A stretch of 64,000 nucleotides of DNA from the NCBI RefSeq assembly GCF_029502005.1, contig NZ_JAMQOT010000008.1, positions 62,001 to 126,000 of the forward strand, in the 5' to 3' direction. The DNA comes from Natrinema salsiterrestre. Lineage in GTDB: Archaea > Halobacteriota > Halobacteria > Halobacteriales > Natrialbaceae. Shown here piece by piece: positions 1-64,000 of this stretch (the stretch's first letter is position 1; each line of letters begins with the position of its first letter). The position numbers and the translations under genes are program-made. The notes below the pieces were generated by a model that worked only from the letters and a program-made list of their open reading frames with translations, made no database searches and was not told where the DNA came from.

Positions 1-516
1 GCCCCTCGAGGTCGCGCCGGAGCCCCGAATTGTGCGAATCTCCCTTGTACTGGTTCCACTCGGTCACTGCGAAGGGCTACCGACCGAGCCGCTATAACAG
101 TGGGTGACACCGGCGCGCGGTGGCGCGCGCTGTCGGTCGGCCGAGTGCTAGCGAGGCCGACCGACGACACTGTGCGAGGGATGAGCGAGGGAGCGAAGCG
201 ACTGAGCGAATCGGCTGGGGAGGGTGTGGCGATTCCGTGTTGCCAGCACGAGCAGTCGTTCGAGTCCATCGTCATGACTACTCGACAGCTATTCTCGAGC
301 CGGCGGCTCGACACCGAGAGAACGGTAGCGGCAGAAAAAGGGGGGCAACTGGTGTATGGCGCAGTTGTGATGATGTGGCTTCCTGCCGCGTACTCCTGTC
401 TACACGTGCTACCGCATTACCAGTGACTCCTACATGCTTTGGGAGTCAACCGAACGAGGAACCGAACACGGACCGCAAAGCGAGAGCCGCCACCTGCCCG
501 CTCGCCAAGCACCCGC
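1..516. other. Gene-poor left edge
   Basis: I see no convincing gene here. Reading frames in this stretch are arginine- and serine-rich and lack the acidic composition of the neighbouring proteins. The stretch holds one strong inverted repeat (132-142 with 155-165) followed by purine-rich GAGCGA-type sequence of the sort common between haloarchaeal genes. Whatever gene lies to the left is outside the window. Confidence 0.5.
132..165. repeat. Perfect 11-bp inverted repeat
   Basis: GTCGGTCGGCC at 132-142 is matched by its reverse complement GGCCGACCGAC at 155-165, with a 12-nt loop. The hairpin would be very stable. It is not followed by a T tract on either strand, so its role (terminator, dispersed repeat or none) is open. 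Confidence 0.5.
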
Positions 517-1122
517 TCACTCCCAGGGATGCGTCCCGCGCTCGCTGGGCCAGAGGGGGTACCAGTACTCCTTCTCGCGCTCGATCTCGAGTTCGCCGTC
601 CAGCGCCGACTCGAGGGTGAACTCCGCGCTCGAGTCGCGCTCCCGATCGTCGCGGGGGACGAACGGATAGAACCGTCCTCGTCGGAAGGAGTAGATCCAG
701 TAGGCGGGTCCATCTCGGTTTTCGTACGCAAAGACGGCCGCCAGCAGCCGCGAGCCGTAGCCGTGCTCGATGAAGGTGTCCGCGGCGAAGTGCATGCTCG
801 TGATCAGGTCCTCCGGGTCGTCGTCCTCGAGGATGACCCAGTGGTAGCCGTGATCGTCCGCGGTGACTGAAAAGCCGGTCCCCGTCTCCTCCTGTCCGGC
901 CTCGAGGATCGCCTCGACCTCGTCGACGGCGTTCCGGAAGTCGCTCGAGTCGACGCCGGAGAAACAGAGCGCGCCGACGTCCAGCGAGTCGTAGCCCAGA
1001 TCGGCCTCCATCGTGAGGTAGGCCGTGCTCATCCCGAAGAGGTCGTCGGGGTCGGCGTCGCGACCGGCGTCGGTCTCGGCGCGCGAGCCGAGGATGGCGC
1101 GGAGTCCGTCCAGCAGTCCCAT
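517..1122 (-). CDS. pspAB: PspA-associated protein PspAB-like
   Basis: A 201-residue acidic cytoplasmic protein without membrane segments or a signal peptide. The start (MGLLDGLRAILG) and overall pattern match the haloarchaeal family annotated as PspA-associated protein PspAB, recognised from memory. Members of that family usually sit near htpX, and an htpX gene lies about 1 kb away here, on the same strand beyond a toxin-antitoxin pair. This fits a role in the envelope-stress (phage-shock-like) response, but no catalytic motif is visible, so the function is inferred from family and neighbourhood only. The start codon gives a compact conserved N terminus. The gene appears to be a single unit reading out towards the gene-poor left edge. 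Confidence 0.75.
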   Translation of the reverse strand: MGLLDGLRAILGSRAETDAGRDADPDDLFGMSTAYLTMEADLGYDSLDVGALCFSGVDSSDFRNAVDEVEAILEAGQEETGTGFSVTADDHGYHWVILEDDDPEDLITSMHFAADTFIEHGYGSRLLAAVFAYENRDGPAYWIYSFRRGRFYPFVPRDDRERDSSAEFTLESALDGELEIEREKEYWYPLWPSERGTHPWE

Positions 1123-1256
1123 ACGGACAGCAACGAAGGCGACCCCTTAGAATCCACCTGTTGTGTGATCGAACGGTTCCGACGGCCGTCCAGGGCCGAA
1201 TGGTTGTTTTGACAGCCGCTGGGCTACCCCACCATCACGTTCTACTGGCCGTATTA

Positions 1257-1301
1257 GTAGCACCGAGAATTTTTGTGCTACGAACCGCTATTGTAATACA
1301 A
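1257..1301. promoter_or_regulatory. Probable autoregulatory operator of the vapB-vapC pair
   Basis: GTAGCAC (1257-1263) and GTGCTAC (1275-1281) form a perfect 7-bp inverted repeat with an 11-nt spacer. A second short palindrome, TTGTAATACAA (1291-1301), lies immediately before the antitoxin start at 1304. AbrB/MazE-type antitoxins commonly repress their own promoters through such palindromes, so an operator role is inferred from position and symmetry. Confidence 0.45.
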
Positions 1302-1303
1302 GG

Positions 1304-1594
1304 ATGTCTAGTAATACCGATCGCGGGGAAATCATCCGCGTATCGAAGAAGGGGCAGGCGACGATTCCGAAGGAGCTACGCGAACGGTTCGGGATCGAAA
1401 CGCCCGGAAAGGTGTACATCCGCGAAGAGGAGGGCAAGATCGTCGTCGAACCGCTTCCCACTGTCGAGGAGATGCGAGGGACTCACGCCGGCGAGTACGA
1501 GAGGGGAGCGGTGCTCGAGCACCTGCGAGAGCTGAAAGACGCGGACAAGCAACGTGAAGCGGAACGGGACAGCCGACTCGAGCGACACCGATGA
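1304..1594 (+). CDS. AbrB/MazE-type antitoxin (VapB-like)
   Basis: A 96-residue DNA-binding antitoxin. Residues about 9-50 form an AbrB/SpoVT swapped-hairpin domain, with the signature VSKKGQATIPKELRERFGI at 13-31. The charged C-terminal tail (about 55-96) would wrap the toxin. The last codons overlap the PIN-domain toxin start by four bases (ATGA at 1591-1594), typical of a co-translated toxin-antitoxin pair. By analogy with known pairs it should neutralise the toxin and repress the shared promoter. Two palindromes just upstream are candidate operators. Family assignment is firm. Pairing with the next gene rests on the overlap. Confidence 0.88.
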   Translation: MSSNTDRGEIIRVSKKGQATIPKELRERFGIETPGKVYIREEEGKIVVEPLPTVEEMRGTHAGEYERGAVLEHLRELKDADKQREAERDSRLERHR

Positions 1595-2034
1595 CGGAGT
1601 ACGTGTTCGACGCGGAACCATTGATCGCGTTCCTGTACGACGAACCGGGAGCGGTCGACGTGAGTGACCGACTCAAAGAGATCGACGAGGGAGAGGCGAC
1701 CGGGGCGCTCGCTCACGCCACTGCGACGGAACTCGTCTACAAAGTCGCGCGACTCGAGACGGGAGCCCCGAATCGAGCCACGCCGGGTGGAGACGAACTC
1801 GAGACCGGCGAGCGCGATCTCCGCGTGCTTCAGGGATACGGGCTGACGATCGAAACGCCGCCCTGGAGCACGGTCGCTCGTATCAAGGCGGCGGGCGGAA
1901 TCGCGCTCGGTGATTCGTACGCGGCCGCGCTGGCAGCGGACAGGGACGCGACGCTGATCGTCGGGGCCGATCCCGAGTTCGGGGACCTGTCGGTGGACGT
2001 GACGCTCCACCGGATCCGGGACGAGCCAGCGTGA
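1591..2034 (+). CDS. vapC: PIN-domain ribonuclease toxin (VapC-like)
   Basis: A 147-residue PIN-domain protein, the usual length for VapC toxins. The expected acidic metal-binding residues are visible: D7 in VFDAEP, E47 in ATELVYK, D108 in ALGDSYAAAL and D127 in GADPEF. VapC toxins are Mg2+-dependent endoribonucleases that cleave tRNA or rRNA when released from the antitoxin. All four acidic positions are present, so the enzyme looks intact. It is translationally coupled to the AbrB-type antitoxin just upstream. Its RNA target cannot be read from sequence. Confidence 0.88.
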   Translation: MTEYVFDAEPLIAFLYDEPGAVDVSDRLKEIDEGEATGALAHATATELVYKVARLETGAPNRATPGGDELETGERDLRVLQGYGLTIETPPWSTVARIKAAGGIALGDSYAAALAADRDATLIVGADPEFGDLSVDVTLHRIRDEPA

Positions 2035-2091
2035 TCACCGTCTGCGAACGGTTCGATTCGATCGAGATCGCCGTCTCGGCTCCGAAACCAC

Positions 2092-2979
2092 TCAAAAGGT
2101 CTGCATTTCGCGCTCGAGGTCGCGGAGCTGTTCGACGCGCTTCTCCGTCGGCGGGTGCGTCGAGAAGAGCCGGCCGACGATGCCGGACTTGATCGGGATG
2201 ATGAAGAAGGCGTTCATCTCCGCCTCCTCGCGCAGGTCGTCTTTCGGGACCTTGTCCATCTCGCCGGAGATCTTCAGCAGCGCCGAGGCGAGCGCGGAGG
2301 GGTTGCCGGTGATCGCGGCGGCCCCGCGGTCGGCCGCGTACTCGCGGTACCGAGAGAGCGCCCGAATGAGCAGGTAGCTGATGATCCAGACGATCAGCGA
2401 GACGAGGATGGCGACGACGATGCCGCCGCCCCCGCCGCCGCGACCGCGGCCGTGGCCGCCGCCAAAGAACGCCCCCCAGCGGACCATCATGAACGCGATC
2501 GTCGAGAGGAACGAGGCGATCGTCATCACCATCATGTCGCGGTTCTTCACGTGCGCGAGTTCGTGCGCGAGGACGCCGTCGAGTTCCTCCTGATCGAGCG
2601 AGTTCATCAGCCCCGTCGTCACGCAGACGGCCGCGTTCTTCTGGTTGCGCCCGGTCGCGAAGGCGTTGGGAACCTTCGAGTCGACGACCGCCACCTTCGG
2701 TTTCGGAAGGTCAGCCTGCTGGGAGAGGCGTTCGATCGAGGCGTGCAGTTGCGGATACTCGTCGGCCGAGACCGTCTTCGCGCCCATGCTCCGCAGGGTC
2801 AGCGTGTCGCTGAAGTAGTACTGAACGAGCGAGAACCCGCCGAACATGAGCCCGAAGAGCAACAGGCCACCGCCGACGTAGGCGGTGATCACTCCGGCGA
2901 AGACGATGTACAGCGCGAACAGCAGGAACATCGTCACGAACATCCGAAACCGCAATCCCCAGTCCGCCTGCCAGTTCAT
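2092..2979 (-). CDS. htpX: Membrane zinc metalloprotease HtpX (M48 family)
   Basis: A 295-residue integral membrane endopeptidase that takes part in quality control of membrane proteins. Two N-terminal hydrophobic segments lie at about 13-56, the zinc motif HELAH at 139-143, and two further hydrophobic stretches follow (about 150-170 and 185-210). The EYAADRGA segment supplies the third zinc ligand. A glycine-rich run lies between the later membrane segments, as often in haloarchaeal HtpX. The start at 2979 (MNWQADWGLRF) is preferred, since the upstream in-frame extension looks non-coding and basic. Its neighbour at 517-1122 is PspAB-like, consistent with a shared membrane-stress role. Confidence 0.93.
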   Translation of the reverse strand: MNWQADWGLRFRMFVTMFLLFALYIVFAGVITAYVGGGLLLFGLMFGGFSLVQYYFSDTLTLRSMGAKTVSADEYPQLHASIERLSQQADLPKPKVAVVDSKVPNAFATGRNQKNAAVCVTTGLMNSLDQEELDGVLAHELAHVKNRDMMVMTIASFLSTIAFMMVRWGAFFGGGHGRGRGGGGGGIVVAILVSLIVWIISYLLIRALSRYREYAADRGAAAITGNPSALASALLKISGEMDKVPKDDLREEAEMNAFFIIPIKSGIVGRLFSTHPPTEKRVEQLRDLEREMQTF

Positions 2980-3521
2980 ACCGTAACCGAGGGGCTCCGG
3001 AAAAATAAGTACATTGACGCTACGTTCGGAGACCGTTGCGCTAGTAGAAAACGACGGTGGAGGCTGATCGTCCTCGAGCCGGTTTACTCGGCTAGCCGAG
3101 CACGAGCACATCCGCGACCGCTACGACACGAGAGTCTACGAACTTGTCGATGATCCTCCAGAGAGCGATGAGCAGAACGAATAGAGATACCGCAACTGAC
3201 ATCGAAACTGTCACCCCGATATTACTTTTAGCGCCGTCTCCGATCAATCAAATACTATATCCATCGATTTTCTAACCCCTTCGTTTCGGATGGAGACCGC
3301 GTGACGTGGTCACGTCTGACGGCAGCTATTTGTGATATTGTCTGACATTCGTCTGACTAGTTCGCTCGAGGACCCCTCCGTTTCGCGTAGAAGGAACCAA
3401 CCGTCACGAAACGGGACCGATCGTGAACCGGGAGAGTGACTCAACGGTCGACTCGAGCACATCCGCTCGACTCGAACAGTATAACAGGTCGCTTAACTCC
3501 CTGAAACCCCAAACGGGGGCA
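2980..3521. other. Intergenic region between htpX and the NMD3-like gene
   Basis: This 540-bp stretch separates divergent genes. Besides the possible small membrane peptide frame at 3092-3203 it contains AT-rich tracts near 3220-3290 and 3476-3500. The latter (TATAACAGG / GCTTAACTCC) lies about 25-40 nt before the NMD3-like start at 3522 and probably carries its promoter. I see no other gene. Confidence 0.45.
3092..3203 (-). CDS. Possible 36-residue membrane peptide
   Basis: A short reading frame beginning MSVAVSLFVLLIALWRIIDK has one hydrophobic helix followed by an amphipathic tail and a TAG stop. A GTG four codons upstream (3215) is an alternative start. AT-rich sequence with TATA-like elements lies upstream on this strand. 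I do not recognise a family. It fills part of the 540-bp gap between htpX and the NMD3-like gene. It could be chance, so confidence is low. Confidence 0.25.
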
Positions 3522-4646
3522 ATGAGTGAGTCGCGTGCGTTCTGTCCCCGGTGCGGGGATGCGGTACCCGAGCGGTCGGCGAGCGACGCGAACGATCCGC
3601 TGCGGCCCGGTGCGGAGGTCGAACTCTGCGATTCGTGTTACTTCGAGGACTTCGACTTCGTGGACGCGCCGGACCGGATCGACGTTCGCGTCTGTTCGCG
3701 CTGCGGTGCGGTCTATCGGGGGAATCGATGGGTCGACGTCGGCGCGGAAGATTACACGGACATCGCAATCGAGGAGGTCAGCGAGGCGCTGGCCGTCCAC
3801 GTCGACGTCGAGGACGTCGCCTGGCAGATCGACCCCGAGCAGGTCGATCAGAACACGATCCGGATGCACTGTTTCTTCACGGGCGTGGTGCGGGGGACGC
3901 CGGTCGAAGAGCAGGTGACGGTTCCGGTCAAGATCGCCCGCCAGACCTGTACCCGCTGCGGGCGGATAGCCGGCGACTACTACGCCAGCATCGTCCAGAT
4001 CCGCGCCGAGGATCGAACCCCCACGACCGAAGAGACCGAACGCGCGAAGGAGATCGCGAACCAGATCGTCGAAGACATGGAGGCCACGGGCGACCGCAAC
4101 GCCTTCGTCACCGAGGTCGGCGAGACCGACGACGGCCTGAACATCAAGGTCTCGACCAACAAGATCGGCAAGAAGATCTCGAACAAGATGCTCGAGGAGT
4201 TCGGCGGCACCGTCAACGACGCCGAAACCCTCGTCACGGAGGACGAGGACGGCAACGAGGTCTATCGGGTCACGTTCGCCGTTCGCCTGCCGCCGTACAC
4301 GCCCGGCGACGTGATCGAGCTGGCCGACGACGACGGCGGTCCCGTCCTCGTCCGGAGCGCCCGCGGCAACCTCAAGGGCGTCCGCGTGACGACCGGCGAG
4401 CGCTACGAGGCGAGCTACGAGGAAGGCAATTCGCCGGACGCACGGAGACTCGGCGACCTCGAGGACGCGGTCGAGGCGACGGTCGTCACCGTCGAGGACG
4501 ACAACGCCGTGCAGATACTCGACCCGGAGACCTTTCGGGCGAAGACCGTCTCCCGGCCGGACTACTTCGACCCCGAGGCCGAGACCGTGCCCGTGCTGAA
4601 GAGTCGCGCCGGATTGCACGTCCTCCCCGACGAGAGCGATGACTGA
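3522..4646 (+). CDS. NMD3-related zinc-ribbon protein
   Basis: A 374-residue protein of the archaeal NMD3 family. In eukaryotes NMD3 is the 60S ribosomal export adaptor. Archaeal members presumably act in ribosome assembly. Cysteine pairs typical of the family's zinc ribbons are visible: CPRCGD near residue 8, CDSC near 38, CSRCGA near 60 and CTRCGR near 145. The start at 3522 (MSESRAFCPRCGD) places the first zinc pair at the N terminus and has TATA-like sequence upstream. Upstream in-frame codons look non-coding. The stop overlaps the start of taw2 by eight bases, so the two are co-transcribed, linking ribosome and tRNA maturation. Confidence 0.85.
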   Translation: MSESRAFCPRCGDAVPERSASDANDPLRPGAEVELCDSCYFEDFDFVDAPDRIDVRVCSRCGAVYRGNRWVDVGAEDYTDIAIEEVSEALAVHVDVEDVAWQIDPEQVDQNTIRMHCFFTGVVRGTPVEEQVTVPVKIARQTCTRCGRIAGDYYASIVQIRAEDRTPTTEETERAKEIANQIVEDMEATGDRNAFVTEVGETDDGLNIKVSTNKIGKKISNKMLEEFGGTVNDAETLVTEDEDGNEVYRVTFAVRLPPYTPGDVIELADDDGGPVLVRSARGNLKGVRVTTGERYEASYEEGNSPDARRLGDLEDAVEATVVTVEDDNAVQILDPETFRAKTVSRPDYFDPEAETVPVLKSRAGLHVLPDESDD

Positions 4647-5823
4647 GGAAGACGCGGATACCGGCGATCGGTCAGCAGACGATGAATCCCGCGACCTCGA
4701 GGCCGCGGTCGACGACGTCCTCGAGCCGGCGACGGCGGACGCGCCCCTCGCCGTCATCGTCGACAAATCGCGCGCGGAGACGGCGATCGAGTCGCTGCGC
4801 GCCGAAGGGGTTTACGACGATTCGAGACGCGTCCGGGAAGACGGGCCGGAACGGGTCGCGCTCCCGATCACGGAGCCGCCGACCGAGACGGCGGTCCTCG
4901 AGATCGTCAAACAGCTCGATCCCGAGCCGCGGAGCCCGGACCTCGAGGGACTGCTGACCGAGCGGGGCTGGAGCGAGGCGGACCTCGAGTCGGCCCCCGG
5001 TTCGTGGGCGGTGATCGGATCGGTGATCCTCGTGACGGTCCCCGACGGCTGTCCCGACGAAGCGGAATTGGGCGAGGCCCTGCTCGAACTCCACGGCGAG
5101 GCCGACAGCGTGCTGGCCGACGAGGGGATCGCGAACGACGGCGCGGCCGGCACCTACCGCGAGCCCCGGACCCGGCTGATCGCCGGGGACGCCGACACGG
5201 AGACGATCCACACGGAGCACGGGACCCGGTACGGCCTCGATCCCGCGAACGTGATGTTCTCGCCCGGGAATCAGGCCGAACGCGCCCGGATGGGTGAACT
5301 GGACGTCGACGGCGAGCGCGTCTTCGACATGTTCGCCGGCATCGGCTACTTCACCCTGCCGATGGCCCGGGCCGGCGCGCGGGTGACGGCGACCGAAATC
5401 AATCCGACCGCATTTCGGTACCTGCTCGAGAACGCCGTCCTCAACGACGTCGACGACCGGGTCGACGCCTACATGACCGACTGCCGCGACCTCGCGGGCG
5501 ACCTCGAGGTCGATCGAGTGGTCATGGGCTACTACGGGAGTGGTGACGGTACCGACACGGACTCGGACGGCGAGACGGACGACGGAACCCGAACCGACGA
5601 GGCACACGACTTCCTCGAGGACGCTCTCACCGCGCTCGTTCCCGGCGGCGTCGTTCACTACCACGAGGCGACCCCCGAATCGCGACTGTGGGAGCGGCCG
5701 CTCGAGCGCCTCGAGGCGGCCGCCGACGCGGCGGGACGCGACCTCGAGATACTCGAGAAACAGCGGGTAAAGAGCCACAGCGCGGGCGTCGCACACGTCG
5801 TCGTCGACACCCGGTTCGAGTGA
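4639..5823 (+). CDS. taw2: tRNA(Phe) wyosine synthesis aminocarboxypropyltransferase Taw2 (TYW2 homologue)
   Basis: A 394-residue SAM-dependent enzyme of the Trm5/TYW2 family. The SAM-binding motif DMFAGIGYF sits at 230-238, preceded by FSPGNQAERARM. The segment VVMGYYGS replaces the Asn-Pro-Pro type motif of Trm5 methyltransferases, and the tail VKSHSAGVAHVVVDTRF resembles archaeal TYW2. This points to transfer of the 3-amino-3-carboxypropyl group of SAM to 4-demethylwyosine at position 37 of tRNA(Phe), not to Trm5-type methylation. The first 130 residues are extended and acidic, as in other haloarchaea. It overlaps the NMD3-like gene by eight bases. A Trm5 role is the main alternative. Confidence 0.8.
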   Translation: MTEEDADTGDRSADDESRDLEAAVDDVLEPATADAPLAVIVDKSRAETAIESLRAEGVYDDSRRVREDGPERVALPITEPPTETAVLEIVKQLDPEPRSPDLEGLLTERGWSEADLESAPGSWAVIGSVILVTVPDGCPDEAELGEALLELHGEADSVLADEGIANDGAAGTYREPRTRLIAGDADTETIHTEHGTRYGLDPANVMFSPGNQAERARMGELDVDGERVFDMFAGIGYFTLPMARAGARVTATEINPTAFRYLLENAVLNDVDDRVDAYMTDCRDLAGDLEVDRVVMGYYGSGDGTDTDSDGETDDGTRTDEAHDFLEDALTALVPGGVVHYHEATPESRLWERPLERLEAAADAAGRDLEILEKQRVKSHSAGVAHVVVDTRFE

Positions 5824-5899
5824 GCGGGTCCGTTTCGAGACCGGTCGGACGGATCCGTTGTCGTGGGATTGATACTCGCGGAGCGATTTCACACGGAGT

Positions 5900-5986
5900 A
5901 TGGAAACGAATCAGCTCATCGCCCTTCTCTTCGCATTGCTCATGGTGACCTCGATGGTCGCCTGGGGCGCGACGGCGATCTTCTGA
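5900..5986 (+). CDS. 28-residue hydrophobic peptide
   Basis: A very short frame encodes METNQLIALLFALLMVTSMV followed by AWGATAIF and TGA. It is a single transmembrane helix with a short polar N terminus and fits a small membrane protein. Its codons are typical of this genome and it sits alone between taw2 and the helicase gene. I believe similar tiny proteins occur at the same kind of location in other haloarchaea, but that is from memory. No function can be named. Confidence 0.5.
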   Translation: METNQLIALLFALLMVTSMVAWGATAIF

Positions 5987-6056
5987 CGCGACGGTCACCC
6001 GGCGATTCGCCGGTCGGAAGCGAGACCGTATCGAGCGATCGCACCCGCCGCCCCTG

Positions 6057-7934
6057 TTACTCGTCCGTGTCCCAGACGTCCGCGAGCGGACTCGAGCGGG
6101 AGGACCGACCGGATCGACTCGACCGCGACGACGACCGGCCGTCGCTCCCGCCGCCGGAGTCCGTCCCGCTCGCTCGGTTCCGGCGCGACGACCCCGTTTC
6201 GGACCCGGCTTTCGTCCGTCCGGTCGAGCCGGACGCGGCGTCACCGAGCGCGGCCCGCGGCTCGAACGTCGGCAGATCCGGCCGAGACATGCGGTCGACC
6301 TGCGCCTCGAACCACTCGGGCATGTCCGTCCGAGCGCGATCGAAGCAGTCCACCAGACTCGAGTCCGCCAGATACGTCGCGCCGTAGTCGTCGGGGGCGC
6401 GGACGACGCGACCGCAGGCCTGAATGACGGTCCGGAGCGTCGTTCGGTAGTACCAGGCCCACTGACCCTCCTCGAGGCGGTGGGCGACCCGCGAGTCGCC
6501 GGTGTTGAGAAACGGCGCTTTGCAGATGACCTGCCAGCGACAGAGATCGCCCTTGAGGTCCAGCGCCTCCTCCATCTTCACCGAGAGGAAGACGTCGGGG
6601 TCGTCGCTGGCTTTCCACGCGTCGAGCGCCGCGTCGCGGCCGTCGCGGTCGTGGGTTCGGATCCGGTCGCCGACGCCGAAGTCGGTCAGGAGGTCGGCGA
6701 GTCGCTCCTGAATGTCGTAGGAGTGGGCGTGGATCAGTCCCTTCTCGTCGGGGTGGTGTTGCATGAGTCGGACGATCGTGCGGGCGATCTTCGGCGTCGT
6801 CTCGTCGCGCTCCTCGTAGGTCATCTTCCCCTGCGTGACGTCGTACAGCGGCCGGTTCTCGACGGGGAAGGTGTGGTCGACGTCCACCAGGGCGACGCTG
6901 TCGGGATCGAGCCCGACCTGCCGACAGAAGGCCTCCTTGTTGAGGATCGTCGCCGACAGCAGGGCGAACTTGTTGCCCCGGTCCCAGACGGTGTGCTGGA
7001 GGTACTTCTCGGGGTTCATCGGCTTGATCGTCAACGGACCGCCCTGCGGTTCGTCGCCGTCGTCGCTCCCGTCGGCGGCGTCTCGAGCGCGCTCGGACTG
7101 ATCGACCAGCCACGTCGTCGGGCTCTGGGGGTCGCGGTAGTCCGAGACGAACCACTCGAGTTCGCCGATGAGCTCCTGGAGGCGGTCGCGTTCGCGCACG
7201 TCGGCGGGCGAGAGCGCGTCCTGTGCGAGCAGATCGTCCTTACGACGCGTGCAGGTCTGTGCGAGGCTGTCGGCGTAGCGGACGGCTCGTTCGACGTCGT
7301 CCACCTCGGGAATCCGAAGGTCGTCCCAGAAGGGGACGGTTCGCGGTCCCAGTTGAATGGTCGCGTACATCTCGGCCCACTCCGCGAGGCCGTGGGCCTC
7401 GTCGACGACCACGACGTCGCGTTTGCGGAAGACCTCGCTCCCGGCGGTCTGCATGAAGTAGGCCAGCGTCATCGCCGCGATTTCGCGGTTCGAGGCGATC
7501 GCACGGTCGGAAAAGTACGGACAGCGGTGTTTGACCGAACAGTCGTAGCCGCGCTCTCGCACACAGGGGGCCTGGTTGACCGGCGTCTCGCGCTCCTCCG
7601 GCAGGATGCAGGTGTAGTTCGACTTCCCGCGGATGACGTTGAGATCGGCCAGCAGGTCGTCGGCCGCGACGTCGTCCAGCTGGGAGACCTGCGGCGTCGT
7701 ATAATACGCGCCCGTGGCGTCGCTCGGATCGCCCTCGTCGGCCCGTCTGGCGCAGCCGGCGACGGCGCGGGCCAGCAGGGACTTGCCGCTCCCCGTCGGC
7801 GCGCGAACGAGCACGACGTCGTTGTCGGCCGCGAAGGCGTCGCGAATGTCGCGGAGGGCCTGCTGTTGGGTCCCCCGGTAGCTCGGCGCGGGGAACTCCT
7901 CGAAGATCCGCTCGGGATTCACCGTTCGACTCAC
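6057..7934 (-). CDS. XPD/Rad3-family Fe-S ATP-dependent DNA helicase
   Basis: A 625-residue superfamily 2 helicase, presumably a 5'-3' DNA helicase for repair. Walker A APTGSGKS is at 45-52 and the DEAH box at 178-181. Four cysteines between them (C109, C124, C132, C138) match the 4Fe-4S domain of XPD/DinG proteins. The C-terminal half holds the second RecA domain, including SVKMEEALDLKGDLCRW and ACGRVVRAPDD. The last roughly 70 residues are a serine/arginine/glycine-rich low-complexity tail, odd for an otherwise acidic proteome. It stands alone and converges on the small peptide gene. Whether it is the XPD orthologue or a DinG-like paralogue is not settled by sequence alone. Confidence 0.9.
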   Translation of the reverse strand: MSRTVNPERIFEEFPAPSYRGTQQQALRDIRDAFAADNDVVLVRAPTGSGKSLLARAVAGCARRADEGDPSDATGAYYTTPQVSQLDDVAADDLLADLNVIRGKSNYTCILPEERETPVNQAPCVRERGYDCSVKHRCPYFSDRAIASNREIAAMTLAYFMQTAGSEVFRKRDVVVVDEAHGLAEWAEMYATIQLGPRTVPFWDDLRIPEVDDVERAVRYADSLAQTCTRRKDDLLAQDALSPADVRERDRLQELIGELEWFVSDYRDPQSPTTWLVDQSERARDAADGSDDGDEPQGGPLTIKPMNPEKYLQHTVWDRGNKFALLSATILNKEAFCRQVGLDPDSVALVDVDHTFPVENRPLYDVTQGKMTYEERDETTPKIARTIVRLMQHHPDEKGLIHAHSYDIQERLADLLTDFGVGDRIRTHDRDGRDAALDAWKASDDPDVFLSVKMEEALDLKGDLCRWQVICKAPFLNTGDSRVAHRLEEGQWAWYYRTTLRTVIQACGRVVRAPDDYGATYLADSSLVDCFDRARTDMPEWFEAQVDRMSRPDLPTFEPRAALGDAASGSTGRTKAGSETGSSRRNRASGTDSGGGSDGRSSSRSSRSGRSSRSSPLADVWDTDE

Positions 7935-8121
7935 GGGGCGGCCGCGTCCTAAACCCTGCGGACCGTCGCGCCGACCGAAACGCGATCGACTCGAGCGAAC
8001 CGAGACTCAGCACGGAAACCACCGTCTACCCGTCGGTATCGACTCCCTACGTGACGGCGAGCGCGCTCGGCGGGTCAGTAGTCGGTCGATTACAAAGACG
8101 AAATCCGCCGTCGAACGGAGT

Positions 8122-8213
8122 GCGGAAGGGTCGCTCAGCGGTAGAGCACCGCGGTGCCACCTGGTTCCGCGGCGGCATTTCGCCTCGTGGCGTTCGAATC
8201 CCACCCCTTCCGC
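8122..8213 (+). tRNA. tRNA-like element, atypical or pseudo-tRNA
   Basis: The ends pair as a tRNA acceptor: GCGGAAGGG (8122-8130) with CCCTTCCGC (8205-8213), nine base pairs. If only the inner seven pairs count, the limits are 8124-8211. A D arm, GCTC-AGCGGTA-GAGC, begins at 8133. A T arm is built on TTCGAAT (8193-8199), with GTGG/CCAC pairing and one extra C. The middle arm pairs CCGCGG (8149-8154) with CCGCGG (8167-8172) but encloses 12 nt, not a normal 7-nt loop. An extra small hairpin follows (GGC-ATTTC-GCC). GCC (Gly) or GGT (Thr) could serve as anticodon only if some bases are removed. No encoded CCA is present. The acceptor matches no canonical haloarchaeal tRNA I know. Confidence 0.5.
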
Positions 8214-8372
8214 TCGCGGTTGCGGTTGCTGTCGCGGTCGTTGCGAGAAGGAACCCGTCCGTGCTGACGACGGTGCAGTGTGCCGGTACCGCCGGTATCG
8301 CCTCCACTCCCCACATCTCCCATTTTTCGAACCGGCGACTGAGACGGAGCCGCCGGGACAGCGGAAATCCCG

Positions 8373-8618
8373 CTACAGCGGCCCCAATTGCGAGGTCTCG
8401 CCGTCGACCTGCTCGAGGCGCTCGATGTCCTCGGCCGTCGGATAGTCCGGAACCGCCTCGATACACGGGTAACACAGCAGGTGCGACGTCCCGTCCTCGA
8501 GCTCGAGCGTCATCGCCGTCCCGACCGTGCCGGCGTCGGTCCCGAACGACCAGAGGTTGGCGATCCCGCCGGAGACCGTGACCGTTCGACCGCAGCCGTC
8601 ACAGGAGTCCTTGGACAT
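8373..8618 (-). CDS. Small haloarchaeal zinc-finger-like protein
   Basis: An 81-residue acidic protein with two cysteine pairs, CDGC near residues 6-9 and CYPC near 49-52, spaced to form one zinc site. The start at 8618 (MSKDSCDGCGRTVTV) is chosen because the cysteine knuckle then begins at residue 6. It belongs to the large group of small haloarchaeal CxxC proteins, and I associate it from memory with the DUF7561 family. Its biochemical role is unknown. It is divergent from the YkgJ-type gene, separated by 120 bp. Confidence 0.7.
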   Translation of the reverse strand: MSKDSCDGCGRTVTVSGGIANLWSFGTDAGTVGTAMTLELEDGTSHLLCYPCIEAVPDYPTAEDIERLEQVDGETSQLGPL

Positions 8619-8738
8619 ACGGGAGGGTGGGGTCCCGACGGTCAAAGTCGTTCGCCCGCGCCGTCGCCCGCTCGGCGCGGCTGTCCGATGGCGAGAGCCC
8701 GCACAGCGGTTATACTGTTCAGTGACGTACCGCCGTAC

Positions 8739-9743
8739 ATGAAATTGGACTGCGAGGACTGTGCGGGGTGTTGCATGGACTGGCAGTCACTGCTCGAAGA
8801 CGACGCGGAGTCGATCGCCGCTCGAGACGCCGACGGCGGAGCGGGTCGCGACGACGAGGACGGTCGCAACGCCGACCGACAGCGGGCCCGCGAGCCGTTC
8901 GGCGAGCGCGGGGACGAGCACGAGCCGTCCCGAGAGCCCCTCGACGACGACACCAACTTCGTCCCGTTGACCCGCGACGAGGTGCGGACGTTCCTCGAGG
9001 CGGGGATGGGTGCGGCCCTGCGACCGCGGTTCTGGCACGCCCGCACGGAGAGCGAGGGCGTCGACATCGACGGTCGAACCGTCGCTGCGGTCGCAGGACG
9101 GCCGGTCTTCTTCGTCGGCCCCCGGAAGCCGCCGAAACCGGTCGCGCCGTTCGGTCGCGAGGAGCCGACGTGGCTGCCGACCTGCGTCTTCCTCGACCCG
9201 ACCACGCTGCAGTGTCGAATCCACGGCGGCGATCTCTATCCCGACGAGTGTCGCGCGTATCCGGAACACAACCTCGCGCTCGAGCAGGAGACCGAATGCG
9301 AACGCGTCGAGTCGGCGTTCGGCGGCGACCGCCTGCTCGATGCGGATCACGACGACCCCGGCGGTCTGCTGCTCGGCTCGCAGGCGATCGGCGCGAAGCT
9401 CTTCTGCCATCCGCGGCCGGACGACCTCGCGGGCGTGGTCGACCGGGCCGCAGCCGGCGCGCTCACGCGGCGGGACCGCGCCGAACTGATCGCGGTCGCA
9501 GCCGCCTCGAGTCCCGGAACGCCGGCGGTCTCCGATCACCACTACGAGCTGGCGAAAACGAAGGTGCTCGGGACGGACGACGGCGACTCGGCCGACCGCG
9601 AGTCGTGGGTCGGGCCGGCGATCCGCGACTGGTATCAGCGCTACCGGGAGCCCGATGGAGCGGTTCCCTCCCCGACCGTCGCCGACGCCGTCGAGACGGA
9701 CCGGGGCGCACCCGAAACGCCGGGCTGGGACGCCCTCGAGTGA
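8739..9743 (+). CDS. YkgJ-family cysteine-cluster protein
   Basis: A 334-residue protein starting MKLDCEDCAGCCMDW, the C-x2-C-x2-CC cluster of the YkgJ / Fe-S oxidoreductase-like family. A second set (CVFLDPTTLQCRIH, then DECRAYP and TECERVE) completes the metal-binding positions. Family members are thought to bind zinc or an Fe-S cluster. The physiological reaction is unknown. A hydrophilic acidic insert lies at about residues 25-70. The start at 8739 is fixed by the cysteine cluster, and the same frame is open upstream without coding character. After the TGA stop the same frame stays open to 9968. Confidence 0.82.
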   Translation: MKLDCEDCAGCCMDWQSLLEDDAESIAARDADGGAGRDDEDGRNADRQRAREPFGERGDEHEPSREPLDDDTNFVPLTRDEVRTFLEAGMGAALRPRFWHARTESEGVDIDGRTVAAVAGRPVFFVGPRKPPKPVAPFGREEPTWLPTCVFLDPTTLQCRIHGGDLYPDECRAYPEHNLALEQETECERVESAFGGDRLLDADHDDPGGLLLGSQAIGAKLFCHPRPDDLAGVVDRAAAGALTRRDRAELIAVAAASSPGTPAVSDHHYELAKTKVLGTDDGDSADRESWVGPAIRDWYQRYREPDGAVPSPTVADAVETDRGAPETPGWDALE

Positions 9744-9764
9744 CGGGGGACCGAGGACCCCGGA

Positions 9765-9968
9765 CTGACGAGGACGTACCAGCGCATCGCCGCCATCGAT
9801 ATCGGCATCGCGGCAGTACAGCTCCCGTTGTCTCCGTTAGTCACTGGGCATCCGGTGTTATTCGTCGCGCTCGGCGGCCACGCCGTCGCAGTGCTCGTCG
9901 TTGCGACGCTCTCGATCGTGTTGCAAGAACGGCGATGGAAGAAGTCGATCCCCGTCGACCACCGCTAG
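9765..9968 (+). pseudogene. Possible decayed two-helix membrane protein without a start codon
   Basis: The frame after the YkgJ gene stop encodes about 67 residues with two hydrophobic stretches (IAAIDIGIAAVQLPLSPLV and PVLFVALGGHAVAVLVVATL) and a basic C terminus ending SIPVDHR. No ATG, GTG or TTG lies before the first hydrophobic stretch. A CTG stands where an ATG would be expected, so the gene may have lost its start or be a truncated remnant. A GTG in the middle (just before the second helix) could start a shorter peptide. It ends in a 3-bp tail-to-tail overlap with the DUF5786-like gene. Confidence 0.3.
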
Positions 9969-10138
9969 TTCGACTTGATCTGCTCGAACTGGTCTAGCAG
10001 CTCCTCCGCAGACTCCCCCGAATCGTACTCGACTTCGCCGTGGTAAATCGTTCGCTCGTCGTCGAAGTCCGTGTCGACCGTCGAGGCTTGCTTTTCGCGA
10101 CGCTCGTGCTCGTCCTCATCATAGGCACCCATTGACAT
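9965..10138 (-). CDS. DUF5786-like small acidic protein
   Basis: A 57-residue protein beginning MSMGAYDEDEHERREKQA and ending ELLDQFEQIKSN. It matches, from memory, the haloarchaeal DUF5786 family, whose members have almost the same sequence. It has no membrane segment or metal motif, and its function is unknown. The start is fixed by the conserved MSMGAYDE. An AT-rich promoter candidate (ATTAATAG on this strand) lies about 35 nt upstream. It runs divergently from the DUF5784-like gene. Confidence 0.82.
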   Translation of the reverse strand: MSMGAYDEDEHERREKQASTVDTDFDDERTIYHGEVEYDSGESAEELLDQFEQIKSN

Positions 10139-10318
10139 GGTAGGTATGAACAAGGTAGGGCGCTTGCGACTATTAATGTAACGGTCCATCACACCACTGG
10201 CCACCGAGACGGGCACCCGGGTATCGGTGTGAGCGACCGAATGCACGGATCGAGCGGACGAATCCGCCTTCCGTCCGACAGCGAACGATATATGCACTCC
10301 CGTCTCATAGAGTGGATC

Positions 10319-11326
10319 GTGGCACGGCCGCTTCGCTTTCGTTACTCGCCCCAGTCCTGGAGCGACGGGCGAGTCCGACAGGATATTCTCCAGCCGCTGC
10401 AGTCCAATATCGGCGCAGAGGCAGTCTCGCCGTGGTTCAAGATCAGCGGCGACTGGCAGACACACCGCTTCGAGATGCAAAACGGCGACGTCGCCCTCTT
10501 CGCACGCGACGACTCGGAGGCCTACTGGATGGGCAACACCGAAACGCCCTCCGCACTGTGGAAAACCGACAAATTCGGGTGGCGAGAGGTTCCCCACCAC
10601 GTCTCCCGGTGGGCCCAGCGCGAACTGACCGCGACGCTTCACGAGGAAGACCCCTGGCTCGCGGACTATCCCCACATCTCGTGGTTCTTCTTGCCGGTGT
10701 TCATGTCCAAGGACGGCCGTCACTCGACCCGCGCGTTCTTCCGGGAGCACGCCGCCGGGTTTCCCGACGCCGGGCGTCGAGAGACGACCGGTTTCTTCGA
10801 GGAGTTCCTCGAAACGGGCGTCCTCGACGAGTACCGACACGTCATGTCGGGCAAACTCGGCACCAGCGACCACGTCGATCGCGTTCGGATGAGCGCCGCG
10901 ATGGCAGAGTTCATCGCCGCGAAGATCCTCACGGACGCGGGCTACGACGTCGTCCCGGAGATCGAGGTCACGACCGGCCACTCGCTGGACTTCCGGGCCG
11001 AAAGCGACGATACCAACGTCCTCGTCGAAGTCACCCGCCCGCAGCCGCCGGGGAACCGCGCCGCGTCCGGCCCCGTCGCCGCCGTCCGCGACACCGCCGA
11101 GACCAAGACCAACGGCCAGCTGGCCGAACACGGCGGCGGTGCCGTCCTCTTCGTCGACTGCTCGAGTTTCCGCGACGATTCGTGGTCCGCCGTCCGCGGC
11201 GAACGACCCGACGTCCGACACCGCCCCGCCGTCGTCTACCGCGTCCGACCGAACGGCCACGTCGAAGGCTATCAGAAGGGGTCGGTCCCGCTCGAGTTGA
11301 GCGACGCGATCGACGTTCTGCACTGA
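10319..11326 (+). CDS. DUF5784-like protein with nuclease-type fold hint
   Basis: A 335-residue protein of a haloarchaeal family I associate with DUF5784. I choose the GTG at 10319 (product begins with M then ARPLRFRYSPQSW) because a TATA-like box (GATATATGC, near 10287) lies about 30 nt upstream, as for a leaderless transcript. Earlier GTG/ATG codons at 10229 and 10241 would put that box inside the gene. In the C-terminal third, SLDFRA (D224) followed by VLVEVTRP (E237) resembles the D...E-x-K core of PD-(D/E)XK nucleases, with Thr in place of Lys. That is only a pattern resemblance, and the role is unknown. Confidence 0.8.
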   Translation: MARPLRFRYSPQSWSDGRVRQDILQPLQSNIGAEAVSPWFKISGDWQTHRFEMQNGDVALFARDDSEAYWMGNTETPSALWKTDKFGWREVPHHVSRWAQRELTATLHEEDPWLADYPHISWFFLPVFMSKDGRHSTRAFFREHAAGFPDAGRRETTGFFEEFLETGVLDEYRHVMSGKLGTSDHVDRVRMSAAMAEFIAAKILTDAGYDVVPEIEVTTGHSLDFRAESDDTNVLVEVTRPQPPGNRAASGPVAAVRDTAETKTNGQLAEHGGGAVLFVDCSSFRDDSWSAVRGERPDVRHRPAVVYRVRPNGHVEGYQKGSVPLELSDAIDVLH

Positions 11327-11424
11327 GCGGGGCGTCCGCTCCGACGAGGCCGTTCAGGTCGTCCACTGTCACAGACTGCAACAGACTGTGACCTATTTGT
11401 AGTGTGGTATAGTCAGGCAAACCC

Positions 11425-12483
11425 ATGCGAGCAGCAGTCCTCGAGGAACACGGCGAACCGCTGTCGATCGAAGACGTCGATGCCCCGGAGCCGGCACCCG
11501 ACGGCGCGGTCGTCGACGTCGAAGCCTGCGGCGTCTGCCGGAGCGACTGGCACGGCTGGCAGGGCGACTGGGGGTGGCTCGGCCTCGAGACGCAGCCGGG
11601 GCAGATCCTGGGCCACGAGCCCGCCGGTCACGTCGTGGCCGTCGGCGACGACGTCGAGGGCGTCGCGGAGGGCGATCACGTCGCGATCCCGTTCAACCTC
11701 GGCGACGGAACTTGTCCGCAGTGCCAGCGAGGCCACTCGAACACCTGCGAGAACGTGATGCCGCTGGGGTTCGTCGAGCAAGCGCAGGGCGCGTTCGCCG
11801 AGCAGGTCCACGTCCCGTCGGCCGGCCACAACCTCGTGAAGCTCCCCGACGGCGTCTCGTCCGTCGACATGGCCGGGCTCGGCTGTCGGTTCATGACGTC
11901 GTTCCACGCGCTTGCCCACCGCGCCGACGTCGGCGCGGGCGACTGGGTCGCCGTCCACGGCTGCGGCGGCGTGGGCCTCTCGGCGGTCCACATCGCCGAC
12001 GCGCTGGGCGGCAACGTCGTCGCCGTCGACCTGAAAGACGAGAAGCTCGAGAAGGCCCGCGAGCTCGGGGCGGTCGAGACGGTCAACGCCGAAGCCGTCG
12101 ACGACGTGCCCGGCGAGGTCAAATCGATCACGAACGGCGGAGCCGGCGTCGCGATGGACGCGCTGGGGATCGAAACGACCAGCCAGAACTCCGTCATGAG
12201 CCTCGGCACCCGCGGCCAGCACATTCAGGTCGGGCTGACGACCCAGGACGAACAGGGCATGGTCCACTTGCCGACGGACCTGATGGTCATGCAGGAGATC
12301 GAGTTCATCGGCTCGCTGGGCATGCCACCGACCCGCTACGACGAGATCTTCCGCATGGTCTCGACCGGCAAACTCCATCCGGAAAAAGTCGTCTCCGAAA
12401 CGATCGGCCTCGAGGACGTCAGCGACAAACTCGAGGCGATGACCGACTTCGAGACGGTCGGCATTCCGGTGATCGAGAACTAA
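11425..12483 (+). CDS. Zinc-dependent alcohol dehydrogenase (MDR superfamily)
   Basis: A 352-residue medium-chain dehydrogenase/reductase. Catalytic-zinc ligands are visible as C38 (GVCRSDWH), H64-E65 (GHEPAGHV) and C154. A structural-zinc lobe holds C97, C100 and C108, but the third of the usual four cysteines is replaced by Gly/His, so that site may be altered. The nucleotide-binding glycine motif VHGCGGVGLS is near 177-186, followed by an acidic VDL that suggests NAD preference. It should oxidise an alcohol or reduce an aldehyde, substrate unknown. It is a single-gene unit. A dispersed palindromic repeat begins on its TAA stop codon. Confidence 0.88.
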   Translation: MRAAVLEEHGEPLSIEDVDAPEPAPDGAVVDVEACGVCRSDWHGWQGDWGWLGLETQPGQILGHEPAGHVVAVGDDVEGVAEGDHVAIPFNLGDGTCPQCQRGHSNTCENVMPLGFVEQAQGAFAEQVHVPSAGHNLVKLPDGVSSVDMAGLGCRFMTSFHALAHRADVGAGDWVAVHGCGGVGLSAVHIADALGGNVVAVDLKDEKLEKARELGAVETVNAEAVDDVPGEVKSITNGGAGVAMDALGIETTSQNSVMSLGTRGQHIQVGLTTQDEQGMVHLPTDLMVMQEIEFIGSLGMPPTRYDEIFRMVSTGKLHPEKVVSETIGLEDVSDKLEAMTDFETVGIPVIEN

Positions 12484-12600
12484 ATTTTGCTCTGCGGGCC
12501 GCCTTCGGCGCCCCTCGGCAAAATTTAGTATAAAAGCACTCCTCCCTCCCCTACGGGTCGGTCGTCGGCCCGCTCGCTCACTGCGTTCGCTCGCGGATGC
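12482..12600 (+). repeat. Dispersed palindromic repeat, copy A
   Basis: The core begins AAATTTTGCTCTGCG and ends CTCGGCAAAATTT (12482-12527), giving a terminal inverted stem around a variable GC-rich inner part. It is followed by AAAGCACTCCTCC, then CGGCCCGCTCGCTC and GCTCGCG. The same blocks occur in the same order behind the polymerase D gene (43991-44141, opposite strand). In both places the AAATTTTGC end lies at the stop codon of the upstream gene. It probably acts as a 3'-end or terminator element, or is a non-autonomous mobile palindrome. Confidence 0.6.
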
Positions 12601-12636
12601 TAGCGGTGACTCTCTACCAGTGTCCAAGCAATCGTA

Positions 12637-12669
12637 CCGAGCGCGCCGTCGGCGCGCTCGGCCTTTTTT
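12637..12669 (+). terminator. Strong hairpin followed by T tract
   Basis: An 11-bp perfect stem (12637-12647 with 12651-12661, CCGAGCGCGCC / GGCGCGCTCGG) with a 3-nt loop is followed by CC and six T residues. This is the shape of an intrinsic terminator on the plus strand, about 150 bp downstream of the alcohol dehydrogenase gene. Next to it, a longer imperfect hairpin flanked by a T run and an A run (about 12676-12726) may serve the convergent DUF5789-like gene. Confidence 0.55.
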
Positions 12670-12732
12670 AATCGAATTTTTTTGCTCGAGCGGTCGGCCT
12701 CCGGCCGACCCGAGAGTAAAAAACTTCGTTCC

Positions 12733-13020
12733 CTAGAAGGAAACGGCGTCGGGCGAGTACGGGCTGCCGACCGGAGTCGGGTCGCGGTCGCTGTAGCCGA
12801 CGCGTCCGATCGCCTTGTCGCTGACGGCGGAGTAGACAGCGAAGCGGGCGTCCTCCGGGGTTTCGAAGGTCTCGGACTCGAGGCGCGCGAGTACATCGCC
12901 GACCGTCTCGCTACCGTTCGGGAGTTCGAGGGTACGGTCGCCGTACTCCTCGATCATTTCTTCGGTCGTCGCGGGGTACTCGTGGTCGTCGATGACCTCG
13001 CCGGTGCCATTGAGCAGCAT
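12733..13020 (-). CDS. DUF5789-like protein
   Basis: A 95-residue acidic cytoplasmic protein. The segments EYPATTEEMIEEYGD, AVYSAVSDKAIGRVGYSDRD and the ending GSPYSPDAVSF match the haloarchaeal DUF5789 family from memory. Nothing catalytic or metal-binding is visible. It is convergent with the alcohol dehydrogenase gene, and the spacer holds a terminator and repeat element. AT-rich sequence upstream (ATAATTATAAACATTG region, 13040-13060) is a promoter candidate. Confidence 0.82.
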   Translation of the reverse strand: MLLNGTGEVIDDHEYPATTEEMIEEYGDRTLELPNGSETVGDVLARLESETFETPEDARFAVYSAVSDKAIGRVGYSDRDPTPVGSPYSPDAVSF

Positions 13021-13178
13021 TACGCCCTAACCTGCGTGAACGATAATTATAAACATTGTCCATCTATGTTTCCTAGTAGCACTGGATACCTAATACACCT
13101 AATATACCCCTAGAGATATCGGAAATCGGCAGCAGGGCCGGAGAAACGCCTTTACGAGCGGGGGCGTTCGGATATCGT

Positions 13179-13958
13179 ATGCCTTACGCGGACTTACACG
13201 TCCACACGACGCGTTCGGACGGCAGCCTCGCGCTCGAGGCGGTCCCCGAGGCCGCCCGCAGCGGCGGCGTCGAGGTCGTCGCGGTGACCGACCACGATCG
13301 GGTACAGCCGTTCGACGGGCCGGTCGTCGAGCGCGACGGCGTGACGCTCGTTCACGGGATCGAGCTTCGCGTCGAGACGCCGGGCGGCCAGCGGCTCGAC
13401 CTGCTCGGCTACGGCCTCGAACCGAGCGCGGATCTCGAGGCGATACTGTCGGACATTCAGGCGAACCGGAAAGAGCGCGGGCGGGCGATCGTCGACTGCG
13501 TGGAGTCGCGGCTCGGCATCGATCTGGACGTGACCGTCGACGGCGGGTTCGGGCGGCCACACATCGCGCGGGCGATCGAGGCCAACTCCGAGACCGAGTA
13601 CGACTATCAGGGCGCGTTCGATCACGTCATCGGCTCCGATTGTCCGTGCTACGTGCCTCGAGAGGTCCCCTCGTTCGGGGAGGGGCGGGCGGCACTCTCG
13701 GAGTCGTGTCGGCTCGTCTCGCTGGCCCACCCGCTACGGTATCGCGATCCCGAGAGCGCGCTCGCGCTGGCGGCCGAACTCGACGCCGTCGAACTCGAGT
13801 ACCCCTACGGCCGCGAGGTCGACCGCGCGCCCGTCGAGCGGGCGATCGAGCGACACGGGCTGCTCGCGACCGGCGGCAGCGACGCCCACGGCGAGCGCCT
13901 CGGCGTCGCCGGCCTCTCCAGAGGGGCGTACGAGCGCCTCGAGTTGACAGCCGAGTGA
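13179..13958 (+). CDS. PHP-domain metal-dependent phosphoesterase
   Basis: A 259-residue PHP (polymerase and histidinol phosphatase) protein. The metal-binding motifs are clear: DLHVHT at residues 5-10, TDHD at 37-40, GIEL in the first third, AHPLRY in the middle and GGSDAHG near the C terminus. The layout matches the TrpH/RNase AM-type phosphoesterases that act on 5'-phosphorylated nucleotides or 3',5'-bisphosphates, but the substrate is not readable from sequence. It appears monocistronic. A second PHP gene in this window (34727-35481) is frameshifted, so this may be the only intact copy here. Confidence 0.88.
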   Translation: MPYADLHVHTTRSDGSLALEAVPEAARSGGVEVVAVTDHDRVQPFDGPVVERDGVTLVHGIELRVETPGGQRLDLLGYGLEPSADLEAILSDIQANRKERGRAIVDCVESRLGIDLDVTVDGGFGRPHIARAIEANSETEYDYQGAFDHVIGSDCPCYVPREVPSFGEGRAALSESCRLVSLAHPLRYRDPESALALAAELDAVELEYPYGREVDRAPVERAIERHGLLATGGSDAHGERLGVAGLSRGAYERLELTAE

Positions 13959-14014
13959 TCTGAACCCTGGCCGCTAGCGGAGGGTTCAATGCATCGTGGT
14001 CCCAACGGCCGGGT

Positions 14015-14179
14015 ATGAACTGCCACTACTGTGACCGCGAGGCTGCCTTCGCCGCCGAGTCAGACGGGCTCAAGGTCGGCCTCTGCGAGGAACACTTCCG
14101 CGAGCGCCTCCAGGAGCTCGCCGAAGCCGACGGGCTCGAGAGCCTGAAAGAGAGAGTCGACGTGGATCGCGCCGAGTAA
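14015..14179 (+). CDS. DUF6757-like 54-residue zinc-finger-like protein
   Basis: The frame encodes MNCHYCDREAAF, a middle LCEEHFRERL, and an acidic helical tail ending DVDRAE. The C-x2-C pair and C-x2-H pair suggest one small zinc site. I associate it from memory with the haloarchaeal DUF6757 family. It is too short to have been found by length alone, but the composition and ATG are convincing. It ends three bases before the convergent ferredoxin gene. The function is unknown. Confidence 0.75.
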   Translation: MNCHYCDREAAFAAESDGLKVGLCEEHFRERLQELAEADGLESLKERVDVDRAE

Positions 14180-14181
14180 TT

Positions 14182-14631
<450 letters not shown>

Positions 14632-14664
14632 TCAGCTCGTCCCCGAGCGGGGAAGACGAACGGC

Positions 14665-15465
14665 TCAGTCGTCCGTCGTTCGGTCCTCGTCGCGTTCCGC
14701 GAGCCGGTCGTCCAGCAGTTCGCGAGTCCAGACGGCGAACCCGTGATCGCGGCCGTAGGTCCAGACCGCCATCTCGTTGACCACGTCGGGGAGGTCGCTC
14801 TCCTTGACCCCGGCCGCGACGATCGCTTCCTGGTCGACCATGAGCAACTGTGCCGGCCACTCGTCGTGGACGGTACTGGTCGTCTCGAGGTCGGGTGCGA
14901 CGACGACGTCCGCGTCGGGAACTACCGCCGCGAACTCCTCGCGATCGTCCCGGGTCGGTACTTCGATGTAGACGCTGACGCCGCGATCGGCGGCGGACTG
15001 AAGCCCGTCGAGGATCGGTCGATCGACCACCTCCGTCGCCGGGACGAGGTAGTGAATCGTCTCCTCGGCCTCCTCGAGGAAGCGGACGACGCGTTCGGTG
15101 ACGTGTTCCTTCTGGGTGATCGCCCACATTCCCTCGTCGTCCTTCGAGTCGGGTTCCTCGAGTTGGCCGAGGGAGCGCTCGGCGGCGTTGATCCGCGAGT
15201 CGTAGTCTTCGCGGATTCGCCGACACGCCGTCTCGACCGAGACGGCCTTGTACTGGCGAGGCTCGGTCTGCTGGACGCTGACGAGCCCCTTTCGGTCGAG
15301 CCGTTCGATCGTGTCGTACACCCGCGAACGAGGGATATCCGCGACCTGACTGATCTCCTTGGCGGTCCCCGTCGAGATCCGGACGAGTGCCACGAAACAG
15401 CGGGCTTCGTACTCGGTTAGTCCGAGTCCCTCGAGGGCACTGACCGCTTCCTCGGCGTTTGACAC
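14665..15465 (-). CDS. TrmB-family transcriptional regulator
   Basis: A 266-residue regulator. The N-terminal 70 residues form the TrmB winged helix (LGLTEYEARCFVALV, then IPRSRVYDTIERLDRKGLV). The remainder is a ligand- or dimerisation-type domain, shorter than in sugar-sensing TrmB proteins. Haloarchaeal TrmB proteins often control sugar or cofactor metabolism. The nearest metabolic gene is hemB, divergent and about 400 bp away beyond a small protein gene, but a regulatory link is speculation. Confidence 0.88.
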   Translation of the reverse strand: MSNAEEAVSALEGLGLTEYEARCFVALVRISTGTAKEISQVADIPRSRVYDTIERLDRKGLVSVQQTEPRQYKAVSVETACRRIREDYDSRINAAERSLGQLEEPDSKDDEGMWAITQKEHVTERVVRFLEEAEETIHYLVPATEVVDRPILDGLQSAADRGVSVYIEVPTRDDREEFAAVVPDADVVVAPDLETTSTVHDEWPAQLLMVDQEAIVAAGVKESDLPDVVNEMAVWTYGRDHGFAVWTRELLDDRLAERDEDRTTDD

Positions 15466-15529
15466 GGTCGTCCCTAGACGCGAAGTCGGGAAAGAACGCG
15501 GCTTTCTCCGGCCAGCCGACTATACGGCC

Positions 15530-15679
15530 TTACGTGAACGCACGAAAGGAAGTGCCGCCGCACGGACAGCCGTCAGCGCTCCCGATCGGTCGGATCTCGT
15601 CCCCCGAGAGCCAGACTGCCAACGCTCTACCGCAGTCCGTACACCGTGCCGCGCCCTTCCGACGTGATTGGGCTGCCAT
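15530..15679 (-). CDS. 49-residue CxxC zinc-finger-like protein
   Basis: The frame starting MAAQSRRKGAARCTDCG continues to DGCPCGGTSFRAF. Two cysteine knuckles (C-x2-C and C-x-C) could bind one zinc ion. Small proteins of this form are common in haloarchaea, some being regulators. The start at 15679 is preferred because the upstream extension looks non-coding. Function unknown. Confidence 0.6.
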   Translation of the reverse strand: MAAQSRRKGAARCTDCGRALAVWLSGDEIRPIGSADGCPCGGTSFRAFT

Positions 15680-15882
15680 CGAGCGCTCTTCGCCGCCGGA
15701 TCGTATAAGCGAGTCGTGAGTTCGGCGGAAGTCAGCGGTCGTGTACTCCGGCCGTAACAACGACCGTCGCGATCCGCTCGAGCGTCGAGCGGCGATTCCG
15801 ACGAGCGAAGCCGAAGGGTGACGACCGCCACTGATCGATTCGGGAGCGAGGTGCTTTTGCGACTCCCGGCAAATGCACCGAT

Positions 15883-16893
15883 ATGGATCTCACTCACCGT
15901 CCCCGTCGCCTTCGACAGGACCGGGTTCGGGACCTCGTCAGCGAGACGAGTCTCGAGCCGGCCGATCTCATCGCACCGGTGTTCGTCGACGCCACGACCG
16001 ACGAGCGCACGCCCATCGAGTCGATGCCCGGTCACGATCGGGTCCCGATCGACGGGATCGTCGCCCGCGTCGAGGAGGTCCTCGAGACGGGCGTCGAGGC
16101 GGTCATGCTCTTCGGGATTCCGGAATCGAAAGACGCCGAAGGCACCCGCGCCTGGGCCGAGGACGGCGTCGTTCAGGAAGCGCTCCGTCGGGTCACGAGC
16201 GAAACAGACGCGTACGTCATCACGGACGTCTGCCTCTGTGAGTACACCGATCACGGTCACTGCGGCCCGCTCGAAGAGGAGCTCGGGAGCGAGGCGGTCG
16301 TCGAGGGCGGTCCCGCCTGCGAGCCGACGATGACCGTCGACAACGACGCGACGCTGGACGCGCTCGAGCGGATCGCCGTCTCGCACGCCCGTGCGGGCGC
16401 GGACATGGTCGCACCGAGCGGGATGATGGACGGCATGGTCGGGACCATCCGCTCGGCGCTGGACGAGGCCGGCTTCGAACACGTTCCGATCATGAGCTAC
16501 GCGGCCAAGTACGAGAGCGCGTTCTACGGCCCGTTCCGCGACGCCGCCGACGGTGCGCCGTCCTTCGGTAACCGCCGGCACTACCAGATGGATCCCGCGA
16601 ACTCGCGGGAAGCCATGCGGGAGGTCCGGCTGGACGCCGAACAGGGCGCGGACGTGATGATGGTCAAACCAGCCCTGCCGTATCTCGACATCGTCGCCAG
16701 CGTCCGCCGGGAGTTCGACCACCCCGTCGCCGCCTACAACGTCTCCGGCGAGTACGCGATGCTTCACGCCGCCGCCGAGAAGGGCTGGCTCGATCTCGAG
16801 GCGGCCGCCACCGAATCGCTGCTGTCGATCAAGCGGGCGGGTGCGGACCTGATTCTGACGTATTTCGCCGAGGATATCGCGGAGCGGCTGTAG
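15883..16893 (+). CDS. hemB: Porphobilinogen synthase (delta-aminolevulinate dehydratase)
   Basis: A 336-residue enzyme joining two 5-aminolevulinate molecules into porphobilinogen, the first common pyrrole of haem, sirohaem and cobalamin synthesis. The zinc-type metal site (C117, C119, C127 in DVCLCEYTDHGHCG) and both Schiff-base lysines (K209 in SYAAKYESAFYGPF and K262 in MMVKPALPYLD) are present. The length is normal. hemL follows 2.5 kb downstream, and hemC, cobA and hemD lie at 25-28 kb, so most early tetrapyrrole genes are loosely clustered. It has its own promoter region. Confidence 0.97.
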   Translation: MDLTHRPRRLRQDRVRDLVSETSLEPADLIAPVFVDATTDERTPIESMPGHDRVPIDGIVARVEEVLETGVEAVMLFGIPESKDAEGTRAWAEDGVVQEALRRVTSETDAYVITDVCLCEYTDHGHCGPLEEELGSEAVVEGGPACEPTMTVDNDATLDALERIAVSHARAGADMVAPSGMMDGMVGTIRSALDEAGFEHVPIMSYAAKYESAFYGPFRDAADGAPSFGNRRHYQMDPANSREAMREVRLDAEQGADVMMVKPALPYLDIVASVRREFDHPVAAYNVSGEYAMLHAAAEKGWLDLEAAATESLLSIKRAGADLILTYFAEDIAERL

Positions 16894-17310
16894 GATCGGC
16901 GGCGTTGGCCGAAATCGTCTCGGCGCGGGATCGGAAAGGCGGCTAAAACGACCACATTCTCTCGCTGAGGACGTGCGATTAGACGAATGTCAATCTCCGA
17001 CCGCTCCGGCGCGACGGGCGGGCAATATCTGCCGCGCGCGAGCGTATTCGAGCCGATACGCCCGTACTGGCCCCTATTTCGCGGCGATTATCTCGGTCGG
17101 AGACGCTTTCGCGGCTCGGAGTGGGTTGACAAACGAGTAAAATATAACCGGTGTTCGAAAAAGACGTGATTTCGAATGGCCTTATACACGTTAAATCTGC
17201 TCTAGCTTTGGACGGATTCACCTATTACAGGGAGTATTATGACCATCTGTAAAGGCTAATGCTTAAATGATACAGGTACAAGAACCTCTAACGTGATTAG
17301 GAGGACGATC
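16894..17310. other. Intergenic region with the amt promoter
   Basis: About 420 bp without a convincing gene. The right half is notably AT-rich. A TATA-like GCTTAAATGA (17261-17270) lies about 30 nt before a Shine-Dalgarno sequence and leader ORF. The left half may end the hemB transcript, but I see no clear hairpin with a T tract. Confidence 0.45.
17299..17304 (+). promoter_or_regulatory. Canonical Shine-Dalgarno of the amt leader ORF
   Basis: AGGAGG ends six bases before the ATG at 17311. Such perfect sites are uncommon in haloarchaea, where many transcripts are leaderless. A second, weaker GAGGTG (17377-17382) stands eight bases before the amt ATG, inside the leader ORF. Confidence 0.6.
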
Positions 17311-17391
17311 ATGAACGAGATTGCATTGAAAGAGGACGATCGTATGGCAGATTCGAGTAGCAGTGACCGTGAGAGAGAGGTGCGTGCCTGA
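17311..17391 (+). CDS. 26-residue leader ORF translationally coupled to amt
   Basis: The short frame reads [20 protein letters not shown] followed by EREVRA and TGA. It has a perfect AGGAGG ribosome-binding site. Its stop codon overlaps the amt ATG by one base (TGATG at 17389-17393). This arrangement would make translation of the transporter depend on translation of the leader. The peptide is hydrophilic and serine-rich, with no known domain. It may act only as a translation relay. Confidence 0.45.
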
Positions 17392-19055
17392 TGGAGCCGA
17401 CGATCCTGCAGGCCGATACCGAAATGCTGGCGGGGGCGCTCAACTACACGTGGATTCTGGTCGTGTCGTTCCTGATCTTCTTCATGCACGCGGGCTTCGC
17501 GATGCTGGAAGCGGGTCAGGTGCGATCGAAGAACGTCGCGAACCAGCTGACGAAGAACCTGCTGACCTGGTCGGTCGGCGTGATGGCGTTCTTCCTCGTC
17601 GGTGCTGGCGTGAGCAGTCTCGTCGGCGGCGGCGGCTTCACCTGGATCGCCGGAAACGATCCGGCGTCCTGGGCCGACGGCTGGCTGTACGGGGCCGTCT
17701 TCGCGATGACGGCGGCGACGATCGTCTCCGGTGCCGTCGCCGGACGCGCGAAGCTCCGCGCGTACGTGACCTACACGCTCTTGCTGGCGGCGGTCATCTA
17801 CCCCGTCGTCACCGGGATCACGTGGTCCGGTGCGTACGTTAGCCAGTTCCTCGGAACCGGCTTCCAGGACTTCGCCGGCGGGATGATCGTCCACGGGATG
17901 GGCGGCATCGCCGGCCTCACCGCGGCCTGGGTGCTCGGACCCCGCATGGACCGCTACAACAGCGACGGCAGCGTCAACGTCATTCCCGGTCACTCGATGA
18001 CGTTCGCGGTGCTGGGAACGCTCGTGCTCGCGTTCGGCTGGTACGGGTTCAACGTCGGGACGGCCTCGATCTTCGTCGAGAACAGCGCCGGAGAGATGGT
18101 GTTCAACGGTGCCGTCCTCGGTCGCGTCGCGCTGACGACGACGCTGGCGATGGCGATGGGGGCCATCGGCTCCGGTGCCGTCGCCCTCCTGAAAACCGGC
18201 AAAGTAGACACGCTCTACGTTGCGAACGGCCTGCTGGCCGGGCTCGTCGGCATCACGGCGATCCCCAACGTCGCCGCGTGGTGGGGCGCTATCGTCGTCG
18301 GCTTCCTCGCCGGCGCGCAGCTGCCGATCGTCTTCAGCTTCGTCGAAGAACGCCTGAAGATCGACGACGTCTGTGCGGTCTTCCCGGTTCACGGGTCCGC
18401 AGGCGTCCTCGGAACGCTGCTGTTCCCGTTCGTGGCCGCCCCGGGCGTCGTCGATAACGTCGTCAACGCGTTCGTCGCACAGCTGGCTGGCGTCGTCGCG
18501 ATCTCCGTCTGGACGATCGTCGCGACCGCCGCGGTCTTCGGTGCACTGAAGGCTGCCGGCCAGGCACGCGTCTCCGAGGAACACGAACGCGACGGGCTCG
18601 ACGTCTCCGAACACGGCGTCGATACCTACCCCGAGTTCGGACAGCCCGACATCGCCACCGACGGTGGCTCCACAGAAGTCATTCGCGCTGACGGTGGCAA
18701 GCCAAACGACGGCCAGATCAAGATGGTCACCGCGATCGTCCGTCCCGACCGCCTCGGTGCGATCAAGCAGTCGCTGGCCGAAGCCGGTGCACCATCGCTG
18801 ACCGTCACCAACGTCTCCGGTCGCGGCTCCCAGCCCGCGAAGAAAGGGCAGTGGCGCGGCGAGGAGTACACGGTCGATCTCCACCAGAAGGTCAAGATCG
18901 AGTGCGTCGTCGCGGACATCCCGGCGCAGGAAGTCGTCGACGCCATCCGCGAGGGTGCCGAAACCGGCGAACCCGGCGACGGCAAGATCTTCGTCATGCC
19001 CGTCGAGGGCGCGACCCAGATCCGCACCGGCAAGACCGGCCCCGACGCCGTCTAA
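17391..19055 (+). CDS. amt: Ammonium transporter with fused C-terminal P-II (GlnK-like) domain
   Basis: A 554-residue membrane protein. Residues about 15-395 are a standard Amt channel with roughly 11 helices and the twin pore histidines H168 and H334. After a 45-residue acidic linker, residues 442-554 form a complete P-II domain. It has a T-loop containing [10 protein letters not shown] (the tyrosine equals Tyr51 of GlnB/GlnK and the usual Tyr46 is Trp) and a B-loop/C-terminal part, [19 protein letters not shown], for ATP/ADP and 2-oxoglutarate sensing. Normally GlnK is a separate protein that plugs Amt when nitrogen is sufficient. Here the gate is covalently attached. No separate glnK lies downstream. 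Confidence 0.95.
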
Positions 19056-19444
19056 GGTCGGGCCACGCGGTCGGTCGATCGCGGTCCGCCCGCCGACGGA
19101 CCGCGACGTGAGGAGACTCACGCGACCCACGGTTCACTGTGGCCTCTGACAATCGGCATCCGACGACTCGATGCCCGCCCGAACCGGGCATCGTGTCGGC
19201 TGGAGCTGTTTCGGCTCGCGGCCGACGCCAGTGCAGTCCGCTGTGGTTTCGATCGGTCGACGCTGTACTGGGTTCGACGCAGTCCGTGTCGCTCTTTTCG
19301 CGTGCCATCAACGTACCTCGAGCCGCGGGTATCGCGTGTCCGCCGACGAAACGCGGGAGTGAGGGGGGACACGTTCGGCGGCGAGTCGGCGGTTCGGAGA
19401 CGGACCTCGGTACTACTTTGCCGCCCGAATCCGAAGGCCCGCGC
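19056..19444. other. Intergenic region between amt and hemL with two hairpins
   Basis: A 390-bp spacer without a credible gene. It contains a perfect 10-bp hairpin just behind amt (19079-19106) and a 9-bp inverted repeat, CGATGCCCG / CGGGCATCG (19169-19193). Neither is followed by a T tract. The hemL promoter presumably lies at its right end. Confidence 0.45.
19079..19106 (+). terminator. 10-bp perfect hairpin downstream of amt
   Basis: TCGCGGTCCG (19079-19088) pairs with CGGACCGCGA (19097-19106) around an 8-nt loop, 24 bases after the amt stop. Position suggests transcript end or stabilisation. There is no T tract, so intrinsic termination is uncertain. Confidence 0.4.
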
Positions 19445-20791
19445 ATGACCGAGGACAACTCACGCGAGCTGTACGACCGGGCGCTGTCGGTGATGCCCGG
19501 CGGCGTCAACTCCGCGGTTCGCGCGGCGATCGAGCCGTATCCGTTTTTCGTGCAAAAGGGAGACGGCGGCCACGTTATCGACGCGGACGGCAATCGCTAC
19601 ATCGACTGGGTGATGGGATTGGGCCCGCTGTTGCTGGGTCACGACCTTCCCGAGCCGGTTCGGGCGGCCGTCCAGCAGAAGGCCAGTGAAGGCCCGATGT
19701 ACGGCACCCCGACGGAGGTCGAGGTCGACCTCGCGGAGTTCGTCGTCCGCCACGTGCCGAGCGTCGAGAAGATCCGCTTCGTCAACTCCGGAACCGAGGC
19801 GACGGTCTCGGCCGTGCGACTCGCACGGGGGTATACCGGCCGGAACAAGATCGTCGTCATGCAGGGCGGCTACCACGGCGCACAGGAGTCGACGCTGGTC
19901 GAGGGCGACGCCGAGAATCCGACGCCCTCCTCGGCCGGCATCCCCCAGTCCTTTGCCGAACACACCGTCCCGGTACCGTTCAACGACGAGGACGCGATGC
20001 GAGAGGCCTTCGAGGAACACGGCGACGACATCGCGGCCGTCCTCACCGAGCCCATTCTGGGCAACTACGGTATCGTCTACCCCGAAGAGGGGTACCACGA
20101 GTTCCTCCGCGAGATCACCGAGGACCACGGCTCGCTGCTGATCTTCGACGAAGTGATCACCGGCTTCCGCGTCGGCGGCCTCGGCTGTGCCCAGAGCGAG
20201 TTCGGGATCACGCCCGACCTGACGACCTTCGGGAAGATCATCGGCGGCGGCTTCCCCGTCGGCGCGATCGGCGGCCGCGCCGAACTCGTCGAACACCTCA
20301 CGCCCTCCGGCGACGTCTTCCAGGCCGGTACCTTCTCCGGCCACCCCGTCACCATGGCCGCCGGCCTCGAGACCCTGAAATTCGCCGCCGAGAACGACGT
20401 CTACGGCCACGTCAACGGACTCGGCGATCGGCTCCGAAGCGGGCTGACCGACATCGTCGCCGATCAGGCCCCGAGCTACACCGTCACCGGCACCGACAGC
20501 ATGTTCAAGGTGATCTTCACCCGGGAGGGACCGGGGCCGGACTCCCTGGAGGAACAGTGCGAGGCCGGCTGTCGACAGGACCCGACCTGTCCGCGCTACG
20601 ACTACTGTCCGAAAAACGCCGGGGACGTCAAAAACGCCGAAACCGAACGCTGGCGGCGCATCTTCTGGGGAGAAATGAAAGACCAGGACGTCTTCCTCTC
20701 GCAGAACCAGTTCGAGTGTCAGTTCGTCAGTTACGGCCACACCGAGGAGGACGTCGAAGAGACGCTCGAGGCGTACAAGCGAGCGCTCTAG
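19445..20791 (+). CDS. hemL: Glutamate-1-semialdehyde 2,1-aminomutase
   Basis: A 448-residue PLP enzyme of the class III aminotransferase fold that makes 5-aminolevulinate from glutamate-1-semialdehyde (C5 pathway). The PLP lysine is K264 in [23 protein letters not shown] (113-120) and [11 protein letters not shown] (234-244) are the cofactor- and substrate-binding segments. A cysteine-bearing insert (C372, C376, C382, C388) follows [10 protein letters not shown] and is not part of bacterial HemL. It could bind a metal. The start at 19445 removes an implausible upstream extension. hemA was not found in the window. Confidence 0.96.
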
Positions 20792-20821
20792 TCGAACCCT
20801 GCCGGGAGGACTCGAGGTCGA

Positions 20822-22003
20822 TCACTCGGACGACAGCGCTGCCAGTCCGCGCTCTTCGGGTGAGCCGTCCCGTTCGGGCGAGACGGCCGGGAGTTCGACC
20901 GCAAAGCGACTCCCCTCGGGGCCGGTGTCGACGAGTTCGACGGCCCCGTCGTAGCGGGTGACCAGTTGGTCGACCAGGTAGAGTCCCAGTCCGTGCGTGC
21001 TGCCGTGGCTTTCGACCCGATCGAAGAGCGAGTCGAGCTCCGAGTCGGGGATCCCGGGACCGTTGTCCGCGATTTCGAACCGGACGGTATCGGGACCGGG
21101 CTCGACCGTGACCGTGACGCGCGGGGTCGCAGCGTCGTTGTGCTCGACCGCGTTCGAGAGGAGATTGGCGAAGATACGGGGGAGCAAGTCGTCGGCGCGG
21201 ACGAAGACGGCCGACGGAATCGACGCTTCCACGTCGATTCCCTCCCGTCCGTTCTCCAGTTTTCGAACTTCGGCCCGCACCACTCGAGCGGCGTCGACCG
21301 GCTCGAGCCGGACGTTCCCGTCGGTGGTCTGGAGCAGGATACGCACGTCGTCGATCACCGTCGACATGTCCTCGGAGTGATCGATGACGATCTCGAGCCA
21401 CCGGCGGCTGCGGTCGTCCAGCGACGACTCCTCCTCGAGCACCTGCGACGCGTAGCCGTTGATGACCGTCGCGGTGTTCAACACCTCGTGTCGGAGAATG
21501 CCGTTGAGGTAATCGAGGTAGTCCCGCTGGGCCTCGACGTGTTCCGTTCGGAGGGCCGCGCGTTCGGCGGACAGGGCGCGCTCGATGGCGCGCCCTTCGA
21601 GACAGCCGATGAGCAAGCCGGTCCCGGCGCCGACGGTCACGGCCCACCGACCCCACGAGAAGGCGACGAGCCACGAGTCGGGCGGGACGACGGACATGAG
21701 GAGGACGTTGACGAGCAGAAAGGTGAGCAAGCCCCCGAGACACCACCCCGCGATGCGCGGGTAGCGTGTCGAGGAGAGCGCGGACGAACGGAGCCAGTAG
21801 CCGGCGTACGTGATGCCGATCAGGAACGGCATCGTCGTGAGGACGCCGACGAGGAACTCGGCATCGTCGACGGAGTTCGGATCGAACGCGTAAAGCAGGA
21901 CGGTTTCACCGAGGACGACGACCGCCAGCAGTAGTCCGGACCCGATCAGATACGCCGGGATTCGGTCTCTGGAGAGCACACTGCCGTCCGGCGACCATCG
22001 CAT
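20822..22003 (-). CDS. Membrane sensor histidine kinase
   Basis: A 393-residue histidine kinase. Four transmembrane helices (about 16-39, 50-71, 85-106 and 115-134) are followed by a short linker and a HisKA-like helix with the phospho-acceptor His in GILRHEVLNTA (H172). The HATPase domain follows, with LLSNAVEHND (N box), DNGPGIP (G1) and GLGLYL (G2). There is no PAS or HAMP domain, so sensing probably uses the membrane part. No response regulator is adjacent. The gene lies 86 bp downstream of the nitric oxide reductase gene on the same strand, which may or may not reflect function. It converges with hemL. Confidence 0.9.
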   Translation of the reverse strand: MRWSPDGSVLSRDRIPAYLIGSGLLLAVVVLGETVLLYAFDPNSVDDAEFLVGVLTTMPFLIGITYAGYWLRSSALSSTRYPRIAGWCLGGLLTFLLVNVLLMSVVPPDSWLVAFSWGRWAVTVGAGTGLLIGCLEGRAIERALSAERAALRTEHVEAQRDYLDYLNGILRHEVLNTATVINGYASQVLEEESSLDDRSRRWLEIVIDHSEDMSTVIDDVRILLQTTDGNVRLEPVDAARVVRAEVRKLENGREGIDVEASIPSAVFVRADDLLPRIFANLLSNAVEHNDAATPRVTVTVEPGPDTVRFEIADNGPGIPDSELDSLFDRVESHGSTHGLGLYLVDQLVTRYDGAVELVDTGPEGSRFAVELPAVSPERDGSPEERGLAALSSE

Positions 22004-22089
22004 ACCCTGCTAACGACAGTCGACACTGTTAGCAGTTCCGGCCGTCGGAGGGCGATACCCGACGGCGACGAAACGGGACGGGGCGGCAA

Positions 22090-24408
22090 TCAGTCGTCGT
22101 CGCTGACCGGCTCGACGGCGTCGCGCTCGCCGAAGATCCGGTCGGCGATGACGTGGCTACTCGTCTCGCCGGCGGTCGCCTTCCGCTGGAAGAGCAGCTT
22201 CGCGCCGACGTCCCAGGCGAAGAGGACCGCCCCGGCGATCAACAGCGTGTCGCCGGGCATGCGCAGCCAGAACAGCGTCTGGATCAGCCCGCCGCTGTAG
22301 AACTCGAGGCTGCGCGCCGCGGCGTAGCTCTGGGTGAACGCCGTCTCGAGCTGGAGGAATCCGATGGGGAGCAGGGACAGGAAGATCATCAGCGCCAGTC
22401 CGACGTTGCAACACCAGAACGACCAGCGCAGCCGCCGGCTGGACCAGGCCTCGGCGCGGGTGGTCAGCCGGAGGATGTAGACGGCCATCCCCATCGCGAG
22501 CAGGCCGAACGCGCCGAACATCGCGCCGTGGGCGTGGGCCACGGTGAGGTAGGTCCCGGTCTGGTAGTAGCTGATCAGCGGGAGGTTGATGAAGAAGCCG
22601 ATGACGCCGGCTCCGAAGAAGTTCCAGACGCTCGAGGCGACGATGAAGTAGAAGGCCATCCGGTAGGGGAAGTCCGTCCCCGCGGTGTCCATCGCGCGGT
22701 ACTGGCCCAGCGCCTCGTAGAGGATGAACAGGAGCGGGATGAACTCGAGCGTCGAGAAGACGCTGCCGATGGGCAGCCAGGCCTCGGGGAGGCCGACCCA
22801 CCAGTAGTGGTGGGAGACGCCGATGATGCCGCTGCCCATCACGAGCGCGGCCTGGAAGATGACGGCCTTCTCGGCGGACTTCTTCCGCAGGAGGTTCATC
22901 GAGACCAGCGTGAGCGCGATGACGACGACGATGAAGAACTCGAAGACGCCCTCGACCCACATGTGGACGACCCACCAGCGCCAGAATTCGGTGGTGACGA
23001 TGTTGGTCTGGGGCGTGTAGAGGAAGCCGGCGATGAACAGCAACCCGATCGAACCGCCGGCGTAGACGATCATGTGGGCGAGCCCGTAGCGGGGCTCGCG
23101 ATCCAGCAGCGGCTTGAACCCGCGGGCCACGAGGGCGGTCCAGCCGAGGAAGCCCGCGAGCAGGCCGAACTGCCAGACCCGGCCGATCTCGAGGTACTCG
23201 AGGCCCTCGTTGCCCAGCAGCCACCAGAGCTGGTCGCCGAAGTAGTTGTGGATGCCGAGCCAGATGCCGGCCAGCCCGCCGACGGCGACGACGAGCAACG
23301 CGCCGACGAGGACTTTGACGTAGCGGGCTTGCTTGGGCGGTTCGCGGCCGGTCAGCAGCGGCGCGAGGAACAGGCCCGCGCCGAGCCACATCGTGGCGAT
23401 CCAGAGCACGCCCAGATCGACGTGCCAGGTCCGGGCGATCGACCAGGGCAGCCACTGGAGGATGTCGACCCCGATCAGTTCCCGCATCCCGAAGAAGCCG
23501 TCGCGCTCGACGTAGTAGTGGGCGAGCAGTCCGCCGAGGAACGTCTGGGCGGCGAACAGAAGCGCGCCGATCAGTATGAACCGGGTGCTCAACAGCTGGC
23601 TCGGCGTCAGATCGATTTCGCTGGGATGGGGTATCGAGACGCCCTCGGCGTTCGGTTCGGGGAGTTCGATGCTCTGGTAGAGCCAGATCGCCGCCCCGGC
23701 ACCGCCGACCAGCAACACCATCGCGATGACGCTCCAGGTCATCACCGGACCGCCGGCGCTGTTCCCCGCGGCGGGCGAGTACGGCCAGTCGTTGGTGAAC
23801 GACGCCTCGGATCCGGGGCGGTCGGTGTGGGAGATCCAGGCGGTCCACAGCGCGAAGTCGGCGAACTCCTCCGCCTCTTCGGCGCTCGGGATCTGTCCCT
23901 CGGGGATCCCGCGCTCGCGATCGCCCTCGTGGTAGCGTTCGACGTACTCCTCGCGGACCTGCTGATGGGCGTAGACCTCGGCGGCGGAGTACTCGACCTG
24001 CTCGGGCTCGTACTCGCTCGACTGGAGCTCGGTGCGGACCTGCCGGTCGATCCCGGCCTGTGCCGAGGCATCGAGAGCCGCGTACTCCTCACCGTGGCGC
24101 TCCTGCGCGTAGTACTCGCGCATGTGTTCGGTCTTCAGCTCGAGCGCGTTGGCGGTGTAGTCGGTGTCGTAGTAACTGCCGTGGCCCAGAATCGAGCCCT
24201 GATTCATCAAGCCGTTCTCCTGGAACACCGTCTTCCCGGACTGGACGTCGTCGCTCGTCGCGACCGTTTCGCCCTCCGGCCCGACGATCGTGTCGGGGAT
24301 CGCCGGTTCGTTCGCATACGAGAGCCACGCCCCACCGCCCATGACGATGAGGTTCACGACGAAGATCGTCGCGAGAAACGTGGCGAGTTGTTTCCTGGAT
24401 AGTTGCAT
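22090..24408 (-). CDS. norZ: Quinol-dependent nitric oxide reductase (NorZ/qNor-type NorB)
   Basis: A 772-residue membrane haem-copper oxidase relative that reduces two NO to N2O with electrons from quinol. An N-terminal helix (about 8-28) precedes a roughly 200-residue extracytoplasmic domain, the fused NorC-like part of qNor enzymes, which has no haem-c CxxCH motif. About 14 helices follow, containing the haem and non-haem iron histidines (WHVDLGVLW, VHMWVEG, SHHYWWVGLP, VAHAHGAMFG). The start at 24408 (MQLSRKQLATFLA) is preferred. The neighbouring truncated haemoglobin on the same strand suggests a joint NO-handling role in detoxification or denitrification. Confidence 0.95.
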   Translation of the reverse strand: MQLSRKQLATFLATIFVVNLIVMGGGAWLSYANEPAIPDTIVGPEGETVATSDDVQSGKTVFQENGLMNQGSILGHGSYYDTDYTANALELKTEHMREYYAQERHGEEYAALDASAQAGIDRQVRTELQSSEYEPEQVEYSAAEVYAHQQVREEYVERYHEGDRERGIPEGQIPSAEEAEEFADFALWTAWISHTDRPGSEASFTNDWPYSPAAGNSAGGPVMTWSVIAMVLLVGGAGAAIWLYQSIELPEPNAEGVSIPHPSEIDLTPSQLLSTRFILIGALLFAAQTFLGGLLAHYYVERDGFFGMRELIGVDILQWLPWSIARTWHVDLGVLWIATMWLGAGLFLAPLLTGREPPKQARYVKVLVGALLVVAVGGLAGIWLGIHNYFGDQLWWLLGNEGLEYLEIGRVWQFGLLAGFLGWTALVARGFKPLLDREPRYGLAHMIVYAGGSIGLLFIAGFLYTPQTNIVTTEFWRWWVVHMWVEGVFEFFIVVVIALTLVSMNLLRKKSAEKAVIFQAALVMGSGIIGVSHHYWWVGLPEAWLPIGSVFSTLEFIPLLFILYEALGQYRAMDTAGTDFPYRMAFYFIVASSVWNFFGAGVIGFFINLPLISYYQTGTYLTVAHAHGAMFGAFGLLAMGMAVYILRLTTRAEAWSSRRLRWSFWCCNVGLALMIFLSLLPIGFLQLETAFTQSYAAARSLEFYSGGLIQTLFWLRMPGDTLLIAGAVLFAWDVGAKLLFQRKATAGETSSHVIADRIFGERDAVEPVSDDD

Positions 24409-24599
24409 GACATCCGCGACTCGAACGGAAAGCCCCGTCAAACGGCCCGTGAATTCCTACGATCTGGAAAAAGGGGCGAACAAATTCGCGAAAGCGGTTA
24501 GGGGAGGGACGGTCGTAGCCGTCGGTATTCCCGTTCGCCGTTATCCGCGGGCGGAAAAGAGAGCCGTCTCGCCGCATCGACCGATCCGCCGCGGCGGGG

Positions 24600-24965
24600 T
24601 CAGTCGGCCGCCGTGACGATCGCGTCTTGATAGCTCGCGATCTCCTCGAGGACCGCCTCGCGGTCGTCCTCACCGACGTCGAATTCCGCGAGCGCGTCGT
24701 CGAGGTGGGTCGCGATCGCCCGGAAGTCCGCCGGCGTGATGCCCATGTCCGCGTGAACAGTTTCCATCTCTCCGCCGGAGTACTCGACCGGGCCGCCGGT
24801 GACCGAACTGATGAACTGGGCCTGGTGTGCGCGCTGTTTCTGCATATCGACGTCGTCGAAGTAGCCTGCGACCTGATCGTCCGCCATGACGCGGCCGTAG
24901 AACTCGTCGACGACGGCCGTGATCGCGTCTTCGCCACCGAGTCGCTCGTAGAGGGTCTCTGCCAT
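24600..24965 (-). CDS. Group I truncated haemoglobin
   Basis: A 121-residue 2-on-2 globin. Key features are YERLGGEDAI at the N terminus, the B10 tyrosine Y23 in EFYGRV, distal-side glutamines in RAHQAQF, and the proximal His H71 in METVHADMGI. Such globins bind O2 and NO and can oxidise NO to nitrate. The start at 24965 (MAETLYERLGG) is supported by a TATA-like TTTATAC about 25 nt upstream, i.e. a leaderless transcript. It lies 190 bp upstream of norZ on the same strand and is divergent from hemC. Confidence 0.93.
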   Translation of the reverse strand: MAETLYERLGGEDAITAVVDEFYGRVMADDQVAGYFDDVDMQKQRAHQAQFISSVTGGPVEYSGGEMETVHADMGITPADFRAIATHLDDALAEFDVGEDDREAVLEEIASYQDAIVTAAD

Positions 24966-24983
24966 TCGTCCGAATGGATCCGG

Positions 24984-24996
24984 TTGAAGTAGTATA
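24984..24996 (-). promoter_or_regulatory. TATA-like box of the truncated haemoglobin gene
   Basis: On the minus strand GGTATTTATACTA lies about 25-30 nt before the ATG at 24965, matching the haloarchaeal TATA position for leaderless genes. Confidence 0.5.
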
Positions 24997-25179
24997 AATA
25001 CCATCCCGAACCTGTTTTGCAAAAATCTTGTGTGTGAATACCACTCGTATCGCTGTGGTCGATTCGGCTGAACGGCCGCGACGGTCGATTCTCGCCGAAA
25101 TCGCTCGTGTCAGTATCTCGTGTCTCTCTCGCGTCGGACAAGCGTGCGCTTTTCATACTCGAGGCTCCGACGGATGCCT

Positions 25180-26322
25180 ATGAGAACGCGCGGGACGCTG
25201 CGACTGGCGACGAGGGGGTCCGCACTCGCCCGGCGACAGGCCTCACTGGTACGAGACGCGCTCGAGGAGCGCCGGTACGAGGTCGAACTCGTCACCGTCG
25301 ACACGACCGGAGACCAGATCAGAGACGAGTTGATTCACCGACTCGGCAAGACCGGAGCGTTCGTTCGCGAACTGGACGAGCGGGTCCTCGAGGGAGACCT
25401 CGACGCCGCGGTCCACTCGATGAAGGACATGCCGACCGAACAGCCCGAAGAACTCGTGACCGCTGCGGTTCCCGAGCGAGGACGGCCGGGTGACGCCCTC
25501 ATCACGCCCGACGGAACGACGCTCGAGGAACTGCCCGCCGGCGCGACCGTCGGCACCTCGAGCCTCCGCCGGCGCGCGCAACTGCTCTCGGAGCGACCGG
25601 ACCTCGAGGTCGAGCCGCTGCGCGGGAACGTCGACACGCGCATCGAGAAGCTGCTCGCGCCCGCGCTACAGGAAGAACATCAGGAGCGAACGGAAGCCGA
25701 CAAGGAGCGCAAGGGCAACACGGGCAACGACGACTTCGACCCCGAGTACGACCGCACCACCGACGAGTGGTTCGACGACCTCTCGGAACTCGAGAAGGGC
25801 GCGCTCGGCCGCGAAGTCGAGACGGCGTACGACGCGATCGTCCTCGCGCAGGCCGGGCTCGAGCGCAGCGGGCTCGCCCACTACGTCGACTATCAGGAGC
25901 TTCCGACGTCGACGTTCGTCCCGGCACCGGGACAGGGGGCGCTCGCGGTGACCGCGCCCGACGGGGAGACGGCCCGCGACATCCAGACCGCGATCGATCA
26001 CCCGCGGAGCCGCGTCGAGACGACCGTCGAACGGACGATTCTGGCGGAGCTGGGCGGCGGCTGTATCGCTCCCGTCGGCATCTACGCGGTCGTTCAGGGC
26101 GAGTACGTCCACGCGACGGTCAGCGTCTTCGACCGCGACGGCGAGGAGTCGGTTACCGGCAGTCGAGACCTCCCGATCGAAACCCACGCCGAAGCCGCCC
26201 GCGAGTTCGCGCGGGACCTCGCGGACCGCGGGGCGGCGGCCCTGATCGAAGAGGCCCGCGAAGACGCCGAGGGCGACGGCGACGAGAGCGTCTCCGAGGA
26301 AGATAAGCCCGAGGGGAAGTAG
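25180..26322 (+). CDS. hemC: Hydroxymethylbilane synthase (porphobilinogen deaminase)
   Basis: A 380-residue enzyme that polymerises four porphobilinogens into hydroxymethylbilane. Recognisable parts are LRLATRGSALARRQA at the N terminus, HSMKDMPTE, GTSSLRRRAQL and RGNVDTRIEKL. The cofactor-binding cysteine is in LGGGCIAPVG. An acidic insert (about residues 165-205) and an acidic tail are haloarchaeal additions. A TATA-like TTTCATAC about 26 nt upstream favours the ATG at 25180 over the one at 25174. It is first in the operon hemC-cobA-hemD, with 14 bp to cobA. Confidence 0.96.
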   Translation: MRTRGTLRLATRGSALARRQASLVRDALEERRYEVELVTVDTTGDQIRDELIHRLGKTGAFVRELDERVLEGDLDAAVHSMKDMPTEQPEELVTAAVPERGRPGDALITPDGTTLEELPAGATVGTSSLRRRAQLLSERPDLEVEPLRGNVDTRIEKLLAPALQEEHQERTEADKERKGNTGNDDFDPEYDRTTDEWFDDLSELEKGALGREVETAYDAIVLAQAGLERSGLAHYVDYQELPTSTFVPAPGQGALAVTAPDGETARDIQTAIDHPRSRVETTVERTILAELGGGCIAPVGIYAVVQGEYVHATVSVFDRDGEESVTGSRDLPIETHAEAAREFARDLADRGAAALIEEAREDAEGDGDESVSEEDKPEGK

Positions 26323-26336
26323 CTAGCGAGTACCGA

Positions 26337-27158
26337 ATGTCAGACAACGCTATCGACGCCGAACCGGGCACCGTCTACCTCGTCGGCAGCGGCCCCGGCG
26401 ACCCCGATCTCTTGACCGTCAAGGCGAAGCGGCTGCTCGAGGCCGCCGACGTCGTCCTCCACGACAAACTGCCCGGTCCGGAGATCATCGAACAGCTCCC
26501 CGAGGACCGCCGCGAGGACGTCGGGAAGCGCGCCGGCGGCGAGCGCACGCCCCAGTCGGAGATCAACGAGCGGCTGGTCGAACTCGCCCGCGAGGGCAAG
26601 TCCGTCGTCCGACTCAAGGGCGGCGACTCCTTCGTCTTCGGTCGCGGCGGCGAAGAGGCCGAGTACCTGGCGGCCCACGAGGTGCCCTTCGAAGCCGTCC
26701 CCGCGGTCACCTCCGCCATCGCCGCGCCCGCGGCGGCCGGAATCCCGGTCACGCACCGCGATCACGCCTCCTCGGTCTCCGTCGTCACGGGCCACGAGGA
26801 CCCCACCAAGGAGGAGTCGGCCGTCGACTGGGACGCACTCGCTGCCACCGGCGGCACGATCGTCGTCCTGATGGGCGTCGGTCGGTTGCCCGATTACACG
26901 GCGGCGCTGCTCGAGGCCGATATGGACCCGACAACGCCGGTCGCGCTCGTCGAGCGCGGTACCTGGCCCGGTCAGCGGGTCGCGACGGGGACGCTCGAAA
27001 CAATCGTCGACGCCCGCGACGAGGCGGATATCTCGCCGCCCGCGGTGACCGTGATCGGCGACGTCGCGGGGACGCGCGAGTCGATCGTCGAGTTCCTGCA
27101 GAACGACTACGGCACAGTCGACGATAGCGACCGAGATCAGGACGAACTGGAGGGATGA
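26337..27158 (+). CDS. cobA: Uroporphyrinogen-III C-methyltransferase (SUMT)
   Basis: A 273-residue SAM-dependent methyltransferase that methylates uroporphyrinogen III at C2 and C7 to precorrin-2, the branch towards sirohaem, cobalamin and archaeal haem. The signature VYLVGSGPGDPDLLTVKA is near the N terminus, then DVVLHDKL, RLKGGDSFVFGRGGEE and GIPVTHRDHASSV. Length and motifs are complete. It is a stand-alone SUMT without a fused CysG dehydrogenase domain. It stands between hemC and hemD with spacers of 14 and 4 bp, clearly one operon. Confidence 0.96.
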   Translation: MSDNAIDAEPGTVYLVGSGPGDPDLLTVKAKRLLEAADVVLHDKLPGPEIIEQLPEDRREDVGKRAGGERTPQSEINERLVELAREGKSVVRLKGGDSFVFGRGGEEAEYLAAHEVPFEAVPAVTSAIAAPAAAGIPVTHRDHASSVSVVTGHEDPTKEESAVDWDALAATGGTIVVLMGVGRLPDYTAALLEADMDPTTPVALVERGTWPGQRVATGTLETIVDARDEADISPPAVTVIGDVAGTRESIVEFLQNDYGTVDDSDRDQDELEG

Positions 27159-27162
27159 ACGG

Positions 27163-27909
27163 ATGAGCGACACGCCCACAGTGGCCGTCTTCCGTCCCGA
27201 CGACGACCGCCTCGAGCGAGCCGTCGACCTCCTCGCGGACCTCGGCGCCGAGCCCGTCCCCGACCCGATGCTCGCGGTCGAGGCGACGGGCGCGACGCCC
27301 CGAACCGACGCCGACTACGTCGTCTTCACGAGCAAGACCGGCGCGGAGCTCGTCTCCGATGCGGGCTGGGAACCGACCGGCGAGACGATCTGTGCCATCG
27401 GCTCCGCAACGGCCGACGCGCTTCGCGACGAGGGGTACGCAGTCGATATCGTCCCCGAAGAGTTTACCTCGAGCGGGCTGGTCGCGGCCCTCGAACCCCG
27501 CGTCGACGGCGCGCGCGTCGAGGTGGCCCGCAGCGATCACGGCAGTGCGGTACTACTCGAGGGCCTCGAGGACGCGGGCGCGTACGTTCACGAAACGATT
27601 CTCTACCGGCTGGTTCGGCCCGACGGCAGCGGGGAGTCGGCGGCGCTGGCAGCCGAGGGCGCGCTCGACGCGGCCTGCTTCACCTCCTCGTTGACGGTCG
27701 AGCACTTGCTCGAGGCTGCGGCCGACCGTGGAATCCGCGAGGAGACGCTCGAGGGGCTTGCGGACGCCGTCGTGGGCGTCATCGGCGAGCCGACTCGCGA
27801 GACGGCCGCGGCGAGCGGCGTCGACGTCGATCTGGTCGCGAGCGAGGCCACGTTCGACCGGCTCGCGACCGAAACGGTCGACGCGGTGACGCCGGCAGAC
27901 GACGAATGA
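27163..27909 (+). CDS. hemD: Uroporphyrinogen-III synthase
   Basis: A 248-residue enzyme that cyclises hydroxymethylbilane with inversion of ring D. The family is poorly conserved in sequence. Visible features are the two-lobed pattern, FTSKTGAELV in lobe one, ETILYRLVRP at the hinge, and FTSSLTVEHLLEAA with VVGVIGEPTRETAAASG in lobe two. The position directly after hemC and cobA with a 4-bp gap supports the call. Together hemB, hemC, hemD and cobA in this window take aminolevulinate to precorrin-2. Confidence 0.93.
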   Translation: MSDTPTVAVFRPDDDRLERAVDLLADLGAEPVPDPMLAVEATGATPRTDADYVVFTSKTGAELVSDAGWEPTGETICAIGSATADALRDEGYAVDIVPEEFTSSGLVAALEPRVDGARVEVARSDHGSAVLLEGLEDAGAYVHETILYRLVRPDGSGESAALAAEGALDAACFTSSLTVEHLLEAAADRGIREETLEGLADAVVGVIGEPTRETAAASGVDVDLVASEATFDRLATETVDAVTPADDE

Positions 27910-27976
27910 CGGTCCCGAAAGCCCGGTCCTCGACTCGAGACGTGAGGGAAGGGACACGCGCTCGGTCGTCGAACCG

Positions 27977-29068
27977 ATGAGCCGACACCGCCGAGCGTTC
28001 CTCGCGACCGTCGGAACCGCAGCGCTCGCCGGCTGCACAGCGCCGGTGGCCGAGCCGACCGCGTTCGAAGACCACGAGCGACGCGACACGACGATCGGGT
28101 TCGCCGGCGACGCGATGCTCGGCCGCAACGTCGACGGTCGCTACCGGCGCGCTGGGGTCGATCCCGCGGGCGTCTGGGGCGACCTTCGCCCCCGCCTCGC
28201 GTCCCTCGACGGCGTCTGCTGTAACCTCGAGTGTTGCCTGTCGACGCGGGGCGACCGGTTCCCCGACCGAACGTACTACTTTCGAGCCGATCCGGCGTGG
28301 GCCGTCCCCGCGCTCGAGGCCGGAAACGTCCGGGTCGCGTCGCTGGCGAACAACCACGCGATGGACTACGGTCGGGTCGCGCTACGGGACACGATCGACG
28401 CGCTCGAGGCGGACGGGATCGCTCGAGCGGGTGCCGGCGAGACGCCAGCGGCGGCCCGCACGCCGGCGACGGTTTCCATCGGCGAGGCTGACGTCGCCGT
28501 CGTTTCGTTCGCGGATCACTACGCGGCGTACGCTGCGACCGAGGATCGGCCCGGAACGGCCTACGTAGAGATGGATCCGAAAGCCCCGGAGACCCGCCGC
28601 GTCGTCGGAGCGGCGGTCGACCGCGCTCGAGCGACCGATCCGGATCTCCTCGTCGCGTCCCTTCACTGGGGCCCCAACTGGGTCGAGTATCCCGACGACC
28701 GGCTCGTCTCGTTCGGTCACTGGCTCGTCGATCGGGGTGTCGACCTCGTCCACGGCCACAGCGCCCACGTCGTTCAGGGGGTCGAACGGTACGGAGACGG
28801 CCTCGTTCTCCACGATACCGGCGATATCGTGGACGATTACGTCACCAAGGAGGACCTGCGGAACGATCGGAGTTTCCTCTTCGAGGTGGGGCTCGACGGC
28901 GGGGATCTCGAGGAGCTCCGGCTCGTCCCGGTCGTCATCGACGACAGACGCGTCGACCGGGCCGACGCGGACGCGGCGGCGTGGCTCCGCGAGACCATGC
29001 GCGACCGATCGGCGCCGTTCGGGACCGCGTACGATCGGGACGGCGGCGATCTGGTTCTCTCGCTGTGA
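27977..29068 (+). CDS. CapA-family exported lipoprotein, paralogue 1
   Basis: A 363-residue protein of the CapA/PgsA metallophosphatase-like family tied to poly-gamma-glutamate capsule systems. The N terminus SRHRRAFLATVGTAALAGC has a twin arginine (R5-R6) and a lipobox cysteine (C20), so Tat export and lipid anchoring are likely. Domain motifs are GFAGDAMLGR, SLANNHAMDYG, LHWGPNWV, HGHSAHVVQG and LHDTGDIVDDY, with the metal-ligand residues present. A second copy of the same length lies at 31959-33050, with a three-gene cassette between. No capB/capC genes are adjacent, so the substrate is unknown. Confidence 0.9.
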   Translation: MSRHRRAFLATVGTAALAGCTAPVAEPTAFEDHERRDTTIGFAGDAMLGRNVDGRYRRAGVDPAGVWGDLRPRLASLDGVCCNLECCLSTRGDRFPDRTYYFRADPAWAVPALEAGNVRVASLANNHAMDYGRVALRDTIDALEADGIARAGAGETPAAARTPATVSIGEADVAVVSFADHYAAYAATEDRPGTAYVEMDPKAPETRRVVGAAVDRARATDPDLLVASLHWGPNWVEYPDDRLVSFGHWLVDRGVDLVHGHSAHVVQGVERYGDGLVLHDTGDIVDDYVTKEDLRNDRSFLFEVGLDGGDLEELRLVPVVIDDRRVDRADADAAAWLRETMRDRSAPFGTAYDRDGGDLVLSL

Positions 29069-29107
29069 GGTCGACGACCACTGCGTTCCGGCGTCAGACG
29101 TCGGAAA

Positions 29108-30133
29108 TCAGTCCTCGAGCAGTCGAAACGCCAGCAGGGCCGGGAGCGCGAAGCCGAGGGCGTTGCCGCTCCCGTGCCAGCGGATCATCTCGGGAATCGT
29201 GACGAGCGACGGCGTCCCGGGAAGGGCCGAATACCCGAAGGCGAGTGCCAGGGCCATCGTCCAGCACAGCGACAGCGCGGCGACGGCGAGCAACAGCCCC
29301 GGCAGTCGTGGTGTTACCGGGACGACGTCGCGGAGCGTGCGCAGCGCGAATCCGACGACGCCGGCGGTGAACGCGGTGACGGCGACGACCTCGACCAGCG
29401 GCGAGAACGTGATTCCGATCGCGATCAGGACGATGCCGGCGACGGTGACGACCGTGGACGCAGCCGTCGCTCGCCCCGCGATCGTCGCCGAAAACGTCCC
29501 GTCGTCTCCCGTCAAGACGCGTCCCGTCAGGCCGACGACGAGCGGCAGCGCGAACCCGGCGTAGTGGAAGTGGACGCCCGTCAGGAGGACGATGATCGGC
29601 GCGAACCGGAGGCTGACGCCGGCCGCGTGCATGCAGAGAAACGCGGCGGCGACCGGCACGTACAGCAGGCCGGCGTCGATCGCGAGCTCGGGCAGCGGAC
29701 CGTCGCGGCGGGCGGTGAGCCGGCCGAACCCACAGAACGCGATCGCGCCGGTGACGCCGAGCCACGGGACGGCGAGTGCGACCGCGACGACCGATCCCTG
29801 CGGCGCGACGAGCGCGGCGACGAGCGCCAGCGCGGCCGGGAGCTGTCCGAAGACGGCGACTCGATAGGTCGCCGTCACAGCGGTCGCGTCTCGAGGCAGG
29901 TCGACCAGCCCGACGCCGAGGGGGACGAGGACGAGCGCGGCGAGTGCCACGTACAGTCCAGGGACAGCGAGGGAAACCGGGCCGCCGAGCGTTCCAGCGA
30001 CGAGTCCCAGCCAGACGGTCCCGCCCGCCGCTACGGTCAGGTCGGTGACGCGTCGCCCGGCGACGCTGGGGCGGGGACGAACGGTCGTCGACGGCTCCGA
30101 TGCTCGAGCGGCGGTCGTCTCGGGGCCGGTCAC
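29108..30133 (-). CDS. YndJ-like multi-pass membrane protein
   Basis: A 341-residue protein with about nine or ten hydrophobic helices. The segment VHFHYAGFALPLVVGL with its histidines, and the general pattern, match the YndJ family, recognised from memory. The biochemical role is unknown. It overlaps the upstream DUF4166-like gene by four bases (ATGA), and the pair belongs to a minus-strand cassette with the NDUFA9-like gene. The first 25 residues are hydrophilic and cytoplasmic. It converges on capA paralogue 1 with a 39-bp gap. Confidence 0.83.
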   Translation of the reverse strand: MTGPETTAARASEPSTTVRPRPSVAGRRVTDLTVAAGGTVWLGLVAGTLGGPVSLAVPGLYVALAALVLVPLGVGLVDLPRDATAVTATYRVAVFGQLPAALALVAALVAPQGSVVAVALAVPWLGVTGAIAFCGFGRLTARRDGPLPELAIDAGLLYVPVAAAFLCMHAAGVSLRFAPIIVLLTGVHFHYAGFALPLVVGLTGRVLTGDDGTFSATIAGRATAASTVVTVAGIVLIAIGITFSPLVEVVAVTAFTAGVVGFALRTLRDVVPVTPRLPGLLLAVAALSLCWTMALALAFGYSALPGTPSLVTIPEMIRWHGSGNALGFALPALLAFRLLED

Positions 30134-30807
30134 GCGTTCTCACCCGGAAGGTCGACGCCGCCGAGGGCCGGCCGCGGTGTGGCGCGGTCCTCGAGCGGCC
30201 GGAACTCGTTCCGGAACGCGCCCTCGTACTCGAAGACGGTGCCGAACAAGGGAGTGGTGATCGCGGCCGAAACCCGAAACCGATCGTCCTCGTCGTCGTA
30301 CCAGTCGCGGAGCCGGCCGTCGACCGCCAGCGGAGCGGGGAGCGCGAAGTATCGACCGCCGATTCGGAGCCACTGCGCGCCGATCGAGAGCGCCAGCGCC
30401 CCGTCCTCGGCAGTGATGTGGACATCGGCGGCGACGCATCCGTGCCTGCCGAAGAGGTCAGTGAGACACCCTCGGGCGGGGTTCCACCGGAGCGTGTCTA
30501 CGAACGTTCGCGGCGGCGACGTGTCGAAGCGCCGACGGAGGACGAGCGCCTCGTTGCCGTCGTCGTCGACGAACGGCTCCGTGACGATCGTAAACGGAAC
30601 GTCGGTGCCGCGTTCCGGAAAGAGGAAATCGTCGAATGCGCCGAGCCAGAGCGCCGGCACCGCGAGCGGGTGCCGGTCGAGATCGCGCATTCGGCCGACG
30701 CCCACCGCCTCGCGGTTTTCACCTGACTCGAGTCCGTACCGGTCCCGGACGCGGGGATGGAGCGTCCGCCACTCGTCGCCGACCTCGCGCTCGAACAGCC
30801 CGGTCAC
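30130..30807 (-). CDS. DUF4166-like protein
   Basis: A 225-residue soluble protein. The segments LRWNPARGCLTDLFGRHG, QWLRIGGRYFALPAPL and RVSAAITTPLFGTVFEYEG match the DUF4166 family, which in bacteria is often fused to or next to NAD(P)-binding epimerase-like proteins. Here the NDUFA9-like SDR gene is the next gene upstream (61 bp) and YndJ-like follows with an ATGA overlap. This suggests these three act together, perhaps on a lipid or quinone, but that is inference. No catalytic motif is recognised. Confidence 0.82.
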   Translation of the reverse strand: MTGLFEREVGDEWRTLHPRVRDRYGLESGENREAVGVGRMRDLDRHPLAVPALWLGAFDDFLFPERGTDVPFTIVTEPFVDDDGNEALVLRRRFDTSPPRTFVDTLRWNPARGCLTDLFGRHGCVAADVHITAEDGALALSIGAQWLRIGGRYFALPAPLAVDGRLRDWYDDEDDRFRVSAAITTPLFGTVFEYEGAFRNEFRPLEDRATPRPALGGVDLPGENA

Positions 30808-30868
30808 GGCGCTCCCTCCGCTTCGGCCGCGGCAGCTACAAATCGGCGGCTTTCGGTTCGGGTCGATA

Positions 30869-31768
30869 TCATGCGTCGATCGGTTCGATATCGCTCTCCG
30901 GATCGGCAGCGGCCAGATACGCAGACAGCGTTCGGAGCGACTCCGGCGATACCCCGAACGCCGCGACGTCGTTGTCGGCCGTCGTGTTGTCCAGTCCCAG
31001 TACGCGGTACTGGTCGCGGCCGAACGGAATCCGCGGAACGGGATCGGCCAGCATCGCCCCGATCGCGGCCAGTGCCATCGGGACCGGCACGACGATTCCC
31101 CCGCTCCGGATCTGCCTGACGGTCTCGGCGAGCGTGAGCCGCTCGGGGCCGCCGATCTCGTAGCACCGGCCGACGTGGCGGTCGTCCTCGAGCCCGTCCG
31201 CGAGCATCGGCGCGAGGTCTCCGACCCAGATCGGCTGGAGCCGGGTTCGTTCGCCGCCCGGAAGCGGCGTGATCAGGGGCGGTGACAGCCGCTCGACGAA
31301 CGGGAGAAACGCACAGCCGTCGCCGAAGACGACCGACGGGCGATAGATCACCCACTCGAGGCTCGACCGGCGGACGACGCGTTCGGCCCGCCGTTTGGCC
31401 CGGAAGTACGCCGTCTCGACGCCCGATTCGACACCGAGCCCGCTCAGCTGGACGAATCGCTCGACGCTGGTGTCCTCGCTCGCGGCGACGAGATGGCGCG
31501 TCCCGTCGTAGTGGACCGACTCGTGGCTCCGGCCGCGGGGCTGGACGTGCGACGGGAGCGCCACGAGGTTGACGACCGCGTCGTGACCGGCCACAGTCCC
31601 CGCGAGCTCCCGCTCGGTCACGTCCAGTGCCGTCGTCTCGACGCCGTCGGGTAGCCCGTCCGCGTCGGGCGTCCGCGAGGCGGCGGTCACCTCGTGTCCG
31701 CGGTCGACCAGGGCGCGACAGAGGGGCCGCCCGATAAAGCCCGTGCCCCCCGCGACCAGGACGTTCAT
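30869..31768 (-). CDS. NAD(P)-binding SDR-like protein (complex I NDUFA9-type)
   Basis: A 299-residue atypical short-chain dehydrogenase. The Rossmann glycine motif VLVAGGTGFIGRPL opens the protein, followed by LSGLGVES and YFRAKRRAERVVR, where the usual active-site tyrosine-lysine pair is Y-x3-K-like. The RYCYEIGGPE-type segment (GRCYEIGGPERLTL) is typical of NDUFA9/NmrA relatives. The start at 31768 (MNVLVAGGTG) is preferred over an ATG six codons upstream. It is the first gene of the minus-strand cassette with DUF4166-like and YndJ-like genes, divergent from capA paralogue 2. Confidence 0.87.
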   Translation of the reverse strand: MNVLVAGGTGFIGRPLCRALVDRGHEVTAASRTPDADGLPDGVETTALDVTERELAGTVAGHDAVVNLVALPSHVQPRGRSHESVHYDGTRHLVAASEDTSVERFVQLSGLGVESGVETAYFRAKRRAERVVRRSSLEWVIYRPSVVFGDGCAFLPFVERLSPPLITPLPGGERTRLQPIWVGDLAPMLADGLEDDRHVGRCYEIGGPERLTLAETVRQIRSGGIVVPVPMALAAIGAMLADPVPRIPFGRDQYRVLGLDNTTADNDVAAFGVSPESLRTLSAYLAAADPESDIEPIDA

Positions 31769-31958
31769 ACCGCCCCCTTCTGTCACGGACGCTTAATGTT
31801 ACCGCTAATGACCCGATCGCTATCGATACGGAGCGACGGCCGCGACGAGCTATTTGCGACTGGACGTCGAAGTGGCGACCGATGTGCACACTCGAAGCCG
31901 CTCGATCGATCGCGAACCGAAACGCTCGCGAGGAAACACGGGCGCGGCTATCGAACCG

Positions 31959-33050
31959 ATGAGCGGGGGCCGGCGACGGTTTCTGGTAGCGACGGGGGCA
32001 ACGATACTCGGTGGCCCTACGGCGGTCGCTGCCGATCGGGTCGCGATCGACGAACGCGACCGCCACGAAACGACGATCGGCTTCGTCGGCGATACGATGC
32101 TCGGGCGCGGCGTCGACGAACGATACGGTCGGAACGGCGCGAATCCGGCGGCCGTCTGGGGCGACCTCCGATCTCGACTGCAGTCGCTGGACGGCGTCTG
32201 CTGTAACCTCGAGTGCTGTCTCTCGACGCGAGGCGAACGATATCCCGATCGGACCTACTACTTTCGGGCCGACCCGGAGTGGGCCGTCCCCGCCCTCGAG
32301 GCCGGGAACGTCCGGTTCGCGTCGCTGGCGAACAATCACGCGCTGGATTTCGGGGCGACGGCGCTGATGGATACCCTCGAGTCCCTCGACGGGGGAGATA
32401 TCGCACATGCCGGCGCGGGCGAACGGCCGGACGATGCCCGAGCGCCGTCGGTCGCGTCGATCGGCGACCTCGACGTCGCGGTGGTCTCGTTTTCGGATCA
32501 GAGCGCCGAGTACGCAGCGACCGAGGACCGGGCGGGGACCGCGTACGTCGAGTGCGATCCGACGAATCCGGAGACGCGACGGATCGTCACCGAGACCCTC
32601 GAGCGAGCCGCCGAACGAGATCCCGATCTGCTCGTCGCGTCGCTCCATTGGGGACCAAACTGGGTCGAGATCCCGGACGAGACCTATCGCGAGTTCGGGC
32701 GCTGGCTCGTCGACGAGGGGGTATCGATCGTCCACGGCCACAGCGCGCACGTCGTTCAGGGTATCGAACCGTACGATGGCGGCGTCATCCTCCACGATAC
32801 GGGCGACTTCGTCGACGATTACACCGTCAAGGAGGAGCTCCGGAACGATCGGAGCTTCCTCTTCGAAGTCGCGATAGACGACGGCGATCCCGCGGCCGTT
32901 CGGCTCGTTCCCGTCGTGATCGACGACGAAGCGGTCCGACGTGCGGACCCGTGGGAAGCGGCCTGGCTTCGGAAGACGATCGCCGAGCGCTCGGCACCGT
33001 TCGACGCGAGCTTCGAGTACGACGATCGGGAAGTGATCGTCCCCCTGTGA
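31959..33050 (+). CDS. CapA-family exported protein, paralogue 2
   Basis: A 363-residue CapA/PgsA-family protein, clearly a paralogue of the gene at 27977-29068: GFVGDTMLGRGVDERYG, VCCNLECCLSTRG, SLANNHALDFG, LHWGPNWVEI, HGHSAHVVQGI and LHDTGDFVDDY align directly. The signal region RRRFLVATGATILGGPTAVA has a twin arginine but lacks the lipobox cysteine. It may therefore be secreted or cleaved by signal peptidase near residue 25, while paralogue 1 is lipid-anchored. The start at 31959 is set by the Tat motif. Both copies point the same way around the opposite-strand cassette. Confidence 0.88.
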   Translation: MSGGRRRFLVATGATILGGPTAVAADRVAIDERDRHETTIGFVGDTMLGRGVDERYGRNGANPAAVWGDLRSRLQSLDGVCCNLECCLSTRGERYPDRTYYFRADPEWAVPALEAGNVRFASLANNHALDFGATALMDTLESLDGGDIAHAGAGERPDDARAPSVASIGDLDVAVVSFSDQSAEYAATEDRAGTAYVECDPTNPETRRIVTETLERAAERDPDLLVASLHWGPNWVEIPDETYREFGRWLVDEGVSIVHGHSAHVVQGIEPYDGGVILHDTGDFVDDYTVKEELRNDRSFLFEVAIDDGDPAAVRLVPVVIDDEAVRRADPWEAAWLRKTIAERSAPFDASFEYDDREVIVPL

Positions 33051-33099
33051 CGGAGACGGGACCGCACCTTTATCCCCGAAGGCGACCCACAATTCCTCG

Positions 33100-34635
33100 A
33101 TGGCAGGGCCGGTTCCCGAACTCGAGGATCGCGCGACAACGTGTGCAAAGCGGCTGTGCGAGGCCGATCGCGTGTTGCTCGCCTCCCACATCGACGCCGA
33201 CGGACTCACGAGCGCGGCGATCGCCGCGACGGCCCTCGAGCGGGCGGAGATTCCGTTCGAGACGGTCTTCGAGAAGCAACTCGACGAGGAGGCGTTAGCG
33301 GACATCGCGGCGACCGCCTACGAGACCGTTCTCTTCACCGACTTCGGGAGCGGCCAGCTCGATATCATCGGCGACCACGAGGACGCGGGCGACTTCACCC
33401 CCGTCATCGCGGACCACCACCAGCCCGCCGATCGAGAGACGGCGTACCACCTCAATCCGCTCCTGTTCGGGATCAACGGCGCATCCGAGCTGTCGGGAGC
33501 CGGCGCGAGTTACGTTCTCGCGCGGGCGCTCGCGGACGTTTCCGACACCACGCCGGATCCGGCCGTTGCGGCGGATGGCGGTGAGCCGAGCGACGCGAGG
33601 CGATCCTCGTCAGAGCTTTGCTCTGACGGCGGTACTGTCACCGCGTCGGGAGCCGCGAACGCACGCGCGGACAACTGCGACCTCGCCGCCCTCGCGGTCG
33701 TCGGGGCGGTCGGCGACATGCAGGCCGCCGGCGGCGAGCTCCACGGCGCGAATCAGGGCATCGTCGACGAGGGCGTCGCGGCCGGCGTCCTCGAGACGGG
33801 CAAGGATCTCGCGCTCTACGGGAAACAGACCCGTCCGCTTCCAAAGCTGCTCGAGTACGCCACCGACGTCCACATCCCCGGCATCTCGAACGACGAGAAC
33901 GGCGCGCTGCGATTCCTCGACGGGCTCGACCTCGAGTTGAAACGCGACGGCGAGTGGCGGCGCTGGGCCGGGCTGACGAACGACGAGAAGCAGACCGTCG
34001 CGAGCGCGCTCGTCCGGCGAGCCGTCTCGAGCGGCGTACCGGCGAAAAAGATCGACCAGCTCGTGAGCACGGCCTACGTCCTCAGCGAGGAACCCGTCGG
34101 CACCGAACTCCGGGACGCGAGCGAGTTCTCGACCCTGCTGAACGCGACCGCCCGCTACGAGCGGGCCGACGTCGGCCTCGGCGTCTGTCTCGGCGACCGG
34201 GAGGGCGCGCTCGAGCGGGCGCGACAGCTCCTGCGCGAACACCGGCGCAACCTCTCGAACGGTATCGATCTCGTGACTCGAGAGGGGGCGACCCAGGAGG
34301 AGCACGTCCAGTGGTTCCACGCGAACGACGAGATTCGCGAGACGATCGTCGGCATCGTCGCGGGGATGGCGATGGGGAACGCGGGGATCAGTCGCTCGAA
34401 GCCGATCATCGCGTTCGCAGAGAAGAACGACGAGGAAGTGAAAGTCTCCTCGCGGGGGACGCACTCCCTCGTCCGACGGGGGCTGGACCTCTCGGTCGTG
34501 ATGGGGGAGGCCGCTCGAGCCGTCGGCGGCGACGGCGGCGGTCACGACGTCGCGGCAGGGGCCACAGTCCCGAGAGGGAACGAGGAGGCCTTCGTCGAAC
34601 GCGCCGACGAGATCGTCGGTGAGCAACTCTCCTAG
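33100..34635 (+). CDS. Archaeal RecJ-like DHH single-strand nuclease/phosphoesterase
   Basis: A 511-residue DHH/DHHA1 protein. Motif I is HIDADG (H30, D32, D34), then D81 in FTDFGSG, DHH at 105-107, D206 in GAVGDMQ, and a C-terminal DHHA1 domain ending in GGDGGGHDVAAGATV. Archaeal RecJ homologues work in replication and repair, often with GINS and polymerase D or PCNA. Residues about 153-191 are a serine- and glycine-rich insert of unusual composition. Its DNA contains a perfect 9-bp hairpin (33608-33628) and looks like an intergenic repeat captured in frame. The metal ligands on both sides are intact. Confidence 0.9.
   Translation: MAGPVPELEDRATTCAKRLCEADRVLLASHIDADGLTSAAIAATALERAEIPFETVFEKQLDEEALADIAATAYETVLFTDFGSGQLDIIGDHEDAGDFTPVIADHHQPADRETAYHLNPLLFGINGASELSGAGASYVLARALADVSDTTPDPAVAADGGEPSDARRSSSELCSDGGTVTASGAANARADNCDLAALAVVGAVGDMQAAGGELHGANQGIVDEGVAAGVLETGKDLALYGKQTRPLPKLLEYATDVHIPGISNDENGALRFLDGLDLELKRDGEWRRWAGLTNDEKQTVASALVRRAVSSGVPAKKIDQLVSTAYVLSEEPVGTELRDASEFSTLLNATARYERADVGLGVCLGDREGALERARQLLREHRRNLSNGIDLVTREGATQEEHVQWFHANDEIRETIVGIVAGMAMGNAGISRSKPIIAFAEKNDEEVKVSSRGTHSLVRRGLDLSVVMGEAARAVGGDGGGHDVAAGATVPRGNEEAFVERADEIVGEQLS
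33608..33628. repeat. Perfect palindromic hairpin inside the recJ-like coding region
   Basis: CGTCAGAGC and GCTCTGACG form a 9-bp inverted repeat with loop TTT. It lies inside the in-frame insert of the DHH nuclease gene. The AGAGC/GCTCT core resembles that of the dispersed repeat behind the alcohol dehydrogenase and polymerase D genes. Confidence 0.55.
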
Positions 34636-34726
34636 GGGCCGTCAATCACGTTCGCGACCGAGCGATAGGCCACAGCAGCTCCTGTCAGCAAACGAAAGAC
34701 GGAGCGCCTCGAGTCCGGAAATCGAA

Positions 34727-35481
34727 TCAGGTCGATCCGTCCATCGAGGCCGGCACCGTCGGCAGAAGCGGCGCACGCGAGGTGAACATGTACGCCGTCT
34801 TCCGTACCGCCCCCTTTCCGTACTGGACGGCGCTCTTGCTGATCGGCGTCCGCTTGCCCCGGATCTGGGTTCGGCTCTCGAGGATCGCCTCGACGAGTTC
34901 CGCGCCGTCGATGTCGGCCTTCGTCGGGTTCGCGGCGTCGGGCGTCACGAGAACCTCGGTGTAGGCCTTGCCGACGTTCGGGAGGTAGTGAGCGTCGCTG
35001 GCACCGATCTGGGGATAGTCCCGCCGCTTCGCGAACGTTCGAGCGCGCCGGTTGCGGTAGCCGGTGAAGACCATCGAGTTGTAGGTCTCGATCGCGTCGG
35101 CGTCGTCGATGTGACGTTTCCGAACGCCGTGACGACTTCGCTGAAACGGATGCGGGACGATCGCTACGCCGCCGAGTTCGCGAACGGCCTCGACGGTGTC
35201 CATGAACGGCTGGCCGGGATCGGGCCGCGTCTCGACACCGATCGCCAGTAAGTGGCCGTGTCGCGTCGACACCTCGACGCCGGGGATACCGATCAGGCCG
35301 TACTCCGGCGCGAGATCGGCGGCTCGTCGCGACTCGTCTATCTCGTCGTGATCGGTGATGACGACACCGTCGAGCACGATATCCGCGGCGTGCTCGAGGA
35401 TGAGTTCGATCGGTTCGTGCCCGCGTAGGAGTCGTCGGAGTGGACGTGAAAGTCGATCGCGAACGGAATCTGGGAGGTCAT
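34727..35481 (-). pseudogene. PHP-domain phosphoesterase gene with a frameshift
   Basis: The N terminus MTSQIPFAIDFHVHSDDSY with the PHP motif FHVHS starts at 35481, but the frame is lost after codon 21. The continuation, HEPIELILEHAADIVLDGVV with ITDHDEID, GIPGVEVS, IVPHPFQRSRHG and GASDAHYLPNVG, is in the next frame. Restoring one G in the G run at about 35419-35422 would join both into a PHP protein of about 251 residues. The gene is therefore recently inactivated or carries a sequencing error. All other metal-binding motifs are intact, which favours a very recent event. It converges on the recJ-like gene. Confidence 0.8.
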
Positions 35482-36005
35482 GTGGGTCCAGAGAGCAGGG
35501 AGCGGGGTCGTACCACCAATAGCTCGCTGGCGCGCATAAACACTGTGCTGCCGGGGACGTACCACCCATATTCGATATAGCAATATGAAGTTTATTTCTG
35601 CGAGACGGCAGCTCGCGAGGTCCAGCGTTCGAGGACGGAAGTCCGCGGTTCACGGTCGAGACGGCGATCGAAGCCGGTCGACAGTCACTGATTACCGGCG
35701 ACCGAGGGAGTCGAAAACTGAGCGGGACGGAAGCCGCCTACAACCGGCCCGAGGAGGTGCGGAGAAGCACCGGCTTCCCGCCCGAGGCCCCACTCTCCGA
35801 CCGTAATTCACACGCACGCGGTCGATCGGTGGCGAGACGGGGACGGTACCGATCTCGGGAGCGACACCGGCGGCTTGGTCGGTATTGCCGACTGGGAGTA
35901 ACGGACTGGTCGTCGGTCGGTCGTCCCCTCGAGACGGCGTAAATACGTCGATAGCCGAATTACCCCTGCGCAACCGTTCGCCTGACCGTAGTGATTCAGT
36001 GCGAT

Positions 36006-36278
36006 TCAGTCGCGATCCGATCGGGTCGAACGGTGGTCGCCGAGGTCCGGCCGATCGATACCGTCGGCCTCGTTGCCTCCCGAGAGGGACCCCTCGAGTA
36101 GGTAGTCCGTGAGAAGCCGTTCACTTCGGTTACGTCGACGGATTACGAAGAACGGCTTCGGGGGAATCGAAACCGGCTCGCAACCGAACGTTCGGCCGGC
36201 CTCCGGCGTATCCAATCCGGAGATCAAACCGTAGTCCGGTACATCTCGGCGTTGCTCCGGCTGCAGCTGCGACGACAC
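36006..36278 (-). CDS. Hypothetical 90-residue protein, doubtful
   Basis: A GTG-started frame (product MSSQLQPEQRRDVPDYGLIS...) contains a plausible helix ERLLTDYLLEGSLS and an acidic tail DGIDRPDLGDH. On its strand GTTTATACAG (near 36305-36314) lies about 30 nt upstream, right for a leaderless transcript. Third-position GC content is lower than in neighbouring genes and I recognise no family. It could be a weak accessory gene or chance. Confidence 0.28.
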   Translation of the reverse strand: MSSQLQPEQRRDVPDYGLISGLDTPEAGRTFGCEPVSIPPKPFFVIRRRNRSERLLTDYLLEGSLSGGNEADGIDRPDLGDHRSTRSDRD

Positions 36279-36368
36279 CGACGATCCCGGGCGGAGCGCT
36301 CACACTGTATAAACTATTCATCGATATATCAAAGCGAGTCCACCCGGGTGGGTGGGGACCACGAATTG

Positions 36369-36382
36369 TTAGGGGTGCCTAA
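36369..36382. promoter_or_regulatory. DtxR/IdeR-like iron box 1
   Basis: TTAGGGGTGCCTAA is a perfect 5-bp inverted repeat (TTAGG-N4-CCTAA) of the type bound by iron-dependent DtxR-family repressors, including haloarchaeal Idr proteins. It lies just upstream of a TATA-like box. Confidence 0.65.
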
Positions 36383-36403
36383 AATTCGGTGGGCTTATTA
36401 CGT

Positions 36404-36419
36404 TTTAGGCAGACCTAAA
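36404..36419. promoter_or_regulatory. DtxR/IdeR-like iron box 2
   Basis: TTTAGGCAGACCTAAA is a perfect 6-bp inverted repeat with a 4-bp centre, matching the same operator class as box 1. The centres are 36 bp apart. The two boxes flank the TATA-like GCTTATTACG (about 36393-36402), well placed to block transcription of the downstream operon when iron is plentiful. Confidence 0.7.
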
Positions 36420-36559
36420 CAATAACAGATCCGTCGACGGGAGTGCGGACGGGGAACGCAACGATCGAGCCGGGAAACGAACCGTGGAATCGAACGCAGT
36501 TGGGAGATTCGACGGCAGCCCGCACGCGGCCCGCGACGGACCGAACGAGAGAGATACCC

Positions 36560-37474
36560 ATGGTTGGAACCACGCTCCGCGAAATTCGCCATCACATCGA
36601 ACGATTGGCCAGCGACGGCGGGGAGTACTACGTCGTCTGCGGTCGCTCCGGAGAACGACCCGTCCCGGTCGCCGGTCACCAGTTCGCGACCCGGACGGAC
36701 GCGGCGGACGCCGCACGGGCGACCGAACAGTATCGGGCCGCACTCAGACGGTACGATCCGCAGTTACCGTTTTACGCTCCGATCGTGACACAGGAACGGT
36801 CGTCACGTACGGGACCGAGCACCGATCGCGGCTCGGATCGACCGGCCGCGGAACCCACCGGCGGGCCGTCGGTCGATCGGGAGCAACCGATCGGCGAGGA
36901 CAATCCGCTGATCAGTTTCTGCCACGACGTCTCTGGAGCCGTCTTCGAGTCACTCTCTGCCCGCGATCACGCGGACGCCGAACGAGCGATCATGGAGACG
37001 TATCTGGCCGCAGCGGAAGCGACGACCGACCGGAACACGCTCTGTCTGGTACTGCTCGAGACCATGGCCGCCGAACTCGAGGAGCGGCTGAACGCGACGG
37101 AACGGACGGCGCTCCTGCGGGCGGCAGCGGCGAACCTCTCGCCGGTCGAGCCGGCAGACGATCCGGTCGAAGCGAGCCTCGCTTTTCTGGATTCGCTGTC
37201 GCTGGTGCGGGACTACGGCATCACGCGTGATTCGGACGCGACGACGGGAGACGCCTGGACCGTCTCCATCCGAGGATATGCGATCGAGTGTGGGACACAG
37301 CGGTTCCCGACGCTCCCGCTCGGAATCGACATCCTGCGCCGAACGGACGCGCCGACCGCACCCCTCGGCGTGACCGACGTGACCGCACTCGGCGACGGCG
37401 ATTGGCAGTTCGTCCTGACGGGCGACGTGGAGACGACGGGCGGACTGGTCTGTACCCGGAGGGCAGACCAATGA
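36560..37474 (+). CDS. Unknown haloarchaeal protein, probably iron-regulated (DUF7551/DUF7552-like)
   Basis: A 304-residue acidic cytoplasmic protein. The first 80 residues (from MVGTTLREIRHHIERLASDG through YYVVCGRSGERPVPVAG) form a small domain seen in haloarchaeal proteins I loosely associate with DUF7552. After a disordered linker (about 85-120) the rest is helical and then beta-rich. There are no metal motifs or membrane helices. The ATG at 36560 is preferred; a GTG at 36443 would add 39 low-quality residues. It overlaps the next gene by four bases (ATGA). The tandem iron boxes upstream suggest expression under iron limitation. Function unknown. Confidence 0.75.
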   Translation: MVGTTLREIRHHIERLASDGGEYYVVCGRSGERPVPVAGHQFATRTDAADAARATEQYRAALRRYDPQLPFYAPIVTQERSSRTGPSTDRGSDRPAAEPTGGPSVDREQPIGEDNPLISFCHDVSGAVFESLSARDHADAERAIMETYLAAAEATTDRNTLCLVLLETMAAELEERLNATERTALLRAAAANLSPVEPADDPVEASLAFLDSLSLVRDYGITRDSDATTGDAWTVSIRGYAIECGTQRFPTLPLGIDILRRTDAPTAPLGVTDVTALGDGDWQFVLTGDVETTGGLVCTRRADQ

Positions 37475-38280
37475 CCGGATCGACGGCCGTCCATCGGGCA
37501 CTGGAACGCCTCGACGAGGAACGGGACGCCGTCGCGGAGCGCGGAGCGGCGTTCGAAGCGTTCTCGACGCGCGTTCGGGAGCTCCCGGCAGCGAGCCCCG
37601 GTCCGACAGGGGATCGACGGCCACCGATGGCATCACCGACGGCGATGGCACCGCCGATTCAGACGCAGCGATCGGCACCGTCCCCGTCGGAAAGCCATTG
37701 TGTCACCGTTCGAGAGGCGTTCGATGAAATCGTCCAACCGCACAGCACCGCCGATATCGACACTGACGAATCGCTCGCGGAAACGATCGCAGCGGAACTG
37801 AACGAGGATATCGCCGTCGCGCTGGCGACGGAAACCGGCTGGACGCCGTCACTCAAAGCCGCCGTCCTCGAGGAGACCGCGACCAGACGGCGAGAGGTGA
37901 CGGTGCTCGAGGAGACCCTCCGAGACGAACGGCAAACGCTTGAGGCGGCGATCGACGAGGTCGACGAGATCGTCGCGTGGCTGCGGTCGACCGCCGACGA
38001 ATCGCTCCTGCAGTGTGACTTCGACCGGCTCGAGGGGAAACACGAGCAGCTCGAGACCTATCGGGATCGGCTCGAGGAGCTCACGAGCGACCGGCAAACG
38101 CAGCTCGCCGGCTCGACGAACCGCTACGGGCCGGGCGGCACCCGGTATCGAACCATGGTGGAATCCGTCTATTCGGCGTGTCGCACCCGGTATCCGGTCC
38201 TCTCGACTGCGACGCGACTGTACGGCATCTGCGGGGACTGTCAGCGGACGGTTCGGGCACACCTGTCGCGGCGCGTGTAG
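37471..38280 (+). CDS. Coiled-coil haloarchaeal protein (DUF7260-like)
   Basis: A 269-residue protein with helical, charged segments at both ends of a proline-rich linker (about 40-75). Residues about 125-200 form a long coiled coil (TATRRREVTVLEETLRDERQ and onward). A C-terminal segment has CRTRYPVLSTATRLYGICGDC. I associate it from memory with the haloarchaeal DUF7260 family. It is translationally coupled to the preceding gene by ATGA overlap, so the two products probably work together. No catalytic residues are evident. Confidence 0.75.
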   Translation: MTGSTAVHRALERLDEERDAVAERGAAFEAFSTRVRELPAASPGPTGDRRPPMASPTAMAPPIQTQRSAPSPSESHCVTVREAFDEIVQPHSTADIDTDESLAETIAAELNEDIAVALATETGWTPSLKAAVLEETATRRREVTVLEETLRDERQTLEAAIDEVDEIVAWLRSTADESLLQCDFDRLEGKHEQLETYRDRLEELTSDRQTQLAGSTNRYGPGGTRYRTMVESVYSACRTRYPVLSTATRLYGICGDCQRTVRAHLSRRV

Positions 38281-38313
38281 GCGGTTCCGCGCCCCGCTCG
38301 CGGAGACGAACCC

Positions 38314-38706
38314 TTACTTCGACGGCGTAGACAGTCCGCTCGGGACGAGATCCGAGAGCGAGACGGTGTCGAGGACTTCCCGGATCTCGAGCGGGTCGTC
38401 GGCCGCGGAGACGGTGTCGTGGATGCGGTGCATGCACTCGAGCAGGCCGTCGACGGCGGCCCGCTGGGTCGAAACGCGGCCGATCGATTCGGTGATCGCC
38501 CGATCCGTGAGGAAGTATCGGTAGCGAAGCTCCCAGCACCGGCAGATACCGATCACCGGGTGAGACCGGTCTGCAATCGTGCTCTCCGCGATCAGTTCGA
38601 TCGGTGGGCGGCTGTGTCGATAGACGAACTGGTCGTCGCAGAGTTCGGCGAGCCCCCATCTCGGCGGGAGCGCCTCCCGCGGGATGGGGTCCTGATCAAC
38701 AGCCAT
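38314..38706 (-). CDS. Conserved haloarchaeal protein of unknown function
   Basis: A 130-residue protein, MAVDQDPIPREALPPRWGLA at the start, with the central segment RSHPVIGICRCWELRYRYFL and an acidic helical C terminus. An ATG two codons upstream (38712) is an alternative start. It has the composition of a real haloarchaeal protein, but I cannot name its family or role. It converges on the iron-box operon, 33 bp from its end. Confidence 0.65.
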   Translation of the reverse strand: MAVDQDPIPREALPPRWGLAELCDDQFVYRHSRPPIELIAESTIADRSHPVIGICRCWELRYRYFLTDRAITESIGRVSTQRAAVDGLLECMHRIHDTVSAADDPLEIREVLDTVSLSDLVPSGLSTPSK

Positions 38707-38924
38707 GTACATCGGTATCGCCGAGGGCGGGAGTGTTGGTTCCGCCTGCGAACGCCGGGTCGTATATAGCCGTCCCGTACCGGATCAACGAACTGGGCGT
38801 TCCGGGACGGCCGATTCGAATCGAACCGTACCGCAATTCGTACCCTCGTCCGGACCGGGAGACGAGTTCCCGTCGAGCGAGGCCGATCGTCCGACTTTTG
38901 TCTCCGCTACCGTTGGACTACCGT

Positions 38925-39242
38925 ATGGCCGACTTCGATCCCGAGAAGTTCGAGGACAAGTACGCGAACTACTTTCCCGAACTCCAGCAGGCGTACAAGA
39001 ACGCGTTCAACCGCATGAACGACCGCTACGACTCCGAACTCGTTCACGCGATCGACCAGCAAGTGTTGAACGAGAGCGAACCCTTCTACGACGGCGACGG
39101 CGAGTTCCACGTCGAACTTCCGGACGACCCCCACGGGCGACTGTCGGGCGTGATCGTCGAGGAAGAGCGGTTCGAGACCATCCTGGAGGCCCACATCGAC
39201 GAGATCGAAACCGAACTGCAGCGCGTGTTCGACTTCCGATAG
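38925..39242 (+). CDS. DUF5783-like protein
   Basis: A 105-residue acidic, mostly helical protein, MADFDPEKFEDKYANYFPEL at the start and ETELQRVFDFR at the end. It matches the haloarchaeal DUF5783 family from memory. No metal site or membrane segment is seen. The ATG at 38925 is chosen because upstream codons in the same frame are basic and non-coding. It precedes the NifU-type gene by 82 bp on the same strand. Confidence 0.82.
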   Translation: MADFDPEKFEDKYANYFPELQQAYKNAFNRMNDRYDSELVHAIDQQVLNESEPFYDGDGEFHVELPDDPHGRLSGVIVEEERFETILEAHIDEIETELQRVFDFR

Positions 39243-39324
39243 CTCGATCGCCTCGACCACCGGTCGATCGCGGCCGAACATGGAGGACGGAAGGTTTAGG
39301 GGGGCTGATACCCAAGGGTTTTCT

Positions 39325-39690
39325 ATGAGTACCGAGACCCAGAACGACGGCGACGACCTCGAGGACCGCGTGACGAACTTCCTGCGGCGGAACTTCCCGC
39401 AGATTCAGATGCACGGCGGCAGCGCAGCGATTCAGGACATCGATCGCGAGAGCGGCGAAGTCAGCATCGCCCTCGGTGGCGCCTGCAGCGGCTGTGGGAT
39501 CTCGCCGATGACGATTCAGGCGATCAAGAGCCGGATGGTCAAGGAGATCCCCGAGATCGAGAAAGTCAACGCCTCCACCGGCATGGACGGCGGCGAGGAG
39601 GAGATGGACGGCATGAGTCCGTCCTTCCCCGGCGAGACCGTCGACGACGACGGCGGCGAGGTCGACGAAGGACCCGAAGCACCGTTCTAA
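39325..39690 (+). CDS. NifU-type Fe-S cluster scaffold/carrier protein
   Basis: A 121-residue protein with the C-terminal NifU (Nfu) domain, including MHGGSAAIQDID and the cluster-binding pair C54-C57 in ACSGCGISPMTIQAIK. Nfu proteins deliver 4Fe-4S clusters to apo-enzymes. The last 35 residues are a very acidic tail typical of haloarchaea. It is probably a single gene with its own promoter. Possible clients in this window include the ferredoxin and the Fe-S helicase, but this is not shown. Confidence 0.92.
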   Translation: MSTETQNDGDDLEDRVTNFLRRNFPQIQMHGGSAAIQDIDRESGEVSIALGGACSGCGISPMTIQAIKSRMVKEIPEIEKVNASTGMDGGEEEMDGMSPSFPGETVDDDGGEVDEGPEAPF

Positions 39691-39810
39691 CTCGGCGTTC
39701 GTCACGCGGACGGAGATTTGCGGTTTTTGCTATTTCGAATCGATAGCGGCGCTGTCAGGGTGTGATCGACCGGTCGCAGTCTATCGAGTTCGCGACCGAG
39801 AGCCGACCGC

Positions 39811-40716
39811 TCATCGCAGGCCGCGACCCCGCTCCCACGTCCGCACCAGCGCCGTGAGCGTTCGGTTCCGGGGAACCTCGAGCCGGGAATCGGCCGCTCG
39901 ATCGACCACGTAGCCGTTGATCGCGTCGATTTCGGTGCGCCGGTCGGCCAGCACGTCCTGGCGCATCGAAGACGTGTTGGCGGCCGTCGCCTCCGCTACC
40001 GTCTCCATCGCAGTCAGCGCCTCGCGGTTCGAGAGCGAGACGCCCCGGGCCCGAGCGACCCGCGCCGTTTCGCGGGTGGCAGCACGCGCGAGGTCGGTCG
40101 CCGGCTCCTCGAGGACCGCACCGTTTTCGGTCGCCGTCAGGGCCGTCACCGCGTTGATCCCCGCGTTTACGGCGAGCTTTTCCCACAGGCGGCGGGGCAT
40201 GTCGTCGGCGACGGTGGTCTCGAGGCCGGCGGCGACGAACGACTTCCCTACTCTTTCGGCGATAGCCGAGGGACCGCCGTCTCGAGCGCCCAGGACGACC
40301 TCCCCGACGCCCGTGCACGCGACGACGCCGGGTTCGCGGAGAATCGCTCCGTACGTCGCCGTTCCGGCGAGTATCGGAACCTCGAGACGGGCCGCGAGCG
40401 TCGCTTCGTTCCCCATGCCGTTCTGCAGGGAGCAGACCGCATCGAACGAGCCCGTCGCGAGCGTTTGGGCGGCCCCGTCGGTGTCGAACGACTTGACCGT
40501 GACGACGGCGAGCTCCGCCTCGAGACCGGTACCGTCGGTCGTCGCCGCCGGAGACACGTGGATCGGGGAGTCGTCGACGCTCTCGAGTCGGAGTCCGGAC
40601 TCGCGAACGGCGCGAGCGTGGGCCTCGCGAGCGACGAGCGTAACGTCGTGCTCGCGCGCGAGCAGGCCGCCGACGAGACTGCCGAGGCTGCCGGCACCGA
40701 AGACGACGATGTCCAT
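39811..40716 (-). CDS. Ketopantoate reductase-family (PanE/ApbA) NADPH enzyme
   Basis: A 301-residue 6-phosphogluconate-like dehydrogenase. The Rossmann motif FGAGSLGSLVGG starts at residue 6. LQNGMGNEATL, TYGAILREPGVVACTG and RRLWEKLAVNAGINAVTAL are the family's catalytic and substrate segments, with the conserved lysine in WEKL. It would reduce 2-dehydropantoate to pantoate for coenzyme A synthesis if it is the true PanE. Paralogues with other 2-keto acids exist, so the exact substrate is open. It is divergent from the GH15-like gene. Confidence 0.85.
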   Translation of the reverse strand: MDIVVFGAGSLGSLVGGLLAREHDVTLVAREAHARAVRESGLRLESVDDSPIHVSPAATTDGTGLEAELAVVTVKSFDTDGAAQTLATGSFDAVCSLQNGMGNEATLAARLEVPILAGTATYGAILREPGVVACTGVGEVVLGARDGGPSAIAERVGKSFVAAGLETTVADDMPRRLWEKLAVNAGINAVTALTATENGAVLEEPATDLARAATRETARVARARGVSLSNREALTAMETVAEATAANTSSMRQDVLADRRTEIDAINGYVVDRAADSRLEVPRNRTLTALVRTWERGRGLR

Positions 40717-40898
40717 GCGCCTCCTTCGGACGACCGCTACTACAGTACCCCGGTTCGCCTCGAGCGTCGTCTCGGTCCTCGCGAGCGAATCGACGACGAA
40801 GACGGTTCGTGAATCTCGAGATAGTGTATTCAGTTTATTTTCTATTATATAATAATAATATGAATAAAAATAAGTTTCGAAGCGTGGGATCCGGGACT

Positions 40899-41864
40899 AT
40901 GCGTCAGCACACGATGAGTCGAGGAACGGTACTGCAAACCAGCGCGGCGATCGGTGGACTGGCGGTCGTCGGCGGGGCAGCGACTGCATCGGCCTCGAGC
41001 ACCGAGAGCGAAGACGGACGTCACCGCATCGACGGCACCGATCACGGCGGTTCGCCGGTCGGGTTCGACCTCGTCGAGTACGCCGATGGCGGCGCGGTCG
41101 TCGAGAGCGTGACCGCGTACGAATCGCCGATGATTGCCGATCTCCACACGGTCCTCTGGGACAGCGAGTGGGAACTCGCGACGAACACCCGCGACGACGC
41201 GATCGGGGCCGACGTGAGCGTCGGCGATGCGATACCGGAAACGACTGCAACTGTGGAGTGGAAGTACACGAATCCCGACTACGCGCTCGTCAGATACTGG
41301 CCGGAGATCACGCAGCGAGCCATCGTGAGCGCCGCTCGCCCTGCATTGCTCATCGAACGGGACCTCGAGCTCGGGGCGTACGCACCCCCTCGCTACGCTG
41401 CCAGCCCGGAGCTCCGGCACACTGTATACTCGATCGCGAATCCCACTATCGGTGAGGAACGCACCGACGGCTGGGTGACTGACGACGGCGACTACGACGC
41501 GTTCGTCGCGACCGATCACGAGTACAGCGTCGCGATCGTCCAGCGGTACGTCCACCCCACCGTTCGGACCGGGTTCGACGGCCACCGCGTCGGCGACGTC
41601 GGCGTCGAAGAGGGCGAGAACCGGAGCGCCTGGGCCGACATTTACGAGGAGGCAGACGGCTGGATCGATCGGAACGACGCCAGCGCGGGCGACATCCACT
41701 TCGGTACGGGCCTCTCCCTCGAGAGCGGCGACGACGACGGCAGCGAGACCACCGTTCCGACGTGGCGAACCGGGATCGGTTTCGGGAGCGGCGACGGTGA
41801 GGCGGTCGACAACGCGATCGCGACGGTCGAAGACGGCTACGAGACGGAACGGGATCGCTACTGA
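40899..41864 (+). CDS. GH15 glucoamylase-type N-terminal domain protein, apparently truncated
   Basis: A 321-residue protein. A leader with hydrophobic core (SAAIGGLAVVGGAATASA) suggests export, although the twin arginine is missing (MSRGTVLQ). The body resembles the beta-sandwich N-terminal domain of haloarchaeal glucan 1,4-alpha-glucosidases: VYSIANPTIGEERTDGWV, YDAFVATDHEYSVAIVQRY, ENRSAWADIYEEADGWID and WRTGIGFGSGDGEAVDNA. The protein stops where the catalytic (alpha/alpha)6 domain should begin, so no catalytic acids are present. The ATG at 40899 has AT-rich promoter sequence 25-30 nt upstream; 40860 is an alternative. It may be a remnant or a free carbohydrate-binding domain. Confidence 0.6.
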   Translation: MRQHTMSRGTVLQTSAAIGGLAVVGGAATASASSTESEDGRHRIDGTDHGGSPVGFDLVEYADGGAVVESVTAYESPMIADLHTVLWDSEWELATNTRDDAIGADVSVGDAIPETTATVEWKYTNPDYALVRYWPEITQRAIVSAARPALLIERDLELGAYAPPRYAASPELRHTVYSIANPTIGEERTDGWVTDDGDYDAFVATDHEYSVAIVQRYVHPTVRTGFDGHRVGDVGVEEGENRSAWADIYEEADGWIDRNDASAGDIHFGTGLSLESGDDDGSETTVPTWRTGIGFGSGDGEAVDNAIATVEDGYETERDRY

Positions 41865-41879
41865 GATCGGTTCCGGGAC

Positions 41880-42096
41880 ACCTGCGCGTCCGATTCCGGC
41901 CAGCAGCGCCACAGCAGTTCGGCTTCGCGAACGTCTGCCCCGAGCGGACGTGTTCGACGCTCAGTCCGTCGGTTCCGTCACGAGGCGTGACAATAGTCCG
42001 TTCTCGTCGACGTCGTGAACGCGGCCGATTTTCGTCTCTTCTCCGGGTAGACCGTCGTTCGGAACGCCAGTTGTCGCCGTTCTCCGTCCACGGCAA
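41880..42096 (-). pseudogene. Decayed tandem copy of the rubredoxin-like gene
   Basis: Reading the minus strand in three frames recovers GEETKIGRVHDVDENGLL, then VTPRDGTDGLSVEHVRSGQT, then EAELLWRCWPES. These follow the intact neighbour (42200-42538) in order: GNELGRIRGFEKSGFF, VTTRDGAEGISVEHARSG and EAELMWRCMECG. At least two frameshifts and loss of the second cysteine pair make it non-functional. It lies immediately downstream of the intact copy on the same strand, so it is a tandem duplication that has decayed. Confidence 0.65.
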
Positions 42097-42199
42097 CTAT
42101 CGGCACGAATCTACGCTACGAGCAGCTGTAAACCTTCATGCGCTATATGGAATTAGAACCGTCCCCGCTGGCGATCACGTACCCACTACCGTCACCGGC

Positions 42200-42538
42200 T
42201 CAGTCCTCGGTCCAGTACATCAGGTTCTCCCGTTCGGTGTGGCAATTCGGACACTGATCGGGGAGTCCCTCGTCGATCTCTCCCATTTCGCCACACTCCA
42301 TGCAGCGCCACATCAGTTCGGCTTCGCCGAATTCGTGGCCCGAACGGGCGTGCTCGACGCTTATCCCCTCGGCACCGTCGCGGGTAGTGACGAAGAACCC
42401 GCTCTTTTCGAAGCCCCGGATGCGCCCGAGTTCGTTGCCGTCCTCGTCGTAGACCGACTGCCCGAAATTGAGCTTTGCTACCTCCTCGACGGCCTCGTCG
42501 TCGCCCTCCTTCGCCGGTGTCTCGCCGGTGTTGACCAT
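42200..42538 (-). CDS. Rubredoxin-like zinc-ribbon protein (DUF7130-like)
   Basis: A 112-residue protein. The N-terminal half (LNFGQSVYDEDGNELGRIRG) resembles a PRC-barrel-like strand pattern. The C-terminal half has two cysteine pairs, RCMECGEMGE and QCPNCHTE, forming a rubredoxin or zinc-ribbon site. I associate it from memory with DUF7130. The ATG at 42538 lies about 30 nt after a TATA-like CTTTATCG, so the transcript is probably leaderless. Role unknown; an electron carrier or regulator is possible. A decayed tandem copy lies just downstream. Confidence 0.8.
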   Translation of the reverse strand: MVNTGETPAKEGDDEAVEEVAKLNFGQSVYDEDGNELGRIRGFEKSGFFVTTRDGAEGISVEHARSGHEFGEAELMWRCMECGEMGEIDEGLPDQCPNCHTERENLMYWTED

Positions 42539-42978
42539 GTCCCAGTTCACGCCGTCGACTGCGATAAAGTGACGGCGCGCATTGTGCGAGCGACCGCTCG
42601 AGGGCACGGAGCGGCTGGAAACAGACGGGACGAGAACACAGCCGGTGGGGAAATCGGTGCGGTCCCGTCAAGCTACCCCCTGCCGGTCGCGGCTCCGAAT
42701 GACAGGTAGCAACACGGTAATAGAAAACAATATACACCATGAGGATAGAGAGGTGGTATGATAATCGGTCACATTCCCGGCTCCGCCAGCGGGTTTCCGC
42801 CCGGAACGCGCCGTCCGGCGGCGATCGAAGGGAGGGAGACCCCGGTCGCTACCCGAAGGGCCAACGGCGGGAGAACGGCCGACGTTACGGACGGACGGAG
42901 AGTCTCGCTCCCAGTACAGACGACCAGCAATCCCGTACCTGATATAGCTCCGAGCCCAGATGCCGACGTGATTCGATC
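42539..42978. other. Intergenic region between the rubredoxin-like and hydrolase genes
   Basis: About 440 bp between divergent genes. The left part carries the promoter of the rubredoxin-like gene. AT-rich sequence at 42715-42740 includes a TATA-like AACAATATACACC. A possible small ORF (42758-42982) follows and is listed separately. Nothing else is supported. Confidence 0.4.
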
Positions 42979-42982
42979 ATGA
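42758..42982 (+). CDS. Possible 74-residue protein coupled to the hydrolase gene
   Basis: The frame starts MIIGHIPGSASGFPPGTRRP and ends DADVIRS with a TGA that overlaps the hydrolase ATG (ATGA at 42979). A TATA-like box lies about 28 nt upstream and GAGGTGG just before the ATG. The residue composition is proline- and arginine-rich and unlike a typical haloarchaeal protein, so the frame may be a leader or spurious. Confidence 0.3.
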   Translation: MIIGHIPGSASGFPPGTRRPAAIEGRETPVATRRANGGRTADVTDGRRVSLPVQTTSNPVPDIAPSPDADVIRS

Positions 42983-43890
42983 GCGGGACCGGTGTCGCCA
43001 CGATCGGCGACTGTCGGATCGCCTACCGCCGTGCGGGGACCAGCGGCCCACCCGTCGTCCTCTGTCACGGTGCGGGCATCGACGACGCGACCGTCTCGTG
43101 GCGACACACGATAAACGCGCTCGCCGACGACTACCGCGTCTACGCCATCGACTGGCCGGAGTACGGGAACAGCACGGGAGACGTCGATCACACCGTCGAA
43201 ACGTACGTCGACGTCCTCGACGGGTTCCTGGACACGCTCCCCTTCGAGAGCGTTTCGCTCGCCGGCATCTCGATGGGCGGCGGCGTCGCACTCGGCTACG
43301 CGCTCGAGAACCCCGACCGAGTCGACCGACTGGCGCTCGTCGACAGCTACGGCCTCGGGGGCAAACTGCCCAGCGCCCTCCAGTGGAAAGTCCTGTCACA
43401 GATCCCCGGAATGACCCAGTTCGGGAAGATCGCCGCCAGTTCCTCGACGCGGAGCGTTCGCATGGTCCTCGACAGCCTCGTCGCGGACGCCGGTTCCTTG
43501 CCCGACCGCTTCATCGAAGACGCCCGGGAAAAGCTGATGGAACCGGGCTCGATACAGGCCTTCGAGGAGTTCCAGAACAACGAGCTCTCCTTCAACGGCC
43601 GCGTCCGGACGAACTTCGTCGACGACCTCGAGTCCCTGTCCGCCCCGACGCTGCTCGTCCACGGGAAACAGGATCCCCTCGTCCCCGTCGAGTGGTCGGT
43701 CCGAGCAGCAGACCTGATTCCGGACGCCGAGCTGGACCTGATCGACGACTGCGGCCACTGGACGCCTCGAGAGCGCCCCGACCGGTTCAACGAGAGCCTC
43801 CGGGAGTGGCTCCCGGACCCGCAATATTCCCCGGAGCCGGAGTACACCAAGGCAGGGATGCCCGGCGTGACTCGCGTCACCAGCGATTAA
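42979..43890 (+). CDS. Alpha/beta hydrolase
   Basis: A 303-residue alpha/beta-fold hydrolase with the full catalytic triad: S98 in the nucleophile elbow GISMGGG, D232 in HGKQDPLVP and H260 in DCGHWTPRE. The oxyanion motif HGAGIDD is near residue 30. A helical cap lies at about 125-210. Esterase or C-C hydrolase activity (MhpC-like) is possible. The substrate cannot be deduced. It ends 250 bp before the convergent polymerase D gene, and that gap is filled by copy B of the dispersed repeat. Confidence 0.88.
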   Translation: MSGTGVATIGDCRIAYRRAGTSGPPVVLCHGAGIDDATVSWRHTINALADDYRVYAIDWPEYGNSTGDVDHTVETYVDVLDGFLDTLPFESVSLAGISMGGGVALGYALENPDRVDRLALVDSYGLGGKLPSALQWKVLSQIPGMTQFGKIAASSSTRSVRMVLDSLVADAGSLPDRFIEDAREKLMEPGSIQAFEEFQNNELSFNGRVRTNFVDDLESLSAPTLLVHGKQDPLVPVEWSVRAADLIPDAELDLIDDCGHWTPRERPDRFNESLREWLPDPQYSPEPEYTKAGMPGVTRVTSD

Positions 43891-43990
43891 CTCCGTCTCG
43901 TTCGCTCGTCTCCTTTTCTGTTCGGCCGGGAGCACGGCTCGAGCAACGCGAGAGCCGTGTGACCCGGGGGAGGGCAGGCCCTTGCCCAGT

Positions 43991-44141
43991 TATCGACCGC
44001 GAGCGAGTGAAACGAGCGAGCGGGCCGACGACTGATGTGAGCGAACGACCGACGGGAGTGAGAGAACGGAAGGAGGAGCGCTTTTGATCGAAATTTTGCC
44101 GAGTGCGGTCGCGATGCGACCGCACGCAGAGCAAAATTTCG
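43991..44141 (-). repeat. Dispersed palindromic repeat, copy B
   Basis: Read on the minus strand from just after the polymerase D stop codon: AAATTTTGCTCTGCG, an inner GC-rich hairpin (TGCGGTCGCATCGCGACCGCA), CTCGGCAAAATTT, then AAAGCGCTCCTCC, a variable part, CGGCCCGCTCGCTC and CTCGCTCGCG. These blocks match copy A (12482-12600) in order and in orientation to the preceding gene. The spacer lengths differ and the inner hairpin is unrelated but compensated, as expected of a structured element. Confidence 0.6.
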
Positions 44142-44143
44142 GG

Positions 44144-47100
44144 TCACATGAAATCCTCGATCCCGCTCTGCTTGTTCTTGTCGTTCTCGAAGATACTCTC
44201 GAGGGAGCGCTCGAGGACTTCTAACCGCTGTTTCGTGTAGTCGCGGCAGTCGTACTCCTCGGCGACCTGGATCGCGGTCTGCATGTACTTGTTGACCGAC
44301 CCCTTGTGGACGGTGAGGTTGACGCGGCCGCCGCATTCTCGGCAGTCGCCGGTCAGTGGCATCCGGCGGAACTTCTCGCCGCAGTCGAGACAGCGCGTCT
44401 CCTGACGCGAGAACGCGCGAAGGTTCCCGATCAGGTCCGGCAGGAAGTGGTACTCGATGACCCGCTCGGCGACGTCGGTCTCGTCGACGGCCTCGAGTTT
44501 GCGCGAGAGCTCGAGTTGGGCGTCCATCTTGTCCATCATCGAGCCCAGGGTCTTGTACGCCGAGAGGTCGGGGCCCATCGCGATGTTGGTGGTGTCGTGG
44601 GTGTGCCGGAAGCCGGTGTATTCGGTGTCGGTTCCGAGGGTATCCTCGGCGATCTCGACGTCGACGTCCTCGGGGTCGGCCTGCTCGCGGGTCGCGAGGT
44701 AGAAGTCCCGAGGGTACTGCGTGACGACGTCCATGTTGTGGGCCTCGTCGTCGATCTCGGATGGGTCGATGCGGGAGGACATGACGAGCGGGGCGTCCAT
44801 CTTGCCCCCGCGCTGGTCGGGGAGGAAGGACTTGCTGAAGTTAAGCAGCCCGTCAAGTAGCAGCATCACACAGTCTTCGTCGCCGTCGCAATTCCGGCGC
44901 TTCGCGGCGTGAAAGTACGGATGCGCGTATCCGACCGCCGCGCTCGTGAAACCGATCACTCTCCCGACAGTTGCGGCAGACGTGTGGGGTGCCATCCCGA
45001 AGACGAGTTCGCCCACGAGGTCCTGCCGGTCCTCGAACTCGTAGAAGGGCTCGAGGCCGTAGTACTGCTCGAGCAGGTCGTCGATGAAGTCGGCCGTTCG
45101 CAGCATGTGCTCGGCCGCGCCGTCGGAGAGGACGATGTCCTGGACGCGGAGTTCCACCAGTTGGTCCTCGTGGGTCAGCGCCTCGCCGTGGATGTCCGCC
45201 TCGTAGCCCAGCGCCTGGAGCTGGCCGACGTCGACGTCGAGTTCGCTGGCGCGGACGGAGGTGACGGGAAGGTCCGTCATGTCGTAGCGAACGGTGCCGT
45301 CCTTGAACGAGGAGACGTCGTGTTTGGCGCGCAGAATGCCCTTCTCGATGGGTTCTGGGACCTTGTTCTGCGAGGAGAGCCCCTTGACGCCTTTCAGGAT
45401 CTCGAAGGCGTTCTCGCGTTCCCCGACCGACTCGAGCGCGTCGCGGTACTCCTCGTGGACGTCGATCTCGCGGGTCTCGACGCACGTGCCCTCGCGCTCG
45501 CAGTGGTCGCACTCGACGCGGCCGGCCTCGTCGGGCTCGAGGCGCTCGTCGCAGTCGGGACAGCGGTAGTCCGGCGTCGTCCGGGCGTTACAGTCCGGAC
45601 AGCGGTTCTTGAACGTCTCCGTTCCGCACGACTCACAGCGCTTCCGGCCGATCTGGAGTTCGACCACGCCGGGCGTATCGGACATCGTCTCGGCGTGTTT
45701 GGCGGCGTCGGCGACGTTGCGCTGTGCGCCGCCGGCCTCGCCGATCGGGAACAGGGTATGAACTGCGGGGCTCAGGTCGCGGCTCTCGGATTTTTCCGGC
45801 CGTCCCATCCGGTTACCGATTCGGGTCGGTGCCCGTTCGCGGACCCGAAACGGCGCGACCTCGTTGACCGCCTCGATCGCGTTGTCCCCGTCGGTCTCGT
45901 GACCCCACGTCCGGGCCCGCTCGGAGAGTTCGTCGTCCGACCACGTGCGATCGAGTTCGACGGCCGCTTCTTCGCGTTCGCCGGCCTCGAGCGCAGCGCC
46001 GTCGGCCACTGCGCGTCGGGGCTCACAGCCGAGCGTGCGGACGAACGGCCGCCAGTCGTCGATCTCGATGCGGTCCTCGTCCGCGCGCTGGCGGTGCTCG
46101 ATGACGATCGTCTCGAGGGCCTCGCGAACGGGATCGGTGAAGTCCAGAACGAGGGTCGTGTCGCCGTCTCCGTCGACGTCGCCCTCGATCCGCCCCTCTG
46201 CAACTGCCGCCGCGAGCGTCCGAACGGCGTCGACGGAGATGTCGTGCCAGAGGTAGGTATACTCGGGATGGAGCGGCGCGTCGTACTCGACGGCCCACTC
46301 CAGAGCGTCCCCCGGATCGGGGAACTCGAGGTCGATTCGAGGGTCGTCCTCGAGCGCCTGAACGTCAGCGCCCGCGGCCTCGAGGTCCTGGATCCACCAC
46401 TCGTAGGTGTAGGAGGCGGGGGCGAGCGGGTGGTTGTTCTCGACGAACTCGCCGTAGTTGACCAGATACTCCCCGAGATCGAGGATCGCCTCGACGCCGT
46501 TTCTGATCTCGAGGGCGTCCTCGGGGTCGTCGATCCGCCGGACGTCGCCGTTGGCGAGTTTGACCGTCGGTCCCTCGAGGGAGTCGACGGGGACGACGCC
46601 GGCGGCCTTGCCGGGGCGTTCGGTCTTGATCTGGGTGCCCGTCGCGAGGAAGTCGTCGACCAGATGCATCGCGGCGGGGTGGACGCCGGCGGTCGCGAAG
46701 CCGTGATTGCGCGCGCGGCCGTAGCGCAGGCGAAAGCCGCCGTGTGCGCACGGATGAGAGAAGACGGGGCGGCCGGCGATCAGATCCCGAAGGAACTTCT
46801 CGGACGTCTCGACGCGGGGTGGGCCCTCGGATTCGTCGGTGGTGGGATCGTCGTCGGCTTCCGCTTCCTCGGCACTGCCCTCGGCCGTCGCTTCCTCGTC
46901 AGCGTCGCCGTCGGACTCGTCGTCGCCGGTCGCTCCCTCGTCGTCGTAGTAGTTGCCGTCGATGAGGTCCTGGAGCCACGGCCAGTCGACCTCGTCGAGG
47001 TTTCTGGTGTAGCGCTGGATCTTCGGCGCTTTCAGTGCGATCCCCTCGCCGAGGACGAGACACATTCCGCCCCGGGCGCTGTTGGTGTCGACCCGATCGA

Positions 47101-47785
47101 GGTCGCGGAAGCCAGAGACCTCCTCGTCGCCGGTGGCCTCCCCGTCGAGCATGATCGGGAGGTGTTTGGCGATGAATTTCGCCTCCTTGGCCTTCGGGGT
47201 GTACTGGAGCCCGGTCTCCTTGTCGTAGAGGGCGATCTCCTCGGCGTAGCGCTCGACCTCCTCCTCGCGGGCGCTGTACTGTTCGATGCCGACGAGCGCG
47301 CGCGTGTAGTCGGCGACGAGCACCGAGAGCGCCTGTGCGGTCCCGCCCGCGGAGCGGATCGGGCCGGCGTAGTAGACGTTGACGAACTCCGTCCCGTCGT
47401 CGTTCTCGAGGATCTCGACCTTGTCGATCCCCTCGATGGGGGCTGCGACGACGCCCTCGGTCAACAGGGCGACCGCGGTGCGGACCGCGCCCTCGACCTT
47501 GCCCGCCTTCGTCTCGTAGTCGCCGACCCGGCCCTCGGCGAAGTCCTCTGCGAGCTCGAGGGCCGCCTCTTCTCTGCTCATCTGGCCTTCGAGTTCGCGG
47601 ACCCGCTCGGCGACGCCGTCGATCCCGAGGATGTTCTCGACGCGGTCGGCCATGTCCTTGGCGACCGGAATTTCGACCTCTGGCTTCGGGTCTGCCCCCC
47701 GTTTTTTCGCTCGGCCGGCGACGTCCAGAGCCTCGTCGAGTTGGTCCTCGAGCCCCTCGAAGTACCGTTCGTCTTCCCGCCGCAT
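44144..47785 (-). CDS. polC: DNA polymerase D (PolII) large catalytic subunit DP2
   Basis: A 1213-residue catalytic subunit of the archaeal replicative polymerase D. The active-site double-psi barrel motif NCDGDEDCVMLL lies at about residue 965, followed by LNFSKSFLPDQRGGKMDAPL. Zinc-binding cysteine sets occur around CESCGTETFKNRCPDC and CPDCDERLEPDE, and again near the C terminus (CLDCGEKFR, CRECGGRV). The N terminus has RSAGGTAQALSVLVADYTR. There is no intein and the length is normal. A very acidic insert lies at about 280-320. It follows the PPC-domain gene by one base, so both share a transcript. The small subunit gene is not in this window. Confidence 0.97.
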   Translation of the reverse strand: MRREDERYFEGLEDQLDEALDVAGRAKKRGADPKPEVEIPVAKDMADRVENILGIDGVAERVRELEGQMSREEAALELAEDFAEGRVGDYETKAGKVEGAVRTAVALLTEGVVAAPIEGIDKVEILENDDGTEFVNVYYAGPIRSAGGTAQALSVLVADYTRALVGIEQYSAREEEVERYAEEIALYDKETGLQYTPKAKEAKFIAKHLPIMLDGEATGDEEVSGFRDLDRVDTNSARGGMCLVLGEGIALKAPKIQRYTRNLDEVDWPWLQDLIDGNYYDDEGATGDDESDGDADEEATAEGSAEEAEADDDPTTDESEGPPRVETSEKFLRDLIAGRPVFSHPCAHGGFRLRYGRARNHGFATAGVHPAAMHLVDDFLATGTQIKTERPGKAAGVVPVDSLEGPTVKLANGDVRRIDDPEDALEIRNGVEAILDLGEYLVNYGEFVENNHPLAPASYTYEWWIQDLEAAGADVQALEDDPRIDLEFPDPGDALEWAVEYDAPLHPEYTYLWHDISVDAVRTLAAAVAEGRIEGDVDGDGDTTLVLDFTDPVREALETIVIEHRQRADEDRIEIDDWRPFVRTLGCEPRRAVADGAALEAGEREEAAVELDRTWSDDELSERARTWGHETDGDNAIEAVNEVAPFRVRERAPTRIGNRMGRPEKSESRDLSPAVHTLFPIGEAGGAQRNVADAAKHAETMSDTPGVVELQIGRKRCESCGTETFKNRCPDCNARTTPDYRCPDCDERLEPDEAGRVECDHCEREGTCVETREIDVHEEYRDALESVGERENAFEILKGVKGLSSQNKVPEPIEKGILRAKHDVSSFKDGTVRYDMTDLPVTSVRASELDVDVGQLQALGYEADIHGEALTHEDQLVELRVQDIVLSDGAAEHMLRTADFIDDLLEQYYGLEPFYEFEDRQDLVGELVFGMAPHTSAATVGRVIGFTSAAVGYAHPYFHAAKRRNCDGDEDCVMLLLDGLLNFSKSFLPDQRGGKMDAPLVMSSRIDPSEIDDEAHNMDVVTQYPRDFYLATREQADPEDVDVEIAEDTLGTDTEYTGFRHTHDTTNIAMGPDLSAYKTLGSMMDKMDAQLELSRKLEAVDETDVAERVIEYHFLPDLIGNLRAFSRQETRCLDCGEKFRRMPLTGDCRECGGRVNLTVHKGSVNKYMQTAIQVAEEYDCRDYTKQRLEVLERSLESIFENDKNKQSGIEDFM

Positions 47786-47786
47786 G

Positions 47787-48206
47787 TCAGAGCCAGAGGT
47801 CCAGTTCGGTGGTCTCGTCGTACGCGCGCTCGAGCGGCTCCTCGAAGACGCGCATGTGGACCTCGCCGGCCCAGACCGTCGCCTCGTTCAGGTGGCCGGC
47901 GACCGCCTCGCCGTCTGGTCCAGAGAGGACCGCGTGCGTGTGCGCGAAGCGCTCCTCGTCCAGCCGGGAGACGTTGCCGGTACAGCTGGCGACCTCGAGC
48001 GGTTCGTCGAACTCGATCGGGTAGTATTCGCACTCCTCCTGATCGTAAAACCACAGTTCGGCGTCCTGGACCGCGCCGAGCGCGGTAAACCAGGCGGCGT
48101 CGGCTTCGACCGCGTCCGCGAGCGACTCGATCTCGGCCCGCCAGTCGGCACCGGTCTCAAGGCGGGCGACGTACTCGCCCGCGGGTTCGACGGCACGATA
48201 GTTCAT
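47787..48206 (-). CDS. PPC/DUF296-domain DNA-binding-like protein
   Basis: A 139-residue single PPC domain: FTALGAVQDAELWFYDQE, EVASCTGNVSR, HTHAVLSGPDGEAVAGHL and AGEVHMRVFEEPLERAYDE are the typical strands and the histidine-containing loop. In plants the domain is attached to AT-hooks. Prokaryotic members are stand-alone trimers that may bind metal or nucleotides. It is encoded immediately upstream of polymerase D large subunit in one operon, hinting at a replication-linked or regulatory role. That hint is inference. Confidence 0.87.
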   Translation of the reverse strand: MNYRAVEPAGEYVARLETGADWRAEIESLADAVEADAAWFTALGAVQDAELWFYDQEECEYYPIEFDEPLEVASCTGNVSRLDEERFAHTHAVLSGPDGEAVAGHLNEATVWAGEVHMRVFEEPLERAYDETTELDLWL

Positions 48207-48409
48207 ACACGTCTACTGTATCGGCGGGTAGAAAAAGTTCTCCGTTCGTCCATCGGGGTGTACGAACGGGCACGTGTTGGGCCAAGGATAGAAAGTATTA
48301 AGACTATAGCCTAACTGTATGCAATCATCAGTCACTGTCATCATCATATATGGATGATGGCCCGGTAACCGACTACCAACAGGGACGTTTTTGCGGCATA
48401 TATCGCACA

Positions 48410-48430
48410 GATACCAAAAATTATATAGTC
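48410..48430 (+). promoter_or_regulatory. Promoter of the peptide ABC transporter operon
   Basis: AAAAATTATATAGTCC (about 48415-48430) is a strong TATA-like box 25-40 nt before the ATG at 48455, in the AT-rich spacer between the PPC gene and the transporter. Confidence 0.5.
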
Positions 48431-48454
48431 CCACTCATTGAAGCTGTCATCGGT

Positions 48455-50038
48455 ATGTCACGGCAGATGTCAGAACTGACTCGACGACGGCTGCTTGGTT
48501 CGGGTGCAGCCGTCTCGGCGGCAGCAATCGCAGGGTGTATCGGTGGGAGCGAAAGCGATGGTTCCGATCAGCTCCACTTTACCCAAGAACAGTCTCGGGA
48601 GGAGAACTTCGATCCGGTAATTTCGAACGACGCGTACAGTTTTCAGGTGATTCAGCTCATCTTCGACGGGCTCTACGAGTTCGACGAGGGGCTCGAGCTC
48701 CAGCCGAAGCTCGCGACGGGCGAGCCGACCGTCGAGCGCGACGGAACCAGGTACATCTTCGAGATCGAGGAGGCGGCCGAATTTCACAACGGCGAGGACG
48801 TGACCGCGGAGGACGTCGCCCACTCGTTCACCGCACCGGTCGAGGAGGAGACGGAGAACGCTTCCTCGTACAACATGATCGAGAGCACCGAAGTCATCGA
48901 CGACTACCAGCTTCAGGTCGACCTCGGTGAAGACCCCTACGGCCCGTTCGAACTGCAGACGATGGGCGTGACGGTCGTTCCGAAGAGCTACCGAACTGAA
49001 GACCGAGAAAACTTCAACAAGAATCCGGTCGGCGCCGGTCCGTTCGAGTTCTCCGAGCTGCAGGAGAACGAGTACGTCGAGATCGAGAAGTACGACGACT
49101 ACTGGGGCGATCTCGATCCGAACATCGAGCAGGCCCGCTTCGTGGCCCACGACGACGCGGCGGGTCGTATCTCCGAGATCCGCGCGGGGAACACCGACGT
49201 CATCGCGGGCATTCCGAACGACGACTGGAGCGTCCTCGAGAACGAGGAGGGGGTCACCCTCCACTCGTCGGAGAGTCCGACGTACATGTACATGGCGTTT
49301 AACTGCAACGAGGGGCCGACGACGAACCCCGAGGTGCGGCGGGCCATCGCCCACTCGTTCTCGATGTCCGACTTCATCGAGTCCAACGGCGAGAACGTGA
49401 CCTCGCCGATGTACAGCCCGATTCCGCCGGTCGTCAACGAGATCTGGGAGTTCCCGGAAGACGAGTATCAGGACATGCTTCCGGAGTACGACCCGGACCA
49501 GGCGAAGTCGCTGCTCGACGAACACGCGCCGGACGACTTCACGCCGACGATCATCACGCCCGAGGGGATCCGCGCGCAACTCGCCGAACGGATCGCCACC
49601 CGGCTGGACGAGATCGGCTACGGGGCCGACGTGCAGGTGCTGGACTTCGCGACGCTCGTCGATACGTACACCAGCGGGAACGCCGACGACTATCAGATGT
49701 ACTTACTGGGCTGGACCGGCGGTCCCGACCCGGACTACTACCTCTACCCGCTCTTCCACGAAAGCGGAGCAGGGACTAACCAGGGCCACTACTACGACGG
49801 CAGCGACGGCTTCCACGAGGCGATCGCCGAGGGACGCAACTCGGCCGGACAGGAGGAACGCTACGAGATCTACGAGCCCGTCATCCGTGAGATCGTCGAA
49901 CAACTCCCGGCACTGCCGGCGTTCACGCAGGATAACACGATGGCCTCGCGGAACCACGTGCAAGACCTCCAGGCGCACCCGAACGTCAATCGAAATCCCA
50001 CCCTCGTCGCGGACTACACGAACGTGTCGCTGGAGTGA
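48455..50038 (+). CDS. Peptide/oligopeptide ABC transporter substrate-binding lipoprotein
   Basis: A 527-residue family 5 (DppA/OppA-type) binding protein. The N terminus TRRRLLGSGAAVSAAAIAGC carries a twin arginine and a lipobox cysteine (C28), so it is exported by Tat and lipid-anchored, as is usual for haloarchaea. Family segments include FHNGEDVTAEDVAHSF, NPVGAGPFEFSEL, YMYMAFNCNEGPTTNPEVRR and LLGWTGGPDPDYYLYPLF. The first ATG (48455) is chosen over the one at 48467. It is first in a five-gene operon. The ligand could be di- or oligopeptides or a sugar oligomer. Confidence 0.92.
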   Translation: MSRQMSELTRRRLLGSGAAVSAAAIAGCIGGSESDGSDQLHFTQEQSREENFDPVISNDAYSFQVIQLIFDGLYEFDEGLELQPKLATGEPTVERDGTRYIFEIEEAAEFHNGEDVTAEDVAHSFTAPVEEETENASSYNMIESTEVIDDYQLQVDLGEDPYGPFELQTMGVTVVPKSYRTEDRENFNKNPVGAGPFEFSELQENEYVEIEKYDDYWGDLDPNIEQARFVAHDDAAGRISEIRAGNTDVIAGIPNDDWSVLENEEGVTLHSSESPTYMYMAFNCNEGPTTNPEVRRAIAHSFSMSDFIESNGENVTSPMYSPIPPVVNEIWEFPEDEYQDMLPEYDPDQAKSLLDEHAPDDFTPTIITPEGIRAQLAERIATRLDEIGYGADVQVLDFATLVDTYTSGNADDYQMYLLGWTGGPDPDYYLYPLFHESGAGTNQGHYYDGSDGFHEAIAEGRNSAGQEERYEIYEPVIREIVEQLPALPAFTQDNTMASRNHVQDLQAHPNVNRNPTLVADYTNVSLE

Positions 50039-50161
50039 ACGTAGTGAGCGGTGTCGCCTGCGGTCGGCGGGAGAGACGAACCGGTTCCCCCGCCGGCCCG
50101 CCATCGGTGACGCCGAGTCAAGGTACGGTAGCGACGAGAAGAGAGACCGATTCGGAAATCA

Positions 50162-51163
50162 ATGAAGCTACTCAAATACACGATATACAGGCTCTTGCAG
50201 GCGATTCCCGTCCTGATCGGGATCTCCGTCATCACGTTCCTGCTCGCGAACCTGGGGCCGGGCGATCCGGTCAGCCTCATGCTTCAGGGACAGGAACACA
50301 GCGAGGAGCTAGTCAGAGCGATCGAACAACGGTACGGACTCGATAGACCCCTACACGAACGGTACATAACGTACATGAGCGGGCTGCTGGAGGGTGATCT
50401 CGGCCAGAGCATCTACTATCAACGCCCGGTCAGTGCGCTGATACTGGATCGGCTCGGACCGACGCTCCTGCTCGTCCTCTCGGCGTACGCGTTCGCGCTG
50501 GTAACCGCGATTCCGCTCGGGGTCGTCGCCGCCAACAGGCGAAACGAACCGACCGATCACGCCTCGCGGGTCGCCGCGCTCTTCGGCGTCAGCACCCCGT
50601 CGTTCTGGATCGGGATCGTCCTGATCCTGATCTTCGCGGTCAAACTGGGCTGGCTCCCCTCCAGCGGGCTCTATTACCCGTGGCGACCGCCCAGTTCCTA
50701 TCCGGGGATCAACGGCCATCTCGAGTTGTACTACGAGACGGCAAGACATCTGCTGTTGCCGATGATCGCGCTGGGGACCTTGCAGATGGCGACGATCATG
50801 CGCGTCGAGCGCACGCAGATGATCGAGTCCCTGCAGGGAGAGTACGTCAAACTGGCCCGCGCCTACGGCGTACCCGAACGGACGATTCTTCGGAAGCACG
50901 CCTTCCAGGTCGCCCAGTTGCCGATTATCACGATCGTCGGTGCGAACCTGTCGACGGCGATCGGGGGGGCGGTACTGACCGAGACGGTATTCAACATCAA
51001 CGGGATGGGACAGCTGTTCATTGAAGCGATCCAACAAAACGACTACCAGCTCGTGATGGGTATCACGATGATGCTCGGCTTTCTGTTCGTGGTCGGCGTC
51101 ATCATCACCGACATCTCGTATGCGTACGTCGATCCACGGGTCACCTACGGTGAGAGGGACTAA
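50162..51163 (+). CDS. ABC transporter permease (DppB-type)
   Basis: A 333-residue inner-membrane permease with about six helices. The start YTIYRLLQAIPVLIGISVIT and the gap before LGPGDP are typical of DppB/OppB. The EAA-type coupling loop that contacts the ATPases is EYVKLARAYGVPERTILRKH. TETVFNINGMGQLFIEAI is near the C terminus. It forms a heterodimer with the DppC-type permease encoded 2 bp downstream. Confidence 0.93.
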   Translation: MKLLKYTIYRLLQAIPVLIGISVITFLLANLGPGDPVSLMLQGQEHSEELVRAIEQRYGLDRPLHERYITYMSGLLEGDLGQSIYYQRPVSALILDRLGPTLLLVLSAYAFALVTAIPLGVVAANRRNEPTDHASRVAALFGVSTPSFWIGIVLILIFAVKLGWLPSSGLYYPWRPPSSYPGINGHLELYYETARHLLLPMIALGTLQMATIMRVERTQMIESLQGEYVKLARAYGVPERTILRKHAFQVAQLPIITIVGANLSTAIGGAVLTETVFNINGMGQLFIEAIQQNDYQLVMGITMMLGFLFVVGVIITDISYAYVDPRVTYGERD

Positions 51164-51165
51164 TC

Positions 51166-52197
51166 ATGGCAGTCGGAGAATCACAACTCGGGAGTGACAC
51201 CGAATCGGCGGTCGATGAGGGAGACGTCGAGGCCCGCGTCGGCTGGCGATACACGCTGGCACAGATCAAGCAGGATACGACCGCCCGCTGGGGGTTGTAC
51301 GTCGTGGCGTTCGTGATAACCGTCGCGACCTATGCGATCGTGGACAGCAACCTCTCCCTGCTCACGTTCGGACGACTACCGGACTACGCGTTCGCACAGG
51401 CGTTACCGATCTTCGATCATCCCACGCGCATCCCGCCACCGGGAGAGGGGACACAGCACATGCCACCGTACTTCCCGCTCGCAGAGCAGTCGTGGAACCC
51501 GCTGCCGGCCGGCGGCACGATCGAGCACCCGCTTGGGACCGACCATACGGGGCGAGACTACTTCACGAGGATCGTCTACGGCACACAGGTGTCGGTGTTC
51601 GTCGGGATCGTCTCGACGTTCATCGGCCTCTCCATCGGAACGATTATCGGTGCTGTCGCCGGTTACTACGGCGGCAAGACCGACGACATTCTGATGCGGG
51701 TCGTCGAGATGATTTACTCGATTCCGCCGCTGATCCTCATCATCGTCTTCACCGTCTTCGTCGGCGGGACGAGCATCTGGTACGCGGTGATCGGCGTCGG
51801 GATCACGTTCGTACCCATCTTCGCACGTATCATCCGGAGCCGGGTCCTGAGCATCCGCGAGATGGACTACATCGAAGCGGCGCGAGCGTCCGGCGTAAAG
51901 GACCGCAACATCATCATGCGACACGTCGTCCCGAACAGCTTCGCGCCGGTGCTGGTGTACGCGACGCTCCAGATCGGCGTGACGATCCTCGTCGTCGCCG
52001 GTCTCTCGTTCCTCGGCTACGGTGCACAGCCGCCGACCCCCGACTGGGGCCAGATGCTCAACATCTCACACGGCTACATGCACTCGAACCTCTGGCTCTC
52101 GATCTGGCCGGGACTGGCGATTATGATCACCATCATGGGCTTCAACCTGCTGGGCGACGGCCTGCAGGACGCCCTCGACCCCCGAATCGACGACTAA
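51166..52197 (+). CDS. ABC transporter permease (DppC-type)
   Basis: A 343-residue permease with an N-terminal helix, a long extracytoplasmic loop (about 65-125) containing HPLGTDHTGRDYFTRIVYGT, and five more helices. The coupling loop is DYIEAARASGVKDRNIIMRH. SFLGYGAQPPTPDWGQML and DALDPRIDD near the end are diagnostic for DppC. A hydrophilic 40-residue N-terminal extension is typical of haloarchaea. It partners the DppB-type permease and both ATPases of this operon. Confidence 0.93.
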   Translation: MAVGESQLGSDTESAVDEGDVEARVGWRYTLAQIKQDTTARWGLYVVAFVITVATYAIVDSNLSLLTFGRLPDYAFAQALPIFDHPTRIPPPGEGTQHMPPYFPLAEQSWNPLPAGGTIEHPLGTDHTGRDYFTRIVYGTQVSVFVGIVSTFIGLSIGTIIGAVAGYYGGKTDDILMRVVEMIYSIPPLILIIVFTVFVGGTSIWYAVIGVGITFVPIFARIIRSRVLSIREMDYIEAARASGVKDRNIIMRHVVPNSFAPVLVYATLQIGVTILVVAGLSFLGYGAQPPTPDWGQMLNISHGYMHSNLWLSIWPGLAIMITIMGFNLLGDGLQDALDPRIDD

Positions 52198-52199
52198 CA

Positions 52200-53354
52200 A
52201 TGAGTTCCGAACCACTACTTCGCGTCGAAAACCTCAAAACGCAGTTCTTCACGGAAACCGGTACAGTACGCGCCGTCGACGGCATCTCCTTCGAGGTCCG
52301 CGAGGGCGAGATCGTCGGCCTCGTCGGCGAGAGCGGCGCCGGCAAGAGCGTCGCCTCGATGAGCCTGCTGCGGCTCGTCGAGAACCCCGGCGAGATCGTC
52401 GCCGGCGAAATAACCTACAAAGGGGAAACCATCTTCGGCCTCGAGGAGGGACCCGACGGCGAGCTCCAAGAGCGCGACGACATGCTCTCGAACGAGGAGA
52501 TCAGGACCCGGATCCGGGGCAACGAGATCGCGGTGATCTTTCAGGACCCGATGGAGTCGCTCAATCCGGTCTTCACCGTCGGCGGGCAGCTCCGGGAGTT
52601 CATCGAACTCAACCGGGGGCTGTCGAAAGACGAGGCCAAAACGGAGGCGATCGACATGCTTCGGGAGGTCGGTATTCCGGATCCCGAAGAGCGCTACGAG
52701 GAGTATCCACACCAGTTCTCCGGCGGCATGCGCCAGCGCGTGCTCATCGCGATGGCGCTGGCCTGCGAACCCAGCCTGATCATCGCCGACGAGCCGACGA
52801 CGGCACTGGACGTCACCGTCGAGGGGCAGATCCTCGATCTCGTCGACGATCTCCAGGACAAGTACGGCACGAGCTTCATCTGGGTCACCCACGATATGGG
52901 CGTCGTCGCCGAGATCTGCGATCGGGTAAACGTGATGTATCTGGGCGAAATCGTCGAGCAAGCCCCCGTCGACGAACTGTTCTACGACACCAAACACCCC
53001 TACACCAACGCCTTGCTGAACTCGATTCCCCGTCCCGATCGCACCGTCACGGAACTCGAGGCGATCGAGGGGGTGATGCCCGAAGCGATCAACCCGCCGT
53101 CGGGCTGTCGGTTCCACCCGCGCTGTCCCGACGCACGGGAGGTGTGCAAACGGGTCCACCCCGAGGCGAAGACCGTCGCCGACGCAGACGGCGAGGCTCA
53201 TCGCGCGGCTTGCGTGAAACACGACGCCTTCGACGCCGGCTACGAGGACAGCTCGATGCTCGAGGGGGCCGTCGGATCGACCGAACGCGAGCCGGAGTCG
53301 GAACTCGCGGTGAATCCGGCGGGCGACGACAGCGGAGGTGAGGGTCGTGAGTAG
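52200..53354 (+). CDS. Peptide ABC transporter ATP-binding protein (DppD-type)
   Basis: A 384-residue ATPase. Walker A is GESGAGKS, the Q loop is FQDPMESL, the signature is FSGGMRQR and Walker [13 protein letters not shown]. The C-terminal oligopeptide-transporter domain has [19 protein letters not shown] and later AACVKHD, the cysteines that can bind an Fe-S cluster or metal in this family. An insert between Walker A and the Q loop ([16 protein letters not shown]) is haloarchaeal. The start is two bases after the permease stop, and its end overlaps the second ATPase gene. Confidence 0.94.
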
Positions 53355-54681
53355 CGGCATCCGACTGGACGAAGACAGCGGCTACGAATCGGACGACGCG
53401 CTGCTCGAGCTCGACGGCGTCACGAAGTACTTCAATCAGGACTCGGGACTGCTGGCGGGCATGGAGTTCGAGCCGAGCCAGTTCCCGCCGATCAGCGTCG
53501 ATCGCGAGACCGTCAAGGCGGTCGACGACGTCACCCTCGAGATCCAGCCCGGTGAGACGCTCGGGCTCGTCGGCGAGTCCGGCTGTGGGAAGAGTACGCT
53601 CGGTCGGACGATCCTGCGACTACTCGAGCCCACCGAGGGAGACATCTACTTCAAGGGGGAGAATCTGGCCGACCTCAGCGGGGAACGGCTCCGGCAGACG
53701 CGCTCGGACATGCAGATGATCTTTCAGGATCCGCAGTCCTCGCTCGACCCGCGGATGAAGGTCGGCCAGATCATCGAGGAGCCGATGCGGGCCCACGACA
53801 TGCTCGACGACGAGGGGCGGGAAGCCCGGGCGAAAGAGCTCCTCGAGAAAGTCGGGCTCGACCCGCGCCACTACAACCGCCATCCCCACGCCTTCTCGGG
53901 CGGCCAGCGCCAGCGGATCAACCTCGCGCGGGCGCTGTCGGTCGATCCCGACTTCGTCGTCTGTGACGAACCAGTCTCCGCACTGGACGTCTCGATCCAG
54001 GCGCAGGTGCTGAATACGATGGAAAAGCTCCAGGAGGAGTTCGGGCTCACCTACCTCTTCATCGCCCACGACCTCTCGGTGATCCGGCACATCAGCGACC
54101 GCGTGGCGGTGATGTACCTCGGGAATATCGTCGAACTCGCCGAGAAGGAGGAACTGTTCGAGAACCCACAACACCCCTACACGCGCGCCCTGCTCGAGTC
54201 GATTCCCGTCCCGGATCCGCGGGAGAACGGTGCGCGAGGGGTGCTCGAGGGAGAGGTGCCGAGCCCGGTCGATCCGCCGTCGGGCTGTCGGTTCCGGACG
54301 CGGTGTCCGCGCGTGATCGCCCCCGACGCGTACGACTGGCGGGGCGAGGAGTGGGCACAGACGCGGGCGTTCATGCGAGCGGTCAAGCGGCGGACGTTCG
54401 AACCGATGCCCGCGAGCCGGATCGAGACCGAGTTCTTCGACGGCGATCTGCCGCGGGGCGAGGCGGGATCGACCGTCGACGAGGCGATCGAACTGATCGC
54501 TAGCGACCGGAACGCGGATATCGATGCGGACGACGAAACCGAGCACTGGTCGGCGGCGACCGACCTGCTACTCGAGTCCTTCGCCGAGCAGAGTATCTGT
54601 GCGCGCGAGCGGCCGGCGTACGAACTCGAAGCCGAGTACGGCGACGGGGAGCATCTCGCGGCCTGTCACCTGCACCGGTAG
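53347..54681 (+). CDS. Peptide ABC transporter ATP-binding protein (DppF/OppF-type)
   Basis: A 444-residue ATPase: Walker [19 protein letters not shown], signature FSGGQRQR, Walker [13 protein letters not shown]. Start GTG 53347 has a GGAGG-type site a few bases upstream (GTG 53338 is an alternative) and overlaps the previous stop. An insert before Walker A (about 25-50, [17 protein letters not shown]) and a C-terminal extension are unusual. Between the first cysteine pair ([10 protein letters not shown]) and the last (LAACHLHR) lie about 115 residues, against about 20-30 normally, including an acidic helical region. It completes the transporter. Confidence 0.93.
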
Positions 54682-54856
54682 CGATTTCGCGCGCGCTCGA
54701 CGTCGCGTCTCGGCGCTTCTGCTGGCCGATTCGAGAGGGGAAACGGCACCCAACGGGATAGTGCGAATCGTTCACTCACGTCTCGATCGTCGATCATCCA
54801 ACACGGTCGATAATCGCAATAATGCTTATCCGTGTGCCGCGAGTATTAACTCGTGT

Positions 54857-55012
54857 ATGAGTAAGATACTCGCCATCCTGGCAACGTACACGGACACCGC
54901 CGCGAAGGTACAGCGAACGATCGACCACTCGCCCTCGTTTTCGGGCGTCCAGACGAGCGACGACGGCCGGCCCGAGACGCGCGTTTCGCCGGGCGGGTTC
55001 CTAACTGGGTAA
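54857..55012 (+). CDS. Possible 51-residue peptide with a conserved-looking C-terminal motif
   Basis: The frame begins MSKILAILATYTDTAAKVQR and ends DDGRPETRVSPGGFLTG. A TATA-like TGCTTATC lies about 28 nt before the ATG in AT-rich DNA, right for leaderless transcription. The motif DGRP-x-TRV-x-P-x-GFLTG is repeated about 240 bp downstream (near 55198-55252) in a second, degraded frame without a start. I recognise no family. The mildly hydrophobic N terminus and glycine-rich C terminus could suit a processed peptide, but that is speculation. Confidence 0.4.
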   Translation: MSKILAILATYTDTAAKVQRTIDHSPSFSGVQTSDDGRPETRVSPGGFLTG

Positions 55013-55424
55013 GCCGACAGCGAGCAACGACCGAGAACCGATCACCCGATTCGGCCGCGGTCCGACGGGGAAACGAGCTTCGAGGCGAGTTGCGAACGGC
55101 GTCCGACTTTTGCGCTCCGAGAGGGGTCCACCGCCGCTCTCCCAGAGATCCGCGTTCCGAGAACGGTCCGACCTCGAACTCGAGGGCGATCGGGCGACGA
55201 CCGAGGACGGCCGCCCCGCAACGCGCGTTCCGCCGGTCGGCTTCCTCACCGGTGAGCGTGGAGTCCATGAACGGACTCCCCGGACGCGGCCCTTTTTACC
55301 TCCTCGTCGACCGGAGTAGTCCGATACGAGCGATTGCTCACTCGATCGAGCACCGGTGAGGGTCGCGTGAGCTACGGGCCCCGTTCGAACGCTCCCCGGT
55401 ACCGGTGACGGGCCGATCCCGCCG
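55013..55424. other. Spacer with a decayed copy of the small ORF's 3' end
   Basis: About 410 bp without an intact gene. Near 55198-55252 the plus strand encodes TEDGRPATRVPPVGFLTG, closely matching the end of the peptide at 54857-55012, but its stop codon has changed and no proper start precedes it. The rest shows nothing coding. Confidence 0.45.
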
Positions 55425-55943
55425 CTACTCGAGTCTGATCGTCGTCGAATCGCTGGGCCGACTCGCCGTTTCGTCGGTCGCGACGAACGCCCGAATCTCG
55501 TACTCGCCCGGCTCGGGAACCACGGATTCGCGGCGGCCCTCGTTTCGAACCCGCTCGAGGCGGCCGTTCCACGTCACCGACAGCCGTTTTCGCTCGCCGC
55601 CGCGGAAGTCGAAGGTGGCTGGCCGGTCACGGGTGTAGAGACGCTCGTCGCTGGCCTCGAGGTGGCCGTCGATCGTCCAGCCCCAGCGGCGCTGGCGGGG
55701 CGTCGGGAGTTCGACGGGGATCGGGAGTCGGTTCTCGAACGCGACGGTGATTTCGACGGGCTCATCGCGTTCGTAGACGTCCCGGTCGGTCGTGACGGAT
55801 GCGGCGATCGCGCGTCGGGCGACTGCCGGTGGGATCAGCGCAGTGAAAAGGGAGACCACCGAGGGACGGGAACCGTCGGGGTCGGCCCCGAACTCGTCGT
55901 TCGAGTCGCCCCCCGTGTCGCGTTCGGGCTGGGAACGTCTCAT
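55425..55943 (-). CDS. BsuPI-like beta-sandwich protein, haloarchaeal
   Basis: A 172-residue protein. After a hydrophilic start, a weakly hydrophobic stretch (SLFTALIPPAVARRAIAASV) precedes an immunoglobulin-like domain: DVYERDEPVEITVAFENRLP, RRWGWTIDGHLEASDERLY, KRLSVTWNGRLE and PGEYEIRAFVATDE. This pattern resembles the intracellular proteinase inhibitor (BsuPI) fold. The role is unknown and could be adhesion or inhibition. The ATG at 55943 fits a leaderless transcript with a TATA-like GATTTAGTAC about 30 nt upstream; 55952 is an alternative. Confidence 0.65.
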   Translation of the reverse strand: MRRSQPERDTGGDSNDEFGADPDGSRPSVVSLFTALIPPAVARRAIAASVTTDRDVYERDEPVEITVAFENRLPIPVELPTPRQRRWGWTIDGHLEASDERLYTRDRPATFDFRGGERKRLSVTWNGRLERVRNEGRRESVVPEPGEYEIRAFVATDETASRPSDSTTIRLE

Positions 55944-56025
55944 AGCCGGCATAATCGCCAGCAGTGTACTAAATCGTACGGATAGGCGGCGAGTCGTAGA
56001 ACGGCGCGTCTCGAGGCGAGCACGA

Positions 56026-56382
56026 TCATACGTCTCGATCGGCGGCCCACTCGAGCAGCGGTTGCAGTCGCCGGCAGAGTTCCTCGCCCGCGTCCGTGAG
56101 GTCGTACTCGACGCGTGGCGGAATCTCCGCGTACTGCTCTCGGGAGAGGTAGCCGGCGTCGACGAGGTCATCGAGACGACTCGAGAGCGTCGAACTGCTC
56201 ACCGACTCGAACGTGTCTTCGATCTCGCCGTAGCGCGCCGGACCGATGGCACCGACGACGCAGATCAATTGCATCGCGTACCGGCGACTAAGGAGGTCCA
56301 TTAGCCCGTTTAGCTGACAGTAACAGTCGACGTCGCAGGGCGAATCGGACGGTTCGGATCGGTCGTCGGTCGCTTCAGTCAT
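56026..56382 (-). CDS. HxlR-family winged-helix regulator
   Basis: A 118-residue winged-helix regulator of the HxlR/DUF24 class. The segment LLSRRYAMQLICVVGAIGPA with RYGEIEDTFESVSSSTLSSRL forms helices 2-3 and RVEYDLTDAGEEL the wing. Three cysteines near the N terminus (CDVDCYC, residues 16-22) could sense redox state or bind a metal such as mercury, as HxlR proteins commonly use an N-terminal cysteine. It is divergent from the MerB-like gene, and the 76-bp spacer holds an inverted repeat. It probably controls itself and that gene. Confidence 0.88.
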   Translation of the reverse strand: MTEATDDRSEPSDSPCDVDCYCQLNGLMDLLSRRYAMQLICVVGAIGPARYGEIEDTFESVSSSTLSSRLDDLVDAGYLSREQYAEIPPRVEYDLTDAGEELCRRLQPLLEWAADRDV

Positions 56383-56408
56383 TGCTTTCGTTCACCGCAG
56401 TTACTCCG

Positions 56409-56452
56409 TTACTTCGGACTCGACAGTACAAGTACTTCGTGAGTCGAAGTAA
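56409..56452. promoter_or_regulatory. Operator candidate between the HxlR regulator and the MerB-like gene
   Basis: TTACTTCGGACTC (56409-56421) and GAGTCGAAGTAA (56441-56452) are reverse complements apart from one extra G. A smaller palindrome, AAGTACTT (56430-56437), sits at the centre. The element overlaps the expected promoter positions of both divergent genes. Confidence 0.6.
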
Positions 56453-56458
56453 TGGTAT

Positions 56459-57109
56459 ATGAGGGACCAAACGTGTGAGTGTTGTGGCACAGTCGCGAAC
56501 CTGCCCGCGGACGCGGAGAGTGAGAGCGAATCGACGGTCGATCGATGGCTCGGCGACGCGTCGGTCATGGAGACGTCCCTTCCGGACGACGTCCGGACCG
56601 CGATGACGGCGTTCTTCGGCGGCGCGTCGATCACCACGCTCGAGGAGTGGGTCACCGAACTCCGCCGGCAAACCGGCGGCGGCCCGATCGGTATCGAGGA
56701 ACTCTGTCACGCGGACGGCGAGACGGACCACTGGGGCGAACTGGACGGCGCGCGCTACGATTTCAAGTGTTTCTACGATGCCGTTGCGCTCGCCGAACTG
56801 GCAGCAAGGCCGGTCGCGATTCACACGCGGAGTCCTGACGGAACGGCCATCGAAGCTCGGGCAACGGGGACCGGGGACCTGATCGCGACGCCGTCGACGG
56901 CCGCCGTTTCGTTCGGCATCGCAACGGACGAACCGCTACCTGATGGAGAGCCGACGCTCGAGGCTGCTTACGAGATGATCTGCCCAGTGGTCAACGCGTT
57001 TCCGACGCGGGAGGCGTACGAACAGTGGGCAGCACGGATACCAGCAGCGACCGTCGGTATGCCGTTATCGGTCGCGACGGTTGTCGCGACCGGACTGGTC
57101 GAAGAATAA
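56459..57109 (+). CDS. MerB-like organomercurial lyase homologue
   Basis: A 216-residue protein of the alkylmercury lyase family. The catalytic set of MerB appears conserved: C104 and D107 in FKCFYDAVAL (MerB C96-x2-D99) and C175 in YEMICPVVNAF (MerB C159). An N-terminal CECCG knuckle (residues 6-10) may bind a metal, and residues about 40-80 form a winged-helix-like helical part. MerB cleaves the C-Hg bond of organomercurials by protonolysis. No mercuric reductase gene is nearby, so the substrate may be different. It is divergent from the HxlR-type regulator with a shared operator. Confidence 0.78.
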   Translation: MRDQTCECCGTVANLPADAESESESTVDRWLGDASVMETSLPDDVRTAMTAFFGGASITTLEEWVTELRRQTGGGPIGIEELCHADGETDHWGELDGARYDFKCFYDAVALAELAARPVAIHTRSPDGTAIEARATGTGDLIATPSTAAVSFGIATDEPLPDGEPTLEAAYEMICPVVNAFPTREAYEQWAARIPAATVGMPLSVATVVATGLVEE

Positions 57110-57127
57110 TCCCGTTTCCCACCCCAG

Positions 57128-57289
57128 TTATCGCCAGGCCGGGAGCGTCGGCGCGTCGTCCGCCTGCATGGAAAGCCATGCGCCGTCCGCGGAGATGTCC
57201 GCGATGACGTACTCGTCGCTCGTGGCCGTCGAATCAATCGAACCAACGATCGTTTCGTCGGACGTCATGGCGTGGGGGTTCGTCGCCAT
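57128..57289 (-). CDS. DUF7556-like 53-residue protein
   Basis: The minus-strand frame begins MATNPHAMTSDETIVGSIDS and continues EYVIADISADGAWLSMQADD, ending LPAWR. I associate it from memory with the haloarchaeal DUF7556 family. A clear TATA box, TTTATATATACG (about 57308-57319), lies about 25-30 nt upstream, so the transcript is leaderless. The protein is acidic and soluble. It is too short for length-based detection, but sequence and promoter are convincing. Confidence 0.72.
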   Translation of the reverse strand: MATNPHAMTSDETIVGSIDSTATSDEYVIADISADGAWLSMQADDAPTLPAWR

Positions 57290-57306
57290 GTGAGAGAGTG
57301 ACACTC

Positions 57307-57319
57307 ACGTATATATAAA
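57307..57319 (-). promoter_or_regulatory. TATA box of the DUF7556-like gene
   Basis: The minus strand carries GTTTATATATACG about 25-30 nt before the ATG at 57289, among the clearest TATA boxes in the window. Confidence 0.6.
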
Positions 57320-57423
57320 CTCATCGAATCGGACTGTCCCGGAACGAGACCGATCGGGAATCGAACGGGTAGCCGGTCCGCGAAACACTGGGTTTATACT
57401 CATTTTCGCCGTACCGTGGGGAT

Positions 57424-58275
57424 ATGAACGTAGCCGACGCGATGACGTCCCGTGACGACGTGGTGACCGCCGACCTGCCGGGGACCCGCTCGGACGTCCT
57501 CGAGTACCTGCAAGAACAGTCGTTCTCGTCCGTCCCGGTCGTCAAATCGACCGACGACGGCCTCGAATACCGCGGGCTGATCTCGCGGGAGGCGCTCATC
57601 GAGCAGCCGGACGAGGACCAGCTCGTCATGCTGATGGAGGACGTACCGACGACGACCGCCGAGACGTCGCTCGAAGACGTCGCGCGGACGATGGTCGAAG
57701 AGGGAGCACGCCGCGTTCCGGTCGTCGACGGCGAATTCGAGGGAATCGTCACCGTGACGGACGTTATCCACGCGATCGCGGCGGGCGATCAGGAGACCGA
57801 GGGGACCGTCGAGTCCTACGCGAGCGCGGACGTGAACACGACCTACGAGGGTGCGCCCCTGCCCGTGGCCGAACGGGAACTGTCCTACGCGAACGTCCCC
57901 TACACGATCGCACTGGACGACGACGGCCGGATGAACGGCGTCCTCACGGAGGTCGACATCCTCGAGGTCGCCCGGATCGTCGAGGGCGAGGAGGAAACGG
58001 GCGACAACTTCGGCGATCAGGACGACGAGTGGTCCTGGGAGGGGATCAAGGCCGTCGGGAGCCGCTACCTTCCCACGCGGGACATCGAGATTCCGACGGG
58101 TCCGGTTCGGGAGTTCATGAGCGACGACGTGGTGACGGTCTCGGCGCAGATGTCGATTCAGGAGGCCGCACAGCGGATGATCAGCAACGACATCGAACAG
58201 ATTCCGATGGTGACGGGCGAGGAGCTCGTCGGCATCGTCCGCGACGTCGATCTCCTGGAGGCGCTCTATGAGTGA
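57424..58275 (+). CDS. Four-CBS-domain protein
   Basis: A 283-residue protein with two CBS pairs. Each CBS unit shows the usual pattern, e.g. NVADAMTSRDDVVTADLPG, RRVPVVDGEFEGIVTVTDV, GRMNGVLTEVDILEVARI and EQIPMVTGEELVGIVRDVDL. CBS pairs bind adenine nucleotides or SAM and regulate partner enzymes. It overlaps glycyl-tRNA synthetase by eight bases, so the two are co-translated. It may sense energy charge for translation, but that is inference. Confidence 0.92.
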   Translation: MNVADAMTSRDDVVTADLPGTRSDVLEYLQEQSFSSVPVVKSTDDGLEYRGLISREALIEQPDEDQLVMLMEDVPTTTAETSLEDVARTMVEEGARRVPVVDGEFEGIVTVTDVIHAIAAGDQETEGTVESYASADVNTTYEGAPLPVAERELSYANVPYTIALDDDGRMNGVLTEVDILEVARIVEGEEETGDNFGDQDDEWSWEGIKAVGSRYLPTRDIEIPTGPVREFMSDDVVTVSAQMSIQEAAQRMISNDIEQIPMVTGEELVGIVRDVDLLEALYE

Positions 58276-60046
58276 GCGAGAGCCCGCGGCCGAGCGCGAA
58301 CGCACGAGCGAGAAACTGGTCGAGCTGGCGAAACGCCGGGGCTACTTCTTCCAGTCCTCGGGCGCGTACGGCGGCGTCGGCGGCTTCTACACGTTCGGTC
58401 CGCAGGGGGCAGCGCTGAAGGGCAACGTCGAGGACGCCTGGCGCGACCGCTTCGCGGTCGCGGAGGGCAACATGGAGATCGATGCGCCGACCATCATGCC
58501 CGAACCCGTCTTCGAAGCGTCGGGTCATCTCGACGGGTTCGACGACATGCTCGTCGAGTGTCCCGAGTGCGGCGAGAGTCACCGCGCGGACCACGTGGTC
58601 GAGGACGAGACCGAGTACGAGGACGCCGAGAGCCTCCCCATTCCCGAGGTCGAGGACGTCATCGCGGAGTACGAACTCGTCTGTCCCTCCTGCGGCGCGG
58701 GACTGGCGGGGCAGGCCGTCGACGCGTTCAATCTCATGTTCGCGACGACCATCGGCCCCGGCGACTCCGACCCCGGCTACCTGCGCCCCGAGACGGCACA
58801 GGGCATCTTCGTCGAATTCCCGCGGCTCAAGGAGTACGCGCGCAATCAACTCCCGTTCGGCGTGACCCAGATCGGCCGCGCCTACCGCAACGAGATCAGT
58901 CCCCGGCGCTCGATCATCCGCACCCGGGAGTTCACGCAGGCCGAACTCGAGTACTTCATCGACCCCGAGGCGGACGAGCCGGACCTCGAGAGCGTCGCGG
59001 ACGTCGAGGTGACGCTCTACCCCGCTAGCGAGCAAAACGCCGACGGCGGCGAGGAGATTCGGACGACGATCGGCGAGGCCGTCGACGACGGAACCATCGC
59101 CAGTCCGTGGGTCGCGTACTTCCTCGGCGTCGCGAAGCCGTGGTACGACGCCGTCGGCGTCGACATGGACCGGTTCCGGTTCCGCCAGCACCTCTCGGGC
59201 GAACGCGCCCACTACGCGGCGGACTGCTGGGACGCCGAGAGCGAGATCGACGGCAACTGGATCGAGATGGCCGGCTTCGCCTACCGGAGCGATTACGACC
59301 TCTCGAAACACGCCGAACACTCCGGCGACCGCTTTACCGTCTTCAAGCAGTACGACGAGCCGAAGACCGTCGAACGCGCGACGGTCGATCCCGACATGAG
59401 CTACCTCGGTCCGGAGTTCGGCGGCGACGCACAGGCGGTGGTGAGCGAACTCGAGGCCCTTGCTGCCCGCGACCGGTCGGCGTTCGAGGGCGACGCGGTC
59501 GAGATCGACCTCGAAGGCGAGACCCACGAGATCCCCGTCGAGAAGACCGGGTTCGCCGTCGAGGAGCAGACGGAGGCCGGCAAGCACATCACCCCGCACG
59601 TGATCGAGCCCTCCTTCGGCGTGGACCGGCTGGTCTACACCGTCCTCCACCACGCCTACCGCGAGGACGAAGTCGCCGGCGAGGAACGGACCTTCCTCGA
59701 GCTCGACCCCGAGGTCGCACCCACGTTCGTCGGCGTCTTCCCCCTGCAAAACGACGACGAACTCGAGGACGCGGCGCGGGACATCGCGGCGGACCTCCGC
59801 GAAGCGGGCCTGTCGGTCACGTACGACGACTCGGGGAACATCGGCCGGCGCTACCGCCGCCAGGACGAGGTCGGTACGCCGTTCTGCGTGACGGTGGATT
59901 ACGAGAGCATCGAGCGGGACGAGGGCGGCGTCACGGTCCGCGAACGCGACTCCACGGAGCAGAAGCGACTCGCGATCGGCGAGCTGGCCGAGACGCTGTC
60001 GGCGATTCGCGCCGGCGACCTCGCGTTCGAGGAGCTCGGAGAGTAA
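58268..60046 (+). CDS. glyS: Glycyl-tRNA synthetase
   Basis: A 592-residue class II synthetase of the archaeal/eukaryotic homodimer type. GGVGGFYTFGPQGAALKGNV opens the catalytic domain, motif 2 lies around GRAYRNEISPRRSIIRTREF, RPETAQGIFVEF is near residue 180 and motif 3 is PSFGVDRLVY. A zinc insert holds C98, C101, C139 and C142 (ECPECGESH, VCPSCGAG). The C-terminal anticodon-binding domain ends about 570. The start overlaps the CBS protein. It charges tRNA(Gly) with glycine. Confidence 0.97.
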   Translation: MSEREPAAERERTSEKLVELAKRRGYFFQSSGAYGGVGGFYTFGPQGAALKGNVEDAWRDRFAVAEGNMEIDAPTIMPEPVFEASGHLDGFDDMLVECPECGESHRADHVVEDETEYEDAESLPIPEVEDVIAEYELVCPSCGAGLAGQAVDAFNLMFATTIGPGDSDPGYLRPETAQGIFVEFPRLKEYARNQLPFGVTQIGRAYRNEISPRRSIIRTREFTQAELEYFIDPEADEPDLESVADVEVTLYPASEQNADGGEEIRTTIGEAVDDGTIASPWVAYFLGVAKPWYDAVGVDMDRFRFRQHLSGERAHYAADCWDAESEIDGNWIEMAGFAYRSDYDLSKHAEHSGDRFTVFKQYDEPKTVERATVDPDMSYLGPEFGGDAQAVVSELEALAARDRSAFEGDAVEIDLEGETHEIPVEKTGFAVEEQTEAGKHITPHVIEPSFGVDRLVYTVLHHAYREDEVAGEERTFLELDPEVAPTFVGVFPLQNDDELEDAARDIAADLREAGLSVTYDDSGNIGRRYRRQDEVGTPFCVTVDYESIERDEGGVTVRERDSTEQKRLAIGELAETLSAIRAGDLAFEELGE

Positions 60047-60189
60047 GCGGCGGCGCTCGAAGACTCGAGAGAGTCATGTTCTGTCCGGCGAGATGGACTA
60101 CGAGACGGTCGGCCTCGAGCGCGTCCCGCTGGAACCGAACACCGAAGTCTGACGTCGCGCGGTGAAAATCGCCCTCGATCGCCGTCACG

Positions 60190-60207
60190 CCTTTAAATAA
60201 TATATAG
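60190..60207 (+). promoter_or_regulatory. TATA box upstream of the dolichol kinase-like gene
   Basis: CCTTTAAATAATATATAG (about 60190-60207) is a strong TATA-like tract. The ATG at 60263 is about 60 nt further, so this transcript would have a leader of roughly 30 nt. Confidence 0.5.
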
Positions 60208-60262
60208 TGCTCGGGAGAACTAACCGACGGACTGAAGGTCACCTCTCTCGAGGCAGGAAGTG

Positions 60263-60853
60263 ATGGCCGACGAACTGAAGCGGCGACTCGTCCACGCCAG
60301 TGGCTCGGGGCTGGTCGCCCTCTATCTGCTTGCCAACTATCTCGAGGTCGGGCTGACGTGGCACCGATTTCGGATCCTCATGGTCGTCCTCGCGGCCGGT
60401 GCGCTCGTCCTCGAGTTCGTCCGACTCCAGATCGGACTCGACTGGCGGCTCTACGACGTGCTTACTCGGGAGTACGAGCAGGACAATCCTGCCGCCTACG
60501 CGCTGTATCTGATCAGTATGGCTGCCGTCGTGGTAGTCTTCGAACCGGATATCGCGCTTCCCGCGATGTTGATGCTCGCGCTGGGCGATCCGATCAGCGG
60601 AATGGTCTCGGACAACAGTCTCCAGCGGGTCAAACCGCCGAAAGTGCTCGGGACGATGTTTCTCGTCTCGACGGTGATCGCGATCCCCTTCCTGCCGATC
60701 ACGGCGGCGCTCGTCGCCGCAGTCGGTGCGACGATCGCGGACGGCGTGACCCTCGAGATCCGCACCTACATCATCGACGACAATCTCACCATCCCGATCT
60801 ACGCCGCCTGTCTGGCGTATCTGGCGCTCCAGTTCGCGCCGCTGGCGGTATAG
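60263..60853 (+). CDS. Dolichol kinase-like polyprenol kinase
   Basis: A 196-residue membrane protein with six or so helices. LVHASGSGLVALYLL, ALGDPISGMVSDNS and TIADGVTLEI correspond to the conserved parts of the SEC59/dolichol kinase and CTP-dependent phosphatidate cytidylyltransferase superfamily, including the GDP and ADG motifs. It would phosphorylate dolichol with CTP for archaeal N-glycosylation and S-layer synthesis. A cytidylyltransferase-like activity is the main alternative. The ATG at 60263 is preferred over a GTG one codon upstream. It is a single gene. Confidence 0.83.
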   Translation: MADELKRRLVHASGSGLVALYLLANYLEVGLTWHRFRILMVVLAAGALVLEFVRLQIGLDWRLYDVLTREYEQDNPAAYALYLISMAAVVVVFEPDIALPAMLMLALGDPISGMVSDNSLQRVKPPKVLGTMFLVSTVIAIPFLPITAALVAAVGATIADGVTLEIRTYIIDDNLTIPIYAACLAYLALQFAPLAV

Positions 60854-60982
60854 CGCGCGGCCGACTCGTCCGTCAGCGTTCGCCAGTCGGCGTGCCGCGC
60901 GCCCCGCGCCCGGCCGTGCCGATATCGGCAAAGCCGTCCAGTTCTCGTCCCCTCAAGGCCATCGCCGGCGAAGGGGCGACCC

Positions 60983-62203
60983 GTGTCGGAGCCAGAAACG
61001 ACGGATCGGCGATCGACCCTGCGAGCCTTTCTGGCGGACGGCCGCGGCGGCGTTCTGAGTGCCGTCGCCGCCGGCTGGTTCCTCTCGATCGGCGTTCGCC
61101 TCGCGTATCCGGTGTTGCTCCCCTATCTCCGACGGGACTTCGGACTCGACCTGACGACCGCCGGGCTCCTGTTGACGGTCCTCTGGCTCTGCTACGCGCT
61201 GGGGCAGCTCCCGGGCGGGCTGCTCGCCGATCGGTTCGGAGAGGGGAACGTCCTCGTCGCGAGTACCGTGATCTCCGCGGCGACGGTGGGCCTCGTCGCC
61301 GTCGCCGGCTCGGCACCGATCGTGTACGTCGCCACGGCCGCGTTCGGCTTCGGGACGGCGCTGTACGGGGTCGCCCGGTTTACCACGCTGTCCGACACCT
61401 ACCCCGACAACGACGGCACCGCGATCGGCGTGACGATGGCGGCGGGCCAGGCCGGCAACACGCTCCTGCCGCTGGCCGCCGGCGCCATCGCGTCGGCGTT
61501 CGCCTGGCAGTACGGCTTCGGCCTCGCGGTGCCGGCCTTCGCCGTCGTCGCCGTCGGACTCCGGCTCGTCGTCCCCGCGCGCACCTCGAGCGCCGGGAGC
61601 GCCGTCGACAGCGTCTCGCTCGCGACGGTCCGCTACGTCGGCTCGGAGCTGCGCCGGCCCGAGATCGTCACCGTGACCGCGATCCAGATCCTCACGTACT
61701 GCGTCTGGCAGGCGTTTACGGGCTTCTATCCGACCTACCTGATCCAGATCAAGGAGTTCCCCGAGGGGGTCGCTACCGGCCTGTTCAGCGCCTTCTTCGC
61801 GATGGGGATCGTCGTCCAGCCGCTGACGGGCCGGCTGTACGACCGGTTCGGGATACGGAAATCGCTGCCGCCCGTGCTGGGTATCGTCGTGCTCTCGCTG
61901 GTCGCCCTCCCCTTCCTCGAGGGGTTCTGGCCCATCGTCGTCGGGACCGTCTTCCTCTCGAGCATCCTCGGCTACGGGACGATCACGCTGCCGTACATGA
62001 CCTCGGCGTTTCCGGCGGACATGCAGGGGACCGGGCTGGGTTTCCTGCGGACCGTCTACATGACGATCGGCGCGATGAGCCCGGTCCTGTTCGGCGCGCT
62101 CGCCGATCGGGGCTACTTCGACGAGGCCTATTTCATGCTGGCCGGGTTCGTCGCCGTCGCGGTCGTGTTCACGTGGTGGCTCCCCCGACTCGACGAGCAG
62201 TAA
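60983..62203 (+). CDS. MFS transporter
   Basis: A 406-residue major facilitator superfamily transporter with 12 predicted helices. The loop 2-3 motif GGLLADRFGEGNVL and the matching loop 8-9 GRLYDRFGIRKSL mark the two halves. The start is GTG (product MSEPETTDRRSTLR). It has a short cytoplasmic N terminus and no large domains. The substrate is not predictable from sequence. It could move a sugar, drug or organic anion. It converges on tspO with a 32-bp gap. Confidence 0.9.
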   Translation: MSEPETTDRRSTLRAFLADGRGGVLSAVAAGWFLSIGVRLAYPVLLPYLRRDFGLDLTTAGLLLTVLWLCYALGQLPGGLLADRFGEGNVLVASTVISAATVGLVAVAGSAPIVYVATAAFGFGTALYGVARFTTLSDTYPDNDGTAIGVTMAAGQAGNTLLPLAAGAIASAFAWQYGFGLAVPAFAVVAVGLRLVVPARTSSAGSAVDSVSLATVRYVGSELRRPEIVTVTAIQILTYCVWQAFTGFYPTYLIQIKEFPEGVATGLFSAFFAMGIVVQPLTGRLYDRFGIRKSLPPVLGIVVLSLVALPFLEGFWPIVVGTVFLSSILGYGTITLPYMTSAFPADMQGTGLGFLRTVYMTIGAMSPVLFGALADRGYFDEAYFMLAGFVAVAVVFTWWLPRLDEQ

Positions 62204-62235
62204 CCGAGTCTCGAGGAGACGGATGGACGCGTCAC

Positions 62236-62736
62236 TCAGGCGTTCAACCGCCAGAGTTCGAAATTGAGCACGGTCGCAAAGGTTACCCACGCCAGATACG
62301 GGACCAGCAACGCCGCTGCCCGGCGGTCGACCCGTCGGAACGCGACGATCGTCCCGACGACGAGCCCCCAGAGGACGAGGATGATCCCCAGCGCGACGAG
62401 CGGTGCCTCGAGCGCGAAGAACGCGGGCGTCCAGGCGACGTTGAACGCCATCTGGGCGGCGAACAGTCCCAGCGCGAGGCGGCGGCCGTCGGCGTCGCAG
62501 CGCCAGACGAGCCACAGCGCGACGCCGAGCAGGGTGAACAGCAGCGTCCAGACGATCGGGAACGCGATCGCGGGCGGGTAAAAGTCCGGTTTCTCGAGGG
62601 CGCGAAACCACGGCGTGTCGGGCGAGGAGACCGCGCTGGGAGCCGCGCCGACGAGGTTGACCAGCAGGACGAAGCCGATCGCGGTGAGGATCGAGCCGCC
62701 GTCCGGGAGGCGGCGCGCGAGCGTTCGAGATTCCAT
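62236..62736 (-). CDS. tspO: TspO/MBR-family membrane protein
   Basis: A 166-residue, five-helix TspO/peripheral benzodiazepine receptor protein. Typical parts are WFRALEKPDFYPPAIAFPIVW, AQMAFNVAWTPAFFAL, VALGIILVLWGLVVG and VPYLAWVTFATVLNFELWRL. TspO proteins bind porphyrins, so a link with the haem genes in this window is conceivable but not local. The ATG at 62736 has a TATA-like CTATAAATTCG about 25 nt upstream. It is divergent from hef. Confidence 0.93.
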   Translation of the reverse strand: MESRTLARRLPDGGSILTAIGFVLLVNLVGAAPSAVSSPDTPWFRALEKPDFYPPAIAFPIVWTLLFTLLGVALWLVWRCDADGRRLALGLFAAQMAFNVAWTPAFFALEAPLVALGIILVLWGLVVGTIVAFRRVDRRAAALLVPYLAWVTFATVLNFELWRLNA

Positions 62737-62865
62737 ACGTCTCCTCCGTTACAAGCGAATTTATAGATACGACCATCCGTGGCTCGACCACGGCATCGCC
62801 GACCGCGAGACCACTTTCACCGCGGTACGGGAATCCTTATTCGCGGCGACGATGAACGAGGGGTA

Positions 62866-64000
62866 ATGGCAACGACGGACGAGGACATCGCGTCTATCGA
62901 GCATCCGCTCCTCGAGCCCGACTTCTTAGAGCGGCGACTCTACCAGCTGAAACTCGCCGGGACGGCCGCGAACCACCACACGCTCGTCTGTCTCCCGACG
63001 GGGCTGGGGAAGACGACGGTGAGCCTGCTCGTGACGGCGCGTCGCCTCGACGAGGTCGGCGGGAAGTCGCTGATGCTCGCGCCGACGAAACCCCTCGTCC
63101 AGCAGCACGCGGACTTTTATCGCGAAGCGTTGCAGATACCGGACGAGGAGATCGTCGTCTTCACCGGCGACGTCAGTCCGGACGACCGCGCCGAGATGTG
63201 GGAGTCGGCGACGGTCGTGATGGCGACCCCGCAAGTGATCGAGAACGACCTCGTCGGGAGTCGAATCTCGCTCGCCGACGTCACGCACATCACCTTCGAC
63301 GAGTGTCACCGCGCGACCGGCGACTACGCCTACAACTACATCGCCGAGCGCTACCACGCCGACGCCGAGCAGCCGCTCGTGACCGGCATGTCGGCCTCGC
63401 CCGGCGGCGACGAGGAGGCCATCCTCGAGGTCTGTGAAAACCTCGGTCTGGACGAGGTCGAGGTGATGACCGAGGAGGACGCCGACGTCGACGAGTTCAC
63501 CCACGACACCGACGTCGAGTGGGAACGCATCGACCTCCCCGAGGAGGTCCTCGAGATTCGGGACGCCCTGAACGAGGTCATCAAAGAACGTCTCGAGAAG
63601 CTCAAGGAATTGGGCGTCGCGAGCTCGACGCAGCCCGACCAGTCCCAGAAGGACCTGAACCGGATGCGGGCCGAACTGCAGGAGCTGATCAACAACGATC
63701 AGTCGGAGGGGTTCGAGGGGATGTCGATCCACGCCGAGGTGATGAAGCTCCGGCAGGCGGTCACGCTGGTCGAAACCCAGAGCGTCGAGGCGCTCCGTCG
63801 CTACTTCGAGCGCCAGCGCAATCAGGCCCGCTCGTCGGGGGCGTCGAAGGCGAGCCAGCGGATGGTCTCGGACCCGCGCGTTCGAGAGGCCATGCGAAAG
63901 GCCGAGAGCTTCGACGAGATCCACCCCAAGTACAGCAAAGCCCGCATGCTGCTCGCGGAAACCCTGGGGCTCGAGGGCGGCGAGCGCGTGATCGTCTTCA
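62866..64000 (+). CDS. hef: Hef-type DEAD/H helicase, 5' part (gene runs off the window)
   Basis: The first 378 codons of an archaeal Hef (FANCM/XPF-like) protein. The superfamily 2 motifs are present: Q-like region LYQLKLAG, Walker A PTGLGKT (44-50), DECH box (145-148) and SAS-like motif GMSASPGG. A helical insert follows (about 215-340), as in Hef/FANCM. The second helicase domain is beginning at the window edge. Full-length Hef adds an XPF-type ERCC4 nuclease and helix-hairpin-helix region that cannot be seen here. It repairs stalled replication forks. A TATA-like CCTTATTCG lies about 28 nt before the ATG. Confidence 0.92.
   Translation, partial: MATTDEDIASIEHPLLEPDFLERRLYQLKLAGTAANHHTLVCLPTGLGKTTVSLLVTARRLDEVGGKSLMLAPTKPLVQQHADFYREALQIPDEEIVVFTGDVSPDDRAEMWESATVVMATPQVIENDLVGSRISLADVTHITFDECHRATGDYAYNYIAERYHADAEQPLVTGMSASPGGDEEAILEVCENLGLDEVEVMTEEDADVDEFTHDTDVEWERIDLPEEVLEIRDALNEVIKERLEKLKELGVASSTQPDQSQKDLNRMRAELQELINNDQSEGFEGMSIHAEVMKLRQAVTLVETQSVEALRRYFERQRNQARSSGASKASQRMVSDPRVREAMRKAESFDEIHPKYSKARMLLAETLGLEGGERVIVF

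Follow-up and report, generated by a model that had tools for sequence, protein, structure and literature searches.

In Natrinema salsiterrestre, two overlapping genes behind a pair of iron boxes probably form an iron-repressed operon for two cytoplasmic proteins that would act together as an accessory module in siderophore-mediated iron uptake. Because the 36-bp spacing of the boxes is kept throughout the genus and relatives of the genes in other haloarchaea lie inside siderophore clusters, the two proteins are very likely helpers of iron uptake. The regulation and the assignment to this pathway are well supported by sequence comparison; the identity of the repressor, the direction of regulation, the formation of a complex and the biochemical step after import we infer, the last of these from gene neighborhood and conserved residues. 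The proposal assigns a function (iron, siderophore uptake) for the first time to three Pfam families that had none. What appears to be new is that these families are linked to siderophore uptake, that DUF7260 has an iron-specific branch and that the twin boxes have a fixed spacing, although published regulon tables may list some of this; the Pfam families themselves are described, and the regulatory scheme is of a familiar type.

Coordinates given without a locus name refer to the window, i.e., the whole stretch of 64,000 nucleotides that was analyzed. Box 1, TTAGGGGTGCCTAA (36369-36382, no strand assigned), is a perfect TTAGG-N4-CCTAA palindrome of the DtxR-family half-site type. On the forward strand it is followed by a putative BRE-like stretch, AATTCGGTGGG (36383-36393), assigned from its position between box 1 and the TATA, and by a TATA-like element, CTTATTA (36394-36400, forward strand), which lies between the boxes and presumably serves as the archaeal promoter. 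Box 2, TTAGGCAGACCTAA (36405-36418, no strand assigned), is also perfect and sits between the TATA-like element and the expected transcription start; with its flanks included, it alone extends to TTTAGG...CCTAAA. The original prediction of two perfect palindromes around a TATA-like box was thus confirmed, with the boxes starting at 36369 and 36405 and spaced by 36 bp. A predicted 5' leader (36420-36559, forward strand) runs up to the first gene, and the motif before its ATG is GAGAGAT, less canonical than the GGAGG-like motif of relatives.

This promoter is conserved. The family of the pair is present in 27 of the 29 genomes of the Natrinema-like genus, and boxes before it are kept in 25 of these 27: 20 have perfect twins 36 bp apart, 2 have twins of the same spacing with one mismatch, and 3 have one box no more than 250 bp from the start, the remaining 2 being diverged copies. 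In the promoter alignment the boxes, the TCGG of the BRE-like stretch (four columns kept throughout the genus) and the TTAT of the TATA-like element (invariant in 13/13 aligned promoters) are fixed, while the N4 spacers within the boxes change; the leader has diverged, with distances from box 2 to the start codon of 23-141 nt in relatives. Boxes and spacing that stay fixed despite a diverged leader and changed N4 letters point to selection acting on the boxes and on their spacing. The absence of boxes from orthologous loci had been named beforehand as an observation that would speak against an iron role; these loci were examined, and the boxes are kept with exact spacing. The explanation that the palindromes arose by chance or have no function is refuted statistically, and we give it a vanishingly small probability: dinucleotide shuffles gave an expectation of 0.00 exact box matches in the window (0/100 shuffles), and the 36-bp spacing holds genus-wide although the flanks have diverged and the N4 spacers have changed.

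Outside the genus the arrangement recurs with slight variation. A spacing of 34-35 bp is found in Halopiger, Halobiforma, Salinadaptatus and Natronolimnohabitans, where box 2 is located at -15 relative to the ATG. Since the ATG of these leaderless relatives comes directly after box 2, transcription is predicted to start right behind this box. When all fetched haloarchaeal loci are considered, box pairs cluster at 34-36 bp, and the TCGGA core of the BRE-like stretch recurs in other twin-box promoters.

The half site of IdeR has the letters TTAGG-N4-CCTAA with a 4-bp spacer (PMC10317159). Our boxes share these half-site letters and the spacer with DtxR/IdeR boxes, and their placement over the promoter fits repression. 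The architecture differs, as the known 19-bp TTAGGTTAGSCTAACCTAA is interleaved and takes two dimers (a half site takes one dimer), whereas here two half sites stand 34-36 bp apart around BRE and TATA. Haloarchaeal DtxR-family iron regulators include Idr1/Idr2 and Idr, SirR and TroR, according to literature cited by PMC11349517. We propose that under iron sufficiency each of the boxes would hold a DtxR-family dimer (Idr-like) loaded with Fe(II), the dimer on box 1 covering the upstream edge of the BRE and that on box 2 covering the stretch from TATA to start. With box 1 just upstream of BRE/TATA and box 2 before the start, TBP/TFB and RNA polymerase would be shut out. At low iron the repressor would come off, and the two genes would be co-produced in step with the FhuD/FhuB/FhuC importers, which have the same promoter.

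A search of the host genome for the same box, as the original prediction had suggested, yielded an iron regulon. The exact pattern occurs at 20 sites genome-wide, and a reversed-pattern control gave 3. At least 11 of the 18 sites outside the window lie at genes for FhuD-type lipoproteins, an FeCD-type permease, Fe(III) ABC components, ferritin/Dps or a DtxR-family protein, as identified by heuristic gene calling on the stretches around the sites plus Pfam. The pair therefore shares its box with known iron genes of its own genome, and two FhuD promoters of this genome carry the 36-bp twin box, without a mismatch in one case and with a single one in the other. The twin TTAGG-N4-CCTAA, 34-36 bp apart around a TATA, is a portable promoter that may be used to find the iron regulon of any haloarchaeal genome.

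One DtxR-family gene lies directly behind a perfect box of its own (G000:C20:515431; locus L027, box at 6432, ATG at 6453, 7-nt gap), adjoins a DpsA-like gene and is a candidate for the self-regulated iron repressor of the genome. Perfect boxes were also seen at genes without an obvious iron role, i.e., an HTH_10 regulator or aldehyde dehydrogenase (L020, 6260), a protein of unclear role (L023, 5983), a cupin (L024, 5802), an unclear gene (L028, 6158) and a methyltransferase (L029, 5900); these genes may belong to the regulon as well. Some DtxR-family proteins are manganese sensors, and the host has at least four clear DtxR-family genes, so the boxes might answer manganese, another divalent metal or oxidative stress through another member of the family, with the two genes serving that response. 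One box does lie near Dps/ferritin genes; most of the boxes, however, stand at genes for the uptake of siderophores or Fe(III), no manganese transporter was seen among them, and we regard this explanation as improbable.

We then turn to the homologues. Among 92 haloarchaeal homologues, a sample that is phylogenetically uneven and partly redundant (some records come from the same species), so that the counts describe a pattern and are not independent trials, 37 have only a box of their own (within about 260 bp), 46 lack one but are in a boxed siderophore operon (siderophore genes within 4.5 kb), 2 have both and 7 have neither; several of these 7 have a box farther upstream or a DtxR gene next door. 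Recurrent location with FhuD/FhuB/FhuC was found, siderophore genes accompanying 48 of the 92. In a set that covers the class more evenly, FhuD was found close to 22 of 39 DUF7551 loci, compared to 0 of 20 arbitrary control regions (p = 7.5e-6). On a Halobellus limi plasmid, the order is HEAT, NAD(P)/FAD oxidoreductase, FhuB, FhuC, two FhuD and an FAD protein, then the pair; homologues on plasmids of Halobacterium hubeiense and Halosolutus are in or adjoin siderophore clusters, and that on a Haladaptatus plasmid adjoins genes for a DtxR protein, an Fe(III) ABC transporter, dpsA and ferritin. Haloarchaeal siderophore operons (FhuD, the FeCD permease FhuB, the ATPase FhuC, NAD(P)/FAD oxidoreductase, HEAT) have the same box and twin spacing and contain homologues of gene 1 and often of gene 2, whereas in the genus studied here the pair forms an operon by itself, which has a promoter copy of its own and is located far away from the transporters. 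A HEAT-repeat protein recurs by twin-boxed siderophore operons of several families (L022, 12013-13050, reverse strand; L128, L129, L162, L168, L184).

The families are widespread: of 392 haloarchaeal genomes, 218 have DUF7551 and 321 the broader DUF7260, i.e., over half and about four fifths of the genomes sampled, and Haloferax volcanii is among the species with members. DUF7551 went undetected in 174 of the 392 genomes, which argues that it is not essential for haloarchaeal iron uptake. Nor is the pair obligatory, since many Halorubrum operons have gene 1 with gene 2 undetected.

The first gene runs from the ATG at 36560 to the TGA at 37474 (forward strand) and encodes a soluble protein of 304 aa and pI 4.6, whose start, MVGTTL, is conserved. 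It comprises DUF7552 (aa 5-79; E 9.5e-34, 116 bits against a curated cut-off of 27) and DUF7551 (aa 117-299; E 6e-61, 206 against 52.6). The second, from the ATG at 37471 to the TAG at 38280 (forward strand), encodes a protein of 269 aa and pI 4.9 that belongs over its full length to the iron-linked branch of DUF7260 (E 3.9e-69, 233 bits against 27). Both gene products are thus clear members of these families, above cut-off across the full domains. As predicted from the letters of the DNA, the proteins are acidic and their genes are coupled by an ATGA overlap (37471-37474). The accompanying statement that they have no known motif came close: Pfam assigns them no function, but they do match DUF7552, DUF7551 and DUF7260. 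The suggestion of an undescribed part of iron homeostasis is strongly supported in its iron reading, in silico, by the conserved boxes, the box regulon and the homologues in siderophore operons; the proteins are not orphans, as they belong to described Pfam families and one of these, DUF7551, is found in more than half of the genomes, as given above. NCBIfam has no fitting model for either protein, and no mention of DUF7552, DUF7551 or DUF7260 was found in the literature searched. Stand-alone DUF7552 proteins were seen beside FhuD or boxes (L081, 6033-6545, reverse strand; L105, 7204-7926, reverse strand; L122, 3926-4306, forward strand; L235/L236), suggesting that DUF7552 by itself could be an iron-linked domain of wider occurrence.

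Structures of both proteins were predicted with confidence by AlphaFold from an input alignment that left out two plasmid-collection rows. The gene 1 model (pLDDT 86) was compared by Foldseek, and its top 7 matches were all H-NOX heme domains (probability 0.96-0.98), although the matches are weak (E 5e-3 to 1.7e-2, target TM 0.41-0.45). DUF7551 weakly resembles H-NOX (HNOB, PF07700) in these best fold matches, in its similar size (about 185 aa) and in the order of helices followed by a sheet; it differs in its weak scores, in the lack of profile similarity and in having no apparent proximal heme His. Specifically, hhalign of the gene 1 profile against haloarchaeal H-NOX gave a probability of 0.2, i.e., no sequence-profile similarity, a Pfam scan of gene 1 did not match HNOB, and the predicted helix at aa 252-260, the supposed heme-ligand helix by an equivalence that is itself a weak structural match, contains no His. 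Membership of DUF7551 in H-NOX was rejected after the profile comparison; what stays is a hint, at the level of the modeled fold, that the two may be related. When the profiles of both families were searched against the sequences of solved structures, nothing usable was returned. The host genome has three H-NOX (HNOB) genes (G000:C11:558434, C20:348583 and C24:190150), and of the 194 haloarchaeal genomes sampled only 42 have such genes.

The fold matches bear on the reading that the pair is an iron-response regulatory device, in which DUF7551, with an H-NOX/V4R-like ligand-binding fold, would sense an iron-siderophore, heme or gas and, together with its coiled-coil partner, tune a neighboring DtxR-family regulator. 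Besides the 7 H-NOX matches, 8 of 39 loci have a DtxR-like gene close to that for DUF7551, and in several loci it lies directly downstream of the pair. Most loci, however, have no adjacent DtxR gene and are located with transporter genes. The matches themselves (E 5e-3, TM 0.43-0.45), the hhalign result and, as far as the weak equivalence goes, the missing His further weigh against such a sensor, which we consider unlikely.

The conserved residues and the neighboring genes are consistent with a role in the handling of imported iron. Within gene 1, C27, H122 and C162 are invariant across 65 sequences and C121 is 98% conserved. In the iron-linked set of gene 2, H191 is invariant and C77, C254, C257 and H264 are conserved at 88-98%, C254 and C257 forming a CxxC. 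The gene 2 model (pLDDT 84) is helical, with helices at 6-37 and 184-213 and a 50-residue coiled coil at 126-175, which bears out the long coiled coil that had been predicted for one of the proteins; its fold search returned only generic coiled-coil matches (E of 0.29 or higher).

We examined 20 further DUF7260 genes that were not flagged as DUF7551 neighbors. Boxes were found in the loci of 5, and none in those of the other 15. The set of C77, H191, CxxC and H264 is missing from the 15 unboxed paralogues and whole or largely present in the 5 boxed ones; in the one alignment from which the columns were read, C77 is missing from one sequence, and C254 and H264 are missing from another. The family thus divides into an iron-linked branch with these Cys/His residues and an unlinked branch without them, and the residues can be used to mark which DUF7260 members are iron-linked. 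Because the set is specific to one branch, it suggests a metal site.

We know little, to our knowledge as a field, of how iron is released from imported siderophores in archaea; this step is poorly understood. The proposed module would act after import, in the cytoplasm, where both proteins and the regulon's NAD(P)/FAD oxidoreductase would jointly release or handle siderophore iron, the conserved Cys/His of both being candidate metal ligands. An NAD(P)/FAD oxidoreductase was present in 26 of 38 cases with DUF7551 versus 3 of 19 without (p = 2e-4), a hand tally over a partial sample with rows from the same family. The siderophore synthesis genes of Haloferax mediterranei change jointly with those for FhuB, FhuC and the NAD(P)/FAD oxidoreductase (PMC11218638), which supports placing the oxidoreductase in the same program. 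Release or handling of imported iron is the step we prefer, tentatively and at well below even confidence. The pair and the neighboring flavin oxidoreductase are concrete candidates for siderophore iron release in archaea.

The proteins might instead act on the transporter, in FhuBCD assembly or gating, or in siderophore synthesis or export. Gene 1 homologues often come directly after the FhuD or the FAD protein of an FhuBCD operon, as such a role would have it, but some loci (L077/L127) pair the gene 1 homologue with a Sfu-type Fe(III) transporter, and both proteins are soluble and show no sign of a membrane segment or secretion signal; we think this role doubtful, and more so than a sensor. 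A bolder and rather speculative form of the post-import proposal is that DUF7551, its fold being H-NOX-like, joins the iron-linked DUF7260 in a new iron-binding complex. In the cytoplasm this complex would remove Fe from siderophores after their import, using electrons supplied by the flavin oxidoreductase; it would be unrelated in sequence to known siderophore reductases, governed by a two-repressor clamp at the fixed 36-bp spacing and, as sampled, confined to haloarchaea.

The Natrinema pair is not beside transporter genes; its neighbors on the two sides are a PHP gene and a NifU-domain gene. The latter (Nfu-type Fe-S scaffold; 39325-39690, forward strand) is about 1 kb downstream of the pair, and a 132-aa ORF without a Pfam match (38314-38712, reverse strand) lies in between. 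The order RecJ-like DHH, PHP, boxed pair, 132-aa ORF and NifU is the same in 13/13 fully covered loci of Natrinema, Haloterrigena and Halopiger, and the covered part of a 14th locus agrees with it.
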